This document shows positions 1 to 64,000 of a stretch of DNA of 64,000 nucleotides, piece after piece; position 1 is the stretch's first letter; each line of letters opens with the position of its first letter. This DNA comes from Flavobacteriales bacterium (GTDB taxonomy: Bacteria; Bacteroidota; Bacteroidia; Flavobacteriales; Schleiferiaceae). The notes below the pieces were generated by a model that made no database searches, was not told the DNA's origin, and worked only from the letters and a program-made list of their open reading frames with translations. Both the position numbers and the translations under genes were made by a program. The DNA lies in NCBI GenBank assembly GCA_017795025.1, contig CP051243.1, positions 3,310,897 through 3,374,896 of the forward strand, given 5' to 3'.

Positions 1-2469
1 GCGGCCAGCAGGATCCTAGATATTGTGCTAACAAAGCGTTCTAACGGGGCGGCGGCAGATATTGAGCTGGCTGGATTTCCCCATCACGCCTTAGACACTT
101 ACCTCCCTAAACTGGTTCGGGCCGGTAAAAGGGTGGCCATTTGTGATCAACTAGAAGATCCTAAGCAGACTAAAAAAATTGTAAAACGTGGCATCACGGA
201 GCTGGTTACGCCAGGTTTAACTACCCACGATCAAGTCTTAAATAGTCGATCCAATAATTTTTTGTGTGCCCTGCATTTAAGTAGTACAATTCAAGGTGCG
301 GCATTTTGCGATATCTCCACCGGTGAGATTTTCGTAGCACAAGGGAATCATGAGCAAATAGACAAGCTCATTCAAAGCTTGCGGCCTGCAGAGATTATTT
401 ATTCCAAGGCCAAGCGACGTTTGTTCGAAGAAGTATTCGATAGTAAAACGTATTCCTTTGCTTTGGATGAATGGATTTTTCAGTATGATTTCGGGGCGCA
501 GCATATTTTAGATCATTTTAAGGTGAACTCCTTAAAGGGTTTTGGGATAGACGCGATGGAAGAGGCGGTAATAGCCTGTGGGGCGATTTTTCATTACTTA
601 AAGGAAACCCATCATCACCGAATTGATCATCTGCAATCTATTCACCGAATTGAGAATAGAGATTATGTGTGGATGGATCGCTTTACGGTGCGTAATTTAG
701 AGTTATTCGACTCCAATGCCCCAGGAGGAACTAGCTTATTGGAGGTAATTAATAAAACTTGCTCCCCAATGGGTTCGCGTATGTTGCAACGCTGGTTGGC
801 CATGCCCTTGATAGATTTGGAAGCCCTTAATTTACGGCAACAAAGAGTGGAGGATTTTTATCAGGCTCCGGACTTGCTCGAGAAAGTGAGGGAGGCCCTT
901 TCCGCCATTTTTGACTTGGAACGTTTGGCAGTTAAGGTAAGTACTGCTAAGGCACTTCCTAAGGAATTAATACAATTAAAACGCGCGCTGCAGCTTACCA
1001 ATGAGCTTGCCGCCTATTGCGCTGAAAGTGATTCTTCCTTAGTTCAATTAGCAGCGTCCATTGACCCCTTAAAGAATAGCATTGCAAGAATTGCAGGTAC
1101 TTTAAAAGAAGAGCCTCAAAACAATCTGGCCAAGGGAGAGTACATTTTAGAAGGTGTGTCAGAGGAGCTAGACGAGTACCGTGAACTAATGTATCACGGA
1201 AAGGATCGCTTGCTCGAAATACAGAAAAGGGAGGCAGAGGCAACCGGGATTGCAAATTTGAAAGTGGCCTTTAATAATGTTTTTGGTTACTATCTAGAAG
1301 TGCGTAATTCCCACAAGGATAAAGTTCCGGAGACTTGGGTGCGAAAGCAAACACTGGTGAATGCCGAACGCTATATTACGCAGGAGTTAAAAGAGTATGA
1401 GCAAAAGATTTTAGAGGCAGAGGAGAAAACGGTGGTGCTCGAACAGGCTATCTATTCCGATTTGCTAAAAGATTTAATGCAAGTCCTAGATCGTATTCAA
1501 CAAAACGCAAAAATTTTAGCGGAGATTGACTGTCTTGCCGGTTTCGCCTTTTTAGCGCAAAAGAATAATTACAAGCGCCCTGAAATAAACTCCGGATCAG
1601 TCCTACACATTGTTGGCGGTAGGCATCCTGTAATTGAAAGAAGTTTAGCGGCAGATCAAGAATACATTAGCAATGATTTGATTTTGGATCAAGAGAGTCA
1701 ACAATTGTTAATGATTACCGGGCCGAATATGAGTGGTAAATCGGCCTTGCTCCGTCAAACGGCCTTAATATGTTTGATGGCTCAAATTGGAAGCTTTGTT
1801 CCAGCAGAGGAAGCAAAACTCGCTTACTTGGATAAAATATTTGTAAGGGTAGGGGCTTCCGATAATATCTCACAAGGGGAATCTACCTTCATGGTGGAGA
1901 TGAATGAAACCGCCTCGATTTTAAATAATCTTTCCGAGCGAAGTTTGATACTCCTTGATGAAATTGGCCGCGGAACAAGTACCTATGATGGTATAAGCAT
2001 TGCTTGGAGTATTGCCGAGTACATTCATGAACACCCTACTAAAGCAAAAACTTTATTTGCAACTCATTATCATGAGCTAAACGAGATGGAGGCCCTGTTT
2101 CAGCGAATCCATAATTACAATGTAAGTGTTCGCGAAATGGGGGATAAGATCATTTTTATGCGCAAGCTTCAGGCAGGGGGTTCGGCTCATAGTTTCGGTA
2201 TTCATGTTGCGAAGATGGCGGGGATGCCCAGTTTGGTTATAAATAGGTCTCAAAAAATATTAGCCGACTTAGAGGCCCAACGCTCTAAGGGTAGTGAGGG
2301 GGAAACCTTGAGGGACTCGGCCAGCGAAATGCAATTAAGTTTTTTCCAACTGGACGACCCTATTTTAGATGAAATCCGCAAGGACATTCAGAATTTGGAT
2401 ATAAATACCTTAACCCCTGTAGAGGCATTGATGAAACTAAATGAAATCAAGAAAAAAATTGGGGCTTAA
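1..2469 (+). CDS. mutS: DNA mismatch repair protein MutS (5' end outside window)
   Basis: MutS dimers recognise mispaired bases and, through ATP binding, pass the lesion to MutL. The frame is open from base 1, and the first residues (AASRILDIVLTKR) correspond to the part of domain I after the mismatch-contacting Phe-x-Glu motif, so about 60 residues including that motif are outside the window. Visible are the connector, the core/lever with clamp (roughly 700-1600) and the ABC-type ATPase: Walker A GPNMSGKSA at 1720-1746, Walker B LLDEIGRGTSTYDG near 1951, and FATHYHE near 2056. The Ser/Ala variant of Walker A is, as far as I know, usual in Bacteroidetes MutS, so I read the enzyme as functional. 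Two tRNA genes follow with their own promoter. Confidence 0.97.
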   Translation, partial: AASRILDIVLTKRSNGAAADIELAGFPHHALDTYLPKLVRAGKRVAICDQLEDPKQTKKIVKRGITELVTPGLTTHDQVLNSRSNNFLCALHLSSTIQGAAFCDISTGEIFVAQGNHEQIDKLIQSLRPAEIIYSKAKRRLFEEVFDSKTYSFALDEWIFQYDFGAQHILDHFKVNSLKGFGIDAMEEAVIACGAIFHYLKETHHHRIDHLQSIHRIENRDYVWMDRFTVRNLELFDSNAPGGTSLLEVINKTCSPMGSRMLQRWLAMPLIDLEALNLRQQRVEDFYQAPDLLEKVREALSAIFDLERLAVKVSTAKALPKELIQLKRALQLTNELAAYCAESDSSLVQLAASIDPLKNSIARIAGTLKEEPQNNLAKGEYILEGVSEELDEYRELMYHGKDRLLEIQKREAEATGIANLKVAFNNVFGYYLEVRNSHKDKVPETWVRKQTLVNAERYITQELKEYEQKILEAEEKTVVLEQAIYSDLLKDLMQVLDRIQQNAKILAEIDCLAGFAFLAQKNNYKRPEINSGSVLHIVGGRHPVIERSLAADQEYISNDLILDQESQQLLMITGPNMSGKSALLRQTALICLMAQIGSFVPAEEAKLAYLDKIFVRVGASDNISQGESTFMVEMNETASILNNLSERSLILLDEIGRGTSTYDGISIAWSIAEYIHEHPTKAKTLFATHYHELNEMEALFQRIHNYNVSVREMGDKIIFMRKLQAGGSAHSFGIHVAKMAGMPSLVINRSQKILADLEAQRSKGSEGETLRDSASEMQLSFFQLDDPILDEIRKDIQNLDINTLTPVEALMKLNEIKKKIGA

Positions 2470-2495
2470 GCTTGGTGAGGTTTCGGAAATGATAT

Positions 2496-2503
2496 TATAT
2501 TTG
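2496..2503 (+). promoter_or_regulatory. Bacteroidetes-type -7 element before the tRNA genes
   Basis: TATATTTG matches the TAnnTTTG -7 consensus of the Bacteroidetes primary sigma factor. A TTG at 2472-2474 lies 21 bases upstream as a possible -33 element. The box lies between the mutS stop and tRNA-Gly and would give a leader of about 45 bases. Confidence 0.6.
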
Positions 2504-2553
2504 CCGACCCAAAGCGAAAGTGGCGGTAGTTCTTAGCTTAATAAGAAAGCAAT

Positions 2554-2629
2554 GCGAGAGTAGCTCAGCTGGTAGAGCACAACCTTGCCAAGGTTGGGGT
2601 CGCGGGTTCGAATCCCGTCTCCCGCTCCA
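2554..2629 (+). tRNA. tRNA-Gly (anticodon GCC)
   Basis: A 76-base cloverleaf. The D arm starts GCTC, the anticodon stem CAACC/GGTTG closes the loop TTGCCAA with anticodon GCC, and the T arm is GCGGG-TTCGAAT-CCCGT. The 3' CCA is encoded (2627-2629). The acceptor stem GCGAGAG/CTCCCGC has one mismatch, A4 against C69; the other six pairs are canonical. A terminator hairpin starts six bases after the CCA. Confidence 0.95.
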
Positions 2630-2634
2630 AAGAG

Positions 2635-2657
2635 GCCCTCTGGACGAGGGCTTTTTT
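2635..2657 (+). terminator. Rho-independent terminator after tRNA-Gly
   Basis: Stem GCCCTC/GAGGGC (2635-2640 with 2646-2651), five-base loop, then six T at 2652-2657. It lies between the two tRNA genes, so tRNA-Leu would depend on readthrough or on its own weak promoter. Confidence 0.75.
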
Positions 2658-2667
2658 ATTCATCATC

Positions 2668-2753
2668 GCCCTGGTGGTGGAATTGGTAGACACGCGGGAC
2701 TTAAAATCCCGTGGCCAGCAACGGCCGTGCGGGTTCAAGTCCCGCCTGGGGCA
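2668..2753 (+). tRNA. tRNA-Leu (anticodon UAA)
   Basis: An 86-base class II tRNA. The acceptor GCCCTGG/CTGGGGC includes two G-U pairs, the anticodon stem CGGGA/TCCCG closes the loop CTTAAAA with anticodon TAA, a long variable arm follows, and the T arm is GCGGG-TTCAAGT-CCCGC. The 3' CCA is not encoded (ACAT follows the stem), unlike the neighbouring tRNA-Gly, so it must be added after transcription. Confidence 0.96.
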
Positions 2754-2758
2754 CATTT

Positions 2759-2797
2759 AAAAAGGAGATGGTTACTGAATCATCTCCTTTTTTTATG
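2759..2797 (+). terminator. Rho-independent terminator after tRNA-Leu
   Basis: AAAGGAGATG pairs with CATCTCCTTT across a ten-base loop, followed by a run of T reaching about 2794. It ends the tRNA transcript. Confidence 0.8.
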
Positions 2798-2954
2798 GTT
2801 CATTTTTCAGATGAAAGCACCTTTTAAGAGATAAGGATATTTAGAGTTCCCATCTTGTTTGACAAGGTTTAGCAGTTTCTTCGACTTAGCAACGAAATCA
2901 GAATTAATACTTTCGCTCTTATCAAACATGTTTATGAGCGCTGGTTCCTATCCC

Positions 2955-5900
2955 ATGCGGGTATTTTCCAATCTGAGAATTCAACAGTCTGGATTGGCCT
3001 TTATTCCCAAGCACTTTTACTTCTTGGGTGTATTTCTATTTTTCGGCTTTTCTGCCATGAAGGCACAGAGTGATAGGGTTCAATATAATAAGGTGCCTGA
3101 GATACCTTACTACTCTCAGCATTTCCTTAACAGCAATAATGGACTTTTGCAGAATGAGGTGAATGGGCTCCATCTAGGTAAAAACCGAATACTCTGGGTT
3201 GCTACTAATTTTGGCTTGGCGCGATATAGCGGTCGATCTTGCGATGTTTTTACCTCGGCTAATGACAGTGTGCTAAAGGAGGATAGGATAAGAGGTTTTT
3301 ATAAAGACCTTGACGGTGGGCAAATGGTGCAAGTTGCGAATTACAATTATGTGAAGCTTCGCGATTCGGCTTTGCGAGTGGAGCCGCTTACTTCCAGTCG
3401 AGATTATTTATTACGAGATCGATCTATAATTGCTGATGCTTCGCTCATCGGGCACGCCCCGGGTTTTATTTTACCACTTGATAGTTTGAGGGCTTTTGAA
3501 ATTAAGATTGTTGAAGGCGGGGAAGTGAATTTCATGCAAAACGCTAGCAAGAAAAGAATGGCCTATGATCTAAAAGATGTGTATGAAGAGCAATTTTTTT
3601 CGATCGGCGGAGCCGCTTTTTACGCGAGCGTGGAGGGCTACATTGTACACTTCAATCAATCTGGTTTAGATACGCTGCTGCGACTGCCCGGTTTTGGGCT
3701 TGGGCGGCCTCAAAATTTTCACCTCATATGGAATGGGGACTATGTGCATTGTTACTTTATAATAAATGATGACTTATACCGATTGAGTGGAAGTCCTAGG
3801 GAAATAAGGTTGAGTTTGATGCTGAAAGGGCTACCTCTTTTAACCTATCGCCAGTGTATTGAAAGTGTTTTCGATTCCCGGATTTTCTTAGGAACTCGAA
3901 CCAAGGGGGTATTAATCATTAGTCCAAGTTGTATCAAACAGGTATTTAATCCAGTTGATGGAAATGAAAATGCAGTACCTTATAATTTGAGTGCTGTAGG
4001 GCGTGATACTATAATGAGTGCTGCAGGATTGTTATATACTAGGGATACTTCATACCTCCATTGTGGTCTTGGTGCCAGTCACTATAATAAACCACTTGCG
4101 TTCGATTCTTTAAGGCAGCGCTTGTACTTTTTCTCCTTTGAAACTAACGCTTTGGCATACTTAGATTTAAGTAAAGATGAAATTTTTTACTTTGGTGAAA
4201 ACAGCGGTCCAGGCTTCCCTTTGGCAATGAGCTTGCATCAAGGTGAGCTTTATGCCTTTATGGAGCATGTGGGCTTAATGAAGTTTGTTGATTCCAAATT
4301 TGAAATTTTCTTTCCACTTCCTAATGATTTAAAGTCTGTTGTTGCTAGGCATTTATCCTTTAATAAGGATTCTTTGATTTATGTGTCTCATGGATATAAC
4401 ACAGATCCCCTTATATTGGATTTAAGGACAGGGAAAATTGACACCCTTGACTTACCAGGAAAATCCTTAAAAACGTGTCGTTTTATTTGGGAACATGAAT
4501 CTTATTTATGGATCACCACCTATGGCGATGGGATTTATGTAAAGGGACCAGATGGCTGGACCCGATTTAAACCTAAAGGATATCCTCAATTAGATGCCTG
4601 CCATGCCATAGTGTCGAATCGGGAGGATTTGATTTTCTCTACAAATGACGGCCTATTCGCTTTTAATTATGAAGAGGTAATAGCGCATTTAGAGAACCCA
4701 AACAAGAATTTAATGGGCTATGGGTTTTCAGAAATGGATGGTCTCTTGGAAAAGGAGTTTAACGGCGGTGTACAATATCCATATGCTCAAGCCTCGCGCA
4801 ATTATTTGGCTTTTCCCAACCTATTAGGTGTTACCTTTTTAAATAAAGCCTACCGCAGATATATTGCTAAATTCCAAGGGAAGTTGTTTTTAGAGTCAGC
4901 AACTTTTCGCTACAACGATAGTGTACTGCCACTAAGAAAGGAGATTCCTTCTGATTATAACCAAATTCATATTGGCTTAGTGCAGGTTTACTATGGGAAT
5001 TCGGAGAACGCACCCATTTTTTACCGTATTCCAGAGATTGAAGACGTATGGAATGCCTTTGATGTGAGTAGAGGAATTGATATTTCTCGTTTACCGAGTG
5101 ATCAGGATTATAGCATAGAAGTTTATTCTCCAACAGCCATGGAGCCGTATAAAGTTCAAAGGGTGGCAAGCTTTAGGGTACAGCCCACCTTTTACCAAAC
5201 CTCTGCTTTTTATGTTGTCCTTTTCGGAACAGTACTGTTCTTGGTAAGCTTTATTCTCATTGTGCAAGATCGAAGAAACAGAGCTCAAAAGGCAAGGCTT
5301 AAGCACCAAATAGACTTAAGGACAAAAGACTTAGCGGAAAAGAACATTTCCCTCGAAGTAGCGGTAGAAGCTTTAAACCGCAGTAGAAATGATCTTAAAA
5401 CAGCGGTTGAGGCTCGCAGTAGAATGATTGCGATTTTGTCACACGATATTAGAGGGCCATTAAAATACATGCTTGGATTTACGGAAAGCATGATTCGTGA
5501 AAACTCAGGCACAGAAAATGAAGCCAAACTGAAGGCCTTAGAACAGGGCATCGCTTCTGCCTATGGCACAGCAAACTTGGTATTAGACCAAATTCATGAT
5601 CTCAATTTCAAGCAGGAGGAAAACAGCTCCTTCGTATTATCCGAAATGGTGCATAGTATTTGTCAAGGCTACGAGCTTCTTTTTAATCAGTTCGATTTAC
5701 ATTTTTCTTGGGAGCTGCTGGGGGATGCCCAATGTTTTTTACCGCCAATTACCTTAAAGACTATTCTCGAAAATACGATCGGTAACGCCTTAAAATTTTG
5801 CCGTTCTAGGGTATGGCTTAAAGTTGGGGTTGCTTCTAAAAAATGTTTACTTGAGGTAAATGATGATGGCAATGGCGTCTTAAGTGGCTCAGCCCTTAAA

Positions 5901-6083
5901 AACCTAAATTCTGGTAAAAGCCTGAGCAGTAAAGCGGGCTTTCGTATGGAAAAGGGTAAGGGAGTAGGAACCTTGATGGTTTGGGAGCTTGTTCAGCAAA
6001 TAGGCGGCCATATAAAGTATAGTAATACCACGGAGGGCTTCCGTGTGGCAATCGAAATCCCCATCCATAAACCTGAGGAATAA
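2955..6083 (+). CDS. Beta-propeller sensor histidine kinase
   Basis: A membrane sensor kinase of about 1042 residues. The first part is a signal sequence (hydrophobic FYFLGVFLFFGF, ending near AMKAQ). A large periplasmic region follows with propeller-blade motifs (LWVATNFGLARYSG, LWITTYGDGIYVKG, LIFSTNDGLFAF) and a Y_Y_Y-like stretch. One membrane helix is near residues 752-771 and a short coiled coil leads to HisKA with phospho-acceptor His830 in SHDIRGP. The HATPase has N box ENTIGNALKF, G1 NDDGNGV and G2 GKGVGTLM. This is the layout of Bacteroidetes sensors of extracellular polymers, but without an attached receiver and AraC domain. The start is uncertain: ATG at 2928 or 2934 and TTG at 2859 are in frame; I prefer 2955 because a TACTTTCG box lies at 2908-2915. 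The receiver protein downstream (6293) is the likely partner. Confidence 0.9.
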   Translation: MRVFSNLRIQQSGLAFIPKHFYFLGVFLFFGFSAMKAQSDRVQYNKVPEIPYYSQHFLNSNNGLLQNEVNGLHLGKNRILWVATNFGLARYSGRSCDVFTSANDSVLKEDRIRGFYKDLDGGQMVQVANYNYVKLRDSALRVEPLTSSRDYLLRDRSIIADASLIGHAPGFILPLDSLRAFEIKIVEGGEVNFMQNASKKRMAYDLKDVYEEQFFSIGGAAFYASVEGYIVHFNQSGLDTLLRLPGFGLGRPQNFHLIWNGDYVHCYFIINDDLYRLSGSPREIRLSLMLKGLPLLTYRQCIESVFDSRIFLGTRTKGVLIISPSCIKQVFNPVDGNENAVPYNLSAVGRDTIMSAAGLLYTRDTSYLHCGLGASHYNKPLAFDSLRQRLYFFSFETNALAYLDLSKDEIFYFGENSGPGFPLAMSLHQGELYAFMEHVGLMKFVDSKFEIFFPLPNDLKSVVARHLSFNKDSLIYVSHGYNTDPLILDLRTGKIDTLDLPGKSLKTCRFIWEHESYLWITTYGDGIYVKGPDGWTRFKPKGYPQLDACHAIVSNREDLIFSTNDGLFAFNYEEVIAHLENPNKNLMGYGFSEMDGLLEKEFNGGVQYPYAQASRNYLAFPNLLGVTFLNKAYRRYIAKFQGKLFLESATFRYNDSVLPLRKEIPSDYNQIHIGLVQVYYGNSENAPIFYRIPEIEDVWNAFDVSRGIDISRLPSDQDYSIEVYSPTAMEPYKVQRVASFRVQPTFYQTSAFYVVLFGTVLFLVSFILIVQDRRNRAQKARLKHQIDLRTKDLAEKNISLEVAVEALNRSRNDLKTAVEARSRMIAILSHDIRGPLKYMLGFTESMIRENSGTENEAKLKALEQGIASAYGTANLVLDQIHDLNFKQEENSSFVLSEMVHSICQGYELLFNQFDLHFSWELLGDAQCFLPPITLKTILENTIGNALKFCRSRVWLKVGVASKKCLLEVNDDGNGVLSGSALKNLNSGKSLSSKAGFRMEKGKGVGTLMVWELVQQIGGHIKYSNTTEGFRVAIEIPIHKPEE

Positions 6084-6292
6084 AGACTTTTTCGCTCTGC
6101 TGAGAGCAAAATATTTACCTATCCCTACAGATCAAGGCCGCGATTAAAGACTCCACAGCGGCTGTTAACCTCTCAGATTTCTTGTAGTACTATTTACTGG
6201 TGTGTAGATAATTTTCTACTTCATAATCAGGATAATATGACAGTAAAAAGTCAAGGTATGAGGCACATTTGTTTTGTGCTTAAAAACATGCC

Positions 6293-6667
6293 ATGCAAGA
6301 TTTATTAGTAGTAGAGGATAACCTCTTTATCCAGCAGTTAATTAAAGGTGTTTTAAGGAGCCAGCCCTACGAGTTAAGGATGGCGGTCGATCAGTTTGAG
6401 GCTCAATCGATGTTTGAGACCTCCATGCCAGATGTCTTGATTTCCGATTTGCATATGCCTACAGGCACTACTCAAGAATTTTTAAAGCAGGTGTATCTAA
6501 CCGGTTTTTCAAAGGTTCTGGTTTTGAGTTCGGATTATGAACTCTTGGAACAAATGCAGCGCATATGTCCTAATCCTCGTTGGCAGTTTGTGAGTAAGAA
6601 TGGAAATAGTTGGATTGGCCACATCCGAATGTTTCTAAATCGAAATAGTGCTTTAGAAGAAGCTTAA
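6293..6667 (+). CDS. Single-domain response regulator (receiver only)
   Basis: A stand-alone receiver domain of 124 residues, with no output domain. The acidic pocket is Glu8-Asp9 (VVEDN), the phospho-acceptor is Asp52 in LISDLHMP, and the conserved lysine is in FVSKNG. It lies 209 bases downstream of the propeller kinase on the same strand and is its most likely phosphate acceptor. It could act as a shuttle to another protein or by protein-protein contact, as CheY and Spo0F do. The link to the kinase is inferred from position only. Confidence 0.85.
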   Translation: MQDLLVVEDNLFIQQLIKGVLRSQPYELRMAVDQFEAQSMFETSMPDVLISDLHMPTGTTQEFLKQVYLTGFSKVLVLSSDYELLEQMQRICPNPRWQFVSKNGNSWIGHIRMFLNRNSALEEA

Positions 6668-6690
6668 TACTAAAATCAAAATCCCCAATT

Positions 6691-6855
6691 ATGAGTAGGT
6701 CTATTTTGTTTATCGGCATTGTTTTAGTGCTTCCAGTGATTGTAATTGCTCAGCCTATGGGTCCTCCTGCACCCACACCCTTAGGATTTACGGAGTTAAT
6801 CTTAGGGGCGGCTTTAATAGGGGGGGTAGTTAAAAAGTATAAATCAAAAAACTAA
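6691..6855 (+). CDS. Small exported peptide, 54 residues, unknown function
   Basis: An ATG-started frame of 54 codons, 23 bases after the receiver gene and 5 bases before the next gene. It has a signal-peptide-like N-terminus (SILFIGIVLVLPVIVIAQ), a proline-rich spacer (PMGPPAPTPLG), a hydrophobic glycine-rich segment (LILGAALIGGV) and a basic end (KKYKSKN). Short Bacteroidetes proteins of this shape, including those with the PID-CTERM type of tail, are often missed by gene callers. I recognise the architecture and not a specific function. Tight spacing with the flanking genes supports real expression. Confidence 0.65.
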   Translation: MSRSILFIGIVLVLPVIVIAQPMGPPAPTPLGFTELILGAALIGGVVKKYKSKN

Positions 6856-6860
6856 AGAAT

Positions 6861-7238
6861 ATGTATTACAAAAATAGTTTCGGAGTTCTTCGAAGTATGC
6901 TTTGGTATTTTTCCTTAATGGTGCTTGGATTTGTATTTGCCTTAACTCATTTTTTTAATCATCCAGTTTATCAGGGACTTGTATTGGTTTTAATGATTCT
7001 TGGGTCAGGCTTCCTCTTATGGCACACCATTTATCAATGGTCAAGACCCGCAATTACGGTAGTGAATGAAGTGGTGTATTACTCCAATGGGTTTTATCGA
7101 AAGCGAATAGGAACACAAAAAGGAACCAAAGTGGGGCCATCGATTTATGGTCCACTTTTTAGTTGCATAAGTGGCGAGGATTCCTCTATTAATGTTTTTC
7201 GCTCCGATTACAACTTGGGAAGTTTAAGTCAAGAATAA
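6861..7238 (+). CDS. Two-helix membrane protein, unknown function
   Basis: A 125-residue protein. Two hydrophobic segments, about residues 13-31 (MLWYFSLMVLGFVFAL region) and 39-55 (GLVLVLMILGSGFLLW), are followed by a soluble tail of mixed beta character (AITVVNEVVYYSNGF). This resembles the small membrane-anchored PH-like or DUF304-like proteins, but the match is too weak to name. It begins 5 bases after the 54-residue peptide gene and ends before a strong terminator, so receiver, peptide and membrane protein probably form one transcript. Confidence 0.75.
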   Translation: MYYKNSFGVLRSMLWYFSLMVLGFVFALTHFFNHPVYQGLVLVLMILGSGFLLWHTIYQWSRPAITVVNEVVYYSNGFYRKRIGTQKGTKVGPSIYGPLFSCISGEDSSINVFRSDYNLGSLSQE

Positions 7239-7311
7239 GTGTCAGTTCTATACGGGCATCATGAAAAATAGTTAACATGTTGAGTTATCCAGTCCAGAAG
7301 TCAGTCCAAAG

Positions 7312-7342
7312 AGCCCAGCCTTGTAAGGTTTGGGCTTTTTTT
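7312..7342 (+). terminator. Rho-independent terminator between convergent genes
   Basis: AGCCCAGCCT pairs with AGGTTTGGGCT (one G-T pair, four-base loop), followed by a run of T from 7335. It terminates the plus-strand operon and runs up to the stop codon of the convergent LuxR-type gene. Confidence 0.85.
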
Positions 7343-7994
7343 AGGGATGTATTAAGCCTTCAGTTAAGGCCCATTGATAGAGTTCAAAATTAGAGCTTAC
7401 ACCAAGCTTGGTGAATATCCGGGTTCTATAAGTAGCCACTGAACTTTTATGAAGGTTGAGTAAGTCGCAAATTTCTCCATGAGATTTTCCTCTAATCATG
7501 AGGGACAATATTTCGGATTCACGATCCGAGAGCTTCTTACTTACATTACTTAATTCATCATCATCTCCTCCATTTACAATGTCCGTCATTATTTCACTGG
7601 AGAAATAGGATCGCCCAGCTTTAATGGACTTTATAGCAAACAGCAATTCATCATCCCCTGAGGTTTTGTTTACAAAGCCTTTAACCCCCATGTTGATTAG
7701 ACGCTTCACATAAAGGCGAGGAGGCTCCATCGAAAACATCATAATAGCGGTTTCGGGAGCATTATCCATTATGAACTTAACCAGAGCCAGTGCTTCGTAA
7801 TCCGGGAGGTTAATATCCAAAATAGCCATAGCGTAATAGCCTGGTTCCGAGCGATGTTTTTTAATCAGTTGTACTGCCTCCTTCCCAGTCCCTGCAATGT
7901 CACATTCACTAAATAGTTTATATCGTTCCATAAAAGACCGCATACCCATTTGTACCACCGGATGATCATCCACTATCAGGACATTATTTGCCAT
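7341..7994 (-). CDS. NarL/FixJ-type response regulator
   Basis: A 217-residue transcription factor. The receiver domain (1-120) has Asp9-Asp10 (VDDHP) and phospho-acceptor Asp60 (AILDINLPD). The LuxR-type helix-turn-helix is at about 150-215 (LSDRESEILSLMIRGKS, then HKSSVATYRTRIFTKLG). I chose ATG at 7994 because the receiver begins directly (MANNVLIVDDHP); an in-frame ATG at 8015 would add seven residues. No kinase gene is adjacent on this strand. The propeller kinase across the convergent boundary is one candidate partner, which is inference. Confidence 0.92.
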   Translation of the reverse strand: MANNVLIVDDHPVVQMGMRSFMERYKLFSECDIAGTGKEAVQLIKKHRSEPGYYAMAILDINLPDYEALALVKFIMDNAPETAIMMFSMEPPRLYVKRLINMGVKGFVNKTSGDDELLFAIKSIKAGRSYFSSEIMTDIVNGGDDDELSNVSKKLSDRESEILSLMIRGKSHGEICDLLNLHKSSVATYRTRIFTKLGVSSNFELYQWALTEGLIHP

Positions 7995-8094
7995 AGACGA
8001 CTTTAAGAAATTCAATGAAAGATAAGGATAACAATGTATTTAATCCACTTTTTCTGCCTCATTTTGAGTGGAAAAGTATTCCAAATTGGAATAT

Positions 8095-8631
8095 TTAGGA
8101 TATCATAAAAACACGATTAATGATGATGTCGTGGGCTTCTGTAGGTAGTTTATTCTGTAAAGCTAAAGGGTAACAAGCGGCCCAAGTAAGGCTCGTTTTA
8201 TTTGTGGCTAAGAATCGGTCATAATACCCTCCACCAAAGCCAAGGCGCTCACCTTTTTCGGTAAACGCTACTCCCGGAACTAGAATTAGTTCGGGCTCTG
8301 TTTTCATAAGGGCCCCTTCATGCGGCTCCATAATTCCCATAGGGCCGGCTTTCAAAGTAGATTCAGCATTCAGTTCCCAGTGTGATAAATGGCCTTTTCC
8401 CTCAATTTTAGGAACATAAACTTTTATATCCTTCTCAAAACAATGATCTATAATTGCCCGAGTGTTAAATTCATAAGGCATACTTAAATAACAATGCAGG
8501 CTTTTTATCCTTTCGGTCTTGATGGCTTTGATTATTTGAGCACTTAATTCTTTGTCCCAGGCATTTTTTTGATCTAGGGGTATTTTCTGATAGGCCTTGA
8601 TGAGTTTTTTTCGAAGGGAATTTTTATCCAT
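8095..8631 (-). CDS. fau: 5-formyltetrahydrofolate cyclo-ligase
   Basis: Converts 5-formyl-THF to 5,10-methenyl-THF using ATP, returning a storage or inhibitory folate to one-carbon metabolism in the cytoplasm. At 178 residues it has family length. The signature LGFGGGYYDRFL with its preceding ELILVPGVAFTEKGERLG region is intact, and the N-terminal KKLIKAYQKI helix is typical. Its start overlaps the end of the Kdo transferase gene by 8 bases, so the two are co-transcribed. Functional coupling between them is not expected. Confidence 0.95.
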   Translation of the reverse strand: MDKNSLRKKLIKAYQKIPLDQKNAWDKELSAQIIKAIKTERIKSLHCYLSMPYEFNTRAIIDHCFEKDIKVYVPKIEGKGHLSHWELNAESTLKAGPMGIMEPHEGALMKTEPELILVPGVAFTEKGERLGFGGGYYDRFLATNKTSLTWAACYPLALQNKLPTEAHDIIINRVFMIS

Positions 8632-9850
8632 GACTTCCTTCTATTAAAAGCTCCTTTATACTGTTCGCGATTTTTTGTGAAGCCCCTGTTTTTTCTTCAA
8701 GATAGCCTTTATACCTTGTTTCGAAGTCAGCCGCACTTTTTAGTTTGAGGAGCTCATCTATACTATCACTTAGGCGCCTCCTTGCATCTAATTCAATTGC
8801 GAATCCATTTTCAAGGAGCTCTTGGGCTTCCATAAATTTATGGTGATTTGGTCCAAAAAGTAAAGGTGTTCTATAGGCAGCCGCTTCCACTGTGCTATGT
8901 ATTCCTTTACCAAAGCCTCCCCCAATTAAAGCGAGGTCGGCATAGCGATACAGAAACTTTAACTGACCGATACCATCTACTAGTATCACCTTTTCAGCTT
9001 GATGTTCTTGGGGTAATTGACTGAGTCTTAGGAGGCCCCATTTGGAGAACATCTTAGCTATTCGTTTCAAATTAGCCTCATTCACATCATGCGGGGCGAT
9101 AATTAAGCAGAGGTTTTTTCTTGCCTGGAAAAGTGACTCGATAAGTTCCTCTTCCTTAGGCCAGGTACTGCCAGCAACCAAACATATTTTATCATCAAAA
9201 AAGGATTGAGCGATGGGAAGGCTGAACGCTTTATGGGTATTGTCCATGGCTCGGTCAAAACGGCTATCACCACACAATGTCGCCTTTTGGTAATCGATTT
9301 TAGCTAAAAGTTCAAGACTGTCTTGGTTCTGAACAAAAATCTGATGAAACCGATGCAGAGCATTTCGGAAAAAAGTAGCTCCAAGGCGTTTGAAGTAGAT
9401 CTGATTATCCCGAAAAACCGCTGGAGCCAGGATAAGAATACTATTTAGTTTTTCCAGCGCTTTTAGGTGGTTGGGCCAAATATCGTATTTAACAAATAAG
9501 GCTAGGTCGGGATTTACAATTCGAGCAAAATCTTGTGCTGCTCCTGGAAGGTCAATTGGTAAATAGCATTTTACATCGCAGAGCTCCGTGCCTGAAAAAT
9601 TCTCATATCCACTTGGGGAAAAAAAGCTCAACACTATTTGGTGCTCTTTTAGCTGGCTGCGCAAGTTTTGCAAGATTGGGAGCCCCTGTTCCATCTCGCC
9701 TAGAGAAGATGCATGTACTAAAATTACGGGACGATTAGGGTCTAGTTTTGCTTCAAGTTTATTTCGCCAATTGCGACGTCCCGAAACCCATAATCTAGCC
9801 TTCTTAGAGCCCAAGGCGGCTAAATGTATGCCAAGCAGGTAAAGGCGCAT
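8624..9850 (-). CDS. waaA: 3-deoxy-D-manno-octulosonic acid (Kdo) transferase
   Basis: Transfers Kdo from CMP-Kdo to lipid A precursor at the inner membrane, an essential step of lipopolysaccharide synthesis. The N-terminus MRLYLLGIHLAALG is the usual membrane-anchoring segment, followed by VLVHASSLGEMEQ-type residues (HASSLGEMEQG) carrying the catalytic Glu, and a C-terminal GT-B nucleotide-binding half with GGGFGKGIHSTVEAA and LFGPNHHKFMEA. I chose ATG at 9850 (408 residues) over ATG at 9913, because the family begins at this hydrophobic segment and the longer form would overlap the upstream gene. It is in an operon with fau. Confidence 0.95.
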   Translation of the reverse strand: MRLYLLGIHLAALGSKKARLWVSGRRNWRNKLEAKLDPNRPVILVHASSLGEMEQGLPILQNLRSQLKEHQIVLSFFSPSGYENFSGTELCDVKCYLPIDLPGAAQDFARIVNPDLALFVKYDIWPNHLKALEKLNSILILAPAVFRDNQIYFKRLGATFFRNALHRFHQIFVQNQDSLELLAKIDYQKATLCGDSRFDRAMDNTHKAFSLPIAQSFFDDKICLVAGSTWPKEEELIESLFQARKNLCLIIAPHDVNEANLKRIAKMFSKWGLLRLSQLPQEHQAEKVILVDGIGQLKFLYRYADLALIGGGFGKGIHSTVEAAAYRTPLLFGPNHHKFMEAQELLENGFAIELDARRRLSDSIDELLKLKSAADFETRYKGYLEEKTGASQKIANSIKELLIEGSHG

Positions 9851-9878
9851 GCTAATATTGTAAAGAAGTTCCTGCACC

Positions 9879-10640
9879 TTAGTTGTAATAGTATTCCTCT
9901 TTCTTTTGACCAAGGTAAATCGGTATATACCACTTTAATTTGAGGGTATACATGAGGTCTAACTGTGGATTTTGATTTATTAGGCCAGTAGCATAGTCGT
10001 AAGCACGAAGGTCTCTTGACCAAATTTGCATGATGTCGAAGGAGACTCTAAAATTGATCAGTCTACTTTTAGAAAGATAGAGGTAACCGAAAGATTGACT
10101 TAAATTAAAGCCCCGACTCATACGGTCGTAGCCATAGCTGTAGGGTTCTAAAATTTGCGGTGCGTCATTTCCGACATTATCTAAATTAAGCCAGTGCCAA
10201 GTGTAACCTGCGTAAAAGCCAAGACTTGGTCCGCTGTTTAAATTGGTGTTCCAAAATGGAAGCACCTTTTCCAAACCAACCGAAAAAAAGGTGGCTCTCT
10301 GATTAATATTATAGGTAGCAAAGCTTCCGCTGGAGCTCAACAGGTTTCCGTTTACCGTTTGAATGGTGCCTAAAATGGCATTTCGGTTTGGAGTTTCCCC
10401 TCCGGAAAGGTAATTCCATTCTGCCGAAAGAATCCAGTTTGAACTTGTTTTGCGAGCAAGATGACCGCCAATACTAAGATTATTTGTGAACCGATCAGAC
10501 CAGGCCCCTTCGCAATTATTAAGGCCAATGCTGGCGCCAAAAATCCAGGCTCTGTCACTTTTTGGCATTTCTTGTGCATTCATCTCACTGGAGAAAATAA
10601 TAAGGCCAAGAAAAATCTTAAATACTCTTTTTACACTCAT
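9879..10640 (-). CDS. Putative outer-membrane beta-barrel protein
   Basis: A 253-residue protein with a signal peptide (VFKIFLGLIIFSS, cleavage near NAQ) and a body of alternating hydrophobic/aromatic strands (WILSAEWNYLSGG, LGFYAGYTWHWLNL, LINFRVSFDIMQIWS), typical of outer-membrane barrels. The end is rich in Tyr and charged residues (KKEEYYYN), not the usual terminal aromatic. No specific family was recognised. It precedes waaA by 28 bases on the same strand, so a cell-envelope role is plausible. A TATTTTTG promoter box lies 8 bases before its start codon. Confidence 0.75.
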   Translation of the reverse strand: MSVKRVFKIFLGLIIFSSEMNAQEMPKSDRAWIFGASIGLNNCEGAWSDRFTNNLSIGGHLARKTSSNWILSAEWNYLSGGETPNRNAILGTIQTVNGNLLSSSGSFATYNINQRATFFSVGLEKVLPFWNTNLNSGPSLGFYAGYTWHWLNLDNVGNDAPQILEPYSYGYDRMSRGFNLSQSFGYLYLSKSRLINFRVSFDIMQIWSRDLRAYDYATGLINQNPQLDLMYTLKLKWYIPIYLGQKKEEYYYN

Positions 10641-10648
10641 ATTAAAAA

Positions 10649-10656
10649 CAAAAATA
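10649..10656 (-). promoter_or_regulatory. -7 element for the 9879-10640 gene
   Basis: On the minus strand the sequence reads TATTTTTG, matching TAnnTTTG, and stands 8 bases before the ATG at 10640. Transcription would start at or just before the start codon. No clear -33 element was seen. Confidence 0.45.
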
Positions 10657-10679
10657 AGCTCCTTTCGAACAATGCTCTT

Positions 10680-10687
10680 TATCTTTG
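10680..10687 (+). promoter_or_regulatory. -7 element for the nucleotide-sugar operon
   Basis: TATCTTTG matches TAnnTTTG, 19 bases before the ATG at 10707. It is divergent from the promoter at 10649-10656. No good -33 TTG is visible. Confidence 0.5.
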
Positions 10688-10706
10688 TTAGGGAAAAATT
10701 TGATAC

Positions 10707-11843
10707 ATGAAGAAAATTCAGATGGTTGATTTAATCAGCCAATATGGAAACATTAAGGAACAAGTTGACAATGCAATTCTAGATGTTGTTAATTCATCAG
10801 CCTATATCAATGGACCTGAAGTTAAATTATTTCAAAAGGAACTTGAGGAATATTTAGACGTAAAACACGTGATTCCGTGTGCTAACGGAACAGATGCCTT
10901 GCAAATTGCCATGATGGGCTTGGGTTTGAAGCCTGGTGATGAGGTGATTACTGCGACTTTCACATATGTTGCAACAGCGGAGGTTATCGCGCTACTAGGA
11001 CTGACTCCTGTTTTGGTTGATGTTGACGAAGATACTTTTGGCCTTAATCCTGAACAAGTTCGTTCTGTTATTACAGATAAAACCAAGGCTATAGTGCCTG
11101 TCCACTTATTCGGTCAATGTGCCAATATGGATGAAATTATGAGTATCGCCCAAGAGCACAATCTATTTGTGGTTGAAGACACTGCTCAGGCTATTGGGGC
11201 TGATTACACTTTTGATAGCGGCAAAACCCAGAAGGCAGGAACTATTGGAGATATTGGGACTACTTCTTTTTTTCCAAGTAAAAATCTGGGTTGCTATGGT
11301 GATGGAGGAGCGATTTTCACAAATAATGATGACTTAGCGAAGAAAATGCGAGTTATTGCCAATCACGGTCAAACTGTACGGTACTACCATGACATGATCG
11401 GGGTCAATTCTCGGTTAGATACTATTCAAGCTGCCATTTTACGCTGTAAACTTCCTCATCTTAACCAGTATATAATCAATCGACAGTCTGCCGCATCGTA
11501 TTATGATAAGGCCTTTGCCGACGCGAAAGAACTTAAAGTGCCGGCACGAGATCCTAAGTCTACTCATGTGTTCCATCAATACACTCTTCAACTGGCAGAT
11601 GGGATTGATCGCAATGCTTTGGTTGAGTATTTGAAATCAAAAGATGTCCCGGCTATGATATACTATCCTGTGGCGCTACATATGCAAAAAGCCTACAAGG
11701 ATGATCGTTATTCCGATGGAAGCTTCCCGGTAACTGAAAAACTTGTATCACGCGTTTTTTCTTTGCCAATGCATACCGAGCTTGAGGATTCACAATTAGA
11801 ATTAATAACTTCGGAAGTGAAAAACTTCATCAACAACCAATAA
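10707..11843 (+). CDS. DegT/DnrJ/EryC1/StrS-family sugar aminotransferase
   Basis: A PLP-dependent aminotransferase (378 residues) that puts an amino group on a keto nucleotide sugar. The PLP lysine is Lys192 in FFPSKNLGCYGDGGA, preceded by VVEDTAQAIGA and GTDALQIAM, all family landmarks. It most resembles the WbpE group that makes 3-amino sugar nucleotides, but the exact substrate cannot be read from sequence. It is the first gene of an operon with UDP-glucose dehydrogenase, UDP-xylose synthase, GalE and RmlB, so it very likely supplies an amino sugar for surface polysaccharide or LPS. Confidence 0.92.
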   Translation: MKKIQMVDLISQYGNIKEQVDNAILDVVNSSAYINGPEVKLFQKELEEYLDVKHVIPCANGTDALQIAMMGLGLKPGDEVITATFTYVATAEVIALLGLTPVLVDVDEDTFGLNPEQVRSVITDKTKAIVPVHLFGQCANMDEIMSIAQEHNLFVVEDTAQAIGADYTFDSGKTQKAGTIGDIGTTSFFPSKNLGCYGDGGAIFTNNDDLAKKMRVIANHGQTVRYYHDMIGVNSRLDTIQAAILRCKLPHLNQYIINRQSAASYYDKAFADAKELKVPARDPKSTHVFHQYTLQLADGIDRNALVEYLKSKDVPAMIYYPVALHMQKAYKDDRYSDGSFPVTEKLVSRVFSLPMHTELEDSQLELITSEVKNFINNQ

Positions 11844-11845
11844 TC

Positions 11846-13165
11846 ATGAAAATCGTAATTGTAGGAACAGGTTATGTCGGTTTAGTAACTGGAACTTGTT
11901 TATCAGAAGTTGGAATCGATGTAACCTGTGTCGATGTCGATGTTAATAAAATTGAAAACCTTAAAAAGGGCATTTTGCCAATTTACGAGCCCGGGCTCGA
12001 CAAACTAGTTCATAGAAATTACGACAAAGGGCGCCTGCAATTTTCTACTAATTTGGCAGAAGCTATTAAAGGTGCAGATGCAGCATTTATTGCAGTGGGG
12101 ACTCCTCCTGGCGAAGATGGTAGTGCAGACCTGAAATATGTGTTGATGGTAGCTCGCGAAATTGGTGAGAACATGAACGATTATGGTGTGATAATAACCA
12201 AATCCACCGTTCCGGTTGGCACTGCAGCCAAGGTTAAAAAGGAAATTCAAGATGCCCTAGATAAACGCGGTATTCAAATCGACTATGACGTGGCATCTAA
12301 CCCAGAATTCTTAAAGGAGGGTGCGGCAGTTAACGATTTTATGAAACCAGACCGGATTGTTATTGGGGTAGAGTCTGAACGTGCCCGTAAGGTTTTGGAA
12401 AAACTTTATCATCCCTTTACGTTAAACGGTCATCCAGTTATCTTTATGGATGTGCCCTCAGCGGAGATGACAAAATATGCGGCCAACGCTATGCTGGCCA
12501 CCAAGATTTCATTTATGAATGATGTGGCTAATCTTTGTGAAATCATGGGGGCAGATGTTAACTTGGTTCGCAGAGGGATTGGCTCTGATCCCAGAATTGG
12601 GAATAAATTTATTTATCCAGGTATTGGATATGGTGGTAGTTGCTTCCCTAAAGATGTTAAAGCCTTAGTACGCACGGCTCGAGAAAACGGTCACGAAATG
12701 CGCATTCTACAGGCCGTTGAGGATGTGAACAATGATCAGAAATCTGTGCTGTTCCAGAAGGTACTTAAGCGCTTTAATGGCGATTTAAATGGAAAGCACT
12801 TCGCTATATGGGGTCTCTCTTTTAAACCCAATACAGATGATATGCGCGAAGCGCCTTCATTGGTGATTATTGAAAAGCTACTTGAGGCGGGGGCAACTGT
12901 ATCAGCTTACGACCCAGTGGCTATGGAAGAAGCCAAGCATGATCTTGGAGATCGCATTAACTATGCTAAGGATGAGTATGCGGCAGTTGAAAATGCCGAT
13001 GCTTTGTTAGTGGTTACTGAGTGGAGTGAATTTAGAGTGCCAGACTTTGAAGAAATTAAGCAGTCTTTAAATAACCCGCTGGTATTTGATGGTCGGAACA
13101 TTTTCGATATCCAGCGAATGGCCGATTTAGGATTTGAATACCATTGTATAGGAGTTAAGTCCTAA
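11846..13165 (+). CDS. ugd: UDP-glucose 6-dehydrogenase
   Basis: Oxidises UDP-glucose to UDP-glucuronate with two NAD+. It has 439 residues. The N-terminal Rossmann motif is [13 protein letters not shown], the catalytic Cys266 sits in YGGSCFPKD, and the C-terminal UDP-binding domain has [17 protein letters not shown]. It starts 2 bases after the aminotransferase stop. Its product feeds the next enzyme, the decarboxylase that makes UDP-xylose. Confidence 0.97.
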
Positions 13166-13185
13166 ACTACCAACAGACGAAAAGG

Positions 13186-14178
13186 ATGAAAAGAGTATTG
13201 ATAACAGGCGCAGCAGGTTTTTTAGGTTCCCATTTGTGCGATCGTTTTATTGCTGAGGGCTATAGAGTTGTGGCCATGGATAACTTGATAACCGGAGATC
13301 TAAAGAATATAGAGCATCTGTTCCCATTAGAGCAATTTGAGTTTTATAATCATGATGTTTCAAAATTTATCCACGTATCGGGTGAACTTGATTATATTCT
13401 CCATTTTGCTTCACCGGCAAGCCCCATAGATTACCTAAAAATTCCTATTCAAACTTTAAAGGTGGGCTCCCTAGGCATTCACAACTGTTTGGGTTTGGCG
13501 ATGGCTAAAAATGCTCGTCTCATGATTGCCTCGACCTCAGAAGTTTATGGAGATCCACAAGTACATCCACAAAAAGAGGAATATTGGGGTCATGTTAATC
13601 CGGTTGGTCCGCGTGGAGTATATGATGAGGCAAAGCGATTCCAAGAAGCAATGACCATGGCTTACCACACCTACCATGGCCTAGAAACGCGTATAGTCCG
13701 AATTTTTAATACCTACGGACCAAGGATGCGTTTGAATGATGGTAGAGTATTACCAGCCTTTATTGGACAAGCTTTGCGAGGCGAAGATTTAACAGTTTTT
13801 GGAGATGGCTCACAAACTAGATCATTCTGCTATGTTGATGATTTGGTCGAAGGTATTTATAGACTCTTGATGAGTGATTATGCTCATCCGGTTAATGTCG
13901 GAAACCCCGATGAAATTACCATTGGTGACTTTGCCGAAGAAATAATCAAGCTAACTGGAACCGATCAAAAAGTTATTTATAAAGACTTGCCAAAAGACGA
14001 TCCAACTCAAAGGCAGCCAGATATTACGAAAGCTAGAGAGATTTTAGGCTGGGAGCCTAAAGTAAGCCGATCTGAGGGTTTGAAAATCACTTATGACTAT
14101 TTTAAATCTTTACCCGAAGAGGAGTTGTATAAAAAAGAACACAAAGACTTTAAGGATTTCATTCGGGTAAAAAAATAA
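13186..14178 (+). CDS. UDP-glucuronate decarboxylase (UDP-xylose synthase)
   Basis: An extended short-chain dehydrogenase (330 residues) expected to convert UDP-glucuronate to UDP-xylose. NAD binding is by [10 protein letters not shown]; the catalytic pair is Tyr146/Lys150 in VYDEAKR, the form typical of UXS enzymes; STSEVYGDP and [10 protein letters not shown] are also present. It lies 20 bases after ugd, which makes its substrate. Together they suggest that xylose or a related pentose enters a surface glycan. Confidence 0.93.
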
Positions 14179-14180
14179 TT

Positions 14181-15215
14181 ATGTCGCAAATTCTTGTTAC
14201 TGGTGGCTTAGGCTTTATTGGTTCCCATACTGCTGTGGAACTTATTAAGGCTGGCCATGACCCCGTTTTGATAGATGACCTTAGTAATTCAACCGTTTCT
14301 GTTTTAGATGGTATCGAAGCTATTACCGGTGTGCGTCCAATTTTTGAGCGTGTTGATCTTAAACAAAAATCTGAAGTACGTAAATTTTTTAGTCGCTATA
14401 GCTCCCTAGATGGCATTATTCACTTTGCTGCATACAAGGCGGTTGGTGAATCTGTACATAAGCCTTTAGAGTATTATGAGAATAACTTAGGCTCTTTAGT
14501 CTACCTGCTCCAAGAAATGCGGGACCTCGGCATTGAGAATCTCATTTTTAGTTCCAGCTGCACGGTTTATGGTGAGGCGGATGAATTACCCATTACTGAG
14601 AATAGCCCCGTTAAAGCAGCTATTTCGCCTTATGGGAATACGAAGCAAGTAGGCGAAGAAATTATTCAAGATGCTATTGAAGCGCACGGATTTAAGGCGA
14701 TTTCATTGCGGTATTTTAACCCTATTGGGGCTCATCCCAGTGCAGAGATTGGCGAGTCTCCTCTAGGCGTCCCTCTCAATCTTGTGCCCTATGTAACTCA
14801 AACCGCTGCGGGCGTTCGCGAGCAGTTATCCGTATTTGGAAATGATTACGAAACCCGTGATGGAACCAATGAGCGCGATTACATTCATGTTTTGGATGTA
14901 GCGAAAGCCCATGTGGTAGCGCTTGATCGACTTTTAAGTCGGAATAATGATAAGCCATATGAGGTGTTTAACCTAGGCACCGGTACAGGATCTACCGTTC
15001 TCGAGGTGATTCAATCCTTTGAGAAGGTATCTCAAAGTAACTTGAATTATAAAATTGTAGAACGTCGCCGAGGCGATGTGACCGCAGCTTATGCCGACAC
15101 TACCAAAGCCAATACTATCCTAGGTTGGAAGGCAGAAAAGACCTTAGATGATGCCATGGCCGACGCCTGGCGTTGGGAAAAGAAAATTAGAAATATCGAC
15201 AATAATCATGGCTAA
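14181..15215 (+). CDS. galE: UDP-glucose 4-epimerase
   Basis: Interconverts UDP-glucose and UDP-galactose with tightly bound NAD. It has 344 residues, glycine motif GGLGFIGSH, catalytic Tyr151/Lys155 (SPYGNTKQ), SSSCTVYGE and the RYFNPIGAHPS motif characteristic of GalE. It begins 2 bases after the UXS stop. Its last 8 bases overlap the start of rmlB (ATGGCTAA), indicating translational coupling. Confidence 0.95.
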   Translation: MSQILVTGGLGFIGSHTAVELIKAGHDPVLIDDLSNSTVSVLDGIEAITGVRPIFERVDLKQKSEVRKFFSRYSSLDGIIHFAAYKAVGESVHKPLEYYENNLGSLVYLLQEMRDLGIENLIFSSSCTVYGEADELPITENSPVKAAISPYGNTKQVGEEIIQDAIEAHGFKAISLRYFNPIGAHPSAEIGESPLGVPLNLVPYVTQTAAGVREQLSVFGNDYETRDGTNERDYIHVLDVAKAHVVALDRLLSRNNDKPYEVFNLGTGTGSTVLEVIQSFEKVSQSNLNYKIVERRRGDVTAAYADTTKANTILGWKAEKTLDDAMADAWRWEKKIRNIDNNHG

Positions 15216-16263
15216 GAATATCTTAATCACCGGAGGAGCAGGGTTCATTGGTTCTCATGTAGTTCGTCTATTTGTGAACAAATACCCCGACTACAACATC
15301 TACAACCTAGATGTTCTTACTTATGCCGGAAACCTCGAAAATCTTACGGATATAGAAGATAAGGCGAACTACCATTTCCTGAAGGAGGATATCGTGGACG
15401 CTGAAGCCATGAACCGTATTTTTAAGGAGTATAAGTTTGAAGGTGTTTTACATCTTGCGGCAGAAAGTCATGTGGATCGAAGCATTACCGACCCGCTTTC
15501 TTTCGTTCGAACTAATGTGATTGGCACGGTTAATCTTTTAAACGCCTTCCGCGACACTTGGAAGGATAATTACGAAGGAAAACGCTTCTATCATATTAGT
15601 ACCGATGAGGTTTATGGAACCTTGGGTGCGGAAGGCTTATTTGAAGAAACAACGGCCTACGACCCTAATTCACCTTATTCTGCCTCTAAGGCAAGCTCCG
15701 ACCACTTTGTTAGGGCCTATGGCGAAACTTATGGTATGCCTTACGTAATTACCAATTGCTCTAATAATTACGGACCCAACCAATTCCCTGAAAAGCTGAT
15801 TCCATTATTCATCCATAATGTGAGAAATAACAAACCTCTACCGGTTTACGGCGATGGGAAATATACTCGGGATTGGCTTTATGTTATTGACCATGCCATT
15901 GCCATTGACCTTGTTTATCACGAGGGAAAAAACAAAGAAACCTATAACATCGGCGGATTTAACGAGTGGCAAAATATTGAGCTGATAAAAGTGCTCTGTG
16001 AGCAAATGGATCAAAAACTTGGACGACCAGAAGGAACATCCGAAAAACTAATTACCTACGTAAAAGATCGTCCGGGACACGACCGTCGCTATGCCATTGA
16101 TGCATCTAAAATTAATAAAGAGCTAGGCTGGAAGCCCTCGGTAACCTTCGAACAAGGATTATCAGCAACGATTGACTGGTACTTGGATAACGAAGAATGG
16201 CTAAATAGCGTTACTTCAGGCGACTACCAAAAGTATTACGACTCAATGTATCAGGGTCGTTAG
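15208..16263 (+). CDS. rfbB: dTDP-glucose 4,6-dehydratase
   Basis: Makes dTDP-4-keto-6-deoxyglucose, the entry to dTDP-rhamnose and amino-deoxy sugars. It has 351 residues from ATG at 15208 (MAKNILITGGAG); this start overlaps galE by 8 bases. It shows GGAGFIGSHVVRLF, STDEVYG with the catalytic Asp-Glu, Tyr157/Lys161 in PYSASKAS, and NCSNNYGPNQFPEK. The usual partners rfbA, rfbC and rfbD are not in the window, so its product is either used by the local aminotransferase or finished by enzymes elsewhere. The gene ends 2 bases from the convergent transporter gene. Confidence 0.96.
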   Translation: MAKNILITGGAGFIGSHVVRLFVNKYPDYNIYNLDVLTYAGNLENLTDIEDKANYHFLKEDIVDAEAMNRIFKEYKFEGVLHLAAESHVDRSITDPLSFVRTNVIGTVNLLNAFRDTWKDNYEGKRFYHISTDEVYGTLGAEGLFEETTAYDPNSPYSASKASSDHFVRAYGETYGMPYVITNCSNNYGPNQFPEKLIPLFIHNVRNNKPLPVYGDGKYTRDWLYVIDHAIAIDLVYHEGKNKETYNIGGFNEWQNIELIKVLCEQMDQKLGRPEGTSEKLITYVKDRPGHDRRYAIDASKINKELGWKPSVTFEQGLSATIDWYLDNEEWLNSVTSGDYQKYYDSMYQGR

Positions 16264-16265
16264 TT

Positions 16266-18473
16266 CTAACTAAGAACTTCACCAAATGCAACCTCCTGAG
16301 ATGCCAACACAAAAAGGGTACTTGGGAGGTTTTTCGTTTTCTGAGATAGATTTAGATAATAGGCTTTGTAATCAAAATCCTTAGCCGGTACCGCCATTCC
16401 TAGCATTACTAAATCCGCTCCTTTGGAATGCTCATTAAGAACCTCATAAAATTCTTTCTTAGGTTCGTGAATAACCATCTCATTGTGATCAACCCGCATC
16501 TCACGGAAAAGACCCGATAAGTTGAGGCTCGCCCCTTCTGCCGCCTTTTCACTCTGGGTCAGCATCTTTACATTAACCTCAGTTCCTTTCCAATTTATGC
16601 TTCTTTGCAAGAGGTGAGCAAGTACAATCATCAATCCACCATTGGCCTTTAATCCTCCCCACCAAATATCGATTCTTCGATAGCTTTTAAAGTTTAAGGT
16701 ATCTGCATTTCGCGCGATGAGCACATTTTTTCGGAGTGCGTAGGCGTATTCAATTAACCGGGTGTATTCTTCGAGATTCGCCGGGTTTTCAGAAGCCCCC
16801 ATAAGAACCGTATTGGGGGTAATTTGCCCTAGCCCATAGGTGCTTATCATATTTTGAGTTCCTTCTAAAACACGCTTGGCATAATACACGCGAACCAAAC
16901 TGTTAATTCCCCTTTGCAGGAGATACTCCCTAATATTTCGCTCCATCTTCAATTGCCGATCGATGGGTAAGTCAGTCTTGGAAATCGCGGTTGCGACGGT
17001 CATTAGGCTGCGATTCTGACTGAGGTCGTGTCCTAATTCCACCAAATGCCAACGTTTGGTTGGAGCCCCCGAAAGAACTAAAATATGCGGTCTCCAGTTT
17101 TTCGGGTCGGCAGTTCTTCGCACCCTTAACAGCGCACTTCGACTAATGGCCATCCAAAGTCCTTGACGGACATCCCCCCAAGTGGTTTGAAGTTCGCGCC
17201 TTTGCAACCAAATGAAGAGGAGCACCATAAATAATACGGCAATAATGGTAGCCAAGCTGTTTATAAGGAGCATCACAGCAATACAGGCCATTGCACCTAA
17301 AAAGGAGAAAAACCAATGCACCTTAAAAGTGGGGCGGAAGGAGGGGCTGCCTAGCAATTTTTCAATGCTGGCTGAGATATTTAAAACACCATAGGTAGTG
17401 AGGAAAAACATGGTTAACACCGGTGCTACAATGTTTAAGTTTCCGAAGTAAACCGCAATAAGGGCCAGCCCTAAAGTAAACCAGGTTCCTGCCCGCGGAT
17501 TATCATCAGCTCCTTTCCCTTTCCCCAGCCAACGCAATGAATTGGGTAAAACCTTATCGCGTGCAAGGGCCTGTAAAACCCTTGGGGCTCCCAAAATACT
17601 GCCAATTGCACTGCTAAGGGTCGCTCCCCATACACCCAGCAATATAGCATCTCCCCAAAAGGCAATCCTTCTCATAATTAAAGGGTCCTGAATTAGACTT
17701 TCGGCACTAGCTCGCTGAGACAGTAAAATGGGTAGAAACATGTAGATGAGGTAACCTACACCAATGGCTAGGAAAGTACCGCGAGGAATTGAGCGCTTTG
17801 CGTTTTTAAGGTCACCAGACATATTAACGCCAGCCATGATACCGGTTACTGCAGGGAAGAAAACAGCAAAAACAGACCAAAACCCAACGGAACCGGCACC
17901 TTCCCATAAGGCTACATCGGGGGTTTCAGTGGCCTCCCCAAATAATAGTGAGGCAAGAGATAAGACGATTGCTGCCATGATGAAGAACTGGCTGCGAATG
18001 GCAATCTTAGCCGAATAAAGAGCAAGACCGCCCACTAAAACCGTGGTAATCATGCCAGTCCATACAGCATCAAATTGAGGGAACACACGGCAAACGCTTT
18101 CGGCAAAACCAATGGTGTATAAAGCTACCGATAAGGCCTGTGCAAGAAAGAGGGGGATCCCAACCGCTCCACCAGTTTCAATACCTAAAGACCGACTAAT
18201 CATATAATAGGCCCCACCGGTTCGAACATGTTGATCAGTAGCAATAGAAGCGATGGACAAGGCCGTAAGAAAGGTAATGGCTGTAGATAGCGTAACAATT
18301 ACCAAGGTGCCTATCAGGCCTACCTGACCCAGTACCCAACCAAAGCGGAGGTACATGATAACTCCTAAGATGGTTAATATACTCGGGGTGAAAACTCCGG
18401 CGAAGGTTCCAAATCCTGCACCGGCACTATTCAAATTCGTATCTACGGAATGCGCTTTATCCGTTTGAGCCAT
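16266..18473 (-). CDS. SLC12-type cation-chloride cotransporter (APC superfamily)
   Basis: A 735-residue membrane transporter. The first ~430 residues hold about 12 hydrophobic helices beginning GTFAGVFTPSILTILGVIMY, a segment typical of the Na-K-Cl/K-Cl cotransporter branch of the amino acid-polyamine-organocation superfamily. A hydrophilic C-terminal domain of about 300 residues (from HILVLSGAPTKRW) resembles the cytosolic regulatory domain of that family. Bacterial homologues are mostly uncharacterised; ion or amino-acid transport are both possible. It is last in the run that starts with the TonB receptor at 24402. Confidence 0.88.
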   Translation of the reverse strand: MAQTDKAHSVDTNLNSAGAGFGTFAGVFTPSILTILGVIMYLRFGWVLGQVGLIGTLVIVTLSTAITFLTALSIASIATDQHVRTGGAYYMISRSLGIETGGAVGIPLFLAQALSVALYTIGFAESVCRVFPQFDAVWTGMITTVLVGGLALYSAKIAIRSQFFIMAAIVLSLASLLFGEATETPDVALWEGAGSVGFWSVFAVFFPAVTGIMAGVNMSGDLKNAKRSIPRGTFLAIGVGYLIYMFLPILLSQRASAESLIQDPLIMRRIAFWGDAILLGVWGATLSSAIGSILGAPRVLQALARDKVLPNSLRWLGKGKGADDNPRAGTWFTLGLALIAVYFGNLNIVAPVLTMFFLTTYGVLNISASIEKLLGSPSFRPTFKVHWFFSFLGAMACIAVMLLINSLATIIAVLFMVLLFIWLQRRELQTTWGDVRQGLWMAISRSALLRVRRTADPKNWRPHILVLSGAPTKRWHLVELGHDLSQNRSLMTVATAISKTDLPIDRQLKMERNIREYLLQRGINSLVRVYYAKRVLEGTQNMISTYGLGQITPNTVLMGASENPANLEEYTRLIEYAYALRKNVLIARNADTLNFKSYRRIDIWWGGLKANGGLMIVLAHLLQRSINWKGTEVNVKMLTQSEKAAEGASLNLSGLFREMRVDHNEMVIHEPKKEFYEVLNEHSKGADLVMLGMAVPAKDFDYKAYYLNLSQKTKNLPSTLFVLASQEVAFGEVLS

Positions 18474-18499
18474 TCCTCAAAGAAAGTGAATTTAAACGC

Positions 18500-19747
18500 T
18501 TACTGAAAGCCCGAAGGCTGTTGGTTTCGGAAGATTAGCCGACTAAAGTTTTCCTCACGCATAATCTCATTGGCCACTTCCATCAGCGTTTCCGCTTTTA
18601 GTTGATCCACATCATTAACGATAGATTCGAAGCTTTCAATCTCATTATGAAGTAAAAGCGATTTCCCAAAGGACAACATTAAGGCGCCATTATTCTCTTG
18701 GGCCATGGCAAACTGACCTAATATCTGCTTTTTAGCTTTGGAGAGCTGCAGAGTGCCCAACTTTTGCTCGCGAAGCTTCTTGAGTTCCTTGTGCACCAAT
18801 TGAATGGCCCGGTCGGCTGTTCCAGGATCGGTGCCGAGATAAATACCAAATAAGCCAGTGTCTAAGTAGGGGTGGTAAAAAGATTCTAAATGATAGGTGA
18901 AGCCATACTTTTCTCGAATATTTAGATTTAAACGAGAGTTCATCCCGGTGCCACCCAAAATATTGTTTATCAAAGCCAAGGGACGCATCATGTCATGTCG
19001 GGCTTCATAAGCGCGAGTGCCCATAACGACATGGGTTTGATAACCACTCCGAGACTCTTCTCGACTTATTGGCAAATGCTTTACCGGAGCAGTAAGCTCA
19101 CGAGAATTGCCTTTGTCAATTGTAAGCCCATCGATTTGTTGTTCCAGCAGCTTCTTTAGCTTTTTAGTGCTAATATTTCCTACCGAACTAAAGACCATGC
19201 GTTCATTCGAATAGTTACGTGCTAGGAACCGTTTGATATCTTCAGTAGTAAATGCTTTTACACTTTCAATCGTTCCTAGGATGTTTTTGCCTAAGCTATG
19301 ATTGGGAAATACGAGCTCTTCGAAGTCATCGAAAATGCTATCCGAAGGACTGTCCTTATAGGAGTTAATTTCGTCGATGATAACCTCCTTTTCTTTTTCG
19401 CACTCCTTGGGAGGAAAAGTACTCCTAAAGGCGATATCACAGATGAGGTCTACGGCTCTGGCATAATCACCACTTAAGAAACTGCTATGGATAACGGTCT
19501 CCTCTTTACTGGTGAAAGCATTGAGCTCTCCACCAACATCCTCCATGCGACTAAGAATGTGGTAAGCCTTCCGTTTTTGCGTACCCTTAAACAAACAATG
19601 TTCGATGAAGTGAGCCAAACCTTGCTCCGACTCAAGCTCATCACGAGAACCTGCTGCAATGAGCAGCCCTAAATGAGCTACCGGCCGATTTATCGGACGG
19701 TGTACGACTCGAATACCATTGCTTAAAGTGAAAATATCTAAGTCCAT
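18500..19747 (-). CDS. M16-family zinc protease (processing-peptidase type)
   Basis: A cytoplasmic insulinase-like peptidase of 415 residues without a signal peptide. The inverted zinc motif HFIEH is at 46-50 (ligands His46 and His50, catalytic Glu49), with a further Glu downstream in the KEVIIDEINSYKDSPSD region. The substrate-binding Arg/Tyr pair of the second half is also present (NIREKYGFTYHLESFY), as in self-sufficient homodimeric M16 enzymes. It sits between the LytTR regulator and the SLC12 transporter on the same strand. The substrate is unknown. Confidence 0.9.
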   Translation of the reverse strand: MDLDIFTLSNGIRVVHRPINRPVAHLGLLIAAGSRDELESEQGLAHFIEHCLFKGTQKRKAYHILSRMEDVGGELNAFTSKEETVIHSSFLSGDYARAVDLICDIAFRSTFPPKECEKEKEVIIDEINSYKDSPSDSIFDDFEELVFPNHSLGKNILGTIESVKAFTTEDIKRFLARNYSNERMVFSSVGNISTKKLKKLLEQQIDGLTIDKGNSRELTAPVKHLPISREESRSGYQTHVVMGTRAYEARHDMMRPLALINNILGGTGMNSRLNLNIREKYGFTYHLESFYHPYLDTGLFGIYLGTDPGTADRAIQLVHKELKKLREQKLGTLQLSKAKKQILGQFAMAQENNGALMLSFGKSLLLHNEIESFESIVNDVDQLKAETLMEVANEIMREENFSRLIFRNQQPSGFQ

Positions 19748-19793
19748 AAGGCGCTAAAAAGGCCTGCAAAGCTATCGAAAAGGGATGAGTCTA

Positions 19794-20561
19794 CTAGCGG
19801 TCTAGCCAAAGCTTGAAATCGGCCGTCTTATCGCGACTCACTAGCAGGTCCGAATCATCATTATGCTTGAGCTCCAACTTAATACGGCTACCGGAATAGG
19901 ATCGCATATCGGCAATACTTTTATGGCTAATCAGGTACTTGCGATTCACGCGAAAGTAATCCTCCGGATTGAGCATCCCTTCCAACTGGTCGAGGCTATA
20001 TTCTAGGGGGTAATCCTTACCGTCTACCGTACTGCCAAAGGTGGCCTTGTCGGCCGAATAGAAGTAGGCTAATTCCGCGCTGGCCAAGCTCAAAATTCGG
20101 TCTCCTATTTTAATGATGAAGCGCTGCTTGTACTGAGGAGTTTCCTTACTTCCTGATAACATCTCTAGTATCGCATCTGCCGAAAGGCGGCTTTCGCTAT
20201 TTTGATACAAACGAGAAAACTTGACTAGGGCTCGATCCAGTTCCTCGGGTTCTATGGGCTTTAAGAGGTAGTCAATACTATTTAGCTTAAAGGCCTCCAG
20301 GGCGTACTGATCGTAGGCGGTACAAAAAATTATGGGAGCTGGAGGCTCGATGCTTTTAAATATTTCGAAGCTGGGTCCGTCTACTAAATGGATATCCATA
20401 AAAATAAGGTCATAGTCGCCATGATTACCTAAATGCTCCACCGCAGCTTCTATACTTTCAATAGGGCCTTCAATGCTTCCGTTGAATTCGGTGCTGCGCT
20501 CTAATAACCGCATGAGCTGCTGAGCGGCAGGCTTTTCATCTTCAATTATTAGGGTTTTCAT
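19794..20561 (-). CDS. LytTR-family response regulator
   Basis: A 255-residue regulator with an N-terminal receiver (IIEDEKPAA, phospho-acceptor Asp56 in FMDIHLVDG, Lys in YLLKPIEPEEL) and a C-terminal LytTR DNA-binding domain (from about 150; FRVNRKYLISHKSI). The start overlaps the kinase gene by 4 bases (ATGA), so the two are translated together. LytTR proteins bind pairs of short direct repeats about two helical turns apart; an imperfect repeat of that kind lies upstream of the operon at 24453-24489. Confidence 0.94.
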   Translation of the reverse strand: MKTLIIEDEKPAAQQLMRLLERSTEFNGSIEGPIESIEAAVEHLGNHGDYDLIFMDIHLVDGPSFEIFKSIEPPAPIIFCTAYDQYALEAFKLNSIDYLLKPIEPEELDRALVKFSRLYQNSESRLSADAILEMLSGSKETPQYKQRFIIKIGDRILSLASAELAYFYSADKATFGSTVDGKDYPLEYSLDQLEGMLNPEDYFRVNRKYLISHKSIADMRSYSGSRIKLELKHNDDSDLLVSRDKTADFKLWLDR

Positions 20562-21610
20562 GCTAGGGGTAATAAACTTAAACTAACCTTGAACTCCGAA
20601 TCTCCTGCTTCCACTTTCGGTAAATCAGCCTTGAGGAGTTCGTACCGTCGTTTCAAGTTTGATAATCCAATACCTAAGTGATCGGCTGGATTGCTGCGTG
20701 CCTGACGATTATTTCGGATACTGAGCTGATGGCCGCTTTGAATAATATCGATTTGCAAGGGCTCCTTTGCGCTGAGGCGATTGTGCTTTAAAGCATTTTC
20801 CATCAGGAGTTGCAAGGCGAGGGGTGGGATGCCTAATTCACTGAGGTCTTCTATCTGAATACTGTAATTGAGACTTTCGTTTCCAAACCTTTCTTGTTGC
20901 AGTTTTAGATAATCGCGGCAAAATTTTAATTCGCGCTCCACCGCCACCAGGTCTTCGTCTTGTACTTCCAAAACATATCGGTAAAAGCGGCTTATTTGTC
21001 GGATATAATCTGCCGAGCGGTCTGCATCTTCATATACCATATTGGTGAGCACATTAAGGGCATTGAAGAGAAAATGAGGGTTTAATTGGTCGCGCAATAC
21101 CCGTACCTCACTGCGGTATTTTTCGGTTTGCAGCTTTTCGGCTCTAACCGCTTCTTCCTTGGCGCGCACTAAGAAACCTCGGCTAATAAAAAAGGCAGTG
21201 ATTCCATAGCCAATGTATAGCGGGATTAAAGCATTTTCAGCGAGTTGTTGCCATGGAAAATTGCCGTAATCAATTAAGCCAAAAAACGTAAAGAAAAGGG
21301 TGTTCATTAGGAAGGAAGCCGTGAATCCCAATATGCTTACCCCAAGAATTTCGAAGAATAGTCGTTTACCGGCATGTTTTAACCATGGGAAATATTGGTC
21401 AAGGATATGTTCGTTGATGCCTACCGCCCCACTAATTCCGCAAGACATCATAAAACCATAAAGCATATCATCCCACATTCTGCTTAGACCCTCAAAACTC
21501 AAATAGTTTTCAAATCGGTAAAAGGCCGGTATGCAAATGCCGATGATGGCGTTAATCAGCAACCATCGGAGAATTTCCCGACGGTTGCTTGGTGTGAACG
21601 TTTTTCCCAT
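20558..21610 (-). CDS. LytS/YehU-type membrane sensor histidine kinase
   Basis: A 350-residue kinase with about four N-terminal membrane helices (for example LLINAIIGICIPAFYRF and FFEILGVSILGFTASFLM), a short coiled coil (KEEAVRAEKLQTEKYRSE) and the His_kinase domain with phospho-acceptor His179 in LNPHFLFNALN, followed by an HATPase region (LQLLMENALKHN, GIGLSNLKRRYELL). This type pairs with LytTR regulators and is encoded here directly before one. It lies 9 bases downstream of the small TPR-like gene. No periplasmic ligand domain is visible, so membrane state or a membrane partner may be the signal. Confidence 0.94.
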   Translation of the reverse strand: MGKTFTPSNRREILRWLLINAIIGICIPAFYRFENYLSFEGLSRMWDDMLYGFMMSCGISGAVGINEHILDQYFPWLKHAGKRLFFEILGVSILGFTASFLMNTLFFTFFGLIDYGNFPWQQLAENALIPLYIGYGITAFFISRGFLVRAKEEAVRAEKLQTEKYRSEVRVLRDQLNPHFLFNALNVLTNMVYEDADRSADYIRQISRFYRYVLEVQDEDLVAVERELKFCRDYLKLQQERFGNESLNYSIQIEDLSELGIPPLALQLLMENALKHNRLSAKEPLQIDIIQSGHQLSIRNNRQARSNPADHLGIGLSNLKRRYELLKADLPKVEAGDSEFKVSLSLLPLA

Positions 21611-21619
21611 GGCCTGAAA

Positions 21620-22273
21620 TTACTTATTTCCTTGGCAACGTTGGCTCATGCTTTGAGCTTGGTTTTGACCCCATGCCGGTTCAATGCTGTTGGTTTCCCC
21701 TTGGGCCTCAAAAAGAGCTAAAGCTTGGTTCATTAAGGCACAGGCATCGTCGGTAGAAGAACCAAAGAATTGGGCGCTGCCGTATTTCCATCTGCCAGCC
21801 ATTAAATTGGCACGCGGATTTTGAGGATCCATGGCAAGGGCCTTTTCAAAGTATCCAGCCACCTTAGCACTGAGGGTCATCCCGCGTAAGGCCGGACTAA
21901 CGCTTACTTTGGCCATATAGGCATAGCCTCGCAGCACGACGATTTCTGAGGTTTCTCCCTTTATCGCCTCGGCGGCATCAATCGCTTCAAGAGCCTTTTC
22001 GATATAATCATCCCGTTGATCATCTTCCAAGCCTCGCACAAAACTCATATAGATATAGGTGAGGCCAGCGTAGTAATTCGGTAACCATTGATCAGTTTCG
22101 GCGGCAGCTATTCGCTCAAAGCGATTTACAATTTCTTTATAGTCATCCATGGTTTTTACACTGTCGTAAAGGCTCAGGGTTTCCTTCATAATTTGCTCGT
22201 AGGCAGATGGGTCTTGAGCTTGTAAACCAAAGCTTAGGACTAAGGCGCTTAAAAGGGTCATAATAGTTTTCAT
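21620..22273 (-). CDS. Exported TPR-like protein, unknown function
   Basis: A 217-residue protein with a signal peptide (MTLLSALVLSFGLQAQ). The body is helical and contains TPR-like units (AGLTYIYMSF, VAGYFEKALAMDPQNPRANLMAGRW). It may be periplasmic. It sits 17 bases after the TonB-dependent receptor gene and 9 bases before the kinase gene, which suggests that receptor, this protein and the two-component pair form one functional unit, perhaps uptake with sensing. That link is inferred from order. Confidence 0.8.
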   Translation of the reverse strand: MKTIMTLLSALVLSFGLQAQDPSAYEQIMKETLSLYDSVKTMDDYKEIVNRFERIAAAETDQWLPNYYAGLTYIYMSFVRGLEDDQRDDYIEKALEAIDAAEAIKGETSEIVVLRGYAYMAKVSVSPALRGMTLSAKVAGYFEKALAMDPQNPRANLMAGRWKYGSAQFFGSSTDDACALMNQALALFEAQGETNSIEPAWGQNQAQSMSQRCQGNK

Positions 22274-22290
22274 GATTTAGAAATTTAGAA

Positions 22291-24402
22291 TTATAGATTA
22301 TTAAGTTGATTTGCTTTTTTATCGCTGGAGAGCGTGTAAAATATTCCCAGGAAAATGAAGCGTGGTGCGGCTTGAGGAATGGCAAGCTCCGCAAACTCTC
22401 CGTTTTCATTCGGGCTGCTGCTGTATTGGTAGCCAAAGATGTTTTCGCTACCCAACACATTGGTTACTTCAAAGTGGAATATGAGATTGGGCCGTGGCAA
22501 GTAACTCCAGCTAAAGTTTAGGGTGTTAAAGAATTTTGTTTTGGATTGCATTTCACCAGGCAGATTGGGGTTGTGATAGGTAAAGCCATCGTTAATGCTA
22601 TAGGTGATACCCATCTGGGAGTTGAGAGCATTGACCCAATATTTACCAACTAAGGAGGCATTATGCCGCGGAGCAAAACTGGGCTGCACTGGATTTTGGA
22701 AATTGCGCCAGTGACGCTCGCTATCAATAAAGGAATAGGTAATCCAGTAGTCTAGATTTTTAATACCACTGCGACTGCGGTAGAATAAGTCAAATCCGCG
22801 TGCATAACCGGTTCCTCCGGTGTTAAGCATGGGGTTTCGTCGCAAGAGCTCGGCATAGGATTTTTGGTATACTTCAAATCTTAAAGTGCGTCCTTCCTTG
22901 CTATATTGATAATTGATTACCCAGTGCTCTGCTTTAGAGGCCCGCAAGGCCCCAGCCTGTAAGGTTCGTGCTGGATCTTGCGCTTGAAGATACTGTCCGT
23001 AGGCTAGAGAAACTTGAGAGTACTTCCGAAACCGGTAGGCTAGGGAAAGGCGTGGGCTGAGGTATGAACCTCGGTTATTGTGAGTGTAGCGAAGGCCTAA
23101 TTTGGCTACTAAATCGCTATTGAAGTAATAGTTCGATTCGGTAAAGGCTGCCGCCAAGTTTCCGTTTTGACTTCGATTGAGATCATTAAATCCCTCCGAA
23201 TAGTCTTGAGTGAAATACTCAGCCCCACTTTTAAAACTAAGCTTAGCATGAGCAAAATACTGGTAACGCAGCTTAAGATGAAGGAGCTCCGAACTTGTGT
23301 TAATGGCATTGCTATCTTGATTAATGCGATCCTGATTGTAGGAAAAGCTTAATCCTCCATCCAAGAGATGTTTTTTACCTATTGACTGACGGTAGTTGAG
23401 ATTGGCATGATGAAAGTTATTGCGCAAGGCAGTTTCTCGGCCAGTGGGGTAATCCGGCTCTGGACGGCTGATCTGTAAATTGGAATATTGATAGGCGTAG
23501 AAGGCTTTTAATAGTCCACCTTTAGAAACCTTTTGCCGCCATAAAATTTCACTGCTTAGTCCTTGTGGAGCCCTGTTAAATTCCACATTTTGCGGTATTA
23601 GGGCCATATAAGGTTGTAGGTCGGTATAAGATAAATTGGCCGTAATACTTTGTTTCTCCCAAACTTTGGTGTGACTTAGAGCTCCGCCAACACTCATAAG
23701 GCTAAAGTCGGTTTGATCACGAAGCGGAAAATCCACACTATTTAGCGATAATACCGAGGAAAGCGCTTGTCCATACTCGGCCGAGTAGGCACCCGTACTA
23801 AAGAAGCTTCCCTTAAAAAGCTGAGGACTAAATCGACCACGGGTAGGAATACCACTTAAGCTGCTACCGTAGGCATTTCCTAAACGAAGCCCATCAATAA
23901 AGATCGCTGTTTCATCAGCAGAGCCTCCGCGTACAAAGAGCCGACCGTCGTTAGCATTGCTAGCTGTGCCCGGTAAAGTGTTTAAAGCACCAACAATATC
24001 ACCTAGTGCCCCCGATGTGGTTACAATATCCAAGGGCTTTAAAACCACCGCTTGTTTTTTATCACTTACCTCAATGCTACCGGCACTTACGGTAACGGCC
24101 TTGAGCTTATTAAAGGCTTCCTTTAATTGAACGTTGATTTCTTCCTGAGATGAAGAGCTGCTTATTTGGTGCTTAAAGGTTTCGAAGCCCATCATACTAA
24201 ATACAAGTATGCCTTCGGCAGGAAGTCCATTTAGTATAAAGCTGCCATCGGCATTGGAGGTAGTACCGGTGTAGCTGTTTTCCAAGTAAATATTTACCCC
24301 GCCTAGGGCTAGGCCTTTAGTATCGGTTACCTTTCCAGTAATGGTGGTTTGCGCACTTAAGCTGTGGCTGATGAAAAGGATAAGGAGATAAATACGTTTC
24401 AT
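22291..24402 (-). CDS. TonB-dependent receptor with carboxypeptidase-like N-domain
   Basis: A 703-residue outer-membrane receptor. The signal peptide (IYLLILFISHSLSAQ) is followed by a carboxypeptidase-regulatory-like domain (about 20-105, TITGKVTDTKGLALGG), a plug domain (GRLFVRGGSADETAIFIDG) and a barrel of aromatic-rich strands. The substrate is not evident; the barrel lacks the hemin-receptor signature seen in the other receptor at 38048. It heads the six-gene minus-strand run down to 16266. A LytTR-type direct repeat and a -7-like TAGTTTAG lie just upstream. Confidence 0.93.
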   Translation of the reverse strand: MKRIYLLILFISHSLSAQTTITGKVTDTKGLALGGVNIYLENSYTGTTSNADGSFILNGLPAEGILVFSMMGFETFKHQISSSSSQEEINVQLKEAFNKLKAVTVSAGSIEVSDKKQAVVLKPLDIVTTSGALGDIVGALNTLPGTASNANDGRLFVRGGSADETAIFIDGLRLGNAYGSSLSGIPTRGRFSPQLFKGSFFSTGAYSAEYGQALSSVLSLNSVDFPLRDQTDFSLMSVGGALSHTKVWEKQSITANLSYTDLQPYMALIPQNVEFNRAPQGLSSEILWRQKVSKGGLLKAFYAYQYSNLQISRPEPDYPTGRETALRNNFHHANLNYRQSIGKKHLLDGGLSFSYNQDRINQDSNAINTSSELLHLKLRYQYFAHAKLSFKSGAEYFTQDYSEGFNDLNRSQNGNLAAAFTESNYYFNSDLVAKLGLRYTHNNRGSYLSPRLSLAYRFRKYSQVSLAYGQYLQAQDPARTLQAGALRASKAEHWVINYQYSKEGRTLRFEVYQKSYAELLRRNPMLNTGGTGYARGFDLFYRSRSGIKNLDYWITYSFIDSERHWRNFQNPVQPSFAPRHNASLVGKYWVNALNSQMGITYSINDGFTYHNPNLPGEMQSKTKFFNTLNFSWSYLPRPNLIFHFEVTNVLGSENIFGYQYSSSPNENGEFAELAIPQAAPRFIFLGIFYTLSSDKKANQLNNL

Positions 24403-24420
24403 GGTTCCTTGATTTGCTGG

Positions 24421-24428
24421 CTAAACTA
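24421..24428 (-). promoter_or_regulatory. Possible -7 element of the TonB-receptor/LytTR operon
   Basis: The minus strand reads TAGTTTAG, one base from TAnnTTTG, 18 bases before the ATG at 24402. No convincing -33 element accompanies it, which would suit an activator-dependent promoter. Confidence 0.35.
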
Positions 24429-24452
24429 GAGGCCAGTGGAAATCCTTGAAAC

Positions 24453-24489
24453 ATATTCTGGATGAGTCGGAATATATGCTGATGAACCG
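24453..24489 (-). repeat. Imperfect direct repeat, candidate LytTR regulator site
   Basis: On the minus strand CGGTTCATCAGCATAT (24489-24474) and CCGACTCATCCAGAATAT (24470-24453) are near copies; their TCATC cores are 20 bases apart and their AG-ATAT parts 21 bases apart. LytTR regulators bind repeats with about this spacing. The site lies directly upstream of the expected -33 region of the operon that encodes the LytTR protein at 19794. Confidence 0.45.
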
Positions 24490-24543
24490 AAATAGTGGGG
24501 GCTGAATCGGAGGACCTTTTTAGGAGTACTAGGTCCAAATGCG

Positions 24544-24580
24544 AAAAAAGAAAAGCCCCGGACGAAAGTTCGGGGCTTAT
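24544..24580 (-). terminator. Rho-independent terminator after the S9 peptidase gene
   Basis: AAGCCCCG at 24553-24560 pairs with CGGGGCTT at 24571-24578, extended inward by GAC/GTT around GAAA. Read on the minus strand it is followed by TTTTCTTTTTT. Confidence 0.85.
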
Positions 24581-24600
24581 TAAAAAGTTTTTTGAAGACC

Positions 24601-26625
24601 TTATTTTAAGTAGGTGTCGAGCCAATTAAAGAATTGGTCATGCCAAACGAGGCCGTTTTGTGGACTTAAAATCCAATGACCTTCATTCGGGAAGTATAGG
24701 AAGCGGGCGGGAACTCCTCGAAGCTTGGCCGCTTGGAAGGCTTCCATACCTTGATTTTCAGGAACTCGGAAGTCCTTGCCACCGTGGATAACCAGGATAG
24801 GGGTATCCCAGTTTTGCACATAGTCTTTAGGGTCAAAGCTGCTATAGGTTTTAGCATTGCCTTCTTCCCAAAATGGACCACCTAAATCATAATTAGCGAA
24901 GAACATCTCTTCCGTACTAAGGTACCAGCTTTCGAGATCAAAGAGTCCGCAATGTGAAATGAAGCTTTTAAAACGACCCTCGTGAATTCCGGCGAGCATG
25001 TAAACCGAATAGCCTCCATAGCTGGCACCAATACAACCCAAGTTGTTTTCATCGGCATAAGGCTCTTTGGCTACATCGTCGATGGCTGATAGGTAGTCGC
25101 GCATGGCCTGACCACCCCAATCCTTCGAAATTTGTTCATTCCACTCACGGCCAAAACCAGGCAGACCTCTACGGTTTGGAGCAACCACAATATAACCTTG
25201 GGCAGCCATTAATTGAAAATTCCAACGGAAGCTATAGAATTGGGAAACTTGAGATTGAGGACCACCCTGACAGTACAGCAAGGTTGGGTATTTTTTGTTC
25301 GGATCAAAGTTGGGAGGAAGGATAACCCAAGTGAGCATTTCCTTACCATCGCTGGTTTTCACCATGCGCTTTTCAATCTTGCTCATCGCGAGATTTTGAT
25401 AAATCTCATCGTTAACATGCGTCAATTGACGAGCCTTACCGTTTTCTTTTACGAAGTAAACCTCCGTAGCATGATTCATGTCTTGGCGGTCGACCACTAA
25501 GCCTCCATCGGCAATCTCGAAGTGATTATAATTGTGATCTCCTTTGCTGATTTTTTCAAACTCCCAGCCATCGCCTTCTTGTTCTACTTCAAAAATTTGA
25601 TTGCTTCCCATGGTTGGAATACCTACGATAAATTCGTCTTCTTCTTCCCAAGCAAAAGAGTTAATGGTGTACTGATCGTACTTTCCACTGCTTTTTAGGA
25701 TATGTGTTTTCGCTTTGGTGTTGAGGTCCATTACCACCAAGTCGTTAACATCACTTTCGTATCCATTGGTGGCCATGCTTAGCCAAGCGATTTTATTTCC
25801 ACTCGGACTAAATTGTGGGTTTTTATCATAACCCATCATGCCTTCAGAAATATTGCTGGTGTTCCCGGTGCTTAGGTCAACCAAGTAAAGGTCACTATTG
25901 GTTTGTTCTGCGAAATCCTTTCCACTGAGCATTTTGCTTTCGTAGACTAAAAACTTTCCGTCTGGACTAAGGGTATAACTCTCCGAACCACCAAATGGAG
26001 GAACAGGGGAGTCGAAGCTCGTTCCCTCTTGAACATTTTTGTACTCTGTACTTGGACTGCCATTGTAACTGGCCACACATACTTGCATAGATTCATAGTC
26101 ATCCCAAGAATCCCAATGACGATACATCAGGTCATCCATTACGCGAAACTCCGCCTTGGGTAATTCAGGATACATCTCTGCTGGTGTTTCCGCAGTTTTA
26201 AACGATTTACTGAATACGATTTTCAAGCTACCGTCGGCCATTTCATAGCCTTTGGCACCAGAAATACCGCCTTCAATATTGGTAAGGGGTTTCTGACCTT
26301 TTCCATCGAGACCTACCCAGTGCAGCTGGCCTTTATGATTAAAGGCAATACCATTTAATAGGAAGTGTGCGCCATACTCACCACCCGCCATGTCGGTGAT
26401 TTGTATAGTTTTTCCACTTTTAATATCCATCAGGAAAAGATCGCGGTTCCCAGAGTTAGCGTCAAGGTCATAGCGTGTTACCCCATAAACAAATGACTTC
26501 CCGTCGGGGGAAACAGCATCTAGGCTTACCCGCCCGAGCTCCCAAAGTTTTTGAGGGGTCATTACTTCATTTTGTGCCATCAGGCCAAAGCCGCCCAATA
26601 GGCATAGCACTATATATTTTTTCAT
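24601..26625 (-). CDS. S9 prolyl-oligopeptidase-family peptidase (acylaminoacyl-peptidase type)
   Basis: An exported serine peptidase of 674 residues. The signal peptide is KKYIVLCLLGGFGLMAQ; an in-frame ATG at 26685 would place 20 extra residues before it, so I chose 26625. Residues 30-400 are a WD40-like propeller (SPDGKSFVYG, SPSGNKIAWLS), and the C-terminal alpha/beta hydrolase carries Ser535 in GASYGGYS, Asp618 in HGGKDFRVPE and His650 in EGHWI. It probably trims peptides in the periplasm. It is a single-gene unit with its own terminator. Confidence 0.94.
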   Translation of the reverse strand: MKKYIVLCLLGGFGLMAQNEVMTPQKLWELGRVSLDAVSPDGKSFVYGVTRYDLDANSGNRDLFLMDIKSGKTIQITDMAGGEYGAHFLLNGIAFNHKGQLHWVGLDGKGQKPLTNIEGGISGAKGYEMADGSLKIVFSKSFKTAETPAEMYPELPKAEFRVMDDLMYRHWDSWDDYESMQVCVASYNGSPSTEYKNVQEGTSFDSPVPPFGGSESYTLSPDGKFLVYESKMLSGKDFAEQTNSDLYLVDLSTGNTSNISEGMMGYDKNPQFSPSGNKIAWLSMATNGYESDVNDLVVMDLNTKAKTHILKSSGKYDQYTINSFAWEEEDEFIVGIPTMGSNQIFEVEQEGDGWEFEKISKGDHNYNHFEIADGGLVVDRQDMNHATEVYFVKENGKARQLTHVNDEIYQNLAMSKIEKRMVKTSDGKEMLTWVILPPNFDPNKKYPTLLYCQGGPQSQVSQFYSFRWNFQLMAAQGYIVVAPNRRGLPGFGREWNEQISKDWGGQAMRDYLSAIDDVAKEPYADENNLGCIGASYGGYSVYMLAGIHEGRFKSFISHCGLFDLESWYLSTEEMFFANYDLGGPFWEEGNAKTYSSFDPKDYVQNWDTPILVIHGGKDFRVPENQGMEAFQAAKLRGVPARFLYFPNEGHWILSPQNGLVWHDQFFNWLDTYLK

Positions 26626-26683
26626 GGATTGGAATTTTGTGGCGTGAAGGTAGGGTTTAATCCAAAAAATGCATTTCAAGGAC

Positions 26684-26714
26684 AAAAAAAAGCCCCTTTG
26701 GAAAAAGGGACTTT
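26684..26714 (-). terminator. Rho-independent terminator after the 26750-27409 gene
   Basis: On the minus strand AAAGTCCCTTT pairs with AAAGGGGCTTT around a four-base loop (11 pairs, one T-G), followed by eight T. Confidence 0.9.
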
Positions 26715-26749
26715 AGGCGCTCCATAGATGGAAAATAGAGGAGAAAGGA

Positions 26750-27409
26750 TTAGTCTCCAATAAATATGCTGAAGCCTAATTGAAGGCTGAAACTTTGTGT
26801 GGTCCAGTAGTCATCATGCTCTCCGATCACTTCCGGTTTATATCTTAAAAAGTTATATCCAATGGAAGTGTCAAAAAAGGTTCGCTTATTTAAAGGTAAA
26901 CTCATCCCCGCTGCTAAGCCGTATTTCAAGCTATTTTCCTTGGATTCAATATCTTCTATAAGAGTGTTATCGCTGAAATCAATATTTGTGGTACTAGATA
27001 AATAACTGGCAAATACCTCTCCGTATAAATAAAAGTTGTTGATGGGGTAGTAGTACCGAAGGAATGGTCCTGCGCCAAAAGTAGATGTTTTAAGGAGGTC
27101 ACCGCTGAGCCCGTCTTTATTCTGATCGTAGCCATAGCTAAGGTCCAGCCCTACCGCAAAATTGTCCCTAATGAAATAGCCAAGTCTTGGACTCAATTGC
27201 ATATAGAATGATTTGTCAGCTTCTGAATCAACAAAATTGGGATGGTTGCTGTGGAACTTCGAGCTGCCAAAATTAATACCCATTGAAGAAGGGACTAAAA
27301 GAGAAAAGTTGGAACCAAGGCCGGTGATAAAATGGCCTTTCTCGGTTTGTGCATTAAGACCTAAGCTCAATAATAGGACAAAGCAACTTAGAGTAATAGA
27401 TTTCTTCAT
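26750..27409 (-). CDS. Outer-membrane beta-barrel protein (paralogue A)
   Basis: A 219-residue protein with signal peptide ITLSCFVLLLSLGLNAQ and a short beta-barrel pattern (RLGYFIRDNFAVGLDLSYGY, GAGPFLRYYYPINNFYLYGE). It shares layout and local motifs with the product of the next upstream gene (27561): the opening GLGSNF/GLSSNL after cleavage, a Ser-rich insert, then SPRLGYFIRDN/SPKIGVFLVEN and FLRYYYPI/FIRYYIPI. The pair looks like an old tandem duplication. The function is unknown; each gene has its own terminator. Confidence 0.85.
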   Translation of the reverse strand: MKKSITLSCFVLLLSLGLNAQTEKGHFITGLGSNFSLLVPSSMGINFGSSKFHSNHPNFVDSEADKSFYMQLSPRLGYFIRDNFAVGLDLSYGYDQNKDGLSGDLLKTSTFGAGPFLRYYYPINNFYLYGEVFASYLSSTTNIDFSDNTLIEDIESKENSLKYGLAAGMSLPLNKRTFFDTSIGYNFLRYKPEVIGEHDDYWTTQSFSLQLGFSIFIGD

Positions 27410-27514
27410 GAAATTTCAGGTTTAACATTTAGTAAATATTTGCTGCCGCAAGAAAGAAAGCCTGTAGCACTTGTCTTGTGGCAATAGTTGTCATTTCATG
27501 TAGAACTTTTACCA

Positions 27515-27547
27515 ATAAAAAAGCCCAGCACAGGCTAGGCTTTTTTT
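27515..27547 (-). terminator. Terminator after the 27561-28226 gene
   Basis: AGCCCAGC pairs with GCTAGGCT (one C-A mismatch) around ACAG. An A run on the left and a T run on the right let it work on both strands; the gene it serves is on the minus strand. Confidence 0.8.
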
Positions 27548-27560
27548 GGTGGTTTTAAAA

Positions 27561-28226
27561 TCAGTACCGTCGATTTTCCAAAAGGAAGGTGAGTCCGAGG
27601 TCTAAGATAAGAGCGTGGCTTTCACGATATTGATTGTTCTCTAAAAACTCGGGGTTCCAGGTTTGCTGGTAGTTGTAACCAAGGCCTAAATCAAGGTAAG
27701 CGAAATCGCTTAGGGCAAAACTAATCCCACTACTAAAGGTTCCTGAAAATGAATTGGTAAATACCTCTTGGTTGCCCAAATCCGGATCGCTATACTCGTA
27801 TTCGTTTTTTCTTTGCCCCCAGGCCACCGCGCTTTCTAAGTAAAGTAGATTTTGACGACTGATTGGGATGTAGTAGCGAATAAAGCTTCCAAAATCATAC
27901 AAGGTGGTTTGGCTACTAAAAGTGTTGTTACCACTCTCATATCTAGTAAAGGAAAATCTGGTGGAAAGGCCAAGGGCTAGATTTTCCACAAGGAAAACCC
28001 CAATTTTGGGAGAGAGGTTAAAGCCAAATTGATTGGTCGGTTCATTGCTCTGGTAAAAAGGAGAATCCGAATAGCTTCGGGAACTCGAGAAAAAGGCCCC
28101 ATTGGGGCCAGAGCCTCCCAGATTTAAATTGCTTGAAAGACCAATCAATAGGCTTCCTTGGTTGGTTTGAGCCTTACTCGCAAAGGCAATTGCTAAAGTG
28201 ATTAAGAGGTAATACGGTTTTTTCAT
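27561..28226 (-). CDS. Outer-membrane beta-barrel protein (paralogue B)
   Basis: A 221-residue protein with signal peptide PYYLLITLAIAFASKAQ and barrel-type strands (LALGLSTRFSFTRYES, FGSFIRYYIPISRQNLLYLE). It is a divergent paralogue of the 26750 gene, with matching order of motifs but low identity. Both resemble small porin-like or OmpW-like barrels of Bacteroidetes; no ligand can be proposed. It lies downstream of the OmpA lipoprotein terminator and is its own unit. Confidence 0.85.
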   Translation of the reverse strand: MKKPYYLLITLAIAFASKAQTNQGSLLIGLSSNLNLGGSGPNGAFFSSSRSYSDSPFYQSNEPTNQFGFNLSPKIGVFLVENLALGLSTRFSFTRYESGNNTFSSQTTLYDFGSFIRYYIPISRQNLLYLESAVAWGQRKNEYEYSDPDLGNQEVFTNSFSGTFSSGISFALSDFAYLDLGLGYNYQQTWNPEFLENNQYRESHALILDLGLTFLLENRRY

Positions 28227-28301
28227 GAGTGTGGAAATTAATTTTGAACGTCTGCTTTAAAGCATGAATCAAGCCAAAAATAGGAGCCGGAACTTAGAGG
28301 C

Positions 28302-28333
28302 AAAAAAAAAACCCTGATCAATCGACCAGGGTT
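28302..28333 (-). terminator. Rho-independent terminator after the OmpA-like gene
   Basis: AACCCTG at 28310-28316 pairs with CAGGGTT at 28327-28333; on the minus strand nine T follow. Confidence 0.88.
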
Positions 28334-28354
28334 CCTTATACTGTTAAGCAAAGC

Positions 28355-29194
28355 TTATTTTTTAGAAGCCTCTTCCATTCCTTCCTCAATCAAAGTATAG
28401 AACTCATCAAGTTTTGGAAGGATTACAATTCGCGTGCGACGGTTTTGGGCACGTCCCTCAGCGCTGCTGTTATCTGCAACCGGAGCATACTCGCCTTTAC
28501 CGGCAACAGTCATACGTTTTGGGTCGATACTAAAGTCAGACTGTAAAGCGCGTACCACAGACGCAGCACGTAAGGCACTTAGCTCCCAGTTGTCCTGGAA
28601 TGGAGCCGTAGCTAATACCGCCTTGTCGTCAGTATGACCTTCAACCATAAATTCTAAATCGGCTTGAGCTTTTAATACTTGTGCAACCTTACCAAGTACA
28701 TTGCGTGCTTCAGCACTTAATTTAGCACTTCCACTGTTGAAAAGCACCTTATCGCTGATGGAAACATAAACCACTCCTTTTTCAACATTGATGCTGATGT
28801 CCTGATCATCCATTCCTACGGTTGCCCCTTTTAATTTAGATACTAGAGCAAAGGTTACGGAGTCTCTTTTGTTGATGGCATCCTGAAGACTTTTGATGGT
28901 CATGTCTTTTTCCTTCAACTGCTCTAAAGAACGTTCGAGGTTTTCGGCCTCTTTCTTACTTAGGGTAGACATGTTACCAATGTTTTTAAGCAATTGGTAG
29001 TTGGTCTTTTTTAAGTATTCAATTTCTTTTTGCGCATTTTTCTTGTTGTCTAAACAAGAAGCCAATTCCATTCTAGTCTTACTGAGTTCCTCGTTGGTTT
29101 CGTCGTACTGACCTTGTAAAGCCGTGTACTTCGATTTACTTACGCAGGAGCTTAGAAGTAAAACACTTCCTACTATTAAGATTCCCTTTTTCAT
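28355..29194 (-). CDS. OmpA-family peptidoglycan-binding lipoprotein
   Basis: A lipoprotein of 279 residues (lipobox LLSSC at the end of a KKGILIVGSVLLLSS signal). A coiled-coil region occupies about 30-120 (EELSKTRMELASCLDNKK, LSKKEAENLERSLEQLKEKD), followed by a C-terminal OmpA domain with VLFNSGSAKLS, VEGHTDDKA and AQNRRTRIVI, residues that bind diaminopimelate of peptidoglycan. It probably ties the outer membrane to the cell wall. I chose ATG at 29194; an ATG at 29200 adds two residues. Confidence 0.94.
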   Translation of the reverse strand: MKKGILIVGSVLLLSSCVSKSKYTALQGQYDETNEELSKTRMELASCLDNKKNAQKEIEYLKKTNYQLLKNIGNMSTLSKKEAENLERSLEQLKEKDMTIKSLQDAINKRDSVTFALVSKLKGATVGMDDQDISINVEKGVVYVSISDKVLFNSGSAKLSAEARNVLGKVAQVLKAQADLEFMVEGHTDDKAVLATAPFQDNWELSALRAASVVRALQSDFSIDPKRMTVAGKGEYAPVADNSSAEGRAQNRRTRIVILPKLDEFYTLIEEGMEEASKK

Positions 29195-29214
29195 GATCAT
29201 AATTAAATTCTCGG

Positions 29215-29222
29215 CAAAACTA
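29215..29222 (-). promoter_or_regulatory. -7 element for the OmpA-like gene
   Basis: The minus strand reads TAGTTTTG, matching TAnnTTTG, 20 bases before the ATG at 29194. It lies in the gap between RNase G and this gene. Confidence 0.5.
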
Positions 29223-29256
29223 CCAATTATTCTATTAGCTGAAAGCCTTATAAATT

Positions 29257-30804
29257 CTATTTAAACTCGAATTCCTCGTCTTTATCATTGAAAAAGTGAT
29301 ATTCTAGAAACTTGAAGGAATCCCGAGGGGTAACCTTAATGTTTCGTTTATACTTTTTCGACCAAAGTCGGCGTATCGATTTAAACCAACCTTGGGTAAG
29401 ATACGCTGCAATAAAGGGGTGGAGATGGAGATAGATATTTTTGTCCTTGCTTTGTTTGGAGATGAGGTCGATTTTGTTTTCGATTTCATCAACAATTAGG
29501 ATTGGAGCTTCTACCTCTCCATTGCCATCTGGGTTTTCCTCGCGGGTTTGAATCGCCATTTCCGGGCGTACCCTTTGTCGGGTTATTTCCACTAAGCCAA
29601 AACGAGAAGGCGGCAGAATTTTATGTTTAGCCCGATCAGTGGCCATTTCCTCTTTAAGCTTTTCGTAAAGCTTTTTGCGGTTTTCACTGCGATGCATATC
29701 AATGAAATCAACAACCACAATACCACCCATGTCGCGTAAACGCAACTGGCGGGCAATTTCTTCAGCAGCAGAAAGGTTTACTGCTAAGGCGTTGGCTTCC
29801 TGATTTTCGGAGGAATTGGTGCGGTTTCCGCTGTTCACGTCAATTACGTGCATGGCCTCGGTGTGTTCTACAATGAGATAGGCGCCTTTACCCATGCTCA
29901 CCGAGCGACCAAAGCTTGACTTAATTTGGCGTTCGATCCCATAATGCTCGAAGATCGGTAATCGACCTTGGTAGAACTTAACTATCTTTTCCTTTTCGGG
30001 CTCAATGCTTCTCATGTACTGTTTCACCTCATTAAAGAGATCAGTATCATCTACAGCAATCGAGTTAAACGAGTCGTTTAATACGTCTCGTAAGAGGGCT
30101 GATACGCGGTTAAGTTCCCGCAAAGCGCGTTTGGGCGCTTTAACCCTCTGAATACTTTTGTGAAGTTGTTTCCACTTATCGACAAGCTCTTGAATGTCGC
30201 TGTCGAGATCGGCTACCTGGCAATCTTCGGCGGCAGTCCGCACGATGATTCCAAAGCCTTTGGGACGGATGCTCTTTACTAATCTGCGCAAGCGATCCTT
30301 TTCTTCTTTATCTCTAAGCTTGCTGCTAACGCTAACACGCTTTGAGAAAGGAACTAGCACTACGTAACGACCGGCAAGAGATAACTCTGAAGTAATCCGT
30401 GGGCCTTTTGTAGAGATCGGTTCCTTTGCGATTTGGACCAAAATATTATGGCCTTCTCGCAGTACTTTATCGATACTACCGTTCTTGTCAATGTCCGCTT
30501 CCGGTTCAAAGTCGGCCAGGGACCAACGTTGTTTTCCGGTTTGCGTTCTTCTGGTAAACTTGAGCAGCGATTTAATCTGGGGGCCCAGATCATGATAATG
30601 GAGAAAGGCGTCTTTTTCGTAACCTACGTCAACGAATGCCGCGTTTAAGCCGGGAACGATTCTTTTAATCTTTCCCATGTATATATCTCCAACCGCAAAC
30701 TCATCGGTATTGTCGTAATGCAATTCCGAAAGTCTACCATCCTTGAGTAGCGCTACGGCTACTGAATCGGCAGTACGCGAATTAATTATTAATTCTGTAC
30801 TCAC
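29257..30804 (-). CDS. rng: Ribonuclease E/G family endoribonuclease
   Basis: A single-strand-specific endoribonuclease for rRNA maturation and mRNA decay (515 residues). The N-terminal S1 domain runs from about 36 to 125 (GDIYMGKIKRIVPGLNAAFVDVG), followed by the RNase H-like and DNase I-like parts with the metal-binding Asp residues in IDVNSGNRT and VVDFIDM. It has no C-terminal scaffold, so it is RNase G-like in length. Only one cysteine is present, and the zinc-link CPxC motif that bridges E. coli RNase E dimers is absent. It is downstream of HU, the TPR gene and THX. Confidence 0.95.
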   Translation of the reverse strand: MSTELIINSRTADSVAVALLKDGRLSELHYDNTDEFAVGDIYMGKIKRIVPGLNAAFVDVGYEKDAFLHYHDLGPQIKSLLKFTRRTQTGKQRWSLADFEPEADIDKNGSIDKVLREGHNILVQIAKEPISTKGPRITSELSLAGRYVVLVPFSKRVSVSSKLRDKEEKDRLRRLVKSIRPKGFGIIVRTAAEDCQVADLDSDIQELVDKWKQLHKSIQRVKAPKRALRELNRVSALLRDVLNDSFNSIAVDDTDLFNEVKQYMRSIEPEKEKIVKFYQGRLPIFEHYGIERQIKSSFGRSVSMGKGAYLIVEHTEAMHVIDVNSGNRTNSSENQEANALAVNLSAAEEIARQLRLRDMGGIVVVDFIDMHRSENRKKLYEKLKEEMATDRAKHKILPPSRFGLVEITRQRVRPEMAIQTREENPDGNGEVEAPILIVDEIENKIDLISKQSKDKNIYLHLHPFIAAYLTQGWFKSIRRLWSKKYKRNIKVTPRDSFKFLEYHFFNDKDEEFEFK

Positions 30805-30878
30805 CTTTAAAATTGTTAGGGTTGCGACGTAAAGTCACAACACGTGGATGTCTTTATATTCCGATATGGCAGAAACAC

Positions 30879-30901
30879 CAAAAGCACCCTATTGCGGTGC
30901 T
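30879..30901 (-). terminator. Weak hairpin terminator after the THX gene
   Basis: On the minus strand AGCACC pairs with GGTGCT around a seven-base loop, followed by a short T run (TTTTGG). It may only attenuate transcription into rng. Confidence 0.5.
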
Positions 30902-30931
30902 ATGGTGGTGCCGGGATCCTAAGATCTCAGC

Positions 30932-31021
30932 TTATTTCTTCTTGTGACGGTTTTTACGCAAGCGCTTTTTACGCTTGTGTGTAGACATCTTATGACGTTT
31001 TCTTTTTTTACCACTTGGCAT
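30932..31021 (-). CDS. Small basic ribosomal protein THX (AURKAIP1/COX24-like)
   Basis: A 29-residue, strongly basic protein: MPSGKKRKRHKMSTHKR followed by more Lys/Arg and ending NRHKKK. This is the short bTHX-type protein of the 30S subunit head, usually annotated in Bacteroidetes as an AURKAIP1/COX24-domain protein. It starts 11 bases downstream of the TPR protein gene and precedes rng. Because of its length it is easily missed. Confidence 0.88.
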   Translation of the reverse strand: MPSGKKRKRHKMSTHKRKKRLRKNRHKKK

Positions 31022-31032
31022 AACAATGAGTT

Positions 31033-31560
31033 TTAATTGTTGTTAATACTGGCCAATTCTTCGCGAATGGCGTTTTTCGTTTCTTCGTTACTAAGAGTTT
31101 CCAAGGCATGATTCAGACCTTCAATGGCTGCGGTAGAATCACCTAATGCTAATTGCGCACGAGCAAGTAAAAGGTGGGCATCCCCATTATTAGGGTCTTG
31201 GGCCAAAACCTTATTAAAGCGATCGAGTGCTTTTTCAAATTGAGAGGTTTGCATACTCATAAGTCCTAGTGTGAAATTCGCTTTCACGTTTTCGGGGAAA
31301 CGCTCTGAGATGTCTCGTATACTGAGTACGGCTTGCATGGGAGGTAAGGCTCCGCTTTGCATTTTCTCCAAAGCATCGTCTACCAATGAGTCGGCAAGTG
31401 AGTAGGTGTTTTCCAGCGTCGAAGCTGCTGTTTCATGCTCGGCTTCACCATGATTGTGCTCAGAGGTCACCTCTTCCGTTTGCGGACTGCGGGGCATGAA
31501 CATTAAAGCGGCTACAATAAGTATACCTGCTAGAGTTAATATGGCTGGGCCGGTCTTCAA
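31033..31560 (-). CDS. Membrane-anchored TPR protein
   Basis: A 175-residue protein with an N-terminal membrane anchor (AILTLAGILIVAALMFM), a His/Glu-rich linker (EHNHGEAEHE) and two or more tetratricopeptide repeats (NVKANFTLGLMSMQTSQF, GDAHLLLARAQLALGDST). It lies 5 bases after the HU gene and before THX and rng. A protein of this kind sits between HU and rng in other Bacteroidetes, as far as I recall. The role is unknown; TPRs suggest a scaffold. Confidence 0.88.
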   Translation of the reverse strand: MKTGPAILTLAGILIVAALMFMPRSPQTEEVTSEHNHGEAEHETAASTLENTYSLADSLVDDALEKMQSGALPPMQAVLSIRDISERFPENVKANFTLGLMSMQTSQFEKALDRFNKVLAQDPNNGDAHLLLARAQLALGDSTAAIEGLNHALETLSNEETKNAIREELASINNN

Positions 31561-31565
31561 GGGTC

Positions 31566-31856
31566 TTAGCTAACTTTAACCTTTTTCTTTACTGAGTCTA
31601 CGAAGGTTTTCGCAGGCTTGAAAGACGGGATGTTGTGAGCAGGAATGATGATGGTAGTGTTCTTAGAGATGTTACGTCCGGTTTTCTCTGCGCGCTTCTT
31701 GATGATGAAGCTTCCGAAACCACGTAAATAAACATTCTCACCTGTTTCCAAGCTGTTTCGTACCTCTTTCATGAAAGACTCAACAACCGCCTGAACGTCA
31801 GACTTTTCCATGCCGGTCTTATCAGTAATTCTGGTTACAATGTCAGCTTTAGTCAT
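31566..31856 (-). CDS. hup: HU/IHF-family DNA-binding protein
   Basis: A 96-residue nucleoid protein that bends DNA as a dimer. It has the helical N-terminus (MTKADIVTRITDKTGM), the signature GFGSFIIKKRAEKTGRN, and a beta-arm that carries IPSFKPAKTF with the intercalating Pro. It is the first gene of the hup-TPR-THX-rng run and has a strong TATATTTG promoter; it is divergent from mutY. Confidence 0.96.
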   Translation of the reverse strand: MTKADIVTRITDKTGMEKSDVQAVVESFMKEVRNSLETGENVYLRGFGSFIIKKRAEKTGRNISKNTTIIIPAHNIPSFKPAKTFVDSVKKKVKVS

Positions 31857-31899
31857 TTGAATATCAATTATGTAGTTAAAACTCTAATTTTGAGGGCTG

Positions 31900-31907
31900 C
31901 AAATATA
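31900..31907 (-). promoter_or_regulatory. -7 element of the hup-rng operon
   Basis: The minus strand reads TATATTTG, a full TAnnTTTG match, with TTTTG at 31928-31924 as a -33 candidate 16 bases upstream. The start codon lies 43 bases downstream. Confidence 0.65.
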
Positions 31908-31980
31908 GAATGATTTTTCAGAACAAAACTAGCCTGAAGGAGATTTATTTTATAAGCTAAACGGCTCAAAAACAAATAAT

Positions 31981-33051
31981 TTGGACAATTCCGTTCTTCA
32001 TTCTAAACTCCTCGATTGGTACCAGCGGTCTTATCGACACTTACCATGGCGCGAAACACGCGATCCTTACTTCATCTGGTTAAGTGAAATCATCTTACAG
32101 CAAACTAGAGTCGACCAAGGTCTGCCTTATTATCAGCGTTTTACCGAAAAATATCCCTCAATTAAGGACTTAGCTCAAGCCGATCAAAGAGAGGTTTTAA
32201 AATTATGGGAGGGCTTGGGCTATTACAGTCGAGCGCGAAATATGCATGCCGCCGCCCAGATGGTAATGGAAGATTGGGGTGGTGAATTTCCACAAACCCA
32301 TGAAGGTATCCTTAGTTTAAAGGGGGTTGGGGATTATACCGCTGCGGCGATTGCCTCTTTTGCCTTTGATTTAAAACATGCAGTTTTAGATGGAAATGTA
32401 ATGCGAGTCCTAAGCCGCTTGCATGCCGACGCCACTCCTATTAATACGGGTCAGGGTAAAAAGCGCTTCCAAGCTCTAGCCGATGATTTTCTTAATACCG
32501 CAGAACCTGCCTTGCATAATCAGGCGGTAATGGAACTGGGGGCAACCGTTTGTAAACCACGCAATCCGGATTGTTTGAATTGCCCGCTTCAGGAAGCCTG
32601 CAAGGCAAGAGTACAAGGTAATGTGTCTGACTTTCCAGTAAAGCAGCGAAAACAATACGACAAGCATAGGCAATTAAATTATTGGTACTTCCAGAAAGAT
32701 GGGAAAACCTATGTGGAGCAAAGGGAAGCTGGGATTTGGCGAGGCCTTTTTCAGTTCCCACTCCATGAAAGTGATGAGGCCTTAAATGAGAAGGACTTCT
32801 TTAACTTAATGCTTCCCCTGAACTTGCAAAAGGCAAACTTGCGATATCAACGTTTTACCTTATCCAAACACAAGTTGAGTCATCAAACCCTCTTTATTAC
32901 AATCTGGCAAATTCAGCTCGAAGACCATTTGAATTGGCTGCCGAAGGAGCATTGGCAGGAGTTGCCGATTAATGATTTAAAAGACTTGGCATTCCCTCGT
33001 CCCATTCGCAAGTTCCTGGATGAAAATCAACTAACTTTGCCGCTTGAATAG
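31981..33051 (+). CDS. mutY: A/G-specific adenine glycosylase MutY
   Basis: Removes adenine mispaired with 8-oxoguanine. It has 356 residues from a TTG start (no in-frame ATG near). Catalytic Glu36 (WLSEIILQQT) and Asp137 (VLDGNVMRV), the helix-hairpin-helix LKGVGDYTA, and the iron-sulfur loop C-x6-C-x2-C-x5-C (CKPRNPDCLNCPLQEAC) are all present. A C-terminal NUDIX-like domain reads 8-oxoG. It is divergent from hup and is followed by ssb, gldE and gldD, an order common in Bacteroidetes. Confidence 0.96.
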   Translation: MDNSVLHSKLLDWYQRSYRHLPWRETRDPYFIWLSEIILQQTRVDQGLPYYQRFTEKYPSIKDLAQADQREVLKLWEGLGYYSRARNMHAAAQMVMEDWGGEFPQTHEGILSLKGVGDYTAAAIASFAFDLKHAVLDGNVMRVLSRLHADATPINTGQGKKRFQALADDFLNTAEPALHNQAVMELGATVCKPRNPDCLNCPLQEACKARVQGNVSDFPVKQRKQYDKHRQLNYWYFQKDGKTYVEQREAGIWRGLFQFPLHESDEALNEKDFFNLMLPLNLQKANLRYQRFTLSKHKLSHQTLFITIWQIQLEDHLNWLPKEHWQELPINDLKDLAFPRPIRKFLDENQLTLPLE

Positions 33052-33073
33052 CAGGCTTGATTCGTTATATTTG
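33044..33073 (+). promoter_or_regulatory. Full promoter of ssb
   Basis: TTG at 33044-33046 is separated by 19 bases from TATATTTG at 33066-33073. Both elements and the spacing fit the Bacteroidetes primary promoter. It overlaps the 3' end of mutY and gives ssb (ATG at 33099) a leader of about 20 bases. Confidence 0.7.
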
Positions 33074-33098
33074 TTAATCGACCTCATTAAAAAACACT

Positions 33099-33569
33099 AT
33101 GGCTAACGGCAGTCTGAATAAAGTCATCCTTATTGGTAACCTCGGCGCAGATCCCGAAGTAAAACACTTTGAGAATGGGGGTTCCTTAGCCCGCTTTCCA
33201 ATTGCCACATCCGAGTCTTATACCAACCGCAATGGAGAACAAGTTACTCAAACAGAGTGGCATAATATCGTGGTTCGTGGTGGCCTGGTAGAGGTGGTCA
33301 ACCGCTATTTAAATAAAGGGGATAAGGTGTATGTGGAAGGTCGAATTCGTACCCGTAGTTGGCAAGATCAGGCCTCCAAAGAAACGCGTTATACCACCGA
33401 AATCATGACCGATAACTTTATGATGTTGGGAGGTAAGCCGTCTGGAGCAGCTTCGAATCAGGCTGCAACACCCGCCTCATCTTCCCAAGGAAGTAATGTG
33501 TCGAGCCCCAATACAAATTCCAATTTTGGAGATTCCCAGGATGGACAGGAAGACGACCTGCCCTTCTAA
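33099..33569 (+). CDS. ssb: Single-stranded DNA-binding protein
   Basis: Coats single-stranded DNA during replication and repair. It has 156 residues: an OB fold over about 1-110 (VILIGNLGADPEVK, NRYLNKGDKVYVEGRIRTR), a Ser/Asn/Gln-rich disordered linker, and the acidic tip EDDLPF that binds partner proteins. It has its own promoter inside the end of mutY and lies 21 bases before gldE. Confidence 0.97.
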   Translation: MANGSLNKVILIGNLGADPEVKHFENGGSLARFPIATSESYTNRNGEQVTQTEWHNIVVRGGLVEVVNRYLNKGDKVYVEGRIRTRSWQDQASKETRYTTEIMTDNFMMLGGKPSGAASNQAATPASSSQGSNVSSPNTNSNFGDSQDGQEDDLPF

Positions 33570-33590
33570 GTATTAACCAAATTACAGCCC

Positions 33591-34928
33591 TTGGACCCTG
33601 AGCCGTCGAGTTTAATTTTCCTTAGCGATATTCTCCAACCTTTTACCTTGGACCTGATCTTTCCTTTGATCTTGCTCCTGATACTTTTAATCGCCTCGGC
33701 CCTAGTTAGTGGTTCTGAGGTGGCCTTTTTTTCCATCACCGCACGGGACCTTGAGGAACTGAAGGAAAAGAAACACCCTCGATTAGATTCGCTAACCGAA
33801 TTATTAGACCATCCTAAAACCTTATTGGCAACAATCTTAATCGCCAATAACTTTATCAATGTTGGAATTGTAATCCTATCTAAATTCCTAAGTGATTCCT
33901 TATTCGACTTTAGTAGCAATGAAGAATTAGGACTCTTCTTTCAAATTGGGGTGATTACTTTTCTGATTCTTCTTTTCGGAGAGGTGCTCCCAAAGGTTTA
34001 TGCAACTAAAAATACGGTAGGCTTTGGCTTGTTCATGTGCGGACCAATGTTCGTGTTAAGACGAATATTCAAGCCAGTAAGCATGGTTCTGGTGCGCTCT
34101 ACCGGATTTTTCGAACGACGACTGCAAACACGTGGCGAGGCCCTTTCGGTTGATGATTTAAGTCAGGCTCTAGAGATTACCAGCAATGAAGAAAGTCCTC
34201 AGGAAGAACAGAAAATTTTGGAGGGGATAGTCAAATTTGGATCAACCAATGTGAAGCAGATTATGAAGCCTCGCATGGATGTGGTATCTGCCGAAAGGGA
34301 AACGAATTATACCGAACTCATGGAAACCATTCTCAATAGTGGTTTTTCTCGGATTCCCGTTTACCGAGAAAGTTTTGATCAGGTAGAAGGTATCTTGTAC
34401 GTAAAAGACTTACTACCTCATGTGGATGCCAAGGACGACTTTAACTGGCAATCCTTGCTGCGAGAGCCTTTCTTTGTTCCGGAGAATAAGAAGATTGATG
34501 ATCTTTTACGGGAGTTTCAAGACAAGAAGATTCACTTGGCCGTAGTTGTAGATGAGTATGGAGGTACTTCTGGAATTGTGACCTTGGAAGACATCATTGA
34601 GGAGATTGTCGGAGAAATTAGTGATGAGTTTGACGATGAGGAATTATACTACTCCAAGTTAGACGAGCATAACTATGTTTTTGAAGCTAAAGTGCACCTT
34701 ACCGATTTCTTCAGAGTAATTGATGCTGATGATGAAGATTTCGAAGAACACCTTGATGAAGCAGAAACCTTAGCCGGTTTGCTCTTAGAGGTAGCGGGTA
34801 AGTTTCCCGAAAAGGATGAGGAATTTACCTTTAAGCATTATCGTTTTAAAGTAGAAAGTTTAGATGGTCGCCGTATGAAGCGTATTAAAGTAACCATCCT
34901 CGAAAACCCCACGCATGAAGAAGATTAG
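33591..34928 (+). CDS. gldE: Gliding motility-associated protein GldE (CNNM/CorC family)
   Basis: A 445-residue inner-membrane protein. The N-terminus has a DUF21/CNNM membrane domain with about four helices (LIFPLILLLILLIASALV start), then two CBS domains (VKQIMKPRMDVVSAE, RIPVYRESFDQVEGILYVKD, DEYGGTSGIVTLEDIIEEIVG) and a C-terminal CorC/HlyC domain. The start is TTG at 33591 (MDPEPSS), which fits GldE homologues; no better ATG exists. The position between ssb and gldD identifies it. In flavobacteria it supports gliding and T9SS function together with GldD. The end overlaps gldD by 14 bases. Confidence 0.92.
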   Translation: MDPEPSSLIFLSDILQPFTLDLIFPLILLLILLIASALVSGSEVAFFSITARDLEELKEKKHPRLDSLTELLDHPKTLLATILIANNFINVGIVILSKFLSDSLFDFSSNEELGLFFQIGVITFLILLFGEVLPKVYATKNTVGFGLFMCGPMFVLRRIFKPVSMVLVRSTGFFERRLQTRGEALSVDDLSQALEITSNEESPQEEQKILEGIVKFGSTNVKQIMKPRMDVVSAERETNYTELMETILNSGFSRIPVYRESFDQVEGILYVKDLLPHVDAKDDFNWQSLLREPFFVPENKKIDDLLREFQDKKIHLAVVVDEYGGTSGIVTLEDIIEEIVGEISDEFDDEELYYSKLDEHNYVFEAKVHLTDFFRVIDADDEDFEEHLDEAETLAGLLLEVAGKFPEKDEEFTFKHYRFKVESLDGRRMKRIKVTILENPTHEED

Positions 34929-35472
34929 TATCCTTGCCCTCTCTTTTATTCTTCTTATTGCTTGCGACCCGGAGTATACGCCCAAGCCCAAAGGCTATTT
35001 TCGAATCGAAACACCAGCCCCGAAGTACCAAGAGTTTAGTGAAGATTGCCCTTTTAGTTTTGATTATAACCAAGCCGCTCGCTTAAAGAGTAAAGGACGT
35101 TGTTGGTACGATATTAAGTATCCTAGCTTAAGAGCCACCGTCCAACTTACCTATCGAAAGGTTACCGAAAACAATTTAGATACCCTTTTAGGTGAGGGGC
35201 ACGAATTAGCCTATAAACATACTGTTAAAGCCGACGGCATTCAAGAAAAGCTCTTCCTTAACGAGGATAAAAGGGTTTATGGCTTATTCTATCAGTTGCA
35301 AGGCGATGCCGCAACATCGATGCAATTCTTTATGACCGATAGCACCCAACACTTTTTAAGAGGAGTGCTGTATTACTATGCTACTCCCAATGCCGATTCG
35401 CTGCGTCCTGTTAATCGCTTTATGGAGGCTGAGATGATTCGGATGATCGAAAGCTTGGAATGGAAAAATTAG
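34915..35472 (+). CDS. gldD: Gliding motility lipoprotein GldD
   Basis: A 185-residue lipoprotein (lipobox LLIAC after KKISILALSFI). The mature start EYTPKPKGYFRIETP is characteristic of GldD, with FDYNQAARL and CWYDIKYP following. It is required for gliding and is linked to the GldL/GldM motor in studied flavobacteria. The start overlaps gldE by 14 bases and the stop overlaps the DUF2007 gene by 13 bases, so translation is probably coupled. Gliding itself cannot be concluded, since gldD and gldE also occur in non-gliding Bacteroidetes. Confidence 0.93.
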   Translation: MKKISILALSFILLIACDPEYTPKPKGYFRIETPAPKYQEFSEDCPFSFDYNQAARLKSKGRCWYDIKYPSLRATVQLTYRKVTENNLDTLLGEGHELAYKHTVKADGIQEKLFLNEDKRVYGLFYQLQGDAATSMQFFMTDSTQHFLRGVLYYYATPNADSLRPVNRFMEAEMIRMIESLEWKN

Positions 35473-35690
35473 TTGGAATTGCCGAGTTCAATATGATCTC
35501 CGAGGCCTATGTACTTAAGAGCCGGCTGGAGGCCGAAGGAATTCGCTGCTTCTTATCCAACGAAAGCATTAATAGTGTTTATCCGGGAATGGGCTTTTCC
35601 CGCGTTGAGTTGAAGGTCCCTTTAAGCGATAGTATCCGGGCGCTCGATATCTTATATGAAAACCCTTCTGATGAGCCCTCTACTTTATAG
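35460..35690 (+). CDS. DUF2007 family protein
   Basis: A 76-residue soluble protein with the DUF2007 pattern: LVGIAEFNMISEAYVLKSRL, then EGIRCFLSNES, and VELKVPLSDSIRALDIL. It resembles a PII-like or ACT-like ferredoxin fold and is often labelled putative signal-transducing. It starts within the end of gldD and its last 11 bases overlap the 3' end of the convergent heme A synthase gene. Confidence 0.85.
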   Translation: MEKLVGIAEFNMISEAYVLKSRLEAEGIRCFLSNESINSVYPGMGFSRVELKVPLSDSIRALDILYENPSDEPSTL

Positions 35691-36717
35691 GTACTACCCT
35701 GCGCTCTCCTCTTAGTACTACCTGAATTAGGGCATGACCTTGCAAGGCAAACAAAGCTGAGCCTAGCAATAAGTGTAAAGGTTGGGCGAAATAAGGCAAA
35801 TTAAAATAAGCGAGAATTATTCCAGCCGCGATTTCCAAGCCTAATACAATCAAGATGTAGTTCCATTGCCAATAGTTCAAACCAAGATTTTTATTCATCC
35901 GCCAAATCCAAATATTCAATCCCAGCAGGATTATGGAAAAACTACGGTGAATGTAAAAGCTCAGGTCCATTTGGTCCATCCAGTCAGCGCGCGCTAGGCC
36001 CGCCTGCTGTAGGCTGTCTACAGTTTCTCGCACCTGAGTGCCAAGTCCTATTTGAATTAGACTTAGCAAAAGGGCCAAGGCACTTAAATTTCGAAACTTG
36101 GGAGTACTGGCTAGGCTTTCCTTTTCGGGGTTCTCGAGCAGGGCGTTTAAAACGAGGAGGATGGCAACTATCATTAAGGCGCCAATCATATGAATGGTAA
36201 TACTCCCCGGAATTAAATTACCATCAACCACAAGCTTACCCAACCAAGCTTCAAAGCCCAGCATAAATAATCCAGCGAGGGATAAAGCAAAGTAGCGCCA
36301 GTTTTGGCGAATGAGCAAGAGGCTCATGAAAACCATGATTAGCATCGGGATTCCCGATAAGGCCCCGATTAAGCGGTTGATATACTCAATCCAGGTGTGT
36401 ACGGGATTGAATATGGCATAATCGTGCTTGGTGTAGCGTTCCCAATGGCTTGCATTATACTGTTCGCCAGAAACAAAGGATTCCCTCGCGAAGTAAAGCG
36501 CCTCATCCTGAATGATGATTTGCTTCTTATTGTAAGAGGTATTGGCTTGCCACTCCAGTTGTTCCCGCTCGGTAGGAGGGATTAGATGACCAAAACACTT
36601 AGGCCAATCTGGACATCCCATTCCGGATCCACTCATGCGAACTACTGAGCCGGCAATGATTACCAGGAAGATTAAAACAATCTCTATACGAGATAAACGA
36701 ACTAACCACTTTTTCAT
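35680..36717 (-). CDS. ctaA: Heme A synthase (COX15/CtaA family)
   Basis: Oxidises heme O to heme A for cytochrome oxidases in the inner membrane. It has 345 residues and about eight helices. The N-terminal segment VIIAGSVVRMSGSGMGCPDWPKCFG (shown here only in part: VRMSGSGMGCPDWPKC) is the family signature, with HTWIEYINRLIGAL and HMIGALM histidines in the helices and a second-half histidine in IHRSFSI. It overlaps the DUF2007 gene by 11 bases tail to tail. A -7 box stands four bases before its ATG. Confidence 0.94.
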   Translation of the reverse strand: MKKWLVRLSRIEIVLIFLVIIAGSVVRMSGSGMGCPDWPKCFGHLIPPTEREQLEWQANTSYNKKQIIIQDEALYFARESFVSGEQYNASHWERYTKHDYAIFNPVHTWIEYINRLIGALSGIPMLIMVFMSLLLIRQNWRYFALSLAGLFMLGFEAWLGKLVVDGNLIPGSITIHMIGALMIVAILLVLNALLENPEKESLASTPKFRNLSALALLLSLIQIGLGTQVRETVDSLQQAGLARADWMDQMDLSFYIHRSFSIILLGLNIWIWRMNKNLGLNYWQWNYILIVLGLEIAAGIILAYFNLPYFAQPLHLLLGSALFALQGHALIQVVLRGERRVVPIK

Positions 36718-36721
36718 GCGG

Positions 36722-36729
36722 CAAATTTA
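36722..36729 (-). promoter_or_regulatory. -7 element of ctaA, next to the start codon
   Basis: The minus strand reads TAAATTTG, a full match, only 4 bases before the ATG at 36717. Transcription would begin at or within a few bases of the start codon, predicting a leaderless mRNA. Confidence 0.5.
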
Positions 36730-36774
36730 GTTCAGGATTACCGATAGAAAGATTCCAAAATAGCTTACCGAAGC

Positions 36775-37968
36775 TTATTCAATAAGCAAGCGGTGATTGG
36801 TACTAGTTCCAGCGGGGCCTTCCAAGCTTAAGAGGTATACTCCAGCTGGTAAGGCACTTAAGTCTAGCTGATTGTCCTCAATAGGCGCATTTAAAATTAA
36901 CTTCCCTTCGATTCCGTAAACCGAAGCATTGCTCCATTCTTCCGGAGATTGGATTTTAATTATGCCTTGACTAGGGTTAGGATAAAGCCCCACTTTTAAA
37001 TTACTTTCCTTAAGTCCTATACCTGCCGAGTTGAAGGCATACTTAAACATGGTGGTCGGGAAAAAGGAGTTAAAGCGATCATAACCGCCAAAAAAGTAAA
37101 GGGTGTCTCCAATTACAAAGGAGCCTGGGGCCCAGCGACTAGGACCGGGGTGTGGAGCAAGTTGCGTCCAAGTATCGGTAGCGTCGGTATACTCCCAAAA
37201 TTCGCCAGTACTCATAAAGCTATGGTTGTCGCCATCCCCGCTCAAAACATAGCCATGCCCCATGTGATCAAATTGCGTTCCGGCCACGCGGTTTTCACCA
37301 GGGAAGTTTGACATGCTTTGCCAGCTGTTATTTAAGGTGTCGTATCGGTACCAGTCACCAAATATAAAATTACCCCCGTGGCCCATGCCAGCATATACTT
37401 CACCGTTAACGGCGAACATAAAAGGGTGGTGACGAGCAGGACCAGGTATATCTGGTAATTGCGTCCAAGAGTCGGAAGCAATATCATATTCCCAAAAATC
37501 TTTAAGATCTCCGGTATTATCATTACCTAAGCCCATGTAAATTTTTCCATTGGCGGCCATTAATGCAGGGTGTCGACGTGCAGGGCCGGGACAGTCTGCT
37601 AACTGGGTCCATTGCATGGTTGCTGTATCATAAACCCAAAGGTCATCGAAATACTGACTGCTAGTGGCTCCAAACCCGAGGTAACCTTTTCCTTGGTAGG
37701 CCAAGCCAATCGCAAAACCTCTGGAGCCTCCTGGGAAATCACTTAAGGTGGCCCAGCTATCGGTAACTGGGTTGTAACGATACGCTTTGTCGATGGCACT
37801 ATTGAAGCTATTAACCCCAGTAATGGAGTAACCATAATCACCAATCGCGAAGGTTACCGGGTGATGAATGCCAATTGGAATACCATTTAAGCCAATCCAG
37901 GTTTGATTTTGACCGTTTAGAGCAATGCTGAATAAAATCGAAAATGTGATAAGTAATGTTTTCTTCAT
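36775..37968 (-). CDS. Kelch-repeat protein exported by T9SS
   Basis: A 397-residue secreted protein. The signal peptide is KKTLLITFSILFSIALNGQ (ATG at 37968 chosen; an ATG at 38007 would add 13 unlikely residues). Five to six kelch blades follow (SDSWTQLPDIPGPARHHPF, NGEVYAGMG, GDTLYFFGGYDRF), forming a beta-propeller. The C-terminal ~80 residues are a T9SS type A sorting domain (VGLYPNPSQGIIKI, then LDLSALPAGVYLLSLE), so the protein is sent across the outer membrane and anchored or released. The ligand is unknown. Confidence 0.93.
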   Translation of the reverse strand: MKKTLLITFSILFSIALNGQNQTWIGLNGIPIGIHHPVTFAIGDYGYSITGVNSFNSAIDKAYRYNPVTDSWATLSDFPGGSRGFAIGLAYQGKGYLGFGATSSQYFDDLWVYDTATMQWTQLADCPGPARRHPALMAANGKIYMGLGNDNTGDLKDFWEYDIASDSWTQLPDIPGPARHHPFMFAVNGEVYAGMGHGGNFIFGDWYRYDTLNNSWQSMSNFPGENRVAGTQFDHMGHGYVLSGDGDNHSFMSTGEFWEYTDATDTWTQLAPHPGPSRWAPGSFVIGDTLYFFGGYDRFNSFFPTTMFKYAFNSAGIGLKESNLKVGLYPNPSQGIIKIQSPEEWSNASVYGIEGKLILNAPIEDNQLDLSALPAGVYLLSLEGPAGTSTNHRLLIE

Positions 37969-38016
37969 GTCTGAAAAACGAGGAAAAAAGTCAAAAGGTT
38001 TAGTCAAAGCTTGCGA

Positions 38017-38044
38017 AATAATAAAGCCGGCTCCAAGCCGGCTT
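38017..38044 (-). terminator. Rho-independent terminator after the TonB receptor gene
   Basis: AAGCCGGCT and AGCCGGCTT form a perfect nine-pair stem around three bases (38024-38044); on the minus strand TTTATTATT follows. Confidence 0.8.
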
Positions 38045-38047
38045 TTC

Positions 38048-40459
38048 CTAAAACTTAAATTGGGCCGCTAAAATGAAATTCCTTCCGGGGGCAACCAATC
38101 CGCTGCTGTACGGCCTATAGCGCTGATCGGTGATATTTTCAATTCCTGCACTTAAGGTCCATTCCTTATTGAGCATAAAACTGGACTTAAAGTTTAAGGT
38201 ATACCATCCAGGAGAATAAGCCTCACCATTGGCATTAGGTAAATAGAGATAGGTTTTATCGGCTTCCTCAAAATTGAGATCTTCAGCCGCTACCTCTCCG
38301 GAGTATTGCACATTAACTTCTAAGTTTAGTTTATCATAGTTAAACCGTAAACGGCTAATGCCAAACCAGGGGGCCGCATGCCGTGAAGGACCAACCACTC
38401 CGCTTTCGTCTTCTTCCATTCCACGTTGCCAATTGAAACGATTGGAGAAGGTCCATTGTCCATTGATGCTCCAATCCAATCCAAACTGTAATCCATAAAC
38501 TTGGGCTCGAGCAGCATTTTGTACGGCTTGTACTTCACTTTTTTCACCATCGTAAACGATACTGTCAAAGCCATTAAGGGTAAAAGGGCGACGCACTAGT
38601 GCCTCATCTAAATAGGTGTAGTAAGCGCTAATATCCAAACGGATATTCTCTACTAAGATGCTGGCAAGGCCTAACTCCGCATTATAGGCATATTCCGCTT
38701 CAAGGTCTGGATTGGGCACCACTACAATGGCGTCTCCCGAATCGAAAACCTTGCCGATATCATCAACATTGGGAGCTCGGAAAGCAGTTCCAAAATTGAG
38801 TCGCCATTTCCAATTTTCGGAAGGTCGATACACAAAACCCAAACTTCCAGTCAGGTTACCGGTATTTAAATTGGCCTCTGAAAAAGGCAAGGGGTAAAAC
38901 GCTTGGTTCTCGCTGAAATCACTTTCAATCCTAAATTGGTTATAGCGTAGGCCTAGTTGGGAAGTGAAGCGGGGCGACCATTCCCATTCATGGTTTAGAT
39001 AAGCCGCTAAACTTTGCCAGATAGCATCGGGGTATCGAGAGGCTCCCTGGCTTTGGAAGCCCGTTCGAATGTCCTCTACGCTGCCCTCGGAATTTACCTG
39101 GTTATGGATAAACTCCAGTCCGTAAAACAATTTATGGTCGGCAGAAACTCGCTTTAGGAAATCCAAGTTTGCCGAATAGGCATCTAAGAATTCCTCACGG
39201 TGATTAAGGAAATCATTTTGAAAGTCGCGATCATGTCTACTTTCTTCAAAATTTTGCACCGCTAAACGAATGGTTGCGCGATCAAAAAAAGCATTGGCTT
39301 TGCGAAAGTTAAGCTCCAACTTATTCATGCTCCACACCTGAGGGCCATAATACCATTCGGCGCTGCGAGGTAAACCATTACGGGTGCGAATAAGGCGATC
39401 GTAACGATCATAATCGCTGGTCCTAGAGTAAATAAAACTGTACTCTAAATCAAAGTAAGTGTTGGCCTTGTAAAAAAGCTTCTGCAGGGTGTGAAACTGT
39501 TCGAAGCCTGTATTTAATTGAATCTCGGGATCAGGATTAGAAATTTGCCGGTCGATACTGTCAATTCGCTGTACCGAAAAGTTACGCAGTAATTCTTCAG
39601 GACCATCACTCCCCATTCTTAAATCACCGTACCTATTGTAGGAAAAGCTTCCGCGCCAAGCCCAGGCTTCGGTTCCGATGTTATAATCGAAATGCTGACT
39701 CAATTCATTATTAGCGGAAGAACTACGGGCATAGGCGCTTCCGAAAACCAGGAGGTTGGTGTCGGTGCTTAATTGGGGCGACAGCGTGCTAAAGCTCATT
39801 ACCCCACCAATGGCATCGGATCCATAGATCACCGAGCCCGGACCAAAGTAGATTTCACTTCGCTCAACTGCTAAGGGGTCGATGGAGATCACTTGTTGCA
39901 AATTTCCCGAACGGAAGATGGCATTGTTCATCCGAATTCCGTCTACCGCTATTAGCAATCGATTGGTGGCAAAACCTCTAATCATTGGGCTACCTCCACC
40001 TTGCTGACTTTTTTGGATAAAAACCTCGCCGCTGCTGCCGAGCAAATCAGCACTGGTTTGCGGACTTTGCAAAAGCACATCCTTGGACTTTAATCCGCGG
40101 ATATGGTAAGGCAATTCCCTTGAGGACTGACTCCACCTTGAGGCGGAAATCACCACTTGGTCAAGGGCCAAAGGGCTAGGGTCGAGGGCGATGGTGAAGT
40201 TTAATCGCGCTAAATCCTGATACTCGATGAAGCTTGTGAAGTAGCCCATGGCGCTTATCTGGATTTGCTGTCCGCGAAAGGCAGATACATCAACCATACC
40301 CTGATCATCCGTGTATAGAGGTGTTAGAATATCTGGTCCAATGCTGAGCTCTGCGTGCTCAATGGGCTCACCTTCTTGGGCGTCGACCACTTTTATAGTT
40401 TGAGAATAAAGAGCGTTTCCGACCAGCAAAGCTATGGCCAGGCTCCATAATTTGTTCAT
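38048..40459 (-). CDS. TonB-dependent receptor of the hemin/hemoglobin type
   Basis: An 803-residue outer-membrane receptor with signal peptide LWSLAIALLVGNALYSQ, a carboxypeptidase-like domain (about 21-105), a plug and a barrel ending in KF. The plug motifs GGSPMIRGFATNRLLIAVDG and RMNNAIFRSGNLQ closely match the hemoglobin/hemin/transferrin receptor group, so heme or heme-protein uptake is the best guess. The upstream gene (40504) is 44 bases away on the same strand, and an imperfect palindrome of metal-regulator appearance lies 13 bases before the start codon. Confidence 0.92.
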   Translation of the reverse strand: MNKLWSLAIALLVGNALYSQTIKVVDAQEGEPIEHAELSIGPDILTPLYTDDQGMVDVSAFRGQQIQISAMGYFTSFIEYQDLARLNFTIALDPSPLALDQVVISASRWSQSSRELPYHIRGLKSKDVLLQSPQTSADLLGSSGEVFIQKSQQGGGSPMIRGFATNRLLIAVDGIRMNNAIFRSGNLQQVISIDPLAVERSEIYFGPGSVIYGSDAIGGVMSFSTLSPQLSTDTNLLVFGSAYARSSSANNELSQHFDYNIGTEAWAWRGSFSYNRYGDLRMGSDGPEELLRNFSVQRIDSIDRQISNPDPEIQLNTGFEQFHTLQKLFYKANTYFDLEYSFIYSRTSDYDRYDRLIRTRNGLPRSAEWYYGPQVWSMNKLELNFRKANAFFDRATIRLAVQNFEESRHDRDFQNDFLNHREEFLDAYSANLDFLKRVSADHKLFYGLEFIHNQVNSEGSVEDIRTGFQSQGASRYPDAIWQSLAAYLNHEWEWSPRFTSQLGLRYNQFRIESDFSENQAFYPLPFSEANLNTGNLTGSLGFVYRPSENWKWRLNFGTAFRAPNVDDIGKVFDSGDAIVVVPNPDLEAEYAYNAELGLASILVENIRLDISAYYTYLDEALVRRPFTLNGFDSIVYDGEKSEVQAVQNAARAQVYGLQFGLDWSINGQWTFSNRFNWQRGMEEDESGVVGPSRHAAPWFGISRLRFNYDKLNLEVNVQYSGEVAAEDLNFEEADKTYLYLPNANGEAYSPGWYTLNFKSSFMLNKEWTLSAGIENITDQRYRPYSSGLVAPGRNFILAAQFKF

Positions 40460-40471
40460 AAAAGAATTTTT

Positions 40472-40488
40472 AAGATTAGTCTAAACTT
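40472..40488. promoter_or_regulatory. Imperfect 17-base palindrome, candidate metal-regulator operator
   Basis: AAGATTAGTCTAAACTT differs from its own reverse complement at the centre and at one symmetric pair. The TTAG-N-CTAA core resembles DtxR/IdeR/MntR-type operators. It lies 13-29 bases before the start of the hemin-type receptor. Confidence 0.45.
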
Positions 40489-40511
40489 GATTTTCGTGTA
40501 GGACTAATCTT
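40472..40511 (-). repeat. Intercistronic inverted repeat
   Basis: AAGATTAGTC (40472-40481) and GACTAATCTT (40502-40511) are perfect 10-base inverted arms with a 20-base loop, spanning the stop codon of the 40504 gene. There is no T run, so it is not a terminator. The second arm may be a half-site related to the adjacent palindrome. Confidence 0.6.
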
Positions 40512-41031
40512 GCTGTGGAGGGGGGCTGAATGTTGGAAGATGCGCTTCGCTGAAAGAGGCCTGCCAAAAGAAACTAAAGGCTTCCCATCTCGCGAAAGCC
40601 TTGGGAAGGTTTAAGGACTCGATAAAGTAATTTTTAAAGTAGTCGATAAGTTTAAGGTCTTGCTCTTGTGGATGAGGTTGTTGCTTGCCTAAGAGGCTAT
40701 GAAATCGCTTGCGAAGTTCACTTTCCTTATCATCAAGCCAAGCTTGCACCTTTATTTTCCCAGCCTCTTCCTTTACCGATACGATATCATATTTGTGACC
40801 CTTCCAGAAAAATTCATCTTGGCCCTCCCAATCAAGATTGTCAAATTGGATCTGGGTAAACTGAAACTGGCTTATTTCATTGGGTTTTAATCCGGCGCGA
40901 AAGTGGGCTTTAACCTCTTTTCGAATCTGTTTTTGTTGCCAATGGAAAAGTCCAAAATGCAAGCTTGATGGAATTACCATGCTGCAAATCAATAAGCTAA
41001 GGCCTAAATATGTAAAGACTTTCCCAATCAT
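40504..41031 (-). CDS. Small membrane protein upstream of the hemin-type receptor
   Basis: A 175-residue protein with one N-terminal hydrophobic segment (TYLGLSLLICSMVIPSSL), a basic stretch (FHWQQKQIRKEVKAHF), a beta-rich middle (DEFFWKGHKYDIVSVKEEAG) and a proline-rich tail (LPTFSPPPQQD). I do not recognise a named family, although small proteins of this plan commonly precede TonB-dependent receptors in Bacteroidetes. Co-transcription with the receptor is likely. The product at 60540 has a similar plan (one helix, Pro-rich end). Confidence 0.75.
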   Translation of the reverse strand: MIGKVFTYLGLSLLICSMVIPSSLHFGLFHWQQKQIRKEVKAHFRAGLKPNEISQFQFTQIQFDNLDWEGQDEFFWKGHKYDIVSVKEEAGKIKVQAWLDDKESELRKRFHSLLGKQQPHPQEQDLKLIDYFKNYFIESLNLPKAFARWEAFSFFWQASFSEAHLPTFSPPPQQD

Positions 41032-41040
41032 TAGCTAGGG

Positions 41041-41048
41041 CAAAGATA
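41041..41048 (-). promoter_or_regulatory. -7 element for the 41031-38048 operon
   Basis: The minus strand reads TATCTTTG, a full TAnnTTTG match, 9 bases before the ATG at 41031. It is back to back with the divergent box at 41066-41073. Confidence 0.5.
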
Positions 41049-41065
41049 GGAGCCTCACAAATAAA

Positions 41066-41073
41066 TACATTTG
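41066..41073 (+). promoter_or_regulatory. -7 element of the EamA transporter gene
   Basis: TACATTTG matches TAnnTTTG and stands 4 bases before the GTG start at 41078, again predicting a leaderless or almost leaderless mRNA. Confidence 0.5.
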
Positions 41074-41077
41074 CGCG

Positions 41078-41998
41078 GTGAAAACACCAAAGTTAAATCC
41101 CCTGCAAGCATGGGGAATGTTCCTTCTTCTGGCTCTAATTTGGGGCAGTTCCTTCATCTTAATGAAGCGAGGCTTGCAAAGCTTTTCTTATGCACAAATT
41201 GGCATGATTCGAATTACAAGTGCCTGGTTGTTTACCCTACTAATTGCCGCTCCACGCTTAAAGAAATGGAAGCGAAAAGATACCATCCCCTCGGCTATCG
41301 TGGGTTACTTTGGTAATGCCATTCCTTATATCTTATTTCCCTTAGCGGTTACTCGTTTAGATTCAAGCTTAGTGGGAATATTGAATTCGATGGTACCACT
41401 ATTTACCCTAATCATTGGCTTGGTATGGTTTAAGGTGCGGGTGCGCTGGATTGGGGTTACCGGTATTTTCTTGGGACTTATGGGAGCTTTATGGCTCTTA
41501 TTGCCGGGTATGAAGGTGAACCCTGATAATCTGCTTTATGGATTTTATCCCATTATAGCGACCATCTGCTATGCATTAAGCATCAATACGATTAACTCCA
41601 AAATGCAGGATTTAGATTCCTTGGCGATTACCTTGTTTAGTACGACAATGGTAGGGCCGGTCGCTTTGATATATGTTTTTAGCACCGACTTCATCGAAAT
41701 CATGCAAACCGATGCTGCGGCATGGCTCAACCTAGCTTACATCGGTTTATTAGGGGTGGTAGGGACCAGTTTAGCGGTAATCCTCTTTAATATACTCATT
41801 AAAGGAACCAGTTCCTTATTTGCGGCAAGTGTAACCTACGCCATTCCCTTAGTGGCTTTGCTTTGGGGAGTTTGGGATGGAGAGGCCATTGGCTTTGGTC
41901 ATTTAATTGGGATGTTGCTCATTTTGGCCGGTGTTTATTTGGTAAATCTCAAAGGATCTCCGGCGGACCGTATTCGCAAGCGCCTCTCTAAAAAATAA
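41078..41998 (+). CDS. EamA/DMT-family membrane transporter
   Basis: A 306-residue permease with ten hydrophobic helices in two EamA halves (MFLLLALIWGSSFILMKRG at the start of the first, LYGFYPIIATICYALSINT in the second). The drug/metabolite transporter family exports small metabolites, commonly amino acids or their analogues; the substrate is not predictable. The start is GTG at 41078 (MKTPKLNPLQAWG), consistent with homologues. It is a single gene, divergent from the receptor operon and convergent with the M16 pair. Confidence 0.9.
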   Translation: MKTPKLNPLQAWGMFLLLALIWGSSFILMKRGLQSFSYAQIGMIRITSAWLFTLLIAAPRLKKWKRKDTIPSAIVGYFGNAIPYILFPLAVTRLDSSLVGILNSMVPLFTLIIGLVWFKVRVRWIGVTGIFLGLMGALWLLLPGMKVNPDNLLYGFYPIIATICYALSINTINSKMQDLDSLAITLFSTTMVGPVALIYVFSTDFIEIMQTDAAAWLNLAYIGLLGVVGTSLAVILFNILIKGTSSLFAASVTYAIPLVALLWGVWDGEAIGFGHLIGMLLILAGVYLVNLKGSPADRIRKRLSKK

Positions 41999-42025
41999 AA
42001 AGCCGCTCCTTTACAGAAGCGGCTT
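41988..42025 (-). terminator. Terminator after the M16 pair
   Basis: AAGCCGCT (42000-42007) pairs with AGCGGCTT (42018-42025); on the minus strand TTTATTTTTTAG follows. It overlaps the end of the convergent transporter gene. Confidence 0.82.
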
Positions 42026-42048
42026 CAAGAATTATATCGACTTACGAC

Positions 42049-44121
42049 TTAGTTAAAGTCGGAAGCTTTAAGCCCAGTGTTTACCATAATTGATTTTACA
42101 CTCAGGTCGATTTTCTGTTGTCCTTGATTAATGGTGATGCTAAAGGGGAACATAACCCCGTTAACTTCACGGTAATCATTAAAAGATTTAGAAACGGTAA
42201 TCGGACCTTCAGGGCCATCCATTGTTTCTTCTTCTCTTAATTTAAGACCAGTCTCTACCGAGTAATATTCGGTAATGTTATCTCCATCTGGATTGGTTAC
42301 TTCCATCGCGTAAGCTTTTACGCCGTCAAGGAATTGAATGGAGCTAAGCTTTAAGGTGTAACCACTCTCTAAATAAGTGCTTTCGATAAACAATTTCGCT
42401 TGCGATTTAAAGGCCTCTGCCTCTTCACCACTAACTTCTTGGTTGCCACCCATCCCGCTCACCTTAGCGGTTTTACCATTGAAAACGGTTTTATTCAAGG
42501 TGCCCATTCCGGCCACGCTCATTTCTTGGTATAGATAGTAGGGACGTTTTTGCTTCGTCACATTAGTAGCTTCCATTGGCATTCCAGGCAGGGCCATGGT
42601 ACTGTTGATGGTCACATCTTTAACAGCGTCAAGCTTCTCTTGTCCACCTAAGGCATCAATAAAGTTTTGGAGAACGCCTTCGGCGGTTACTCCGGCAGGA
42701 ATAGGTAAACTAGGAGGTCCAGTTTCTTCACCGTAAAAGTCGTAATAGGTAACCGGTCCGAATTTCTCTAGGGTACTGGCTATTTCTCCACCTTTACCAA
42801 CAGCAGTAATTACTAAAGCATCGGCTTTAAAATACTTCTTGGCTACGGCCATAATATCTTCAACTGTAACGGCGTCGAGACGCGATAAATAGCTTTCGTA
42901 ATAATCTTCAGGTAATCCGTAGCGCTGAATGTTCAAGGCATACGAAGCTATGGTTTGGGGACTCTCCAAAGAGCGACCCATAGAACCAATGATATTGTTC
43001 TTCGCAGCTTGCAATTCTTCAGCCGAAACAGCCTCGTTTTGCATGCGACGGAATTCTTTGATGAATTCTACCACAGCACTATCGGTAACTTCATTACGGA
43101 CGGATGCTCCAGCACTAAACTCACCTACATAACGATCGGTACTGTAACTAGAGTAAGCACCGTAGGTATAAGCTTTATCCTCGCGAATATTGCGGAATAA
43201 GCGTCCCATACTCCCACCACCTAAAATCTGATTGGCAACAGTAAGTTTCACGATATCTGGATGCCCAGGTTTAAGATCGATGCTGTTTCCGATGTTTAAA
43301 ACGGTTTGCACAGAGCTATTACGGTTAACGATATTTACAATCGTTTGGTCATAGCTAGGGGCCGTAGGGACTTCAGTTTTAGGAACTGCTTTCATTTCCC
43401 AATCACCGAAGTATTTCTTGATTAGCTTTTTCGCCTTTCTGGCCTTGATGTCGCCCACAACAGTAATGTAGGTTTGGTTTGGAGCCCAATACTGATTGTA
43501 GTAGTTTTTACAATCTTCTAGATTGATATTCTCAATCGTAGCTTCAGAATCAAGTTCTCCATAAGGGTGCTCTTGTCCGTAAACACTTTGGTTGAAAATC
43601 CGGCTAGACAAACTGTTAGGATCGTCCTTAGCATTTTCGATGCCTGAAAGCGATTGCTTTTTAAGCTTCTCAAATTCTTCCGCTGGGAAAGAGGGGTTTA
43701 AAGCAACATCCGCTAAAAGCTCCACTAGGGTTTCGGTGTACTTACTTAGACCGGCTGCATAAACATTGCTGGAACCCGTAAAAAGACTTGCGCCAATAAA
43801 ATCAATTTCTTCGTCTAGCTGATCTTTGGAGCGATTGGTAGTACCCTGACGAAGTAATTGACCTGCCAAAGAAACATAACCGGCTTTATCGCCTTCAATA
43901 ATCGGATCACGATCTACTACCAAGCTAAATGATACGCGAGGGAGTTTATCGTTTTCTACTACAATAATGGTTAAGCCATTCTTGAGTTTGTATACATCGT
44001 AATCGCCAAATTCAATATCCTTGGCCGGAGCGGCTTCCGGACGAATAGAGCGATCAACTTGTGCAAAGGTGGCCACACTTAAAAGTAGGGCCAAGGTGCT
44101 CGTTAAAATTCGTTTCATCAT
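42049..44121 (-). CDS. M16-family protein lacking the zinc motif, with extra C-terminal domain
   Basis: A 690-residue exported protein (signal ILTSTLALLLSVATFAQ). Residues ~30-470 have the two-lobed M16 fold, but the position of HxxEH reads LAGQL, so it cannot bind catalytic zinc. It keeps the substrate-binding Arg/Tyr pair of the second lobe (LFRNIREDKAYTYGAYS). The last ~210 residues (from about 480; FIDALGGQEKLDAV, VKAYAMEVTNPDGD) resemble LolA-like or DUF4292-type periplasmic domains. It is paired with the active M16 gene upstream (8 bases apart), the pattern of heterodimeric processing peptidases. Confidence 0.88.
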   Translation of the reverse strand: MMKRILTSTLALLLSVATFAQVDRSIRPEAAPAKDIEFGDYDVYKLKNGLTIIVVENDKLPRVSFSLVVDRDPIIEGDKAGYVSLAGQLLRQGTTNRSKDQLDEEIDFIGASLFTGSSNVYAAGLSKYTETLVELLADVALNPSFPAEEFEKLKKQSLSGIENAKDDPNSLSSRIFNQSVYGQEHPYGELDSEATIENINLEDCKNYYNQYWAPNQTYITVVGDIKARKAKKLIKKYFGDWEMKAVPKTEVPTAPSYDQTIVNIVNRNSSVQTVLNIGNSIDLKPGHPDIVKLTVANQILGGGSMGRLFRNIREDKAYTYGAYSSYSTDRYVGEFSAGASVRNEVTDSAVVEFIKEFRRMQNEAVSAEELQAAKNNIIGSMGRSLESPQTIASYALNIQRYGLPEDYYESYLSRLDAVTVEDIMAVAKKYFKADALVITAVGKGGEIASTLEKFGPVTYYDFYGEETGPPSLPIPAGVTAEGVLQNFIDALGGQEKLDAVKDVTINSTMALPGMPMEATNVTKQKRPYYLYQEMSVAGMGTLNKTVFNGKTAKVSGMGGNQEVSGEEAEAFKSQAKLFIESTYLESGYTLKLSSIQFLDGVKAYAMEVTNPDGDNITEYYSVETGLKLREEETMDGPEGPITVSKSFNDYREVNGVMFPFSITINQGQQKIDLSVKSIMVNTGLKASDFN

Positions 44122-44129
44122 CTAAAGTT

Positions 44130-45446
44130 TTATTGATCGTTCTTAGGTAAATAGATCAGTACTACCCGGTTTTCCGGACGTAAATACTTTTTAGCCACCT
44201 CCAATAAAAATTGGGGGTCGATGTCGCGATACTCTTCAATTTCGGTATTAATCAAATTGGCATCTCCTAAGTACACGTGGTAGTTCGCTAAGCTCTCTGC
44301 AATACCAGCCATGCTTCCATTAGTAGAAACGAAATCGTTCTCTAATTGATTTAAAATCTTGGTGTACTCTTTTTCAGAAATGGCCTCAGTGGTCATTTTA
44401 TTAATCTCCACATCAATGGCAGCAATAAAATCTTCTAAGGCTACATTTTGATTCGCTAAACCGAAGGTGATAAACAAGCCAGCGTTTTCTAGGGTGAAAG
44501 GGAAAGACTGTACCACCAGGCCTAATTGCTTATCATCTACTAAGGTTTTGTACAAACGAGAGCTTTGTCCATCGCTAAGGATGGTAGAAATCATATCCAT
44601 GGCATAAGCTTCCTTAGTACCTTGTTTAGGACTGCGGTAACCCATGATGATTCCTGGTAATTGGATGTTATCGTATACGGTATCGATAACTTCTCCACTT
44701 AGGGGTGCAGGCTTCTCGGTGGGACGAGGAATTTCTTTGGTACCTCGCGGAATTCCACCGAAATACTTTTCAATCCACTCCTTCGCTTGCTCGGGATCGA
44801 TATCGCCGGCAATTGATAGGGTTGCATTATTGGGCGCGTAAAAGGTTTCGTAGAAATCAGCGAAATCAGCAATTTCCGCTGCATTCAAATCTTCCATGGT
44901 ACCAATTGGAGGTATACCATAATAACTGTCGCCAAAGGCAGCTCCAAACATCTTTTCTTGGAAAGATCCGTAAGGCTGATTGTCGATTCGTAAACGCTTT
45001 TCTTCTTTAACCACCTCGCGTTGTGTTTCTACGCCTTCCATATCTACGGTAGCCTGAAGCATGCGCTCACTTTCAAGCCAAAGTCCTAACTCCAATTGGT
45101 TAGATGGGAGGATCTCATAGTAGAAGGTGCGGTCGAAGGAGGTGTTCGCATTAAGCTCACCACCATTAGCTTGTACGATTTTCATATACTCACCACGCTC
45201 GATGTTAGGGGAGCCTTCAAACATTAAGTGCTCAAAGAAATGAGCGAATCCGGAGCGACCGGCTTTTTCATTCTTACTTCCTACGTGATACAAAACACTA
45301 ACCGCAACAATAGGGGTGCTGTGGTCTTCGTGTAATATCACATGTAATCCGTTGGGTAGGTCGTACTCTTCAAATTCAATTTCAGATTGCGCTTGGGCCG
45401 ATCCAAAACCTAGAAGAAATACTAAACCAAGAAGTTTTCTCTTCAT
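44130..45446 (-). CDS. M16-family zinc protease, catalytic subunit
   Basis: A 438-residue exported peptidase (signal KLLGLVFLLGFGSAQAQ). The inverted zinc motif is HFFEH at 69-73, in GFAHFFEHLMFEGSP, with a downstream Glu in the QREVVKEEKRLR region. The second lobe lacks a clear Arg/Tyr pair (SSRLYKTLVDDKQLGLV), which is supplied by the partner encoded just downstream. It is probably periplasmic and degrades peptides. It is the first gene of a two-gene operon. Confidence 0.93.
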   Translation of the reverse strand: MKRKLLGLVFLLGFGSAQAQSEIEFEEYDLPNGLHVILHEDHSTPIVAVSVLYHVGSKNEKAGRSGFAHFFEHLMFEGSPNIERGEYMKIVQANGGELNANTSFDRTFYYEILPSNQLELGLWLESERMLQATVDMEGVETQREVVKEEKRLRIDNQPYGSFQEKMFGAAFGDSYYGIPPIGTMEDLNAAEIADFADFYETFYAPNNATLSIAGDIDPEQAKEWIEKYFGGIPRGTKEIPRPTEKPAPLSGEVIDTVYDNIQLPGIIMGYRSPKQGTKEAYAMDMISTILSDGQSSRLYKTLVDDKQLGLVVQSFPFTLENAGLFITFGLANQNVALEDFIAAIDVEINKMTTEAISEKEYTKILNQLENDFVSTNGSMAGIAESLANYHVYLGDANLINTEIEEYRDIDPQFLLEVAKKYLRPENRVVLIYLPKNDQ

Positions 45447-45647
45447 GTTGTTTTCGATTTACATTTATTTTGTTCCCGATTAGGGATGGCAATTTTAACA
45501 CTTTTTAACGAGCTCTTTAAAGAATGAAGGGGCTTAAAGGCATTAAAACCACCGACCTTAACATTATTTTAGAACTCCTTCTTGTCTAAGTATATAAAAA
45601 GGTAAATATTTTTTCCTCGTAAGGTTCGGTGACTTAGATATTTGTCC

Positions 45648-45655
45648 TAAATTTG
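45648..45655 (+). promoter_or_regulatory. -7 element of the rplU-rpmA operon
   Basis: TAAATTTG matches TAnnTTTG and lies 21 bases before the ATG at 45677. TTCG at 45625-45628 is a weak -33 candidate at the right distance. Confidence 0.6.
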
Positions 45656-45676
45656 CAGCCCTTAAAAATCAATTGT

Positions 45677-45985
45677 ATGTACGCCATAGTAGAGATAGCA
45701 GGGCACCAGTACAAAGTACAAAAAGATCAACGTATCTACGTTAACCGTTTAAGCGCGGAAGAAGGTTCTGAACTTTCATTCGACAAGGTTATGTTAACCG
45801 ACAATGACGGTAAAGTAGAAGTTGGCGCCCCGGTTATAGAAGGTACTAAAGTAAGTGCCAAAGTGGTTCAGCACCTTCGTGCTGACAAAGTGTTAGTATT
45901 TAAGAAGAAACGTCGTAAAGGTTATCAGAAGATGAACGGTCACCGTCAGTACATTTCTCAAATCGAGATTACTGGTATTGGCTAG
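45677..45985 (+). CDS. rplU: 50S ribosomal protein L21
   Basis: A structural protein of the large ribosomal subunit (102 residues). It starts MYAIVEIAGHQYKVQ and ends with the basic KKRRKGYQKMNGHRQ block that binds 23S rRNA. I chose ATG at 45677 because the family starts exactly here and the possible upstream TTG at 45653 overlaps the promoter box. rpmA follows 30 bases later, the usual order. Confidence 0.97.
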   Translation: MYAIVEIAGHQYKVQKDQRIYVNRLSAEEGSELSFDKVMLTDNDGKVEVGAPVIEGTKVSAKVVQHLRADKVLVFKKKRRKGYQKMNGHRQYISQIEITGIG

Positions 45986-46015
45986 TCGATAACCGAAACC
46001 TAAAATTTAGAAGAC

Positions 46016-46273
46016 ATGGCTCATAAAAAAGGAGTAGGTAGTTCCAAGAACGGACGCGAATCAGAAAGTAAAAGACTCGGAGTAAAAATCTTCGGAGGTC
46101 AGAATGCCATCGCTGGAAACATCATCGTACGTCAACGTGGTACTCGTCACATCGCCGGTGCTAACGTAGGAATGGGTAAAGATCATACCTTATTCGCTCT
46201 TATTGATGGTACCGTAAAGTTCCAAAAGAAAAGAGATAACAAATCATACGTATCGGTAGAGCCTCAGGCTTAA
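46016..46273 (+). CDS. rpmA: 50S ribosomal protein L27
   Basis: A ribosomal protein of 85 residues whose N-terminal tail ([16 protein letters not shown]) reaches the peptidyl-transferase centre. It has the short N-terminus without the cleaved Firmicutes-type extension. [15 protein letters not shown] is the family signature. It is followed by a long terminator hairpin. Confidence 0.97.
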
Positions 46274-46296
46274 TTACCGCTGCGCATTAGGAATAC

Positions 46297-46335
46297 AATC
46301 CTTCTCCAACCAGTGGTTGGGGGAGGATTTTTTGT
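46297..46335 (+). terminator. Rho-independent terminator after rpmA
   Basis: Fifteen consecutive pairs (46297-46311 with 46315-46329, two of them T-G) around AGT, followed by TTTTTTG. It separates rplU-rpmA from serS. Confidence 0.92.
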
Positions 46336-46380
46336 TTTAAAGAATTAAACTTTAGTCATTAAGGACTAAGCACTCTATTG

Positions 46381-46388
46381 TAAATTCG
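46381..46388 (+). promoter_or_regulatory. -7 element of serS
   Basis: TAAATTCG, a common TAnnTTnG variant of the consensus, 16 bases before the ATG at 46405 and downstream of the rpmA terminator. Confidence 0.45.
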
Positions 46389-46404
46389 CAACAAATTCAT
46401 CACC

Positions 46405-47673
46405 ATGCTCGAAATCACCTATCTCCGTGAGAATGCTGCCCGTGCAGCGGCCGGTTTAAAAAAACGCGGCTTAGATGCGGAGCAGAGTATCCAAGATATT
46501 TTAAAGCTCGATGAGCTGCGTCGCCAAAATCAGAATGAGCTCGATCAGGCCCTAGCCGAGAGCAATAAGATTTCTAAGGAAATTGGCATGCTTTACAAGT
46601 CTGGAAAGCGCGAAGAAGCCGAATCGGCCAAGCAGCGTACTTCCGAATTAAAGGAGCGTATTAAGGAGCTACAACAGGAGCAAGAACAACTAAAGAATAG
46701 TCTCGAGCAAGATTTAGTGGCGCTTCCCAATGTGCCCATTGACAGTGTTCCGGCCGGGAATTCTGAAGCTGATAACGAAGAGGTTTCCCGCCATGGTGAA
46801 ATTTCCAAATTGCCAGAAGGGGCTAAGCCACACTGGGAAATTGCCGAAGAAAAACAACTGATTCGATTCGACCTAGGGGTGAAAATTACCGGCGCTGGTT
46901 TTCCAGTGTACCAAGGTAAAGGCGCACGTCTGCAAAGAGCATTAATCAATTTCTTCTTGGAAGAAAATATTAAAGCGGGCTTTGAAGAATATCAACCGCC
47001 TTTGATGGTGAATGAAGAATCGGGCTTTGGCACCGGTCAGTTACCCGATAAGGAGGGGCAGATGTACCACATGCAAACCGATAACCTCTATGCGATTCCA
47101 ACCGCTGAGGTACCAATCACCAATATTTTTAGAGATGAAATTCTAGCAGAGGATAGCTTACCAATTAAGGCTACCGCTTACTCCGCCTGTTTCCGTCGCG
47201 AAGCCGGCTCCTATGGTAAGGATGTGCGCGGCCTCAATCGTTTGCATCAATTTGATAAAGTGGAAGTGGTTTGTCTCACAAAACCGGAGGACTCTATGGC
47301 TATGCTCGACACTATGGTGGAGCATATTGCCGGTTTGCTTCAAAAGCTAGAACTTCCTTATCGAATTTTAAGACTTTGTGGTGGAGACTTAGGTTTCACT
47401 TCGGCGATTACATACGATTTTGAAGTTTGGTCTGCTGCCCAAGAAAGATGGTTAGAAGTAAGTTCGGTATCTAACTTCAAAACTTTCCAAACTAATCGGA
47501 TGAAAATCCGTTATCGTGGAGAAGATAAAAAAACACAGTTGCTGCACAGCCTCAATGGTAGCGCCCTGGCTTTACCGCGAATCGTAGCAGCCCTTTTAGA
47601 AAATCACCAAGGCCCAGAGGGTGTTCGTGTACCTCAGGCCTTGCAAGCGTATACCGGTTTTGAAATAATTTGA
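46405..47673 (+). CDS. serS: Serine--tRNA ligase
   Basis: Charges tRNA-Ser (and tRNA-Sec where present). It has 422 residues with the N-terminal antiparallel coiled coil that grips the tRNA long arm (about 30-100, LKERIKELQQEQEQLKN) and a class II catalytic core: FEEYQPPLMVN, motif 2 SACFRREAGSYGKD and motif 3 LNGSALALPRIVAALLEN. It starts a run of closely spaced genes that continues to recX. Confidence 0.97.
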   Translation: MLEITYLRENAARAAAGLKKRGLDAEQSIQDILKLDELRRQNQNELDQALAESNKISKEIGMLYKSGKREEAESAKQRTSELKERIKELQQEQEQLKNSLEQDLVALPNVPIDSVPAGNSEADNEEVSRHGEISKLPEGAKPHWEIAEEKQLIRFDLGVKITGAGFPVYQGKGARLQRALINFFLEENIKAGFEEYQPPLMVNEESGFGTGQLPDKEGQMYHMQTDNLYAIPTAEVPITNIFRDEILAEDSLPIKATAYSACFRREAGSYGKDVRGLNRLHQFDKVEVVCLTKPEDSMAMLDTMVEHIAGLLQKLELPYRILRLCGGDLGFTSAITYDFEVWSAAQERWLEVSSVSNFKTFQTNRMKIRYRGEDKKTQLLHSLNGSALALPRIVAALLENHQGPEGVRVPQALQAYTGFEII

Positions 47674-47677
47674 TTTT

Positions 47678-48229
47678 ATGCGTAAGCTCCTTGTTGTCAG
47701 TTTGGCCATTTTCACCTTAGGCGCCTGTAATGATGCTCCTAATCCCTATCAAGCGGAAATTGCGAAAATCGATGAAATGGTTTTTGTTACGGATAGCTTG
47801 ATAGAGGTGACCTCTTCCATCGACTCCTCTCAAATAAAAGAGGAATTTGCCTTAGTAGACTCCGCCTTTAAAGTACTTACCGGCGAGGGTGCCCCGCTTG
47901 ACGATAAGGAGTATTGGACCCAATCTTTAGCGGCCTTACAATACGTACACCGCCCGTATATGAAGTACTTGCGGGATGTACCTAAACTGCATAAAGACTT
48001 AAGCTACTCCAAAACTCAATTACTAAGCTTAAAGAATAGCCTCGTAGACTTAAAGTTGGATAGTGCTGCGGTTAATGAGTATATGAAGGTAGAAGAGAAA
48101 GCGCTTTACAATAACTTCTTAATGGTTACCAAAAGAATAGGTCCGACCAAAATGGCAATGGAGGTTTGGGATACGGCGGCTGATCGCTACTTGCAAATGC
48201 TGGCCAAAAGCGATAGCTTGCTGCAATAG
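47678..48229 (+). CDS. Putative lipoprotein, unknown function
   Basis: A 183-residue protein with a lipoprotein signal (KLLVVSLAIFTLGAC, lipobox LGAC). The mature part is helical and acidic (IDEMVFVTDSLIEVTSS, YMKYLRDVPKLHKDL), without recognisable domains. It begins 4 bases after serS and ends 9 bases before the large TPR gene. A periplasmic or outer-membrane scaffold role is possible, but nothing in the sequence decides it. Confidence 0.82.
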   Translation: MRKLLVVSLAIFTLGACNDAPNPYQAEIAKIDEMVFVTDSLIEVTSSIDSSQIKEEFALVDSAFKVLTGEGAPLDDKEYWTQSLAALQYVHRPYMKYLRDVPKLHKDLSYSKTQLLSLKNSLVDLKLDSAAVNEYMKVEEKALYNNFLMVTKRIGPTKMAMEVWDTAADRYLQMLAKSDSLLQ

Positions 48230-48238
48230 CCTATTAGT

Positions 48239-50071
48239 TTGAGAAACACTAGCTTTTTAATACTTGCCCTTTTTACCTTCAGCTTTTACAGCTCCTTGGC
48301 CCAGAAAGAAAAGGTGCTTAAAGATGCGCAGGATTTAGCCCTCGCTCAGCAGTATTTTGAGGAGCAGGCTTACGAAAAGGTAATCGATAAAATTGAGGAC
48401 CTTGGGGAGCGTAGCGTAGACCCTAAGGTGTATAACCTGCTTTTTGATTCCTATTTGGAGTTAGAGGAGTACCGCGATGCCATTCGGCTAAGCCGCGACT
48501 GGGCTCAAAGGGTGCCGGGTAGGAAAGCGGCCTTTCAGGTTGATGAACTCTTCTTGCATCGCAAGCGTGGAGACTCTAAGGATGCCGAGTCGCTTTTAGA
48601 AGAATTTAAAGCGATAATCACGCGCAGCGCTGGTCAATCTTACGCCTATGGCAAGGCCTTAAGCGACCGTGGCTACGCGAAAGAAGCCTTGGAGATTTAC
48701 CAGCACGCTTTATCCACCAATCCCAAAATGAACTTTGACTACCAAATGGCACTGTTGTACGGGGAGTTGGGGGATATTCCGAATATGCATCAAATGTATT
48801 TGCAGATGGTGGATCGTACGCCGGGATATTTGCCAACGGTGAAGATGTTGCTCGCCCAGTCGATCAGTCCGGGAGTAACAGATCCTAACTTGGATATTCT
48901 CAAGCAATCCATCATAAAACGTATTCAGGACGGTGCTCCCCAACGTTTTAATGAGCTCTTGATTCATATTTACAGTCAGGAAGAAAACTTTAGAGCCGCC
49001 TTTACCCAATTGCGCGCCCTCGACCGTCAAGGACGATTACAGGGAAATGAGATTATCAATTTGGCGCGTTTGACTTATAATAATGAGGATTTTTCTTTAG
49101 CGGCTCGGATTTACGATTACGAAAAAGATAAGGGTCCAGAATATCCCTTCTATCAAACGGCGGTTATCGGAAGTTTGGATGCTCAACACCTCGATTTGCA
49201 AATACGAAATGCAGGTCGGGAAGACTGGGCTCAGTTGGCCGAGGAATACCGAAACTTTAGTCAGGATTTTCGTGGGGATCCCTATCAAGCGGAATTGAGT
49301 TTGCCATTAGCTGAAATATTAGCCTATCGCCTCAATGCCAAAGATTCGGCCGAAGCCTTATTGCTCTCTTTGTTTGATAAAGCCTGGATAGGTCCCGAGG
49401 ATCAGGCAAAAGCGCAAATAGCCTATGCCGATTTATTACTTTTTACCGGCAGGCGTTGGGATGCCATTATCTATTACCGCAAGGCCGAAAAAGCACTTGA
49501 TCAATCAGTTATTGGTCAGGAAGCAAAATTTAAACGCGCCAAAGCCGCCTATTATGTGGGAGATTTTGAATGGGCACAAGGAATTTTTTCCGTTTTAAAA
49601 GAGTCAACCTCCAAACTTATTGCCAATGATGCCATGCAGTATTCCTTGTTGATTACGGATAATATGGCCCTAGATTCTACCACTGATGCCCTGGAGGCCT
49701 ACGCGAAGGCCGACCTTTACTCCTATCGGCAGATGTATGATTCCGCCTTGGTTTTATTGGAAATTCTGGAAGTGGGCTATGCCGATCATCCTGTGGCGGA
49801 TGAAAGCTTAATGCTAAGGGCGAATATTCGCGCTAAGCAAGGCAGGTTTGAGGAGGCGCATGAATTATGGCAAAGGATTATCGATGAGCATGGCGATGAT
49901 ATTTTGGCCGACGATGCCCTTTATAAATTAGCCAAGTCGCAAGAAAGCCTTGGCAACTTTGAAGCGGCCATGCAGGCTTACGAAGAATTATTTACCACCC
50001 ATATCGACAGTTTCTTTGCCTCAGAGGCTCGAAAGGCCTACCGTCGATTACGGGGCGATCAAATAAATTAG
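48239..50071 (+). CDS. Exported TPR-repeat protein
   Basis: A 610-residue protein with a signal peptide (SFLILALFTFSFYSSLAQ) and tetratricopeptide-like repeats throughout (YGKALSDRGYAKEALEIYQ, DDALYKLAKSQESLGNFE, AMQAYEELFTTH). The start is TTG at 48239; no ATG lies close. The repeats near the end resemble BamD/YbgF-type TPRs, which act on outer-membrane assembly, but the long N-terminal part does not fit those. It follows the lipoprotein gene by 9 bases, and the two may be partners. Confidence 0.85.
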   Translation: MRNTSFLILALFTFSFYSSLAQKEKVLKDAQDLALAQQYFEEQAYEKVIDKIEDLGERSVDPKVYNLLFDSYLELEEYRDAIRLSRDWAQRVPGRKAAFQVDELFLHRKRGDSKDAESLLEEFKAIITRSAGQSYAYGKALSDRGYAKEALEIYQHALSTNPKMNFDYQMALLYGELGDIPNMHQMYLQMVDRTPGYLPTVKMLLAQSISPGVTDPNLDILKQSIIKRIQDGAPQRFNELLIHIYSQEENFRAAFTQLRALDRQGRLQGNEIINLARLTYNNEDFSLAARIYDYEKDKGPEYPFYQTAVIGSLDAQHLDLQIRNAGREDWAQLAEEYRNFSQDFRGDPYQAELSLPLAEILAYRLNAKDSAEALLLSLFDKAWIGPEDQAKAQIAYADLLLFTGRRWDAIIYYRKAEKALDQSVIGQEAKFKRAKAAYYVGDFEWAQGIFSVLKESTSKLIANDAMQYSLLITDNMALDSTTDALEAYAKADLYSYRQMYDSALVLLEILEVGYADHPVADESLMLRANIRAKQGRFEEAHELWQRIIDEHGDDILADDALYKLAKSQESLGNFEAAMQAYEELFTTHIDSFFASEARKAYRRLRGDQIN

Positions 50072-50072
50072 C

Positions 50073-50387
50073 ATGTATATCTATAATGTTACGGTTAATA
50101 TCGAATCGGACGTGCACGACGACTGGTTACAATGGATGAAGGAAGTGCATATACCGGATGTCTTGGCTACAGGTTTTTTTATCGATAACCGCATCGCTCA
50201 GGTAATGGTGGATGAGGAGCAAGGCTTAACCTATTCCATTCAGTATCGCTTTAAGCAGATGGAGGACCTTCAGGCTTACCAACAAAAGCATGCGGCCCGA
50301 TTGCAAGCGGAGCATATGGAGCGTTACCGCGAAAAGTTTGTCGCTTTCCGAACCATTTTACGTATTGATCACGAAAGCAAGGCCTAA
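50073..50387 (+). CDS. DUF4286 family protein
   Basis: A 104-residue soluble protein matching the DUF4286 pattern: MYIYNVTVNIESDVHDDWLQ, then IPDVLATGFF, and SIQYRFKQMEDLQAY. It has a ferredoxin-like fold reminiscent of small stress-type or monooxygenase-like dimers. The function is unknown. It is 1 base after the TPR gene and its stop codon overlaps the recX start (TAATG). Confidence 0.85.
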   Translation: MYIYNVTVNIESDVHDDWLQWMKEVHIPDVLATGFFIDNRIAQVMVDEEQGLTYSIQYRFKQMEDLQAYQQKHAARLQAEHMERYREKFVAFRTILRIDHESKA

Positions 50388-50869
50388 TGGCTGATTCCCG
50401 CGGAAAGATTTATGACCTAAATGAAGCGCGGGAAAAAATTCGTGGCTTTTGCCTCTATCGCGAACGCAGCCAAAAGGAAGTTAGAGAGAAGCTTCTCACA
50501 TACGGGCTCCTCCCCGAAATTGCAGATACCCTTTTAAGTGAATTAATTCAGGAGCGCTTCGTTGATGAGGAGCGCTTTGCTCGCGCTTTTGTGCGCGGGA
50601 AGTACAAGATAAAAAGGTGGGGGAGGAATCGTATTAAACAGGCTTTATATCCACATCAGTTAAGTGAGTATGTACTCAAAAAAGCTTTAACTGAAATTGA
50701 TCCCGAACAGTATTATGCCAACTTAGAGCATATCTGCGAAAAGCGATGGCCTTTAACTAAGGGGGCTAATTTTTATCAGCGTAAGCAAAAGCTATTTGCC
50801 TATCTAATGCGCCAAGGGTATGAGGGAGATTTAATTAAGGAAGTCCTCGAATCCCTAGCGGAGGAATAA
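50387..50869 (+). CDS. recX: Regulatory protein RecX
   Basis: A 160-residue helical protein that binds RecA filaments and limits recombination. It shows the three-helix repeats of the family (GFCLYRERSQKEVREKL, ERFARAFVRGKYKIKRWG, NRIKQALYPHQLSEYVLKKAL). recA is not in the window. It is translationally coupled to the preceding gene and ends 7 bases from the convergent ChaN-like gene. Confidence 0.92.
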   Translation: MADSRGKIYDLNEAREKIRGFCLYRERSQKEVREKLLTYGLLPEIADTLLSELIQERFVDEERFARAFVRGKYKIKRWGRNRIKQALYPHQLSEYVLKKALTEIDPEQYYANLEHICEKRWPLTKGANFYQRKQKLFAYLMRQGYEGDLIKEVLESLAEE

Positions 50870-50876
50870 GCCTAGT

Positions 50877-51731
50877 TTAATAGCTATTCGTCATTTGCCC
50901 ATCTACCACCAAAGTGAAATCAGCATGCCCAGCACTGGCGCTATCCAAGGGGCTTACCTGATCTTGAATTTGGGTGGAAATGGTCATTATATTTAGATCA
51001 TCCTTGAACTCATTCAGGTACCAGCTTATCCCTTCGAAGTCTTTGGAATGGTAGTCGCCATTGTAGTGGATGAAGGTTCCTTCATTCGGCAGGTGAAGCA
51101 CGATAAAGTGCGCCATGGTCGCATCTTTAATGGCTTGAGCCTTGGGGAAATTTTCGCCGCCATGGCCTCCCATCATTTCCAATAAGGCTTTGTAGCCTGG
51201 GAGCTCCCCATCGTAGGGCATAGGTAAGGGGACCATCCAAGCTTTGATGCTATCGCTCAAGGTGTCCAAACTTTCCAAGCCTTGTTTATACACCTGACGG
51301 GCATAAACTCTTGGGATATTGGTGGCGATAAAGGGCAGCTGACGCGCTTTGGCAAAGTCGACCAAACCTTTATAGTCGGTGTCGTAGTTTGGCCATAAGC
51401 GGGCTAAACTATCCAAACCCTTCTCATCAATACTGTCATTTAAATAAAGGTTTAAAGCCTCTTGATTGTCGGCTTCAAACATTTCTGCCCCTAAAACTAA
51501 ATTGCTATCCTGTTCGTAGAGGGCTGCCGTAACTTCATATTGTAGCCAATGGCAAATGGGGTTGTTGTGTAATTCGCCAAATAAAATAACATCAGCCTTG
51601 CTCAGGGCAGATAGCATTTCGTTAAAGCTTAGGGCTTCCCCTCCCTTATCATAAAGTTGATAGGCCCGTAGGTCTTGGGCCTCAAGGTTTAAGAAGGAAA
51701 GACCCAATAAAATTGAAAATACTAGTCTCAT
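50877..51731 (-). CDS. ChaN-family heme/iron-related protein (DUF399)
   Basis: A 284-residue exported protein (signal VFSILLGLSFLNLEAQ). It has the ChaN pattern: DVILFGELHNNPICHWLQYE, LVLGAEMFEADNQ, and HYNGDYHSKDFEG near the end. ChaN-type proteins of other bacteria bind heme and act in iron uptake; the conserved His/Glu residues of the first motif are present. There is no Cys at the cleavage site, so it is probably periplasmic and soluble. Its start overlaps the amidase gene by 4 bases (ATGA). Confidence 0.88.
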   Translation of the reverse strand: MRLVFSILLGLSFLNLEAQDLRAYQLYDKGGEALSFNEMLSALSKADVILFGELHNNPICHWLQYEVTAALYEQDSNLVLGAEMFEADNQEALNLYLNDSIDEKGLDSLARLWPNYDTDYKGLVDFAKARQLPFIATNIPRVYARQVYKQGLESLDTLSDSIKAWMVPLPMPYDGELPGYKALLEMMGGHGGENFPKAQAIKDATMAHFIVLHLPNEGTFIHYNGDYHSKDFEGISWYLNEFKDDLNIMTISTQIQDQVSPLDSASAGHADFTLVVDGQMTNSY

Positions 51732-53002
51732 AATATGCTGATGGTTTGTTGGTAGCGACTTCCGTTGATTTCGTAGTGCAAGGAGTAAATTCCGGCTCCA
51801 AATTTACGCAGGTCCCATTGATTGGCATTTATCTTAGGAAGAGGAAAAACTCGACCTTGACTATCGATAATCACACAATTACTAATAGGCTCGCTGCTTT
51901 CACTGCGGATATAGTTTTTACTAGGTACGGGGTAAAAATGTTGTCCGCTAAAAAACGCCGTTTCAGGCCTCGAAAGTAAACAGGCGTCTTGGTTAATGGC
52001 CGAGGCAATGGAATCCAACTTATTATAAAGAACTTGACCAGGGCATACTGTGCCGGAGGGGCAACCCACCGTTGCGGTGTTGGCATCGCGATGTCCGGAA
52101 ATATGCCTTAAAACCAATTGGGAACTTTGATGAATACTGGTGTCGGCCGGACTTATTCCGTTTAAACAAGATTCGTAGAGCAACAAATCGGAGAGGGCTA
52201 TCAAACTGGCGCTACTGGGCTGGCTATTGCGGTAATCGCCAATGATACAAATTCCGGTGGTTCCCGAATTTAAACAGCTAAAGTGGGCTCCGATAGTCCC
52301 CGAACCACGACCTTCATAAACTACGCCGTTGGGATCGATGAGCCAATTATAGCCAATATCGCTCCAGCCATTGGTGTTTACGTGTAAGTCCCAATAATAG
52401 GCCACCACTCCCGCAAAGTTGTTAGAGCTATTCGCGCCAGCGGAATGATGCACGATTAGGTGGGTGGGCACCGTAGGGCTATAGGAGGAGGGAGGTGGGC
52501 AGTCGTTATTCGGGCACCAACAAGTACGATCGCAGTAGCTTGGTTGCGGGCAGCTACAGTTGTTGGATTCTAAGTTGAAAGATGGAGCATGGGTTTTAAG
52601 CTTGCTAGCTGATGGCTGATGCGCAATAAAAAGCCTTAAGGTTAAGGGGGAGCGTGGTTTTTCCTTTAATCGCAATTGCCAGGCTTCTACTTCTTGCGAA
52701 ATCAATTTGCTAACCCAAACTTGGCGGTCCGTGATTAATTCATCATGCGCTTGCTTGTTAAAGGCCTGCCATTCGGTCCATTCGGACTGACTTAGGAAGC
52801 GAATCTCGATTTGAAGTTCTGTTTCTTGGAAGCTATATGCCGAAAAGCCGAAAAATGAAAAATCATTTAATTGGATACGGTGTGTATTGGTGCTCCAGAA
52901 GGAGGCATCTCTGCTAAAATCATCTTTTTCGAAGTTCCATTCTAAAGAACTTTGGGCTCCTAAAAATAAGCTGCAAAGGAGTAGGGAAAGGGTTCGTAAC
53001 AT
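51728..53002 (-). CDS. Peptidoglycan amidase (PGRP/amidase_2) with T9SS tail
   Basis: A 424-residue secreted enzyme (signal TLSLLLCSLFLGAQS). The N-terminal ~150 residues are beta-rich, followed by a linker with six cysteines (CSCPQPSYCDRTCWCPNNDC) and an N-acetylmuramoyl-L-alanine amidase domain of the peptidoglycan-recognition type: zinc ligands in HLIVHHSAGA, HISGHRDA and the Cys of TVGCPS. The C-terminal ~70 residues look like a T9SS type A signal (FYPVPSKNYIRSES, FGAGIYSLHYE). This suggests cleavage of other cells' peptidoglycan or a role at the surface. It overlaps the ChaN-like gene. Confidence 0.92.
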   Translation of the reverse strand: MLRTLSLLLCSLFLGAQSSLEWNFEKDDFSRDASFWSTNTHRIQLNDFSFFGFSAYSFQETELQIEIRFLSQSEWTEWQAFNKQAHDELITDRQVWVSKLISQEVEAWQLRLKEKPRSPLTLRLFIAHQPSASKLKTHAPSFNLESNNCSCPQPSYCDRTCWCPNNDCPPPSSYSPTVPTHLIVHHSAGANSSNNFAGVVAYYWDLHVNTNGWSDIGYNWLIDPNGVVYEGRGSGTIGAHFSCLNSGTTGICIIGDYRNSQPSSASLIALSDLLLYESCLNGISPADTSIHQSSQLVLRHISGHRDANTATVGCPSGTVCPGQVLYNKLDSIASAINQDACLLSRPETAFFSGQHFYPVPSKNYIRSESSEPISNCVIIDSQGRVFPLPKINANQWDLRKFGAGIYSLHYEINGSRYQQTISIL

Positions 53003-53027
53003 GCCTCAAAGTTACAGCATTAAAAGG

Positions 53028-53069
53028 CTAAAGAAGAAAGGTCCCATCGACGAAGTCAATGAGACCTTT
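53028..53069 (-). terminator. Terminator after the sulfur-relay module
   Basis: On the minus strand a 15-pair stem (AAAGGTCTCATTGAC with GTCGATGGGACCTTT, two T-G pairs) around TTC, followed by TCTTCTTT. Confidence 0.82.
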
Positions 53070-53090
53070 CCTTGAAACCCACAATTTGCT

Positions 53091-53603
53091 CTAGATGAAC
53101 AACAAATGTGTGTTTTCGCCTTGAGCACGTTGGTAGAAGTCACCAACGGTAATAACGTCGGAAATTTCGTCTACCAAATCTTCGCGCTCCAGGTGGAACA
53201 TATCCATGGCTAGTTTGCAAGCCCAAAGTTTGGCGCCAGAGGCTTCCAAAATTTCAATGAACTCACCCACGGGTGGGATATCCAATTTCTCCATTTCCTT
53301 TTTCATCATATTGGTGGCAAAGGCTTCCATTCCAGGCAATCCCCCTAAAAGGGTCGGGATGTGCATCGCAGGATTCCCTACGGTAGCAACATGGAGATGT
53401 TCCAATTTTTTCTTTTGCACCGCTTCGAGTCCAAAGAAGGTGAAAAAGATTTCTGCTTCAATACCCTCCATTCGGGCGCCATTGGCCAAGATGAAGCAGG
53501 CGTATACATTATCGATGGTGGCCTTTGAAAGGATCAGCATCATTTTTTGAACCTTGGCATCTTTCTTTTCTACCGCGGTATTTTCCATTGCTTGAGTGTC
53601 CAT
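53091..53603 (-). CDS. DsrE/DrsH-family protein of sulfur metabolism
   Basis: A 170-residue cytoplasmic or membrane-associated protein of the DsrE/F/DrsH group: KMMLILSKATIDNVYACFIL, IEAEIFFTFFGLEAV, and a C-terminal GAKLWACKLAMDMF carrying the conserved cysteine used for persulfide transfer in related proteins. I chose ATG at 53603; an ATG at 53630 would overlap the DsrC-like gene by 10 bases. It follows DsrC/TusE-like and SQR-like genes on the same strand and closes the module. Confidence 0.9.
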   Translation of the reverse strand: MDTQAMENTAVEKKDAKVQKMMLILSKATIDNVYACFILANGARMEGIEAEIFFTFFGLEAVQKKKLEHLHVATVGNPAMHIPTLLGGLPGMEAFATNMMKKEMEKLDIPPVGEFIEILEASGAKLWACKLAMDMFHLEREDLVDEISDVITVGDFYQRAQGENTHLLFI

Positions 53604-53620
53604 GATTGAGCGTTTTTTAA

Positions 53621-53929
53621 TTAAATACAACTAGCAGGTTTGGGGATTCCGGCAATGCGACTGGCTTTTTTAAGCGGTCCACCGGGGAACAAGGCGTAAA
53701 ACTGCTTGATATCTACCACCCCGCTTTTACCCACCTTGCGGATGCTTAATGGTACTTCGTTGCGGTACTGTTCTTGAAGGTATTCGATTACCGGCCAATG
53801 GCCGTCGGTGAGCGTTATTCCTTCTTCTTGGGCGATGTGCATCGCTACCTCTTTTGTCCATTGCTTAATGTCGGTGAGGTATCCTTCGTTGTTTAGGTCA
53901 ATAGTTTGACCGGCAATTGTGGTTTCCAT
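53621..53929 (-). CDS. DsrC/TusE-family sulfur carrier protein (single terminal Cys)
   Basis: A 102-residue sulfur carrier with the family core WTKEVAMHIAQEEGI, LTDGHWPVIEYLQEQY and the flexible C-terminal arm ending GIPKPASCI. The penultimate cysteine (CysA) is present, but the second cysteine eleven residues earlier in true DsrC is a serine, so the trisulfide chemistry of dissimilatory DsrC is not possible. TusE-like or sulfur-delivery function is more likely. It sits between SQR-like and DsrE-like genes. Confidence 0.93.
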   Translation of the reverse strand: METTIAGQTIDLNNEGYLTDIKQWTKEVAMHIAQEEGITLTDGHWPVIEYLQEQYRNEVPLSIRKVGKSGVVDIKQFYALFPGGPLKKASRIAGIPKPASCI

Positions 53930-53940
53930 GGTTTCTATTT

Positions 53941-55185
53941 TTAAACGGTTTCTTCTTCAAAGTTTTTTCCGGCTTCTTGCATCTTCGCACTTACGAAGGG
54001 GATATGCTTACCGGTGATTAGCATGTTCCAGTATATCCATTTGAAGGCCATTTTGCCCATGTGGTTCATGCGGCTCTCCTTCAATAAGTTTAGCGGTCCC
54101 ACACCAGGTAGGGGGAAGGTTCCACTTACGGGTTGGTGGTGGTAATTAAAGTCGATTAATAGCGCTTTACCATGACCTGTTTCGATAAAGCAGTTGGCAT
54201 GGCCATCGAATTCATCCATTAGCTCTTTACCCTCGATAAAGCGAATTACATTCTCTAATAGAATTTCCCCTTCGAAGTGAGCCACAGAGCCGGCTTTAGA
54301 AGCTGGTAAATTGGTGGCATCGCCAATTACAAAGATGTTTTCTTTAGCATTGCTTTGTAGGGTTCCCTTATTGGTGGGGATAAAGTTTAACTCATCACCC
54401 AGGCCGCTGCGCTCCACGTAGTCGGCTCCCTTGTTGGTAGGAACGGTTACCAGCAGGTCGTAACTCACTTCTTTGCCTTCATAGTCCATAATGGTCTTAT
54501 TCTCACCATCTAAACTCATGATGTTAAAGTTGGGAACAACCTCAATGCCTTTATCTTTTAAGAGGTGGCCCAGGTGGGCGCTAGCCACGGGTTTGGTAAA
54601 GGCCCCGTCCATGGGAGTAACAAAAGTGATTTTCACCTTGTTGCGCATCTTGCGCTGCTCGAAATAGGCATCGGCTAAAAAGGCAAACTCCAAGGGAGCT
54701 ACTGGGCACTTAATGGGCATTTCGGTGATGTGCACCACTAAATGACCTCCTTCCCAAGTTTCGAGTTTCTCGTGTAGCTTAACCGCTCCTTCTAAGGTGT
54801 AAAAATCGAATACAGACTGATGCCAGTGGGGTCCCATCATGCCATCTATCTCATCGGGGGCAATATCAGTCCCGGTAGCGATGATTAGAACATCGTAATC
54901 CAAGGTTTCACCGTTTTCGAGATAAATACGGTCGTGGTCTTTATCAACCTTTAAAATACCTTCTTGGATAAGCTCCGCCCTTTCGGGGATAAACTTTTTA
55001 ATGGGTTTAACGATATCCTCTTCCTTGTAAGTTCCGAAAGGGATAAATAGATATCCGGGTTGGTAATGATGGATTTTTCGTTGGTCTACAATCCGAATTC
55101 GCCAATCTTTTGCTAAGCGTTTGGCGAGGTGATTGCTCATCATAGTGCCGGCGGTTCCGGCGCCTAAAATCACTAGATCTTTCAT
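53941..55185 (-). CDS. Sulfide:quinone oxidoreductase-like flavoprotein
   Basis: A 414-residue FAD enzyme. ATG at 55185 puts the dinucleotide fold at the very start (MKDLVILGAGTAGTMMSN); an ATG at 55203 is possible. It has a second Rossmann half with LVVTVPTNKGADYVERSGL, FVIGDATNLPASKAG, and catalytic-type cysteines in PIKCPVAPLEF and GHANCFIETG. The C-terminal amphipathic segment would touch the membrane quinone pool. The relation to SQR is clear, though the third classical cysteine is not obvious. It oxidises sulfide to sulfane sulfur, which the DsrC- and DsrE-like proteins could take over. Confidence 0.88.
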   Translation of the reverse strand: MKDLVILGAGTAGTMMSNHLAKRLAKDWRIRIVDQRKIHHYQPGYLFIPFGTYKEEDIVKPIKKFIPERAELIQEGILKVDKDHDRIYLENGETLDYDVLIIATGTDIAPDEIDGMMGPHWHQSVFDFYTLEGAVKLHEKLETWEGGHLVVHITEMPIKCPVAPLEFAFLADAYFEQRKMRNKVKITFVTPMDGAFTKPVASAHLGHLLKDKGIEVVPNFNIMSLDGENKTIMDYEGKEVSYDLLVTVPTNKGADYVERSGLGDELNFIPTNKGTLQSNAKENIFVIGDATNLPASKAGSVAHFEGEILLENVIRFIEGKELMDEFDGHANCFIETGHGKALLIDFNYHHQPVSGTFPLPGVGPLNLLKESRMNHMGKMAFKWIYWNMLITGKHIPFVSAKMQEAGKNFEEETV

Positions 55186-55278
55186 GACTAATGTGGGTTT
55201 CAATTACATGAGTAAAGGTCCCCTGATTAGCCCGGAAAAAGAATGATAAAAGTTAGCTTTTCGGCTTTGGTGACATAC

Positions 55279-55301
55279 CTTACACAAGGCCTTAGTGTAA
55301 G
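55279..55301. promoter_or_regulatory. Perfect inverted repeat upstream of the sulfur module
   Basis: CTTACAC and GTGTAAG are perfect 7-base arms around AAGGCCTTA, whose middle AAGGCCTT is itself palindromic. No T run follows on the minus strand, so terminator function for the threonine aldolase gene is unlikely. It lies about 95 bases upstream of the SQR-like start and may be an operator. Confidence 0.45.
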
Positions 55302-55313
55302 ATTATCAATTGC

Positions 55314-56333
55314 TTAAGGAAGTGTTTGAATTTGTGTGACCACCTGATTTATTTGCTCCATACTCACATCATGATGGGTAACAAAACGTTGCTTGCCTTG
55401 CCCCATATCGATATGTAAAATTCCTGCTTGGCGCAGATGGGCATTGAACTGCTCGATGTCCTTTTCGGGCTTTAAATTGAATATGAGAATATTGGTCTCC
55501 ACAATTTCGATAGGCAATACCCAAGTTGATTTTTCCAAGGCCTCGGCTAATAGCTTGGCCTTTTCGTGATCTTCAGCAAGGCGCTCAATATGATGGTCTA
55601 AAGCGTAAATACCTGCGGCGGCTAAATAGCCTGCCTGACGCATTGCTCCCCCTAACTTTTTACGAATAAAGCGTGCTTGGTGTATAAAGTCCTTGGAACC
55701 TAAAAGCAATGATCCCACTGGGCAACCTAAACCTTTGCTTAGGCAGATGGAGATGGAGTCGAATCGCTTTCCATAGTCCTCAGCGGTTTGACCGGTGGCC
55801 ACCAAGGCGTTCCATAACCGCGCGCCATCAAGGTGTAAGCCCAGGCCTTTTGTATTGGTGATGGCCCTGATTTCATCGATGGTGTCTAAGTCATAACAAG
55901 CACCTCCGCCTTTATTAGTCGTGTTTTCGAGTACTACCAAGCGACTAGTAGCGGCATGGTGGTCGAGGGGATTTTGTAAGGCGGCGGCCACAGAATCCGG
56001 TTCTAATTTCCCATTGGGGCCAGGGAGTGGGCGTACCTGACAGCTACTGTTAAAGGCAATGCCTCCACCTTCGTAATTGTAAACATGCGAATATTCGTGA
56101 CAAATAATTTCCTGCCCAGGAACAGTATGATTTTTAATCGCAATTTGATTGGTCATGGTCCCCGAAGGACAAAAAACCGCTGCTTCCATTCCAAACATTT
56201 CGGCGGCTTTCGCTTCCAATTTATTAATGCTAGGGTCTTCTCCAAAAACATCATCGCCCACTTCGGCGGCCCACATGGCCTTTTGCATTTCGGGAAGGGG
56301 CTTGGTAAAAGTGTCGCTACGTAAATCGATCAT
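55314..56333 (-). CDS. ltaE: Low-specificity L-threonine aldolase
   Basis: A PLP enzyme that splits threonine (or allo-threonine) to glycine and acetaldehyde. It has 339 residues starting MIDLRSDTFTKP (ATG at 56333; another at 56339 adds two residues). Landmarks are GDDVFGEDPSINKLE, FCPSGTMTNQIAI, LHLDGARLWNA and the PLP lysine in ICLSKGLGCPVG. It overlaps the membrane-protein gene before it by 17 bases and is the last gene of the PorV run. Confidence 0.95.
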   Translation of the reverse strand: MIDLRSDTFTKPLPEMQKAMWAAEVGDDVFGEDPSINKLEAKAAEMFGMEAAVFCPSGTMTNQIAIKNHTVPGQEIICHEYSHVYNYEGGGIAFNSSCQVRPLPGPNGKLEPDSVAAALQNPLDHHAATSRLVVLENTTNKGGGACYDLDTIDEIRAITNTKGLGLHLDGARLWNALVATGQTAEDYGKRFDSISICLSKGLGCPVGSLLLGSKDFIHQARFIRKKLGGAMRQAGYLAAAGIYALDHHIERLAEDHEKAKLLAEALEKSTWVLPIEIVETNILIFNLKPEKDIEQFNAHLRQAGILHIDMGQGKQRFVTHHDVSMEQINQVVTQIQTLP

Positions 56334-57045
56334 CTGCATTCTTTTCGGGCAGTAATTTACGTACCGCAGCGAAGAGTAAAAGAAAGAATGCCAAGAAAAA
56401 ACTCAATCGAGCCACGAAACGATCCATCGGGCTCATTCCCCATGAAAGCTGGTTAACCGCCGCTTTTACGTTATATCCATCTGCCGAAAGGCAAAAGACG
56501 AGCGGTAATAAAAGGATTAGTAAACTAAGAAGCAGCAATATCCGTGCGGGTTTAGCCCGGTTTTCCATTTGAGCAAGAATGAAATAACCGAAAAGTCCGC
56601 TGAGCATTAGTTGGAAGCTAGCGGTAAACTGACCAGCCTCGTAGTACCAGGCGGCCCAAAACTCAAGGTTTGAAGTGTATACTTGGGAAAGTCCTAAAGA
56701 AAGACTTTGCTCGAGAGGAGTATAAAAAGGAATGGCTTCGGCGGAGAGGAAGAGGAAGAGGAGCGCTAAGAAGGCGCGTTGTTTACCCCATAGTGGACGA
56801 GCCAAAATATAGGCCAACCAGGCGATTAACTGTATGACCGCAAAACTATCAGCTGCAGCAAAAGAGGCCAGTCCGAATACAAGGAAACCAAGACCAAATT
56901 TGAAATACCAAGCCTGACTACCTTCGGCACTGTAAATCAAAGCGGCCCAAGCTAAGGCTAAGAAAACGAAAGCTCCGTCGGCCCATAGGTAAGCTAAAGG
57001 ATAGCAAATGATGGCACAAAGAGCGGGTAAGTATTTTTGGAGCAT
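56317..57045 (-). CDS. Polytopic membrane protein, unknown function
   Basis: A 242-residue protein of about six or seven hydrophobic helices (FVFLALAWAALIYSAEG, FGLGFLVFGLASFAAADSF, ARILLLLSLLILLLPLVF). No family was recognised. It begins where the PorV/PorQ-type gene ends (one-base overlap, TAATG) and overlaps threonine aldolase at its end, so the three are co-transcribed. Links to T9SS are possible but rest only on position. Confidence 0.8.
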   Translation of the reverse strand: MLQKYLPALCAIICYPLAYLWADGAFVFLALAWAALIYSAEGSQAWYFKFGLGFLVFGLASFAAADSFAVIQLIAWLAYILARPLWGKQRAFLALLFLFLSAEAIPFYTPLEQSLSLGLSQVYTSNLEFWAAWYYEAGQFTASFQLMLSGLFGYFILAQMENRAKPARILLLLSLLILLLPLVFCLSADGYNVKAAVNQLSWGMSPMDRFVARLSFFLAFFLLLFAAVRKLLPEKNADDRFT

Positions 57046-58130
57046 TAAGACCGTTTAAAGGTCTCAAAGTTAAAGCGTACCGAGAAGATATTCGAATAAA
57101 GTGTGCCCGAAGCACTAGCGATATCGGTAAGGGCATAGTCGATATGGAAGCCACGGTAGGCGAAGCCAATACCTAAATTGGGTTGTAAGCTGAAGTATTC
57201 GTTACCATTAAACTCCTGTAGTTTTTTCACATTGCCAATCCCTGTTCTGAGAAAAATGAAGTTTCGATAACCGAGTTCCAAGCCTAAGTTTGGATTCAAG
57301 TTCACGAGGTCTGAGCCTAATAGTACGTTTTGTTCTCCACCAAAAGTTAGATCAGCACTGGCTTCGGCATGTAAACTATAGCGGTCGTTTAGTTTAAAGG
57401 AACGCCCCGCACCTAATAATAAACGCGGTAAGGTGAGTTCCAAGTTTTGATCGGGCATCTCGTTGGGCGTAAGCTCAAAGATATCGCCAAACTCCTCTTC
57501 ATGAATAGTCCAAGCATTAAAGGTGGTGGTGATGTCTCGTAAGGTAGCCCCAAACTGCCAGGCTCCTTTTCGGTATTGCACACCGGCATCAAATCCAAAA
57601 CCAACGGAACTGGCAAATTCACCAATCTGGCGGTACACCAGTTTAAAGCTACCGCCGTAATTAAGGCCTTCAATTGATTTTGAACGGCGGGCATAGGATC
57701 CGATTAGGGCATAGTCGGCAGCCGAGAATCGACGGATGCGATCATAATCTACATTTCCGTCTTGATCAATGAGTTCGGTTGTGTTTAGGATATCGTCTAC
57801 ACCAAAGCGAATAAAGGCAATTCCGCCCGAGCTGTATTCGTCTAGGGGCTGTGCGTAGGCCGCATAGTCGTATTGAGCGATACTAGCAAAATACTCGGCA
57901 TGCATTGCCGAAGCTTGCCAAGAGCTGCGTATTTGCGCTAAACCGGCCGGGTTCCAGTAAGTAGCATTTACATCGTTGCTCGAAGCAATAACCGCATTAG
58001 ATAGCGCCATCGAGCGGGCATCGACCCCGATTTCGAGAAAGGCATTAGAGTACTTTCGGCCTTGAGCTAAAAGTAGAACCGGTAAACTGAGAAAAAGAAT
58101 TAGGTACTTCAAAGGAATTCTTTTGCGCAA
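57045..58130 (-). CDS. PorV/PorQ-family outer-membrane protein
   Basis: A 361-residue FadL-like barrel of the PorV/PorQ family. After the signal peptide (YLILFLSLPVLLLAQ) comes NAFLEIGVDARSMALSNAV and NATYWNPAGLAQI, the family's hallmark of a small residue-rich loop before the barrel. PorV-like proteins shuttle T9SS cargo from the translocon; this paralogue may serve a subset of cargo such as the kelch and amidase proteins of the window. The start is TTG at 58130, but TTG at 58112 is also possible because a TTTATTTG box overlaps the first. Confidence 0.85.
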   Translation of the reverse strand: MRKRIPLKYLILFLSLPVLLLAQGRKYSNAFLEIGVDARSMALSNAVIASSNDVNATYWNPAGLAQIRSSWQASAMHAEYFASIAQYDYAAYAQPLDEYSSGGIAFIRFGVDDILNTTELIDQDGNVDYDRIRRFSAADYALIGSYARRSKSIEGLNYGGSFKLVYRQIGEFASSVGFGFDAGVQYRKGAWQFGATLRDITTTFNAWTIHEEEFGDIFELTPNEMPDQNLELTLPRLLLGAGRSFKLNDRYSLHAEASADLTFGGEQNVLLGSDLVNLNPNLGLELGYRNFIFLRTGIGNVKKLQEFNGNEYFSLQPNLGIGFAYRGFHIDYALTDIASASGTLYSNIFSVRFNFETFKRS

Positions 58131-58152
58131 ATAAAGCTAATTTCCTCCTTCA

Positions 58153-58160
58153 TAACTTTG
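58153..58160 (+). promoter_or_regulatory. -7 element of pssA
   Basis: TAACTTTG matches TAnnTTTG, 22 bases before the ATG at 58183, in the short space divergent from the PorV/PorQ-type gene. It also shows that an upstream TTG start at 58165 is too close to be used. Confidence 0.5.
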
Positions 58161-58182
58161 GCGATTGGCTAATATTGTTCCC

Positions 58183-58893
58183 ATGTTGAAAAGGAATTTA
58201 CCGAATATCATCACCCTCGCTAACTTAGGTGCCGGGGTTTTAACCATAATCGCCTTATTTGAAGGTCGCTGGGAATTGATTCTCTGGCTCCTGGGGGCAT
58301 CCTTAGTTTTCGACTTTCTCGATGGTTTAGTAGCGCGGGCACTGGGTGTCCATTCGGAGTTGGGTTTGCAATTAGATTCCATGGCCGATTTAATCAGCTT
58401 CGGATTGGCTCCGGGAATTGCCCTCTTCCTCACTTTTAAAGATGCTTCTTTAAGTGGCGAGCCACTGCCCGATTTTTTACCCTACATCGCACTCCTGGTG
58501 CCTATTTTTTCGGCCTTGCGCTTAGCGAAGTTTAATTTAGATAGTCGTCAGGCCGACTACTTTATTGGATTACCAACTCCGAGTAATGCCATTTTGCTGT
58601 ATTCCATTTGCCTCTGGGCTCATTGGACCGACAATGCGACTACCGAAGCCATTTTATACCACCCCTTCTTTTTGAGCCTTTTAACCATCGCCACTTCCTT
58701 GCTATTGGTGGCGGAGCTTCCGCTGATGTCGCTTAAAGTTAAAGATTGGACCTGGCGAGAGAATCGCTCCAGAATCATTCTGGTGTTAGCAATTGTTTTG
58801 CTTTTTGTGATTTTCCGTTTTCGGGCATTGGCCTTTGTTATACCTTTGTACCTCTTAATTTCAATCTTATTCAAGCCTGGTAAAGGCCAGTAA
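58183..58893 (+). CDS. pssA: CDP-diacylglycerol--serine O-phosphatidyltransferase
   Basis: Makes phosphatidylserine, the precursor of phosphatidylethanolamine, in the inner membrane. It has 236 residues and about seven hydrophobic helices. The CDP-alcohol phosphotransferase motif DG-x2-AR-x8-G-x3-D-x3-D is complete in FLDGLVARALGVHSELG and QLDSMAD. ATG at 58183 (MLKRNLPNIITLANLG) fits the family; the TTG six codons upstream is rejected. purS follows after 10 bases. Confidence 0.94.
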   Translation: MLKRNLPNIITLANLGAGVLTIIALFEGRWELILWLLGASLVFDFLDGLVARALGVHSELGLQLDSMADLISFGLAPGIALFLTFKDASLSGEPLPDFLPYIALLVPIFSALRLAKFNLDSRQADYFIGLPTPSNAILLYSICLWAHWTDNATTEAILYHPFFLSLLTIATSLLLVAELPLMSLKVKDWTWRENRSRIILVLAIVLLFVIFRFRALAFVIPLYLLISILFKPGKGQ

Positions 58894-58903
58894 AGTTCTA
58901 CCT

Positions 58904-59155
58904 ATGAAGTTCAAAGCGGAAATTAATATTATGCCACACAAGGCATTACTCGACCCTCAAGGAAAGGCGGTAAGCAATAGCATGAAGAATATTGGACTAC
59001 CCGAAATTTCTGATGTTCGCATAGGTAAGCATATTCACCTAGAGATTGAAGCCGACTCCGAAGAGCTTGCTAAAGCCAAGGTTGATGAAGCTTGTAAAAA
59101 GCTTTTAATCAATCCTATTACCGAAGGCTACGAGTTTGAGGTAATAGCCCTGTAA
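58904..59155 (+). CDS. purS: Phosphoribosylformylglycinamidine synthase subunit PurS
   Basis: The small subunit of the PurLQS complex for purine synthesis (83 residues). It shows KFKAEINIMPHKALLDPQGK, AVSNSMKNIGLPEISDVRIGK and the C-terminal KKLLINPITEGYEFEVI. purQ and purL are not adjacent; they must be elsewhere, or the protein has another partner. It is probably co-transcribed with pssA. Confidence 0.93.
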   Translation: MKFKAEINIMPHKALLDPQGKAVSNSMKNIGLPEISDVRIGKHIHLEIEADSEELAKAKVDEACKKLLINPITEGYEFEVIAL

Positions 59156-59156
59156 A

Positions 59157-59183
59157 AAGGTCTTCAACAAATTGTAGACCTTA
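59157..59183 (+). terminator. Hairpin after purS, possible terminator
   Basis: AAGGTCT pairs with AGACCTT, extended by CAA/TTG across one mismatch. No T run follows, so termination is uncertain. Confidence 0.4.
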
Positions 59184-59249
59184 GGTAAGCAGACTTAATC
59201 GCAAAGGCTTTTAGCTTCGAGAATAAGACTGCTTTGATACTTGGCTCAC

Positions 59250-59639
59250 TTAATGGCCAAGGATAAATATTTCCTTCCTTACTTTTTTGCGGTTACCATT
59301 ATGGTCACTGGCCTCTAGTTGCAGTTGCCAATGGGAAAAGGGTAATTCGCTCGGGATAATAAAATTGGTGTCGAGACGAATACTTTGGCCGTGCCAATGG
59401 CCCGACCAGTGAATTTCCTTTTTCATTTCACTAAGGTTATTCAGGCCCAGGTAGTAGTCATGTAATTGATCGTTATCCCTTATTTCCACTTCGATTTGAA
59501 GGGTGTCTCCAGCCTTGAGCTCCAAGGATTGTGGTGCCAAAATGTTAATGGATGGTGCTTCGATATCCTCATTTGCCTTAAATTCCTTGCTACAAGCTAG
59601 ACTACTACCAAGTATCCCCAAGATTATAAGCTTCTTCAT
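59250..59639 (-). CDS. Putative lipoprotein (DUF4625-like)
   Basis: A 129-residue lipoprotein (signal KLIILGILGSSLAC, lipobox SLAC). The mature part is a beta-rich Ig-like domain: IEAPSINILAPQSLELKAGD, then VEIRDNDQLHDYYL and LQLEASDHNGN. It contains a histidine cluster, HWSGHWHGQ, that could bind metal. The pattern reminds me of DUF4625. It starts right after the barrel gene (adjacent stop and start) and is the last gene of a three-gene unit. Confidence 0.75.
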   Translation of the reverse strand: MKKLIILGILGSSLACSKEFKANEDIEAPSINILAPQSLELKAGDTLQIEVEIRDNDQLHDYYLGLNNLSEMKKEIHWSGHWHGQSIRLDTNFIIPSELPFSHWQLQLEASDHNGNRKKVRKEIFILGH

Positions 59640-60518
59640 TTAAAGGAAATAGCTGAAGTTGATATTGAGTTGATCTAAGGCTCGATAATCGCCAATGGCC
59701 GGTAAGGGTCGGAACAGGTATTGGGCACCAAAGCTCCATTTATCGTGAATTAGTTGATAGCCAAGACCGGCAAACCAGGCCTGTCCTCCAGTGCCATATT
59801 GGTAAAACCCTCGTTTATTCACATCCTTTGCAAGGTATTCGTGATCGATGCTGAGGTAGAGCATGGATTGAAATTGATCGGTATGGCGAAGGGGTCGAGC
59901 TATTTTTAAGGAATTAAGCCATTGATCGCCAAAACGGTACCCAAAACTATTGGTGGTATTTTGCAGGTGAGCAACTTGATAAACCACTAATAAATTTTGC
60001 CAGGCACGCTCATATTGAAGTGCAAATTGGAAGTCCCAACTCTTACTTCCCGCTTGAAAGTTAGGGGCAATTACACTTTCAATGGGGCGGTTTTGAAAGG
60101 GGCCGGTTGGAAATTGTAGGCCTCCACTGAGGTAGAGACTTTGCATGCTACTGGAATCCATTTTAGACCAAATCAGTTTTTGAACCGAAAGGCTCATGTC
60201 GCCAATACTGTTTAAGCCTGCGGTTTGCCCCGTTTCGTTTAGCTCTCGCCTAGCATAGATATAGGGTAGGCCAAACTTGAGTTGCCAATTGTTTTCGAGG
60301 GCCCAGATGCCATTTAATTGCAACTGCTGAAAATAATCTACGCTTAAAGGTCCTTCGAAACGTCGCAGGCTGTAATTGGTTTTTAACATACTGCGGCCCT
60401 GATTAATCCAGTCGCCCATTCCAAAGCCTAAGCTGCCACAGCCGCAAACATCGCAGGCTTGCAGGGGCATGTAATTAAGTGCCAGGCCTAGCAGACCCAG
60501 CATATATTTTTTGTTCAT
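59640..60518 (-). CDS. Outer-membrane transporter-like protein with CDVCGCG motif
   Basis: A 292-residue protein with a signal peptide (YMLGLLGLALNYMPLQA) directly followed by a cysteine cluster, CDVCGCGSLGFG, then a barrel of about ten strands (WQLKFGLPYIYARREL, WFAGLGYQLIHDKWSFG, INFSYFL at the very end). Bacteroidetes proteins with this start are found near copper and heavy-metal genes, and the cysteines suggest metal binding at the periplasmic face. The function is unproven. It lies between the 60926 gene and the lipoprotein. Confidence 0.8.
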   Translation of the reverse strand: MNKKYMLGLLGLALNYMPLQACDVCGCGSLGFGMGDWINQGRSMLKTNYSLRRFEGPLSVDYFQQLQLNGIWALENNWQLKFGLPYIYARRELNETGQTAGLNSIGDMSLSVQKLIWSKMDSSSMQSLYLSGGLQFPTGPFQNRPIESVIAPNFQAGSKSWDFQFALQYERAWQNLLVVYQVAHLQNTTNSFGYRFGDQWLNSLKIARPLRHTDQFQSMLYLSIDHEYLAKDVNKRGFYQYGTGGQAWFAGLGYQLIHDKWSFGAQYLFRPLPAIGDYRALDQLNINFSYFL

Positions 60519-60539
60519 GTTTGAATTTTAACTTTAATA

Positions 60540-60926
60540 CTATCGGGGGGAGAGTACTAAAGTCTGGGGTGGTGGAAGGACTATTTCTATCCCCGGGTTT
60601 TCGTAAAAGTGCGCTAAGGGATAAGTATTGGCGCGAACATCTGCTTTGAACTGTGCAGCAGAATTTTGGACCCTTTCGAGCAGCCAATCTTTTTGCGTTT
60701 GAAAAACGGGCATTTCTGGTTGCGGACTTTGCTCCGTTTCTCCTTTTAAAATTCGACTTACCTGACAGCTGCCTTTGCAATTAGAAGTAGGGTCGAAGCG
60801 GTTTTCACAAAGTTCCTCTGCATAGGTTTTGTAGCGCAGGCTGTAATCCAGCATGAGTGGCAAAGGAAGTAGCAGTTGCCAGCTAAAACTGAAGAGGAAA
60901 AAATAAGAAAGCAGCTTTGAAACCAT
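60540..60926 (-). CDS. Small protein with Cys-x-Gly-x-Cys motif, unknown function
   Basis: A 128-residue protein with an N-terminal hydrophobic segment (LLSYFFLFSFSWQLLLPLPL), then the motif ELCENRFDPTSNCKGSCQV (three cysteines) and a Pro-rich tail (VLPPPQTLVLSPR). The pattern C-ENR-x-P-x2-C-x-G-x-C is one I recognise from uncharacterised Bacteroidetes proteins encoded before outer-membrane metal-related proteins, as here. It is the first gene of the unit, with a TACCTTCG box 5 bases before its start. Confidence 0.72.
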   Translation of the reverse strand: MVSKLLSYFFLFSFSWQLLLPLPLMLDYSLRYKTYAEELCENRFDPTSNCKGSCQVSRILKGETEQSPQPEMPVFQTQKDWLLERVQNSAAQFKADVRANTYPLAHFYENPGIEIVLPPPQTLVLSPR

Positions 60927-60931
60927 CGCGG

Positions 60932-60939
60932 CGAAGGTA
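60932..60939 (-). promoter_or_regulatory. -7 element of the 60926-59250 operon
   Basis: The minus strand reads TACCTTCG (TAnnTTnG form), 5 bases before the ATG at 60926. It predicts an almost leaderless transcript. Confidence 0.4.
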
Positions 60940-61064
60940 AGTAAGAGCGGGATTTCAGAAGGTGATTTTTGTCAACAAAACCATGGGGGCGATATATTTT
61001 ATCAAAACCCCAAATCAACCAAACAACTTTCAACCAAACTCCCCAATCTCCTTAACTTCCCCAC

Positions 61065-61655
61065 ATGAATTTCCTAGCCCATTTGGCCCTAAGTGATGAT
61101 GATCCGGAGCTCCGCATCGGGAATGCTATAGCCGATTTTACCCGGCGCAAGTATTATGAGCGCTATCCATTAGGTGTTCAAAAAGGAATTGCCCTTCATC
61201 ATTTTATAGATGAGTATACCGACAGTCATCCGGTAGTGAAGGAAATGTTGGATCGCTGGCGACCCAAGCAAGGAAAGTACGCCGGAGTGGTTAATGATAT
61301 TGTGATGGATCATTTCTTAGCCCAGAGTTTTGAGGACTATCATCAGGCCGACTTAGGGGATTTTGCGCAGGAGGTATATGCTTTGTTTCGAAGCAATCAA
61401 AACCATCTGCCCGAAAGGGCGCAACAAACCTTTACCTGGATGGAGAAGGGTAATTGGTTATACAATTACCAGTTTAAGTCGGGTTTAGAGCGAAGCTTGT
61501 CGGGCATGTCGCGTCGAGCCCAAAATCAGAATCGCATGGCTCAGGCCGTTGATCAATTGCAAGGAGAGGAGGCGTTTTTTAAATCGCGCTTTGCGCTTTT
61601 TTATCCCCAATTGATGCAGGCTTGTGCCGATTGGCGGCCCGATACTTCCCCATAG
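61065..61655 (+). CDS. acpH: Acyl-carrier-protein phosphodiesterase (AcpH/DUF479)
   Basis: Removes the phosphopantetheine arm from ACP. It has 196 helical residues with MNFLAHLALSDDDPELRIGN, GIALHHFIDEYTDSHP (the metal-binding His-Asp part) and NDIVMDHFLAQ. It is a single gene, convergent with fumC, the two being separated by a hairpin. Confidence 0.92.
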   Translation: MNFLAHLALSDDDPELRIGNAIADFTRRKYYERYPLGVQKGIALHHFIDEYTDSHPVVKEMLDRWRPKQGKYAGVVNDIVMDHFLAQSFEDYHQADLGDFAQEVYALFRSNQNHLPERAQQTFTWMEKGNWLYNYQFKSGLERSLSGMSRRAQNQNRMAQAVDQLQGEEAFFKSRFALFYPQLMQACADWRPDTSP

Positions 61656-61660
61656 GGAAC

Positions 61661-61695
61661 AAAAAAAGGAGGCCACCTTTTAGATAGCCCCCTTT
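61661..61695 (-). terminator. Rho-independent terminator after fumC
   Basis: AAAGGAGGC (61665-61673) pairs with GCCCCCTTT (61687-61695) with one mismatch; on the minus strand seven T follow. Confidence 0.75.
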
Positions 61696-61722
61696 ATTGC
61701 AATTCCGTTTTCGGGTAGTGCT

Positions 61723-63123
61723 CTACTTTTTTAAGCTGCCTACCATTTCTTCGGGTTTAACCCAAGCGTCGAATTCTTCGGCACTTAAGAACCCTAAATT
61801 GATGGCTTCCTCCTTTAAGGTGGTGCCATTTTCATAAGCGGTTTTAGCAATCTTCGCCGCTTTTTCGTAGCCTATTTTGGTGTTAAGGGCGGTAACTAAC
61901 ATTAGCGAATTGTTTAGGTGGCGCTTAATCACTTCATGGTTAGGTTCTATACCTGCCGCGCAATGTTCATCAAAGCTAACACAGGCATCGCCAATTAAGC
62001 GGGCCGATTCTAATACCGCCTGGGCCATTACCGGTTTAAATACATTTAACTCGTAATGTCCATTAGAGCCGCCTACACTTACGGTAGTATCATTACCCAT
62101 AACGCGTGCAGCAACCATGGTCATGGCTTCCGCCTGAGTAGGATTTACTTTGCCTGGCATGATAGAGGAGCCGGGTTCATTAGCAGGGATCAAAATCTCC
62201 CCAATTCCAGCCCGTGGACCAGAGGCAAGTAAGCGAATGTCGTTGGCAATCTTCATTAAGGAAACGGCCATCTGCTTTAAAGCGCCATGAGTTTCCACCA
62301 AGGCATCATGTGCGGCTAAGGCTTCAAATTTATTCTCGGCACTGCGGAAAGGTAAACCGGTGAATTCCGCAATTTTTTGTGCTACTAATTCGGCATATCC
62401 TTCGGGGGTGTTAATACCCGTTCCTACTGCGGTGCCGCCAAGGGCTAGTTCCGAGAGGTGGTCTAAAGTGTTGTTTAAGGCCTTTAAGCCATGATCTAAT
62501 TGCGAAACATAGCCGCTAAATTCCTGGCCCAAGGTTAATGGGGTGGCATCCATCAAGTGGGTACGCCCAATTTTAACCACATCCTTAAAGGCTTCCGATT
62601 TTGCCGCCAGGGTATCGCGTAATTGTTTTACACCGGGAATAGTGGTTTCAACAATCATTTTGTAGGCCGCGATGTGCATCCCGGTAGGGAAGGTGTCGTT
62701 GGAGGACTGGCTTTTATTTACATCATCATTAGGGTGAATGAAGCGCTCTCCTTCCCCCAGTTTATTTCCAGCAATAACGTGGGCGCGGTTGGCTACCACT
62801 TCATTTACATTCATATTGCTTTGCGTTCCCGATCCGGTTTGCCACACTACTAATGGGAATTGGTCATCGAGGGAACCGCTTAAAATTTCGTCACAAACCT
62901 TGGAAATTAAGTCGCGCTTTTCATTAGATAAGGCCCCAAGTTCGGCATTGGTGTGTGCGGCCGCTTTCTTAAGATAGGCGAAACCGCGAACGATTTCGAT
63001 GGGCATGCTCGCTGCCGCTCCGATTTTAAAGTTATTACGACTGCGCTCGGTTTGGGCGCCCCAATATTTATCGGCCGGCACCTGAACTTCGCCCATGGTG
63101 TCCTTTTCGATACGATAATTCAT
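61723..63123 (-). CDS. fumC: Fumarate hydratase class II
   Basis: Hydrates fumarate to malate in the TCA cycle; an iron-free, oxygen-stable tetramer. It has 466 residues with [15 protein letters not shown], the substrate loop [13 protein letters not shown] and the signature [16 protein letters not shown]. It is complete, with a normal C-terminus. It lies 18 bases after a small membrane-protein gene on the same strand. Confidence 0.97.
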
Positions 63124-63141
63124 ACTGTTTATTTTGAGAGT

Positions 63142-63453
63142 TTAATAGCTAATAAACCATGTGCCTAGTAAGAGGCTAAGCATCATTAATCCGACAAAAA
63201 TACCGAGGTAAAGGCCCTTGCCCCAATTTTTACCTAAAAAATAAAGTATCAAGTTGCCTAAACCTAAAACAAGGGCCAATACCTTAAAGCCTAATTTCCA
63301 GTTTAAGGATTGGTTTTCGGGCAGCTCCCATGATGCTTGCAAAGCCGAAAACAACTTTTGCCAAAAAGGCTCATTAAGCCCCCATTGACCGAGATAAAAG
63401 AAAAACAAAGCGCAAATGAGACTACTGAGGACTAAAAAGATTCGTAATGACAT
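63142..63453 (-). CDS. Small membrane protein, unknown function
   Basis: A 103-residue protein with a hydrophobic N-terminus (IFLVLSSLICALFFFYLGQ) and two more helices (VLALVLGLGNLILYFLG, LGIFVGLMMLSLLLGTW). I chose ATG at 63453; an upstream in-frame start at 63519 would run into the divergent gene. It precedes fumC by 18 bases and is probably in one transcript with it, without an evident functional link. Confidence 0.75.
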   Translation of the reverse strand: MSLRIFLVLSSLICALFFFYLGQWGLNEPFWQKLFSALQASWELPENQSLNWKLGFKVLALVLGLGNLILYFLGKNWGKGLYLGIFVGLMMLSLLLGTWFISY

Positions 63454-63493
63454 CAAAAATGGCTTTAGGGTTTTTACGAATTGAAATTTCGCG

Positions 63494-63501
63494 TATTTTA
63501 G
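63494..63501 (+). promoter_or_regulatory. Possible -7 element of the 63522 gene
   Basis: TATTTTAG, of the TAnnTTnG form, 20 bases before ATG at 63522. It favours that start over ATG at 63447. Confidence 0.35.
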
Positions 63502-63521
63502 CGGCCACAAATTTACCAAGG

Positions 63522-63698
63522 ATGTTTACCCAAGTACTCGGATTCTTTATCTTTTTGTTCATCTTTTTGATGGGATTCAGCATGTTGCTGTTTTTAGGAC
63601 TTTTTGTTGGTTACTGGTTAACCCTATTAGGCATTGAGTCTTTGTCGCCCAAATTGGCTTACAAAATGATTGGCCACAAAGAGGAAGAAGAAGCTTAA
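63522..63698 (+). CDS. Small membrane protein, unknown function
   Basis: A protein of 58 residues from ATG at 63522 (MFTQVLGFFIFLFIFLMG) with one or two helices and an acidic end (MIGHKEEEEA). In-frame ATGs at 63447 and 63459 would give up to 83 residues, but 63447 overlaps the start of the divergent gene. It is followed by a strong terminator, so it is a self-contained unit. No family was recognised. Confidence 0.65.
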   Translation: MFTQVLGFFIFLFIFLMGFSMLLFLGLFVGYWLTLLGIESLSPKLAYKMIGHKEEEEA

Positions 63699-63724
63699 TA
63701 AGCAGTACTTTACAATATAGAAAG

Positions 63725-63756
63725 AGCCGTTTCGAAACTTCGAGACGGCTTTTTTA
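63725..63756 (+). terminator. Rho-independent terminator after the 63522 gene
   Basis: AGCCGTTTCGA pairs with TCGAGACGGCT (one T-G) around a short loop, followed by seven T. Confidence 0.9.
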
Positions 63757-63810
63757 TTGGTCCTTTGCCAATAAAGTTGAGACCCTATCTTTAAAGCAAA
63801 TTTGAGATTT

Positions 63811-64000
63811 ATGATGAAGCGTATCCTCCTGCTTGTTCTAAGCGCTGTCTTCTTTGGCGCATGTAATTCGGCCCCTGAAAAGGAAAAGGTTGACCTAATG
63901 ATTTTTGCCGAGAGCATTTACCTTTCGGAGGGAAATAGTGCTGAAGCCCTGGTGATTAAAGATGGTTTGGTCCTGGATTATGGTCGACGCGATAGTATGG
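63811..64000 (+). CDS. Amidohydrolase-family lipoprotein (3' end outside window)
   Basis: Only the first 63 codons are present. ATG at 63811 or 63814 leads into a lipoprotein signal (ILLLVLSAVFFGAC, lipobox FGAC), then DLMIFAESIYLSEGNS and EALVIKDGLVLDYG, which is the N-terminal beta-sandwich opening of YtcJ-type amidohydrolases. The metal-binding TIM barrel would follow outside the window. The substrate cannot be told. Confidence 0.72.
   Translation, partial: MMKRILLLVLSAVFFGACNSAPEKEKVDLMIFAESIYLSEGNSAEALVIKDGLVLDYGRRDSM

Follow-up and report, generated by a model that had tools for sequence, protein, structure and literature searches.

The three-gene operon at positions 59250-60926 of the window, i.e., the whole analysed stretch of 64,000 nucleotides from a Flavobacteriales genome, is best read as a unit in which a nascent-chain sensor similar to CutF and CruR controls an outer-membrane channel and a histidine-rich lipoprotein with an Ig-fold. 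The first gene probably encodes a metal-sensing arrest leader that acts while it is being made, with copper as the likeliest metal. On the sequence level, the invariant cysteine motif together with the terminal Pro-Pro, their fixed spacing, the position of the gene, the hairpin at its end and its fast change argue for such a leader. Gene order, conservation, predicted hairpin and predicted folds form the established part of this account. In the open-licence literature, with preprints outside the scope, no published account of this operon was found.

The operon and its predicted products

The genome comprises 3.44 Mb in one contig. The minus strand carries three open reading frames (ORFs) of 128 aa (60540-60926), 292 aa (59640-60518) and 129 aa (59250-59639), which confirms the three-gene unit proposed in the first-pass annotation; the gaps are 21 nt between leader and barrel and 0 nt between barrel and DUF4625 gene. 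The flanks are ordinary: one holds PurS and a CDP-alcohol transferase, the other a divergent ACP phosphodiesterase and fumarase. As the gene upstream of the leader is divergent, the leader is the first gene of its strand run in the window. The motifs pointed out in that annotation, CENRFDPTSNCKGSC in the small protein, CDVCGCG in the barrel and HWSGHWHG in the lipoprotein, are present as written and do not occur by chance, since they are conserved in the relatives (27 small proteins, 20 barrels and 7 DUF4625 proteins).

The leader (60540-60926, minus strand) consists of a hydrophobic N-terminal, putative export segment, judged from the sequence, a putative metal-sensing motif C-x9-C-x-G-x-C from C40 to C54 (60765-60809, minus strand), a variable linker and the C-terminal residues P118-P120, the putative arrest site, encoded at 60567-60575 (minus strand) eight residues before the stop codon. 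Neither leader nor barrel reached a Pfam or NCBIfam cut-off; matches of the small protein to INCA1 (Pfam) and CirA (NCBIfam), with E about 0.03 and far below the cut-offs, were dismissed as chance.

The second gene (59640-60518, minus strand) encodes an outer-membrane beta-barrel, as had been proposed before, which is predicted to be a channel with 12-13 long strands, based on an AlphaFold model (pLDDT 78.7, 7 sequences) and on Foldseek matches to FapF (5o67, E 5e-12) and to the COG4313 channel (4rl8, E 8e-9). FapF and COG4313 channels have 12 strands. The barrel fold is shared with FapF (5o65/5o67) and the COG4313 channel at TM about 0.6-0.7 (0.64-0.70 for 4rl8, 0.63-0.70 for 5o65); however, the identity amounts to 11-15%, the window barrel differs by its N-terminal CDxCGC segment, and it matched no Pfam family at E <= 1, including Phenol_MetA_deg (PF13557). 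Its relative in L057 matches Phenol_MetA_deg with 23.3 bits at a cut-off of 22 bits. The CDVCGC segment (C22-C27; 60438-60455, minus strand) follows the signal peptide and is predicted with pLDDT <50; among 20 barrels C22, D23 and C25 are invariant and C27 is nearly so. The suggestion that CDVCGCG forms the mature N-terminus holds for the window, whereas some relatives, e.g., L036 and L041, have about 20 mature residues ahead of the motif when cleavage sites are judged by eye. Due to this internal position it constitutes an N-terminal segment and not a lipobox, and the barrel was rejected as a lipoprotein.

The third gene (59250-59639, minus strand) encodes a DUF4625 lipoprotein (PF15418, 35.4 bits at a curated cut-off of 27) modelled by AlphaFold as an Ig-like sandwich (pLDDT 87.1). 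C16, H60, H81 and H83 are invariant in 7 proteins and H113 is invariant too in seven close relatives; H81 and H83 of the motif HWSGHWHG (59388-59411, minus strand) form, together with H60 and H113, a possible metal site. Fold searches with Foldseek and VIA-align returned many Ig-like proteins and no functional lead, and no paper on DUF4625 was found in the open-licence literature, preprints being outside the scope.

Conservation, spacing and position of the probable leader

In the alignment of 27 small proteins the only invariant columns are C40, C50, G52, C54, P119 and P120. Relatives of the leader were found in 88 of 149 genomes of the class at E <= 0.01 (two of the 88 with E >0.001) and in 91 of 247 genomes of the phylum at E <= 1e-4, the two samples overlapping. 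For the class search the profile was restricted to the N-terminal 49 positions of the leader, which was chosen against circularity. The class set was selected as the best match in each of 82 genomes, of which 78 were fetched (without G174, G284, G230 and G196); the own genome, G002, G005, G018, G231 and G237 lie outside the 82. The 80 fetched regions yielded 80 ORFs from 79 regions with a match (L119 had none), with one genomic place counted twice, since L159 and L160 denote a single site; L160 was omitted from later class counts. These two regions are the ends of the own-genome contig, which are identical over the 10918 bases compared; this suggests that a circular overlap, estimated from the offset at about 55 kb, was left untrimmed.

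All 80 ORFs found with the N-terminal profile (79 distinct places) carry Pro-Pro within their last 15 residues. Among control ORFs called mechanically in the same regions, such an ending occurs in 5 of 139 with a length of 90-160 aa and in 1 of 349 with 200 aa or more. In the order set, Pro-Pro starts 4-15 residues from the end in 51 of 51 ORFs with the cysteine pattern. Among the 130 distinct leaders (79 from the class and 51 from the order) the first cysteine spacing is 9 in every case, with 4-14 permitted, and the distance from the last cysteine to the final Pro-Pro has a median of 66 residues (sd 2.06, range 62-73). Directly ahead of the prolines stands H, R or K in 103 of the 130, preceded by F in 90, and all 16 Pro-Pro codon pairs are used, which indicates that selection acts on the residues. 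A later phylum set comprised 20 genomes fetched of 45 with matches outside the class, hand-picked and biased to stronger matches; 2 of the 20 regions gave no ORF match. Of its 18 ORFs, 17 carry Pro-Pro among the final 15 residues, the exception being L231 with a distance of 19 residues to the end, and all 18 have it 62-72 residues after the motif, while the C-x9-C spacing of 9 was observed in just 12. At L051 (5090-5434 and 8983-9327, plus strand) two variant leaders of the CVQRKMLFNSCNGRC type flank one MbnP operon, the second preceding a 719-aa receptor-like gene.

In the class, all 78 distinct leaders with a next ORF have it on their own strand, as do 17 of 18 in the later phylum set. Among loci with an upstream ORF in view, 26 of 74 in the class and 16 of 50 in the order have a same-strand ORF ending within 100 nt upstream of the leader, i.e., about a third of the relatives, and the leader is therefore not the head of its operon in general. 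This leaves the odds for a leader unchanged, since translational control of the next gene needs no first place. At L035, L036, L037, L041, L043, L044 and L046-L048 a SOD-like gene (by eye) ends 3-4 nt before the leader.

That the small protein is instead a stable periplasmic metallochaperone, with the C-terminal Pro-Pro as a docking or stability motif, is unlikely. The conserved C-x9-CxGxC motif and export segment, the metal-linked neighbours and those relatives in which the small gene is not first of its run would all fit a chaperone, but nothing except the cysteine motif and Pro-Pro is invariant, the Pro-Pro is held at 66 +/- 2 residues from the cysteine motif where it abuts the stop codon and often the hairpin, and the same-strand next gene is found without exception in the class. 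Moreover, the small gene has the highest dN of the three: between the window and L179, dN is 0.56 for the leader, 0.26 for the barrel and 0.35 for the DUF4625 gene, only dN being quoted because dS is saturated or not computable for most pairs. The first-pass annotation had suggested possible metal handling for all three proteins; the link to metals stands, by the neighbours and the conserved cysteines and histidines, while the small protein is probably a regulatory leader.

The predicted hairpin at the leader-barrel junction and known arrest systems

The C-terminal Pro-Pro and an RNA hairpin next to it had been missed by that annotation. The hairpin, predicted by folding at 60530-60564 (minus strand), begins 2 nt after the PPP codons and ends 11 nt before the barrel ATG, with the stop codon (60540-60542) inside its 3' arm. 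Its z-score is -6.9 in the anchored region, the lowest of 51 leaders with gaps of 20-80 nt, and -4.2 and -3.4 in two longer regions. The anchored region reaches from after the Pro-Pro codons to the next ORF and was compared with shuffles; only junctions of 20-140 nt to a next same-strand ORF of at least 75 aa were tested (97 leaders). The test was devised after hairpins had been seen in the first seven folds, among which L181 (z 0.2) showed nothing and L184 (z -1.9) little.

In this test the median z is -2.36 for the 97 leaders and -0.25 for 281 other same-strand junctions, with z < -3 in 38 and 48 of them, respectively. For the class sample the medians are -2.33 (67 leaders) and -0.15 (149 controls), with z < -3 in 24 of 67 versus 26 of 149 and z < -2 in 38 versus 36. 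At gaps up to 80 nt z < -2 is reached by 31 of 51 leaders and 33 of 196 controls, and at gaps >80 nt the medians are -2.16 (46 leaders) and -1.31 (85 controls). The stop codon lies in the 5' arm at 72 of 97 leader junctions versus 99 of 281 controls; in these 72 stems the first paired base is 0-2 nt after Pro-Pro in 47 (median 2 nt), while 10 nt is the median distance between the end of the stem and the next start. The later phylum set gave z < -2 in 6 of 12 junctions (median -1.5). An earlier fixed-window test was weaker: median z was -1.32 for 97 leader junctions and -0.26 for 359 controls, of which 11 and 34, respectively, had z < -3. The p-values for the hairpins are too small because the sequences are related, and as a MAFFT alignment of seven hairpin regions contained no alignable stem, the hairpin is based on single-sequence z-scores. 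Thus, a hairpin at the leader junction is common but not universal. Counted against the leader core are this incomplete occurrence, the leaders that are not the first gene, the deviating Pro-Pro position (L231) and cysteine spacings of the later phylum set, and the 24 of 79 class leader runs without any of the four partner genes; also against it counts the window stop codon, which lies in the 3' arm, unlike that of the 72 junctions with a 5' location.

A function of the hairpin as intrinsic terminator was rejected, as it is absent from the minus-strand list of terminator-like hairpins. It corresponds to no Rfam family, and a match to an animal lncRNA (E 0.99, far below the cut-off) was taken as chance.

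A closely comparable system is CutF of Rhodobacter capsulatus (cutFOG), described as an exported leader with a cysteine motif, a proline-rich end and a stem-loop that shields the next start; the CutF protein was reported to be undetectable in cells, and the proline motif alone was not a strong stalling sequence in a LepB assay (PMC9973294). Since numerous CutF-like proteins were counted for Bacteroidota as well, leaders are already known from the phylum at the level of lists (PMC9973294); the window family would be a variant of the CutF-like kind. With 128 aa the window leader falls within the <=150 aa of the CutF-like filter given there, its PPP at 118-120 of 128 places Pro-Pro within 15 residues of the C-terminus, and a stem-loop is predicted between leader and next gene (z -6.9). 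Shared with CutF are the short, putatively exported ORF before metal-linked genes, the cysteine motif, the proline-rich C-terminus, the stem-loop and the short gap. In contrast, the motif is C-x9-CxGxC here and CxxxC is named for CutF, and the downstream genes encode an outer-membrane channel and DUF4625 protein (or MbnP/MbnH) instead of the multicopper oxidase and chaperone of CutF.

CruR of Bordetella pertussis (DUF2946) is a Rho-dependent leader with CXXC and RAPP, a spacing of 45 residues and a gap of 162 nt (PMC9426467). Both leaders are upstream ORFs with a cysteine motif and terminal Pro-Pro ahead of an outer-membrane transporter gene. Unlike CruR, the family described here shows C-x9-CxGxC and FHPP, FRPP or PPP; the window leader itself has CKGSC and LPPP where CXXC and RAPP would mark DUF2946, and DUF2946 (PF11162) did not match it at E <= 1, nor anything in the whole own genome at E <= 10. 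One rather unlikely alternative is a mode of action through Rho-dependent attenuation, as known from CruR, with the hairpin being incidental. The use of Rho by CruR and the smaller hairpin contrast at gaps >80 nt are in line with it; against it, that report gives 45 residues and 162 nt for CruR (PMC9426467), compared to 66 residues and 21 nt here, and a gap of 21 nt leaves little room for termination in the window.

Arrest peptides of Bacteroidota that end in proline were described upstream of sec genes (PMC10987492). They share with the leader the phylum and a proline at or near the C-terminus, but they possess a single terminal proline, precede protein-export genes and have no metal motif mentioned in the passages describing them, whereas here Pro-Pro is followed by a few residues. 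Copper-related uORFs with RAPP or RGPP were reported as not found in Bacteroidota (PMC12992588), which is in keeping with the different motif (FHPP, FRPP, PPP) of this family.

Neighbouring genes, proposed mechanism and choice of metal

The barrel was located in 35 of 148 genomes of the order (the window and L031-L064), and in 35 of 35 loci the leader lies no more than five ORFs upstream of it. The six named loci of barrel relatives are MAGs assigned to Flavobacteriales (3), Owenweeksia (2) and an uncultured Bacteroidetes (1). In 28 of the 35 loci genes for MbnP and an MbnH-type di-haem peroxidase adjoin the barrel according to profiles, into the building of which 26 of these 28 loci had themselves gone; MbnP (PF20243) and CCP_MauG (PF03150) were verified by Pfam on L060. 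The other seven (window, L031-L034, L057 and L064) have DUF4625 adjoining the barrel. The gene order is leader, MbnP, MbnH, barrel in the former kind and leader, barrel, DUF4625 in the latter. The MbnP/MbnH pair, absent from the window operon, is present elsewhere in the own genome, in a second operon leader-MbnP-MbnH without a barrel near one contig end. L122, L153 and L169 of the class sample hold leader, barrel, DUF4625, MbnP and MbnH all together. Overall, the window operon resembles the front half of a set of five genes, with the back half located elsewhere behind its own copy of the leader.

In the class sample 55 of 79 leader runs contain at least one of the four partner genes, and 19 of the remaining 24 contain a gene >600 aa. 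The first downstream genes (n=78) include MbnP (19), TonB plug (12), YtkA (9) and Phenol_MetA_deg (7), and the second ones (n=72) MbnP (18) and CCP_MauG (13). Paralogous leaders near the MbnP operon precede YHS genes at L036 (3472-4273) and L042 (11974-12612) and SCO1/SenC genes at L039 (2960-4288) and L048 (3323-4857); these four loci checked belong to one family of the order. The first-pass annotation had mentioned similar proteins near copper genes, and the survey indeed found MbnP, MbnH-type CCP_MauG and TonB receptors, as well as YHS and SCO1/SenC behind paralogous leaders. Homologues without any metal context and without conserved cysteines, which would have spoken against a role in metal handling, are not the pattern observed, as the neighbours are metal-linked and the cysteine and histidine motifs conserved. 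MbnP was reportedly linked to copper via kynurenine formation in a paper from 2021. Copper pairs of a comparable kind are CorA/CorB and MopE/SACCP, with the CorA/CorB and MopE case treated in PMC3912023; as of 2013, close MbnP homologues were stated to have no kynurenine data (PMC3621798), and a paper from 2022 terms the role of mbnPH unknown (PMC9601215). In the own genome at about 809 kb (L221, 5301-6835, minus strand) a 248-aa lipoprotein-like gene precedes a further MbnP gene, and no MbnH or leader was seen adjoining.

We infer pausing, the identity of the metal, the direction of the response and transport as follows. The small ORF would be exported during its synthesis, and with the ribosome at the Pro-Pro codons the cysteine motif would be about 66 residues ahead. 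Ribosome tunnel and SecYEG together span about 65-70 residues, so that the motif would just be emerging into the periplasm. Pausing at Pro-Pro would depend on whether copper is bound to the motif. While paused, the ribosome would mask the first hairpin arm and leave the start region of the next gene free, while a ribosome that finishes and leaves would allow the hairpin to close. Low copper would thereby lead to pausing and switch the operon on; we marginally favour this direction over the reverse, as the genes downstream, among them MbnP/MbnH relatives and TonB receptors, suggest acquisition. The barrel channel might then pass copper or a copper complex, which the DUF4625 lipoprotein could bind via H60/H81/H83/H113.

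Copper is suggested by the MbnP/CCP_MauG neighbours, by SCO1 and YHS behind paralogous leaders and by the second leader-MbnP-MbnH operon of the own genome. Quite unlikely, by comparison, is a real leader regulation with zinc, nickel or iron as ligand, in which DUF4625 would mark zinc uptake. A TonB receptor is often encoded downstream, namely by 12 of the 78 first genes, and another DUF4625 gene of the own genome, which could serve zinc or iron, counts against copper as its neighbours are a TonB receptor and a Fur-family regulator and no leader accompanies it; against such ligands speak MbnP as first gene in 19 of 78 and second in 18 of 72 cases, CCP_MauG as second in 13 of 72, and SCO1 or YHS behind the paralogous leaders in the four loci checked. 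Other ligands and Rho-dependent attenuation are both variants of the leader core, and the likelihoods given for them need not add up to one. If the copper-sensing leader is real, the phylum uses an arrest motif of its own before outer-membrane channels, TonB receptors and MbnP/MbnH. In that case many small hypothetical cysteine proteins would be regulators rather than metal carriers, and the narrow spacing of 66 residues makes a direct claim on sensing across the translocon.

The DUF4625 gene at about 2.709 Mb of the own genome (L222, 5748-9333, minus strand) encodes a tandem DUF4625 lipoprotein between the genes for this TonB receptor and Fur-family regulator, with no leader of the C-x9-CxGxC family beside it; a role in zinc or iron uptake is possible for this locus.

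The window contains a second leader-like ORF (40504-41031, minus strand) of 175 aa, which is unrelated in sequence and belongs to no Pfam family. Its C-terminus reads SPPPQQD and lies 44 nt ahead of a TonB receptor gene (38048-40459, minus strand), with a predicted hairpin AAGAUUAGUC/GACUAAUCUU across the stop codon (z -2.2 in a 101-nt region). As both families end in Pro-Pro, show a hairpin at the stop codon and precede outer-membrane genes, the chances appear even that arrest leaders which sense the periplasm form a general and probably convergent class in Bacteroidota, with at least two unrelated families in the window. Within such a class the 66-residue reach of the cysteine family may set its sensor just outside SecYEG when the ribosome is at Pro-Pro.

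Relatives of the 175-aa ORF occur in 25 of 99 class genomes, the own one included. They mostly precede receptor-like genes (by eye), and their Pro-Pro starts 4-8 residues from the end in 26 of 26 readable cases among 28 loci, the C-terminus being unreadable at two.
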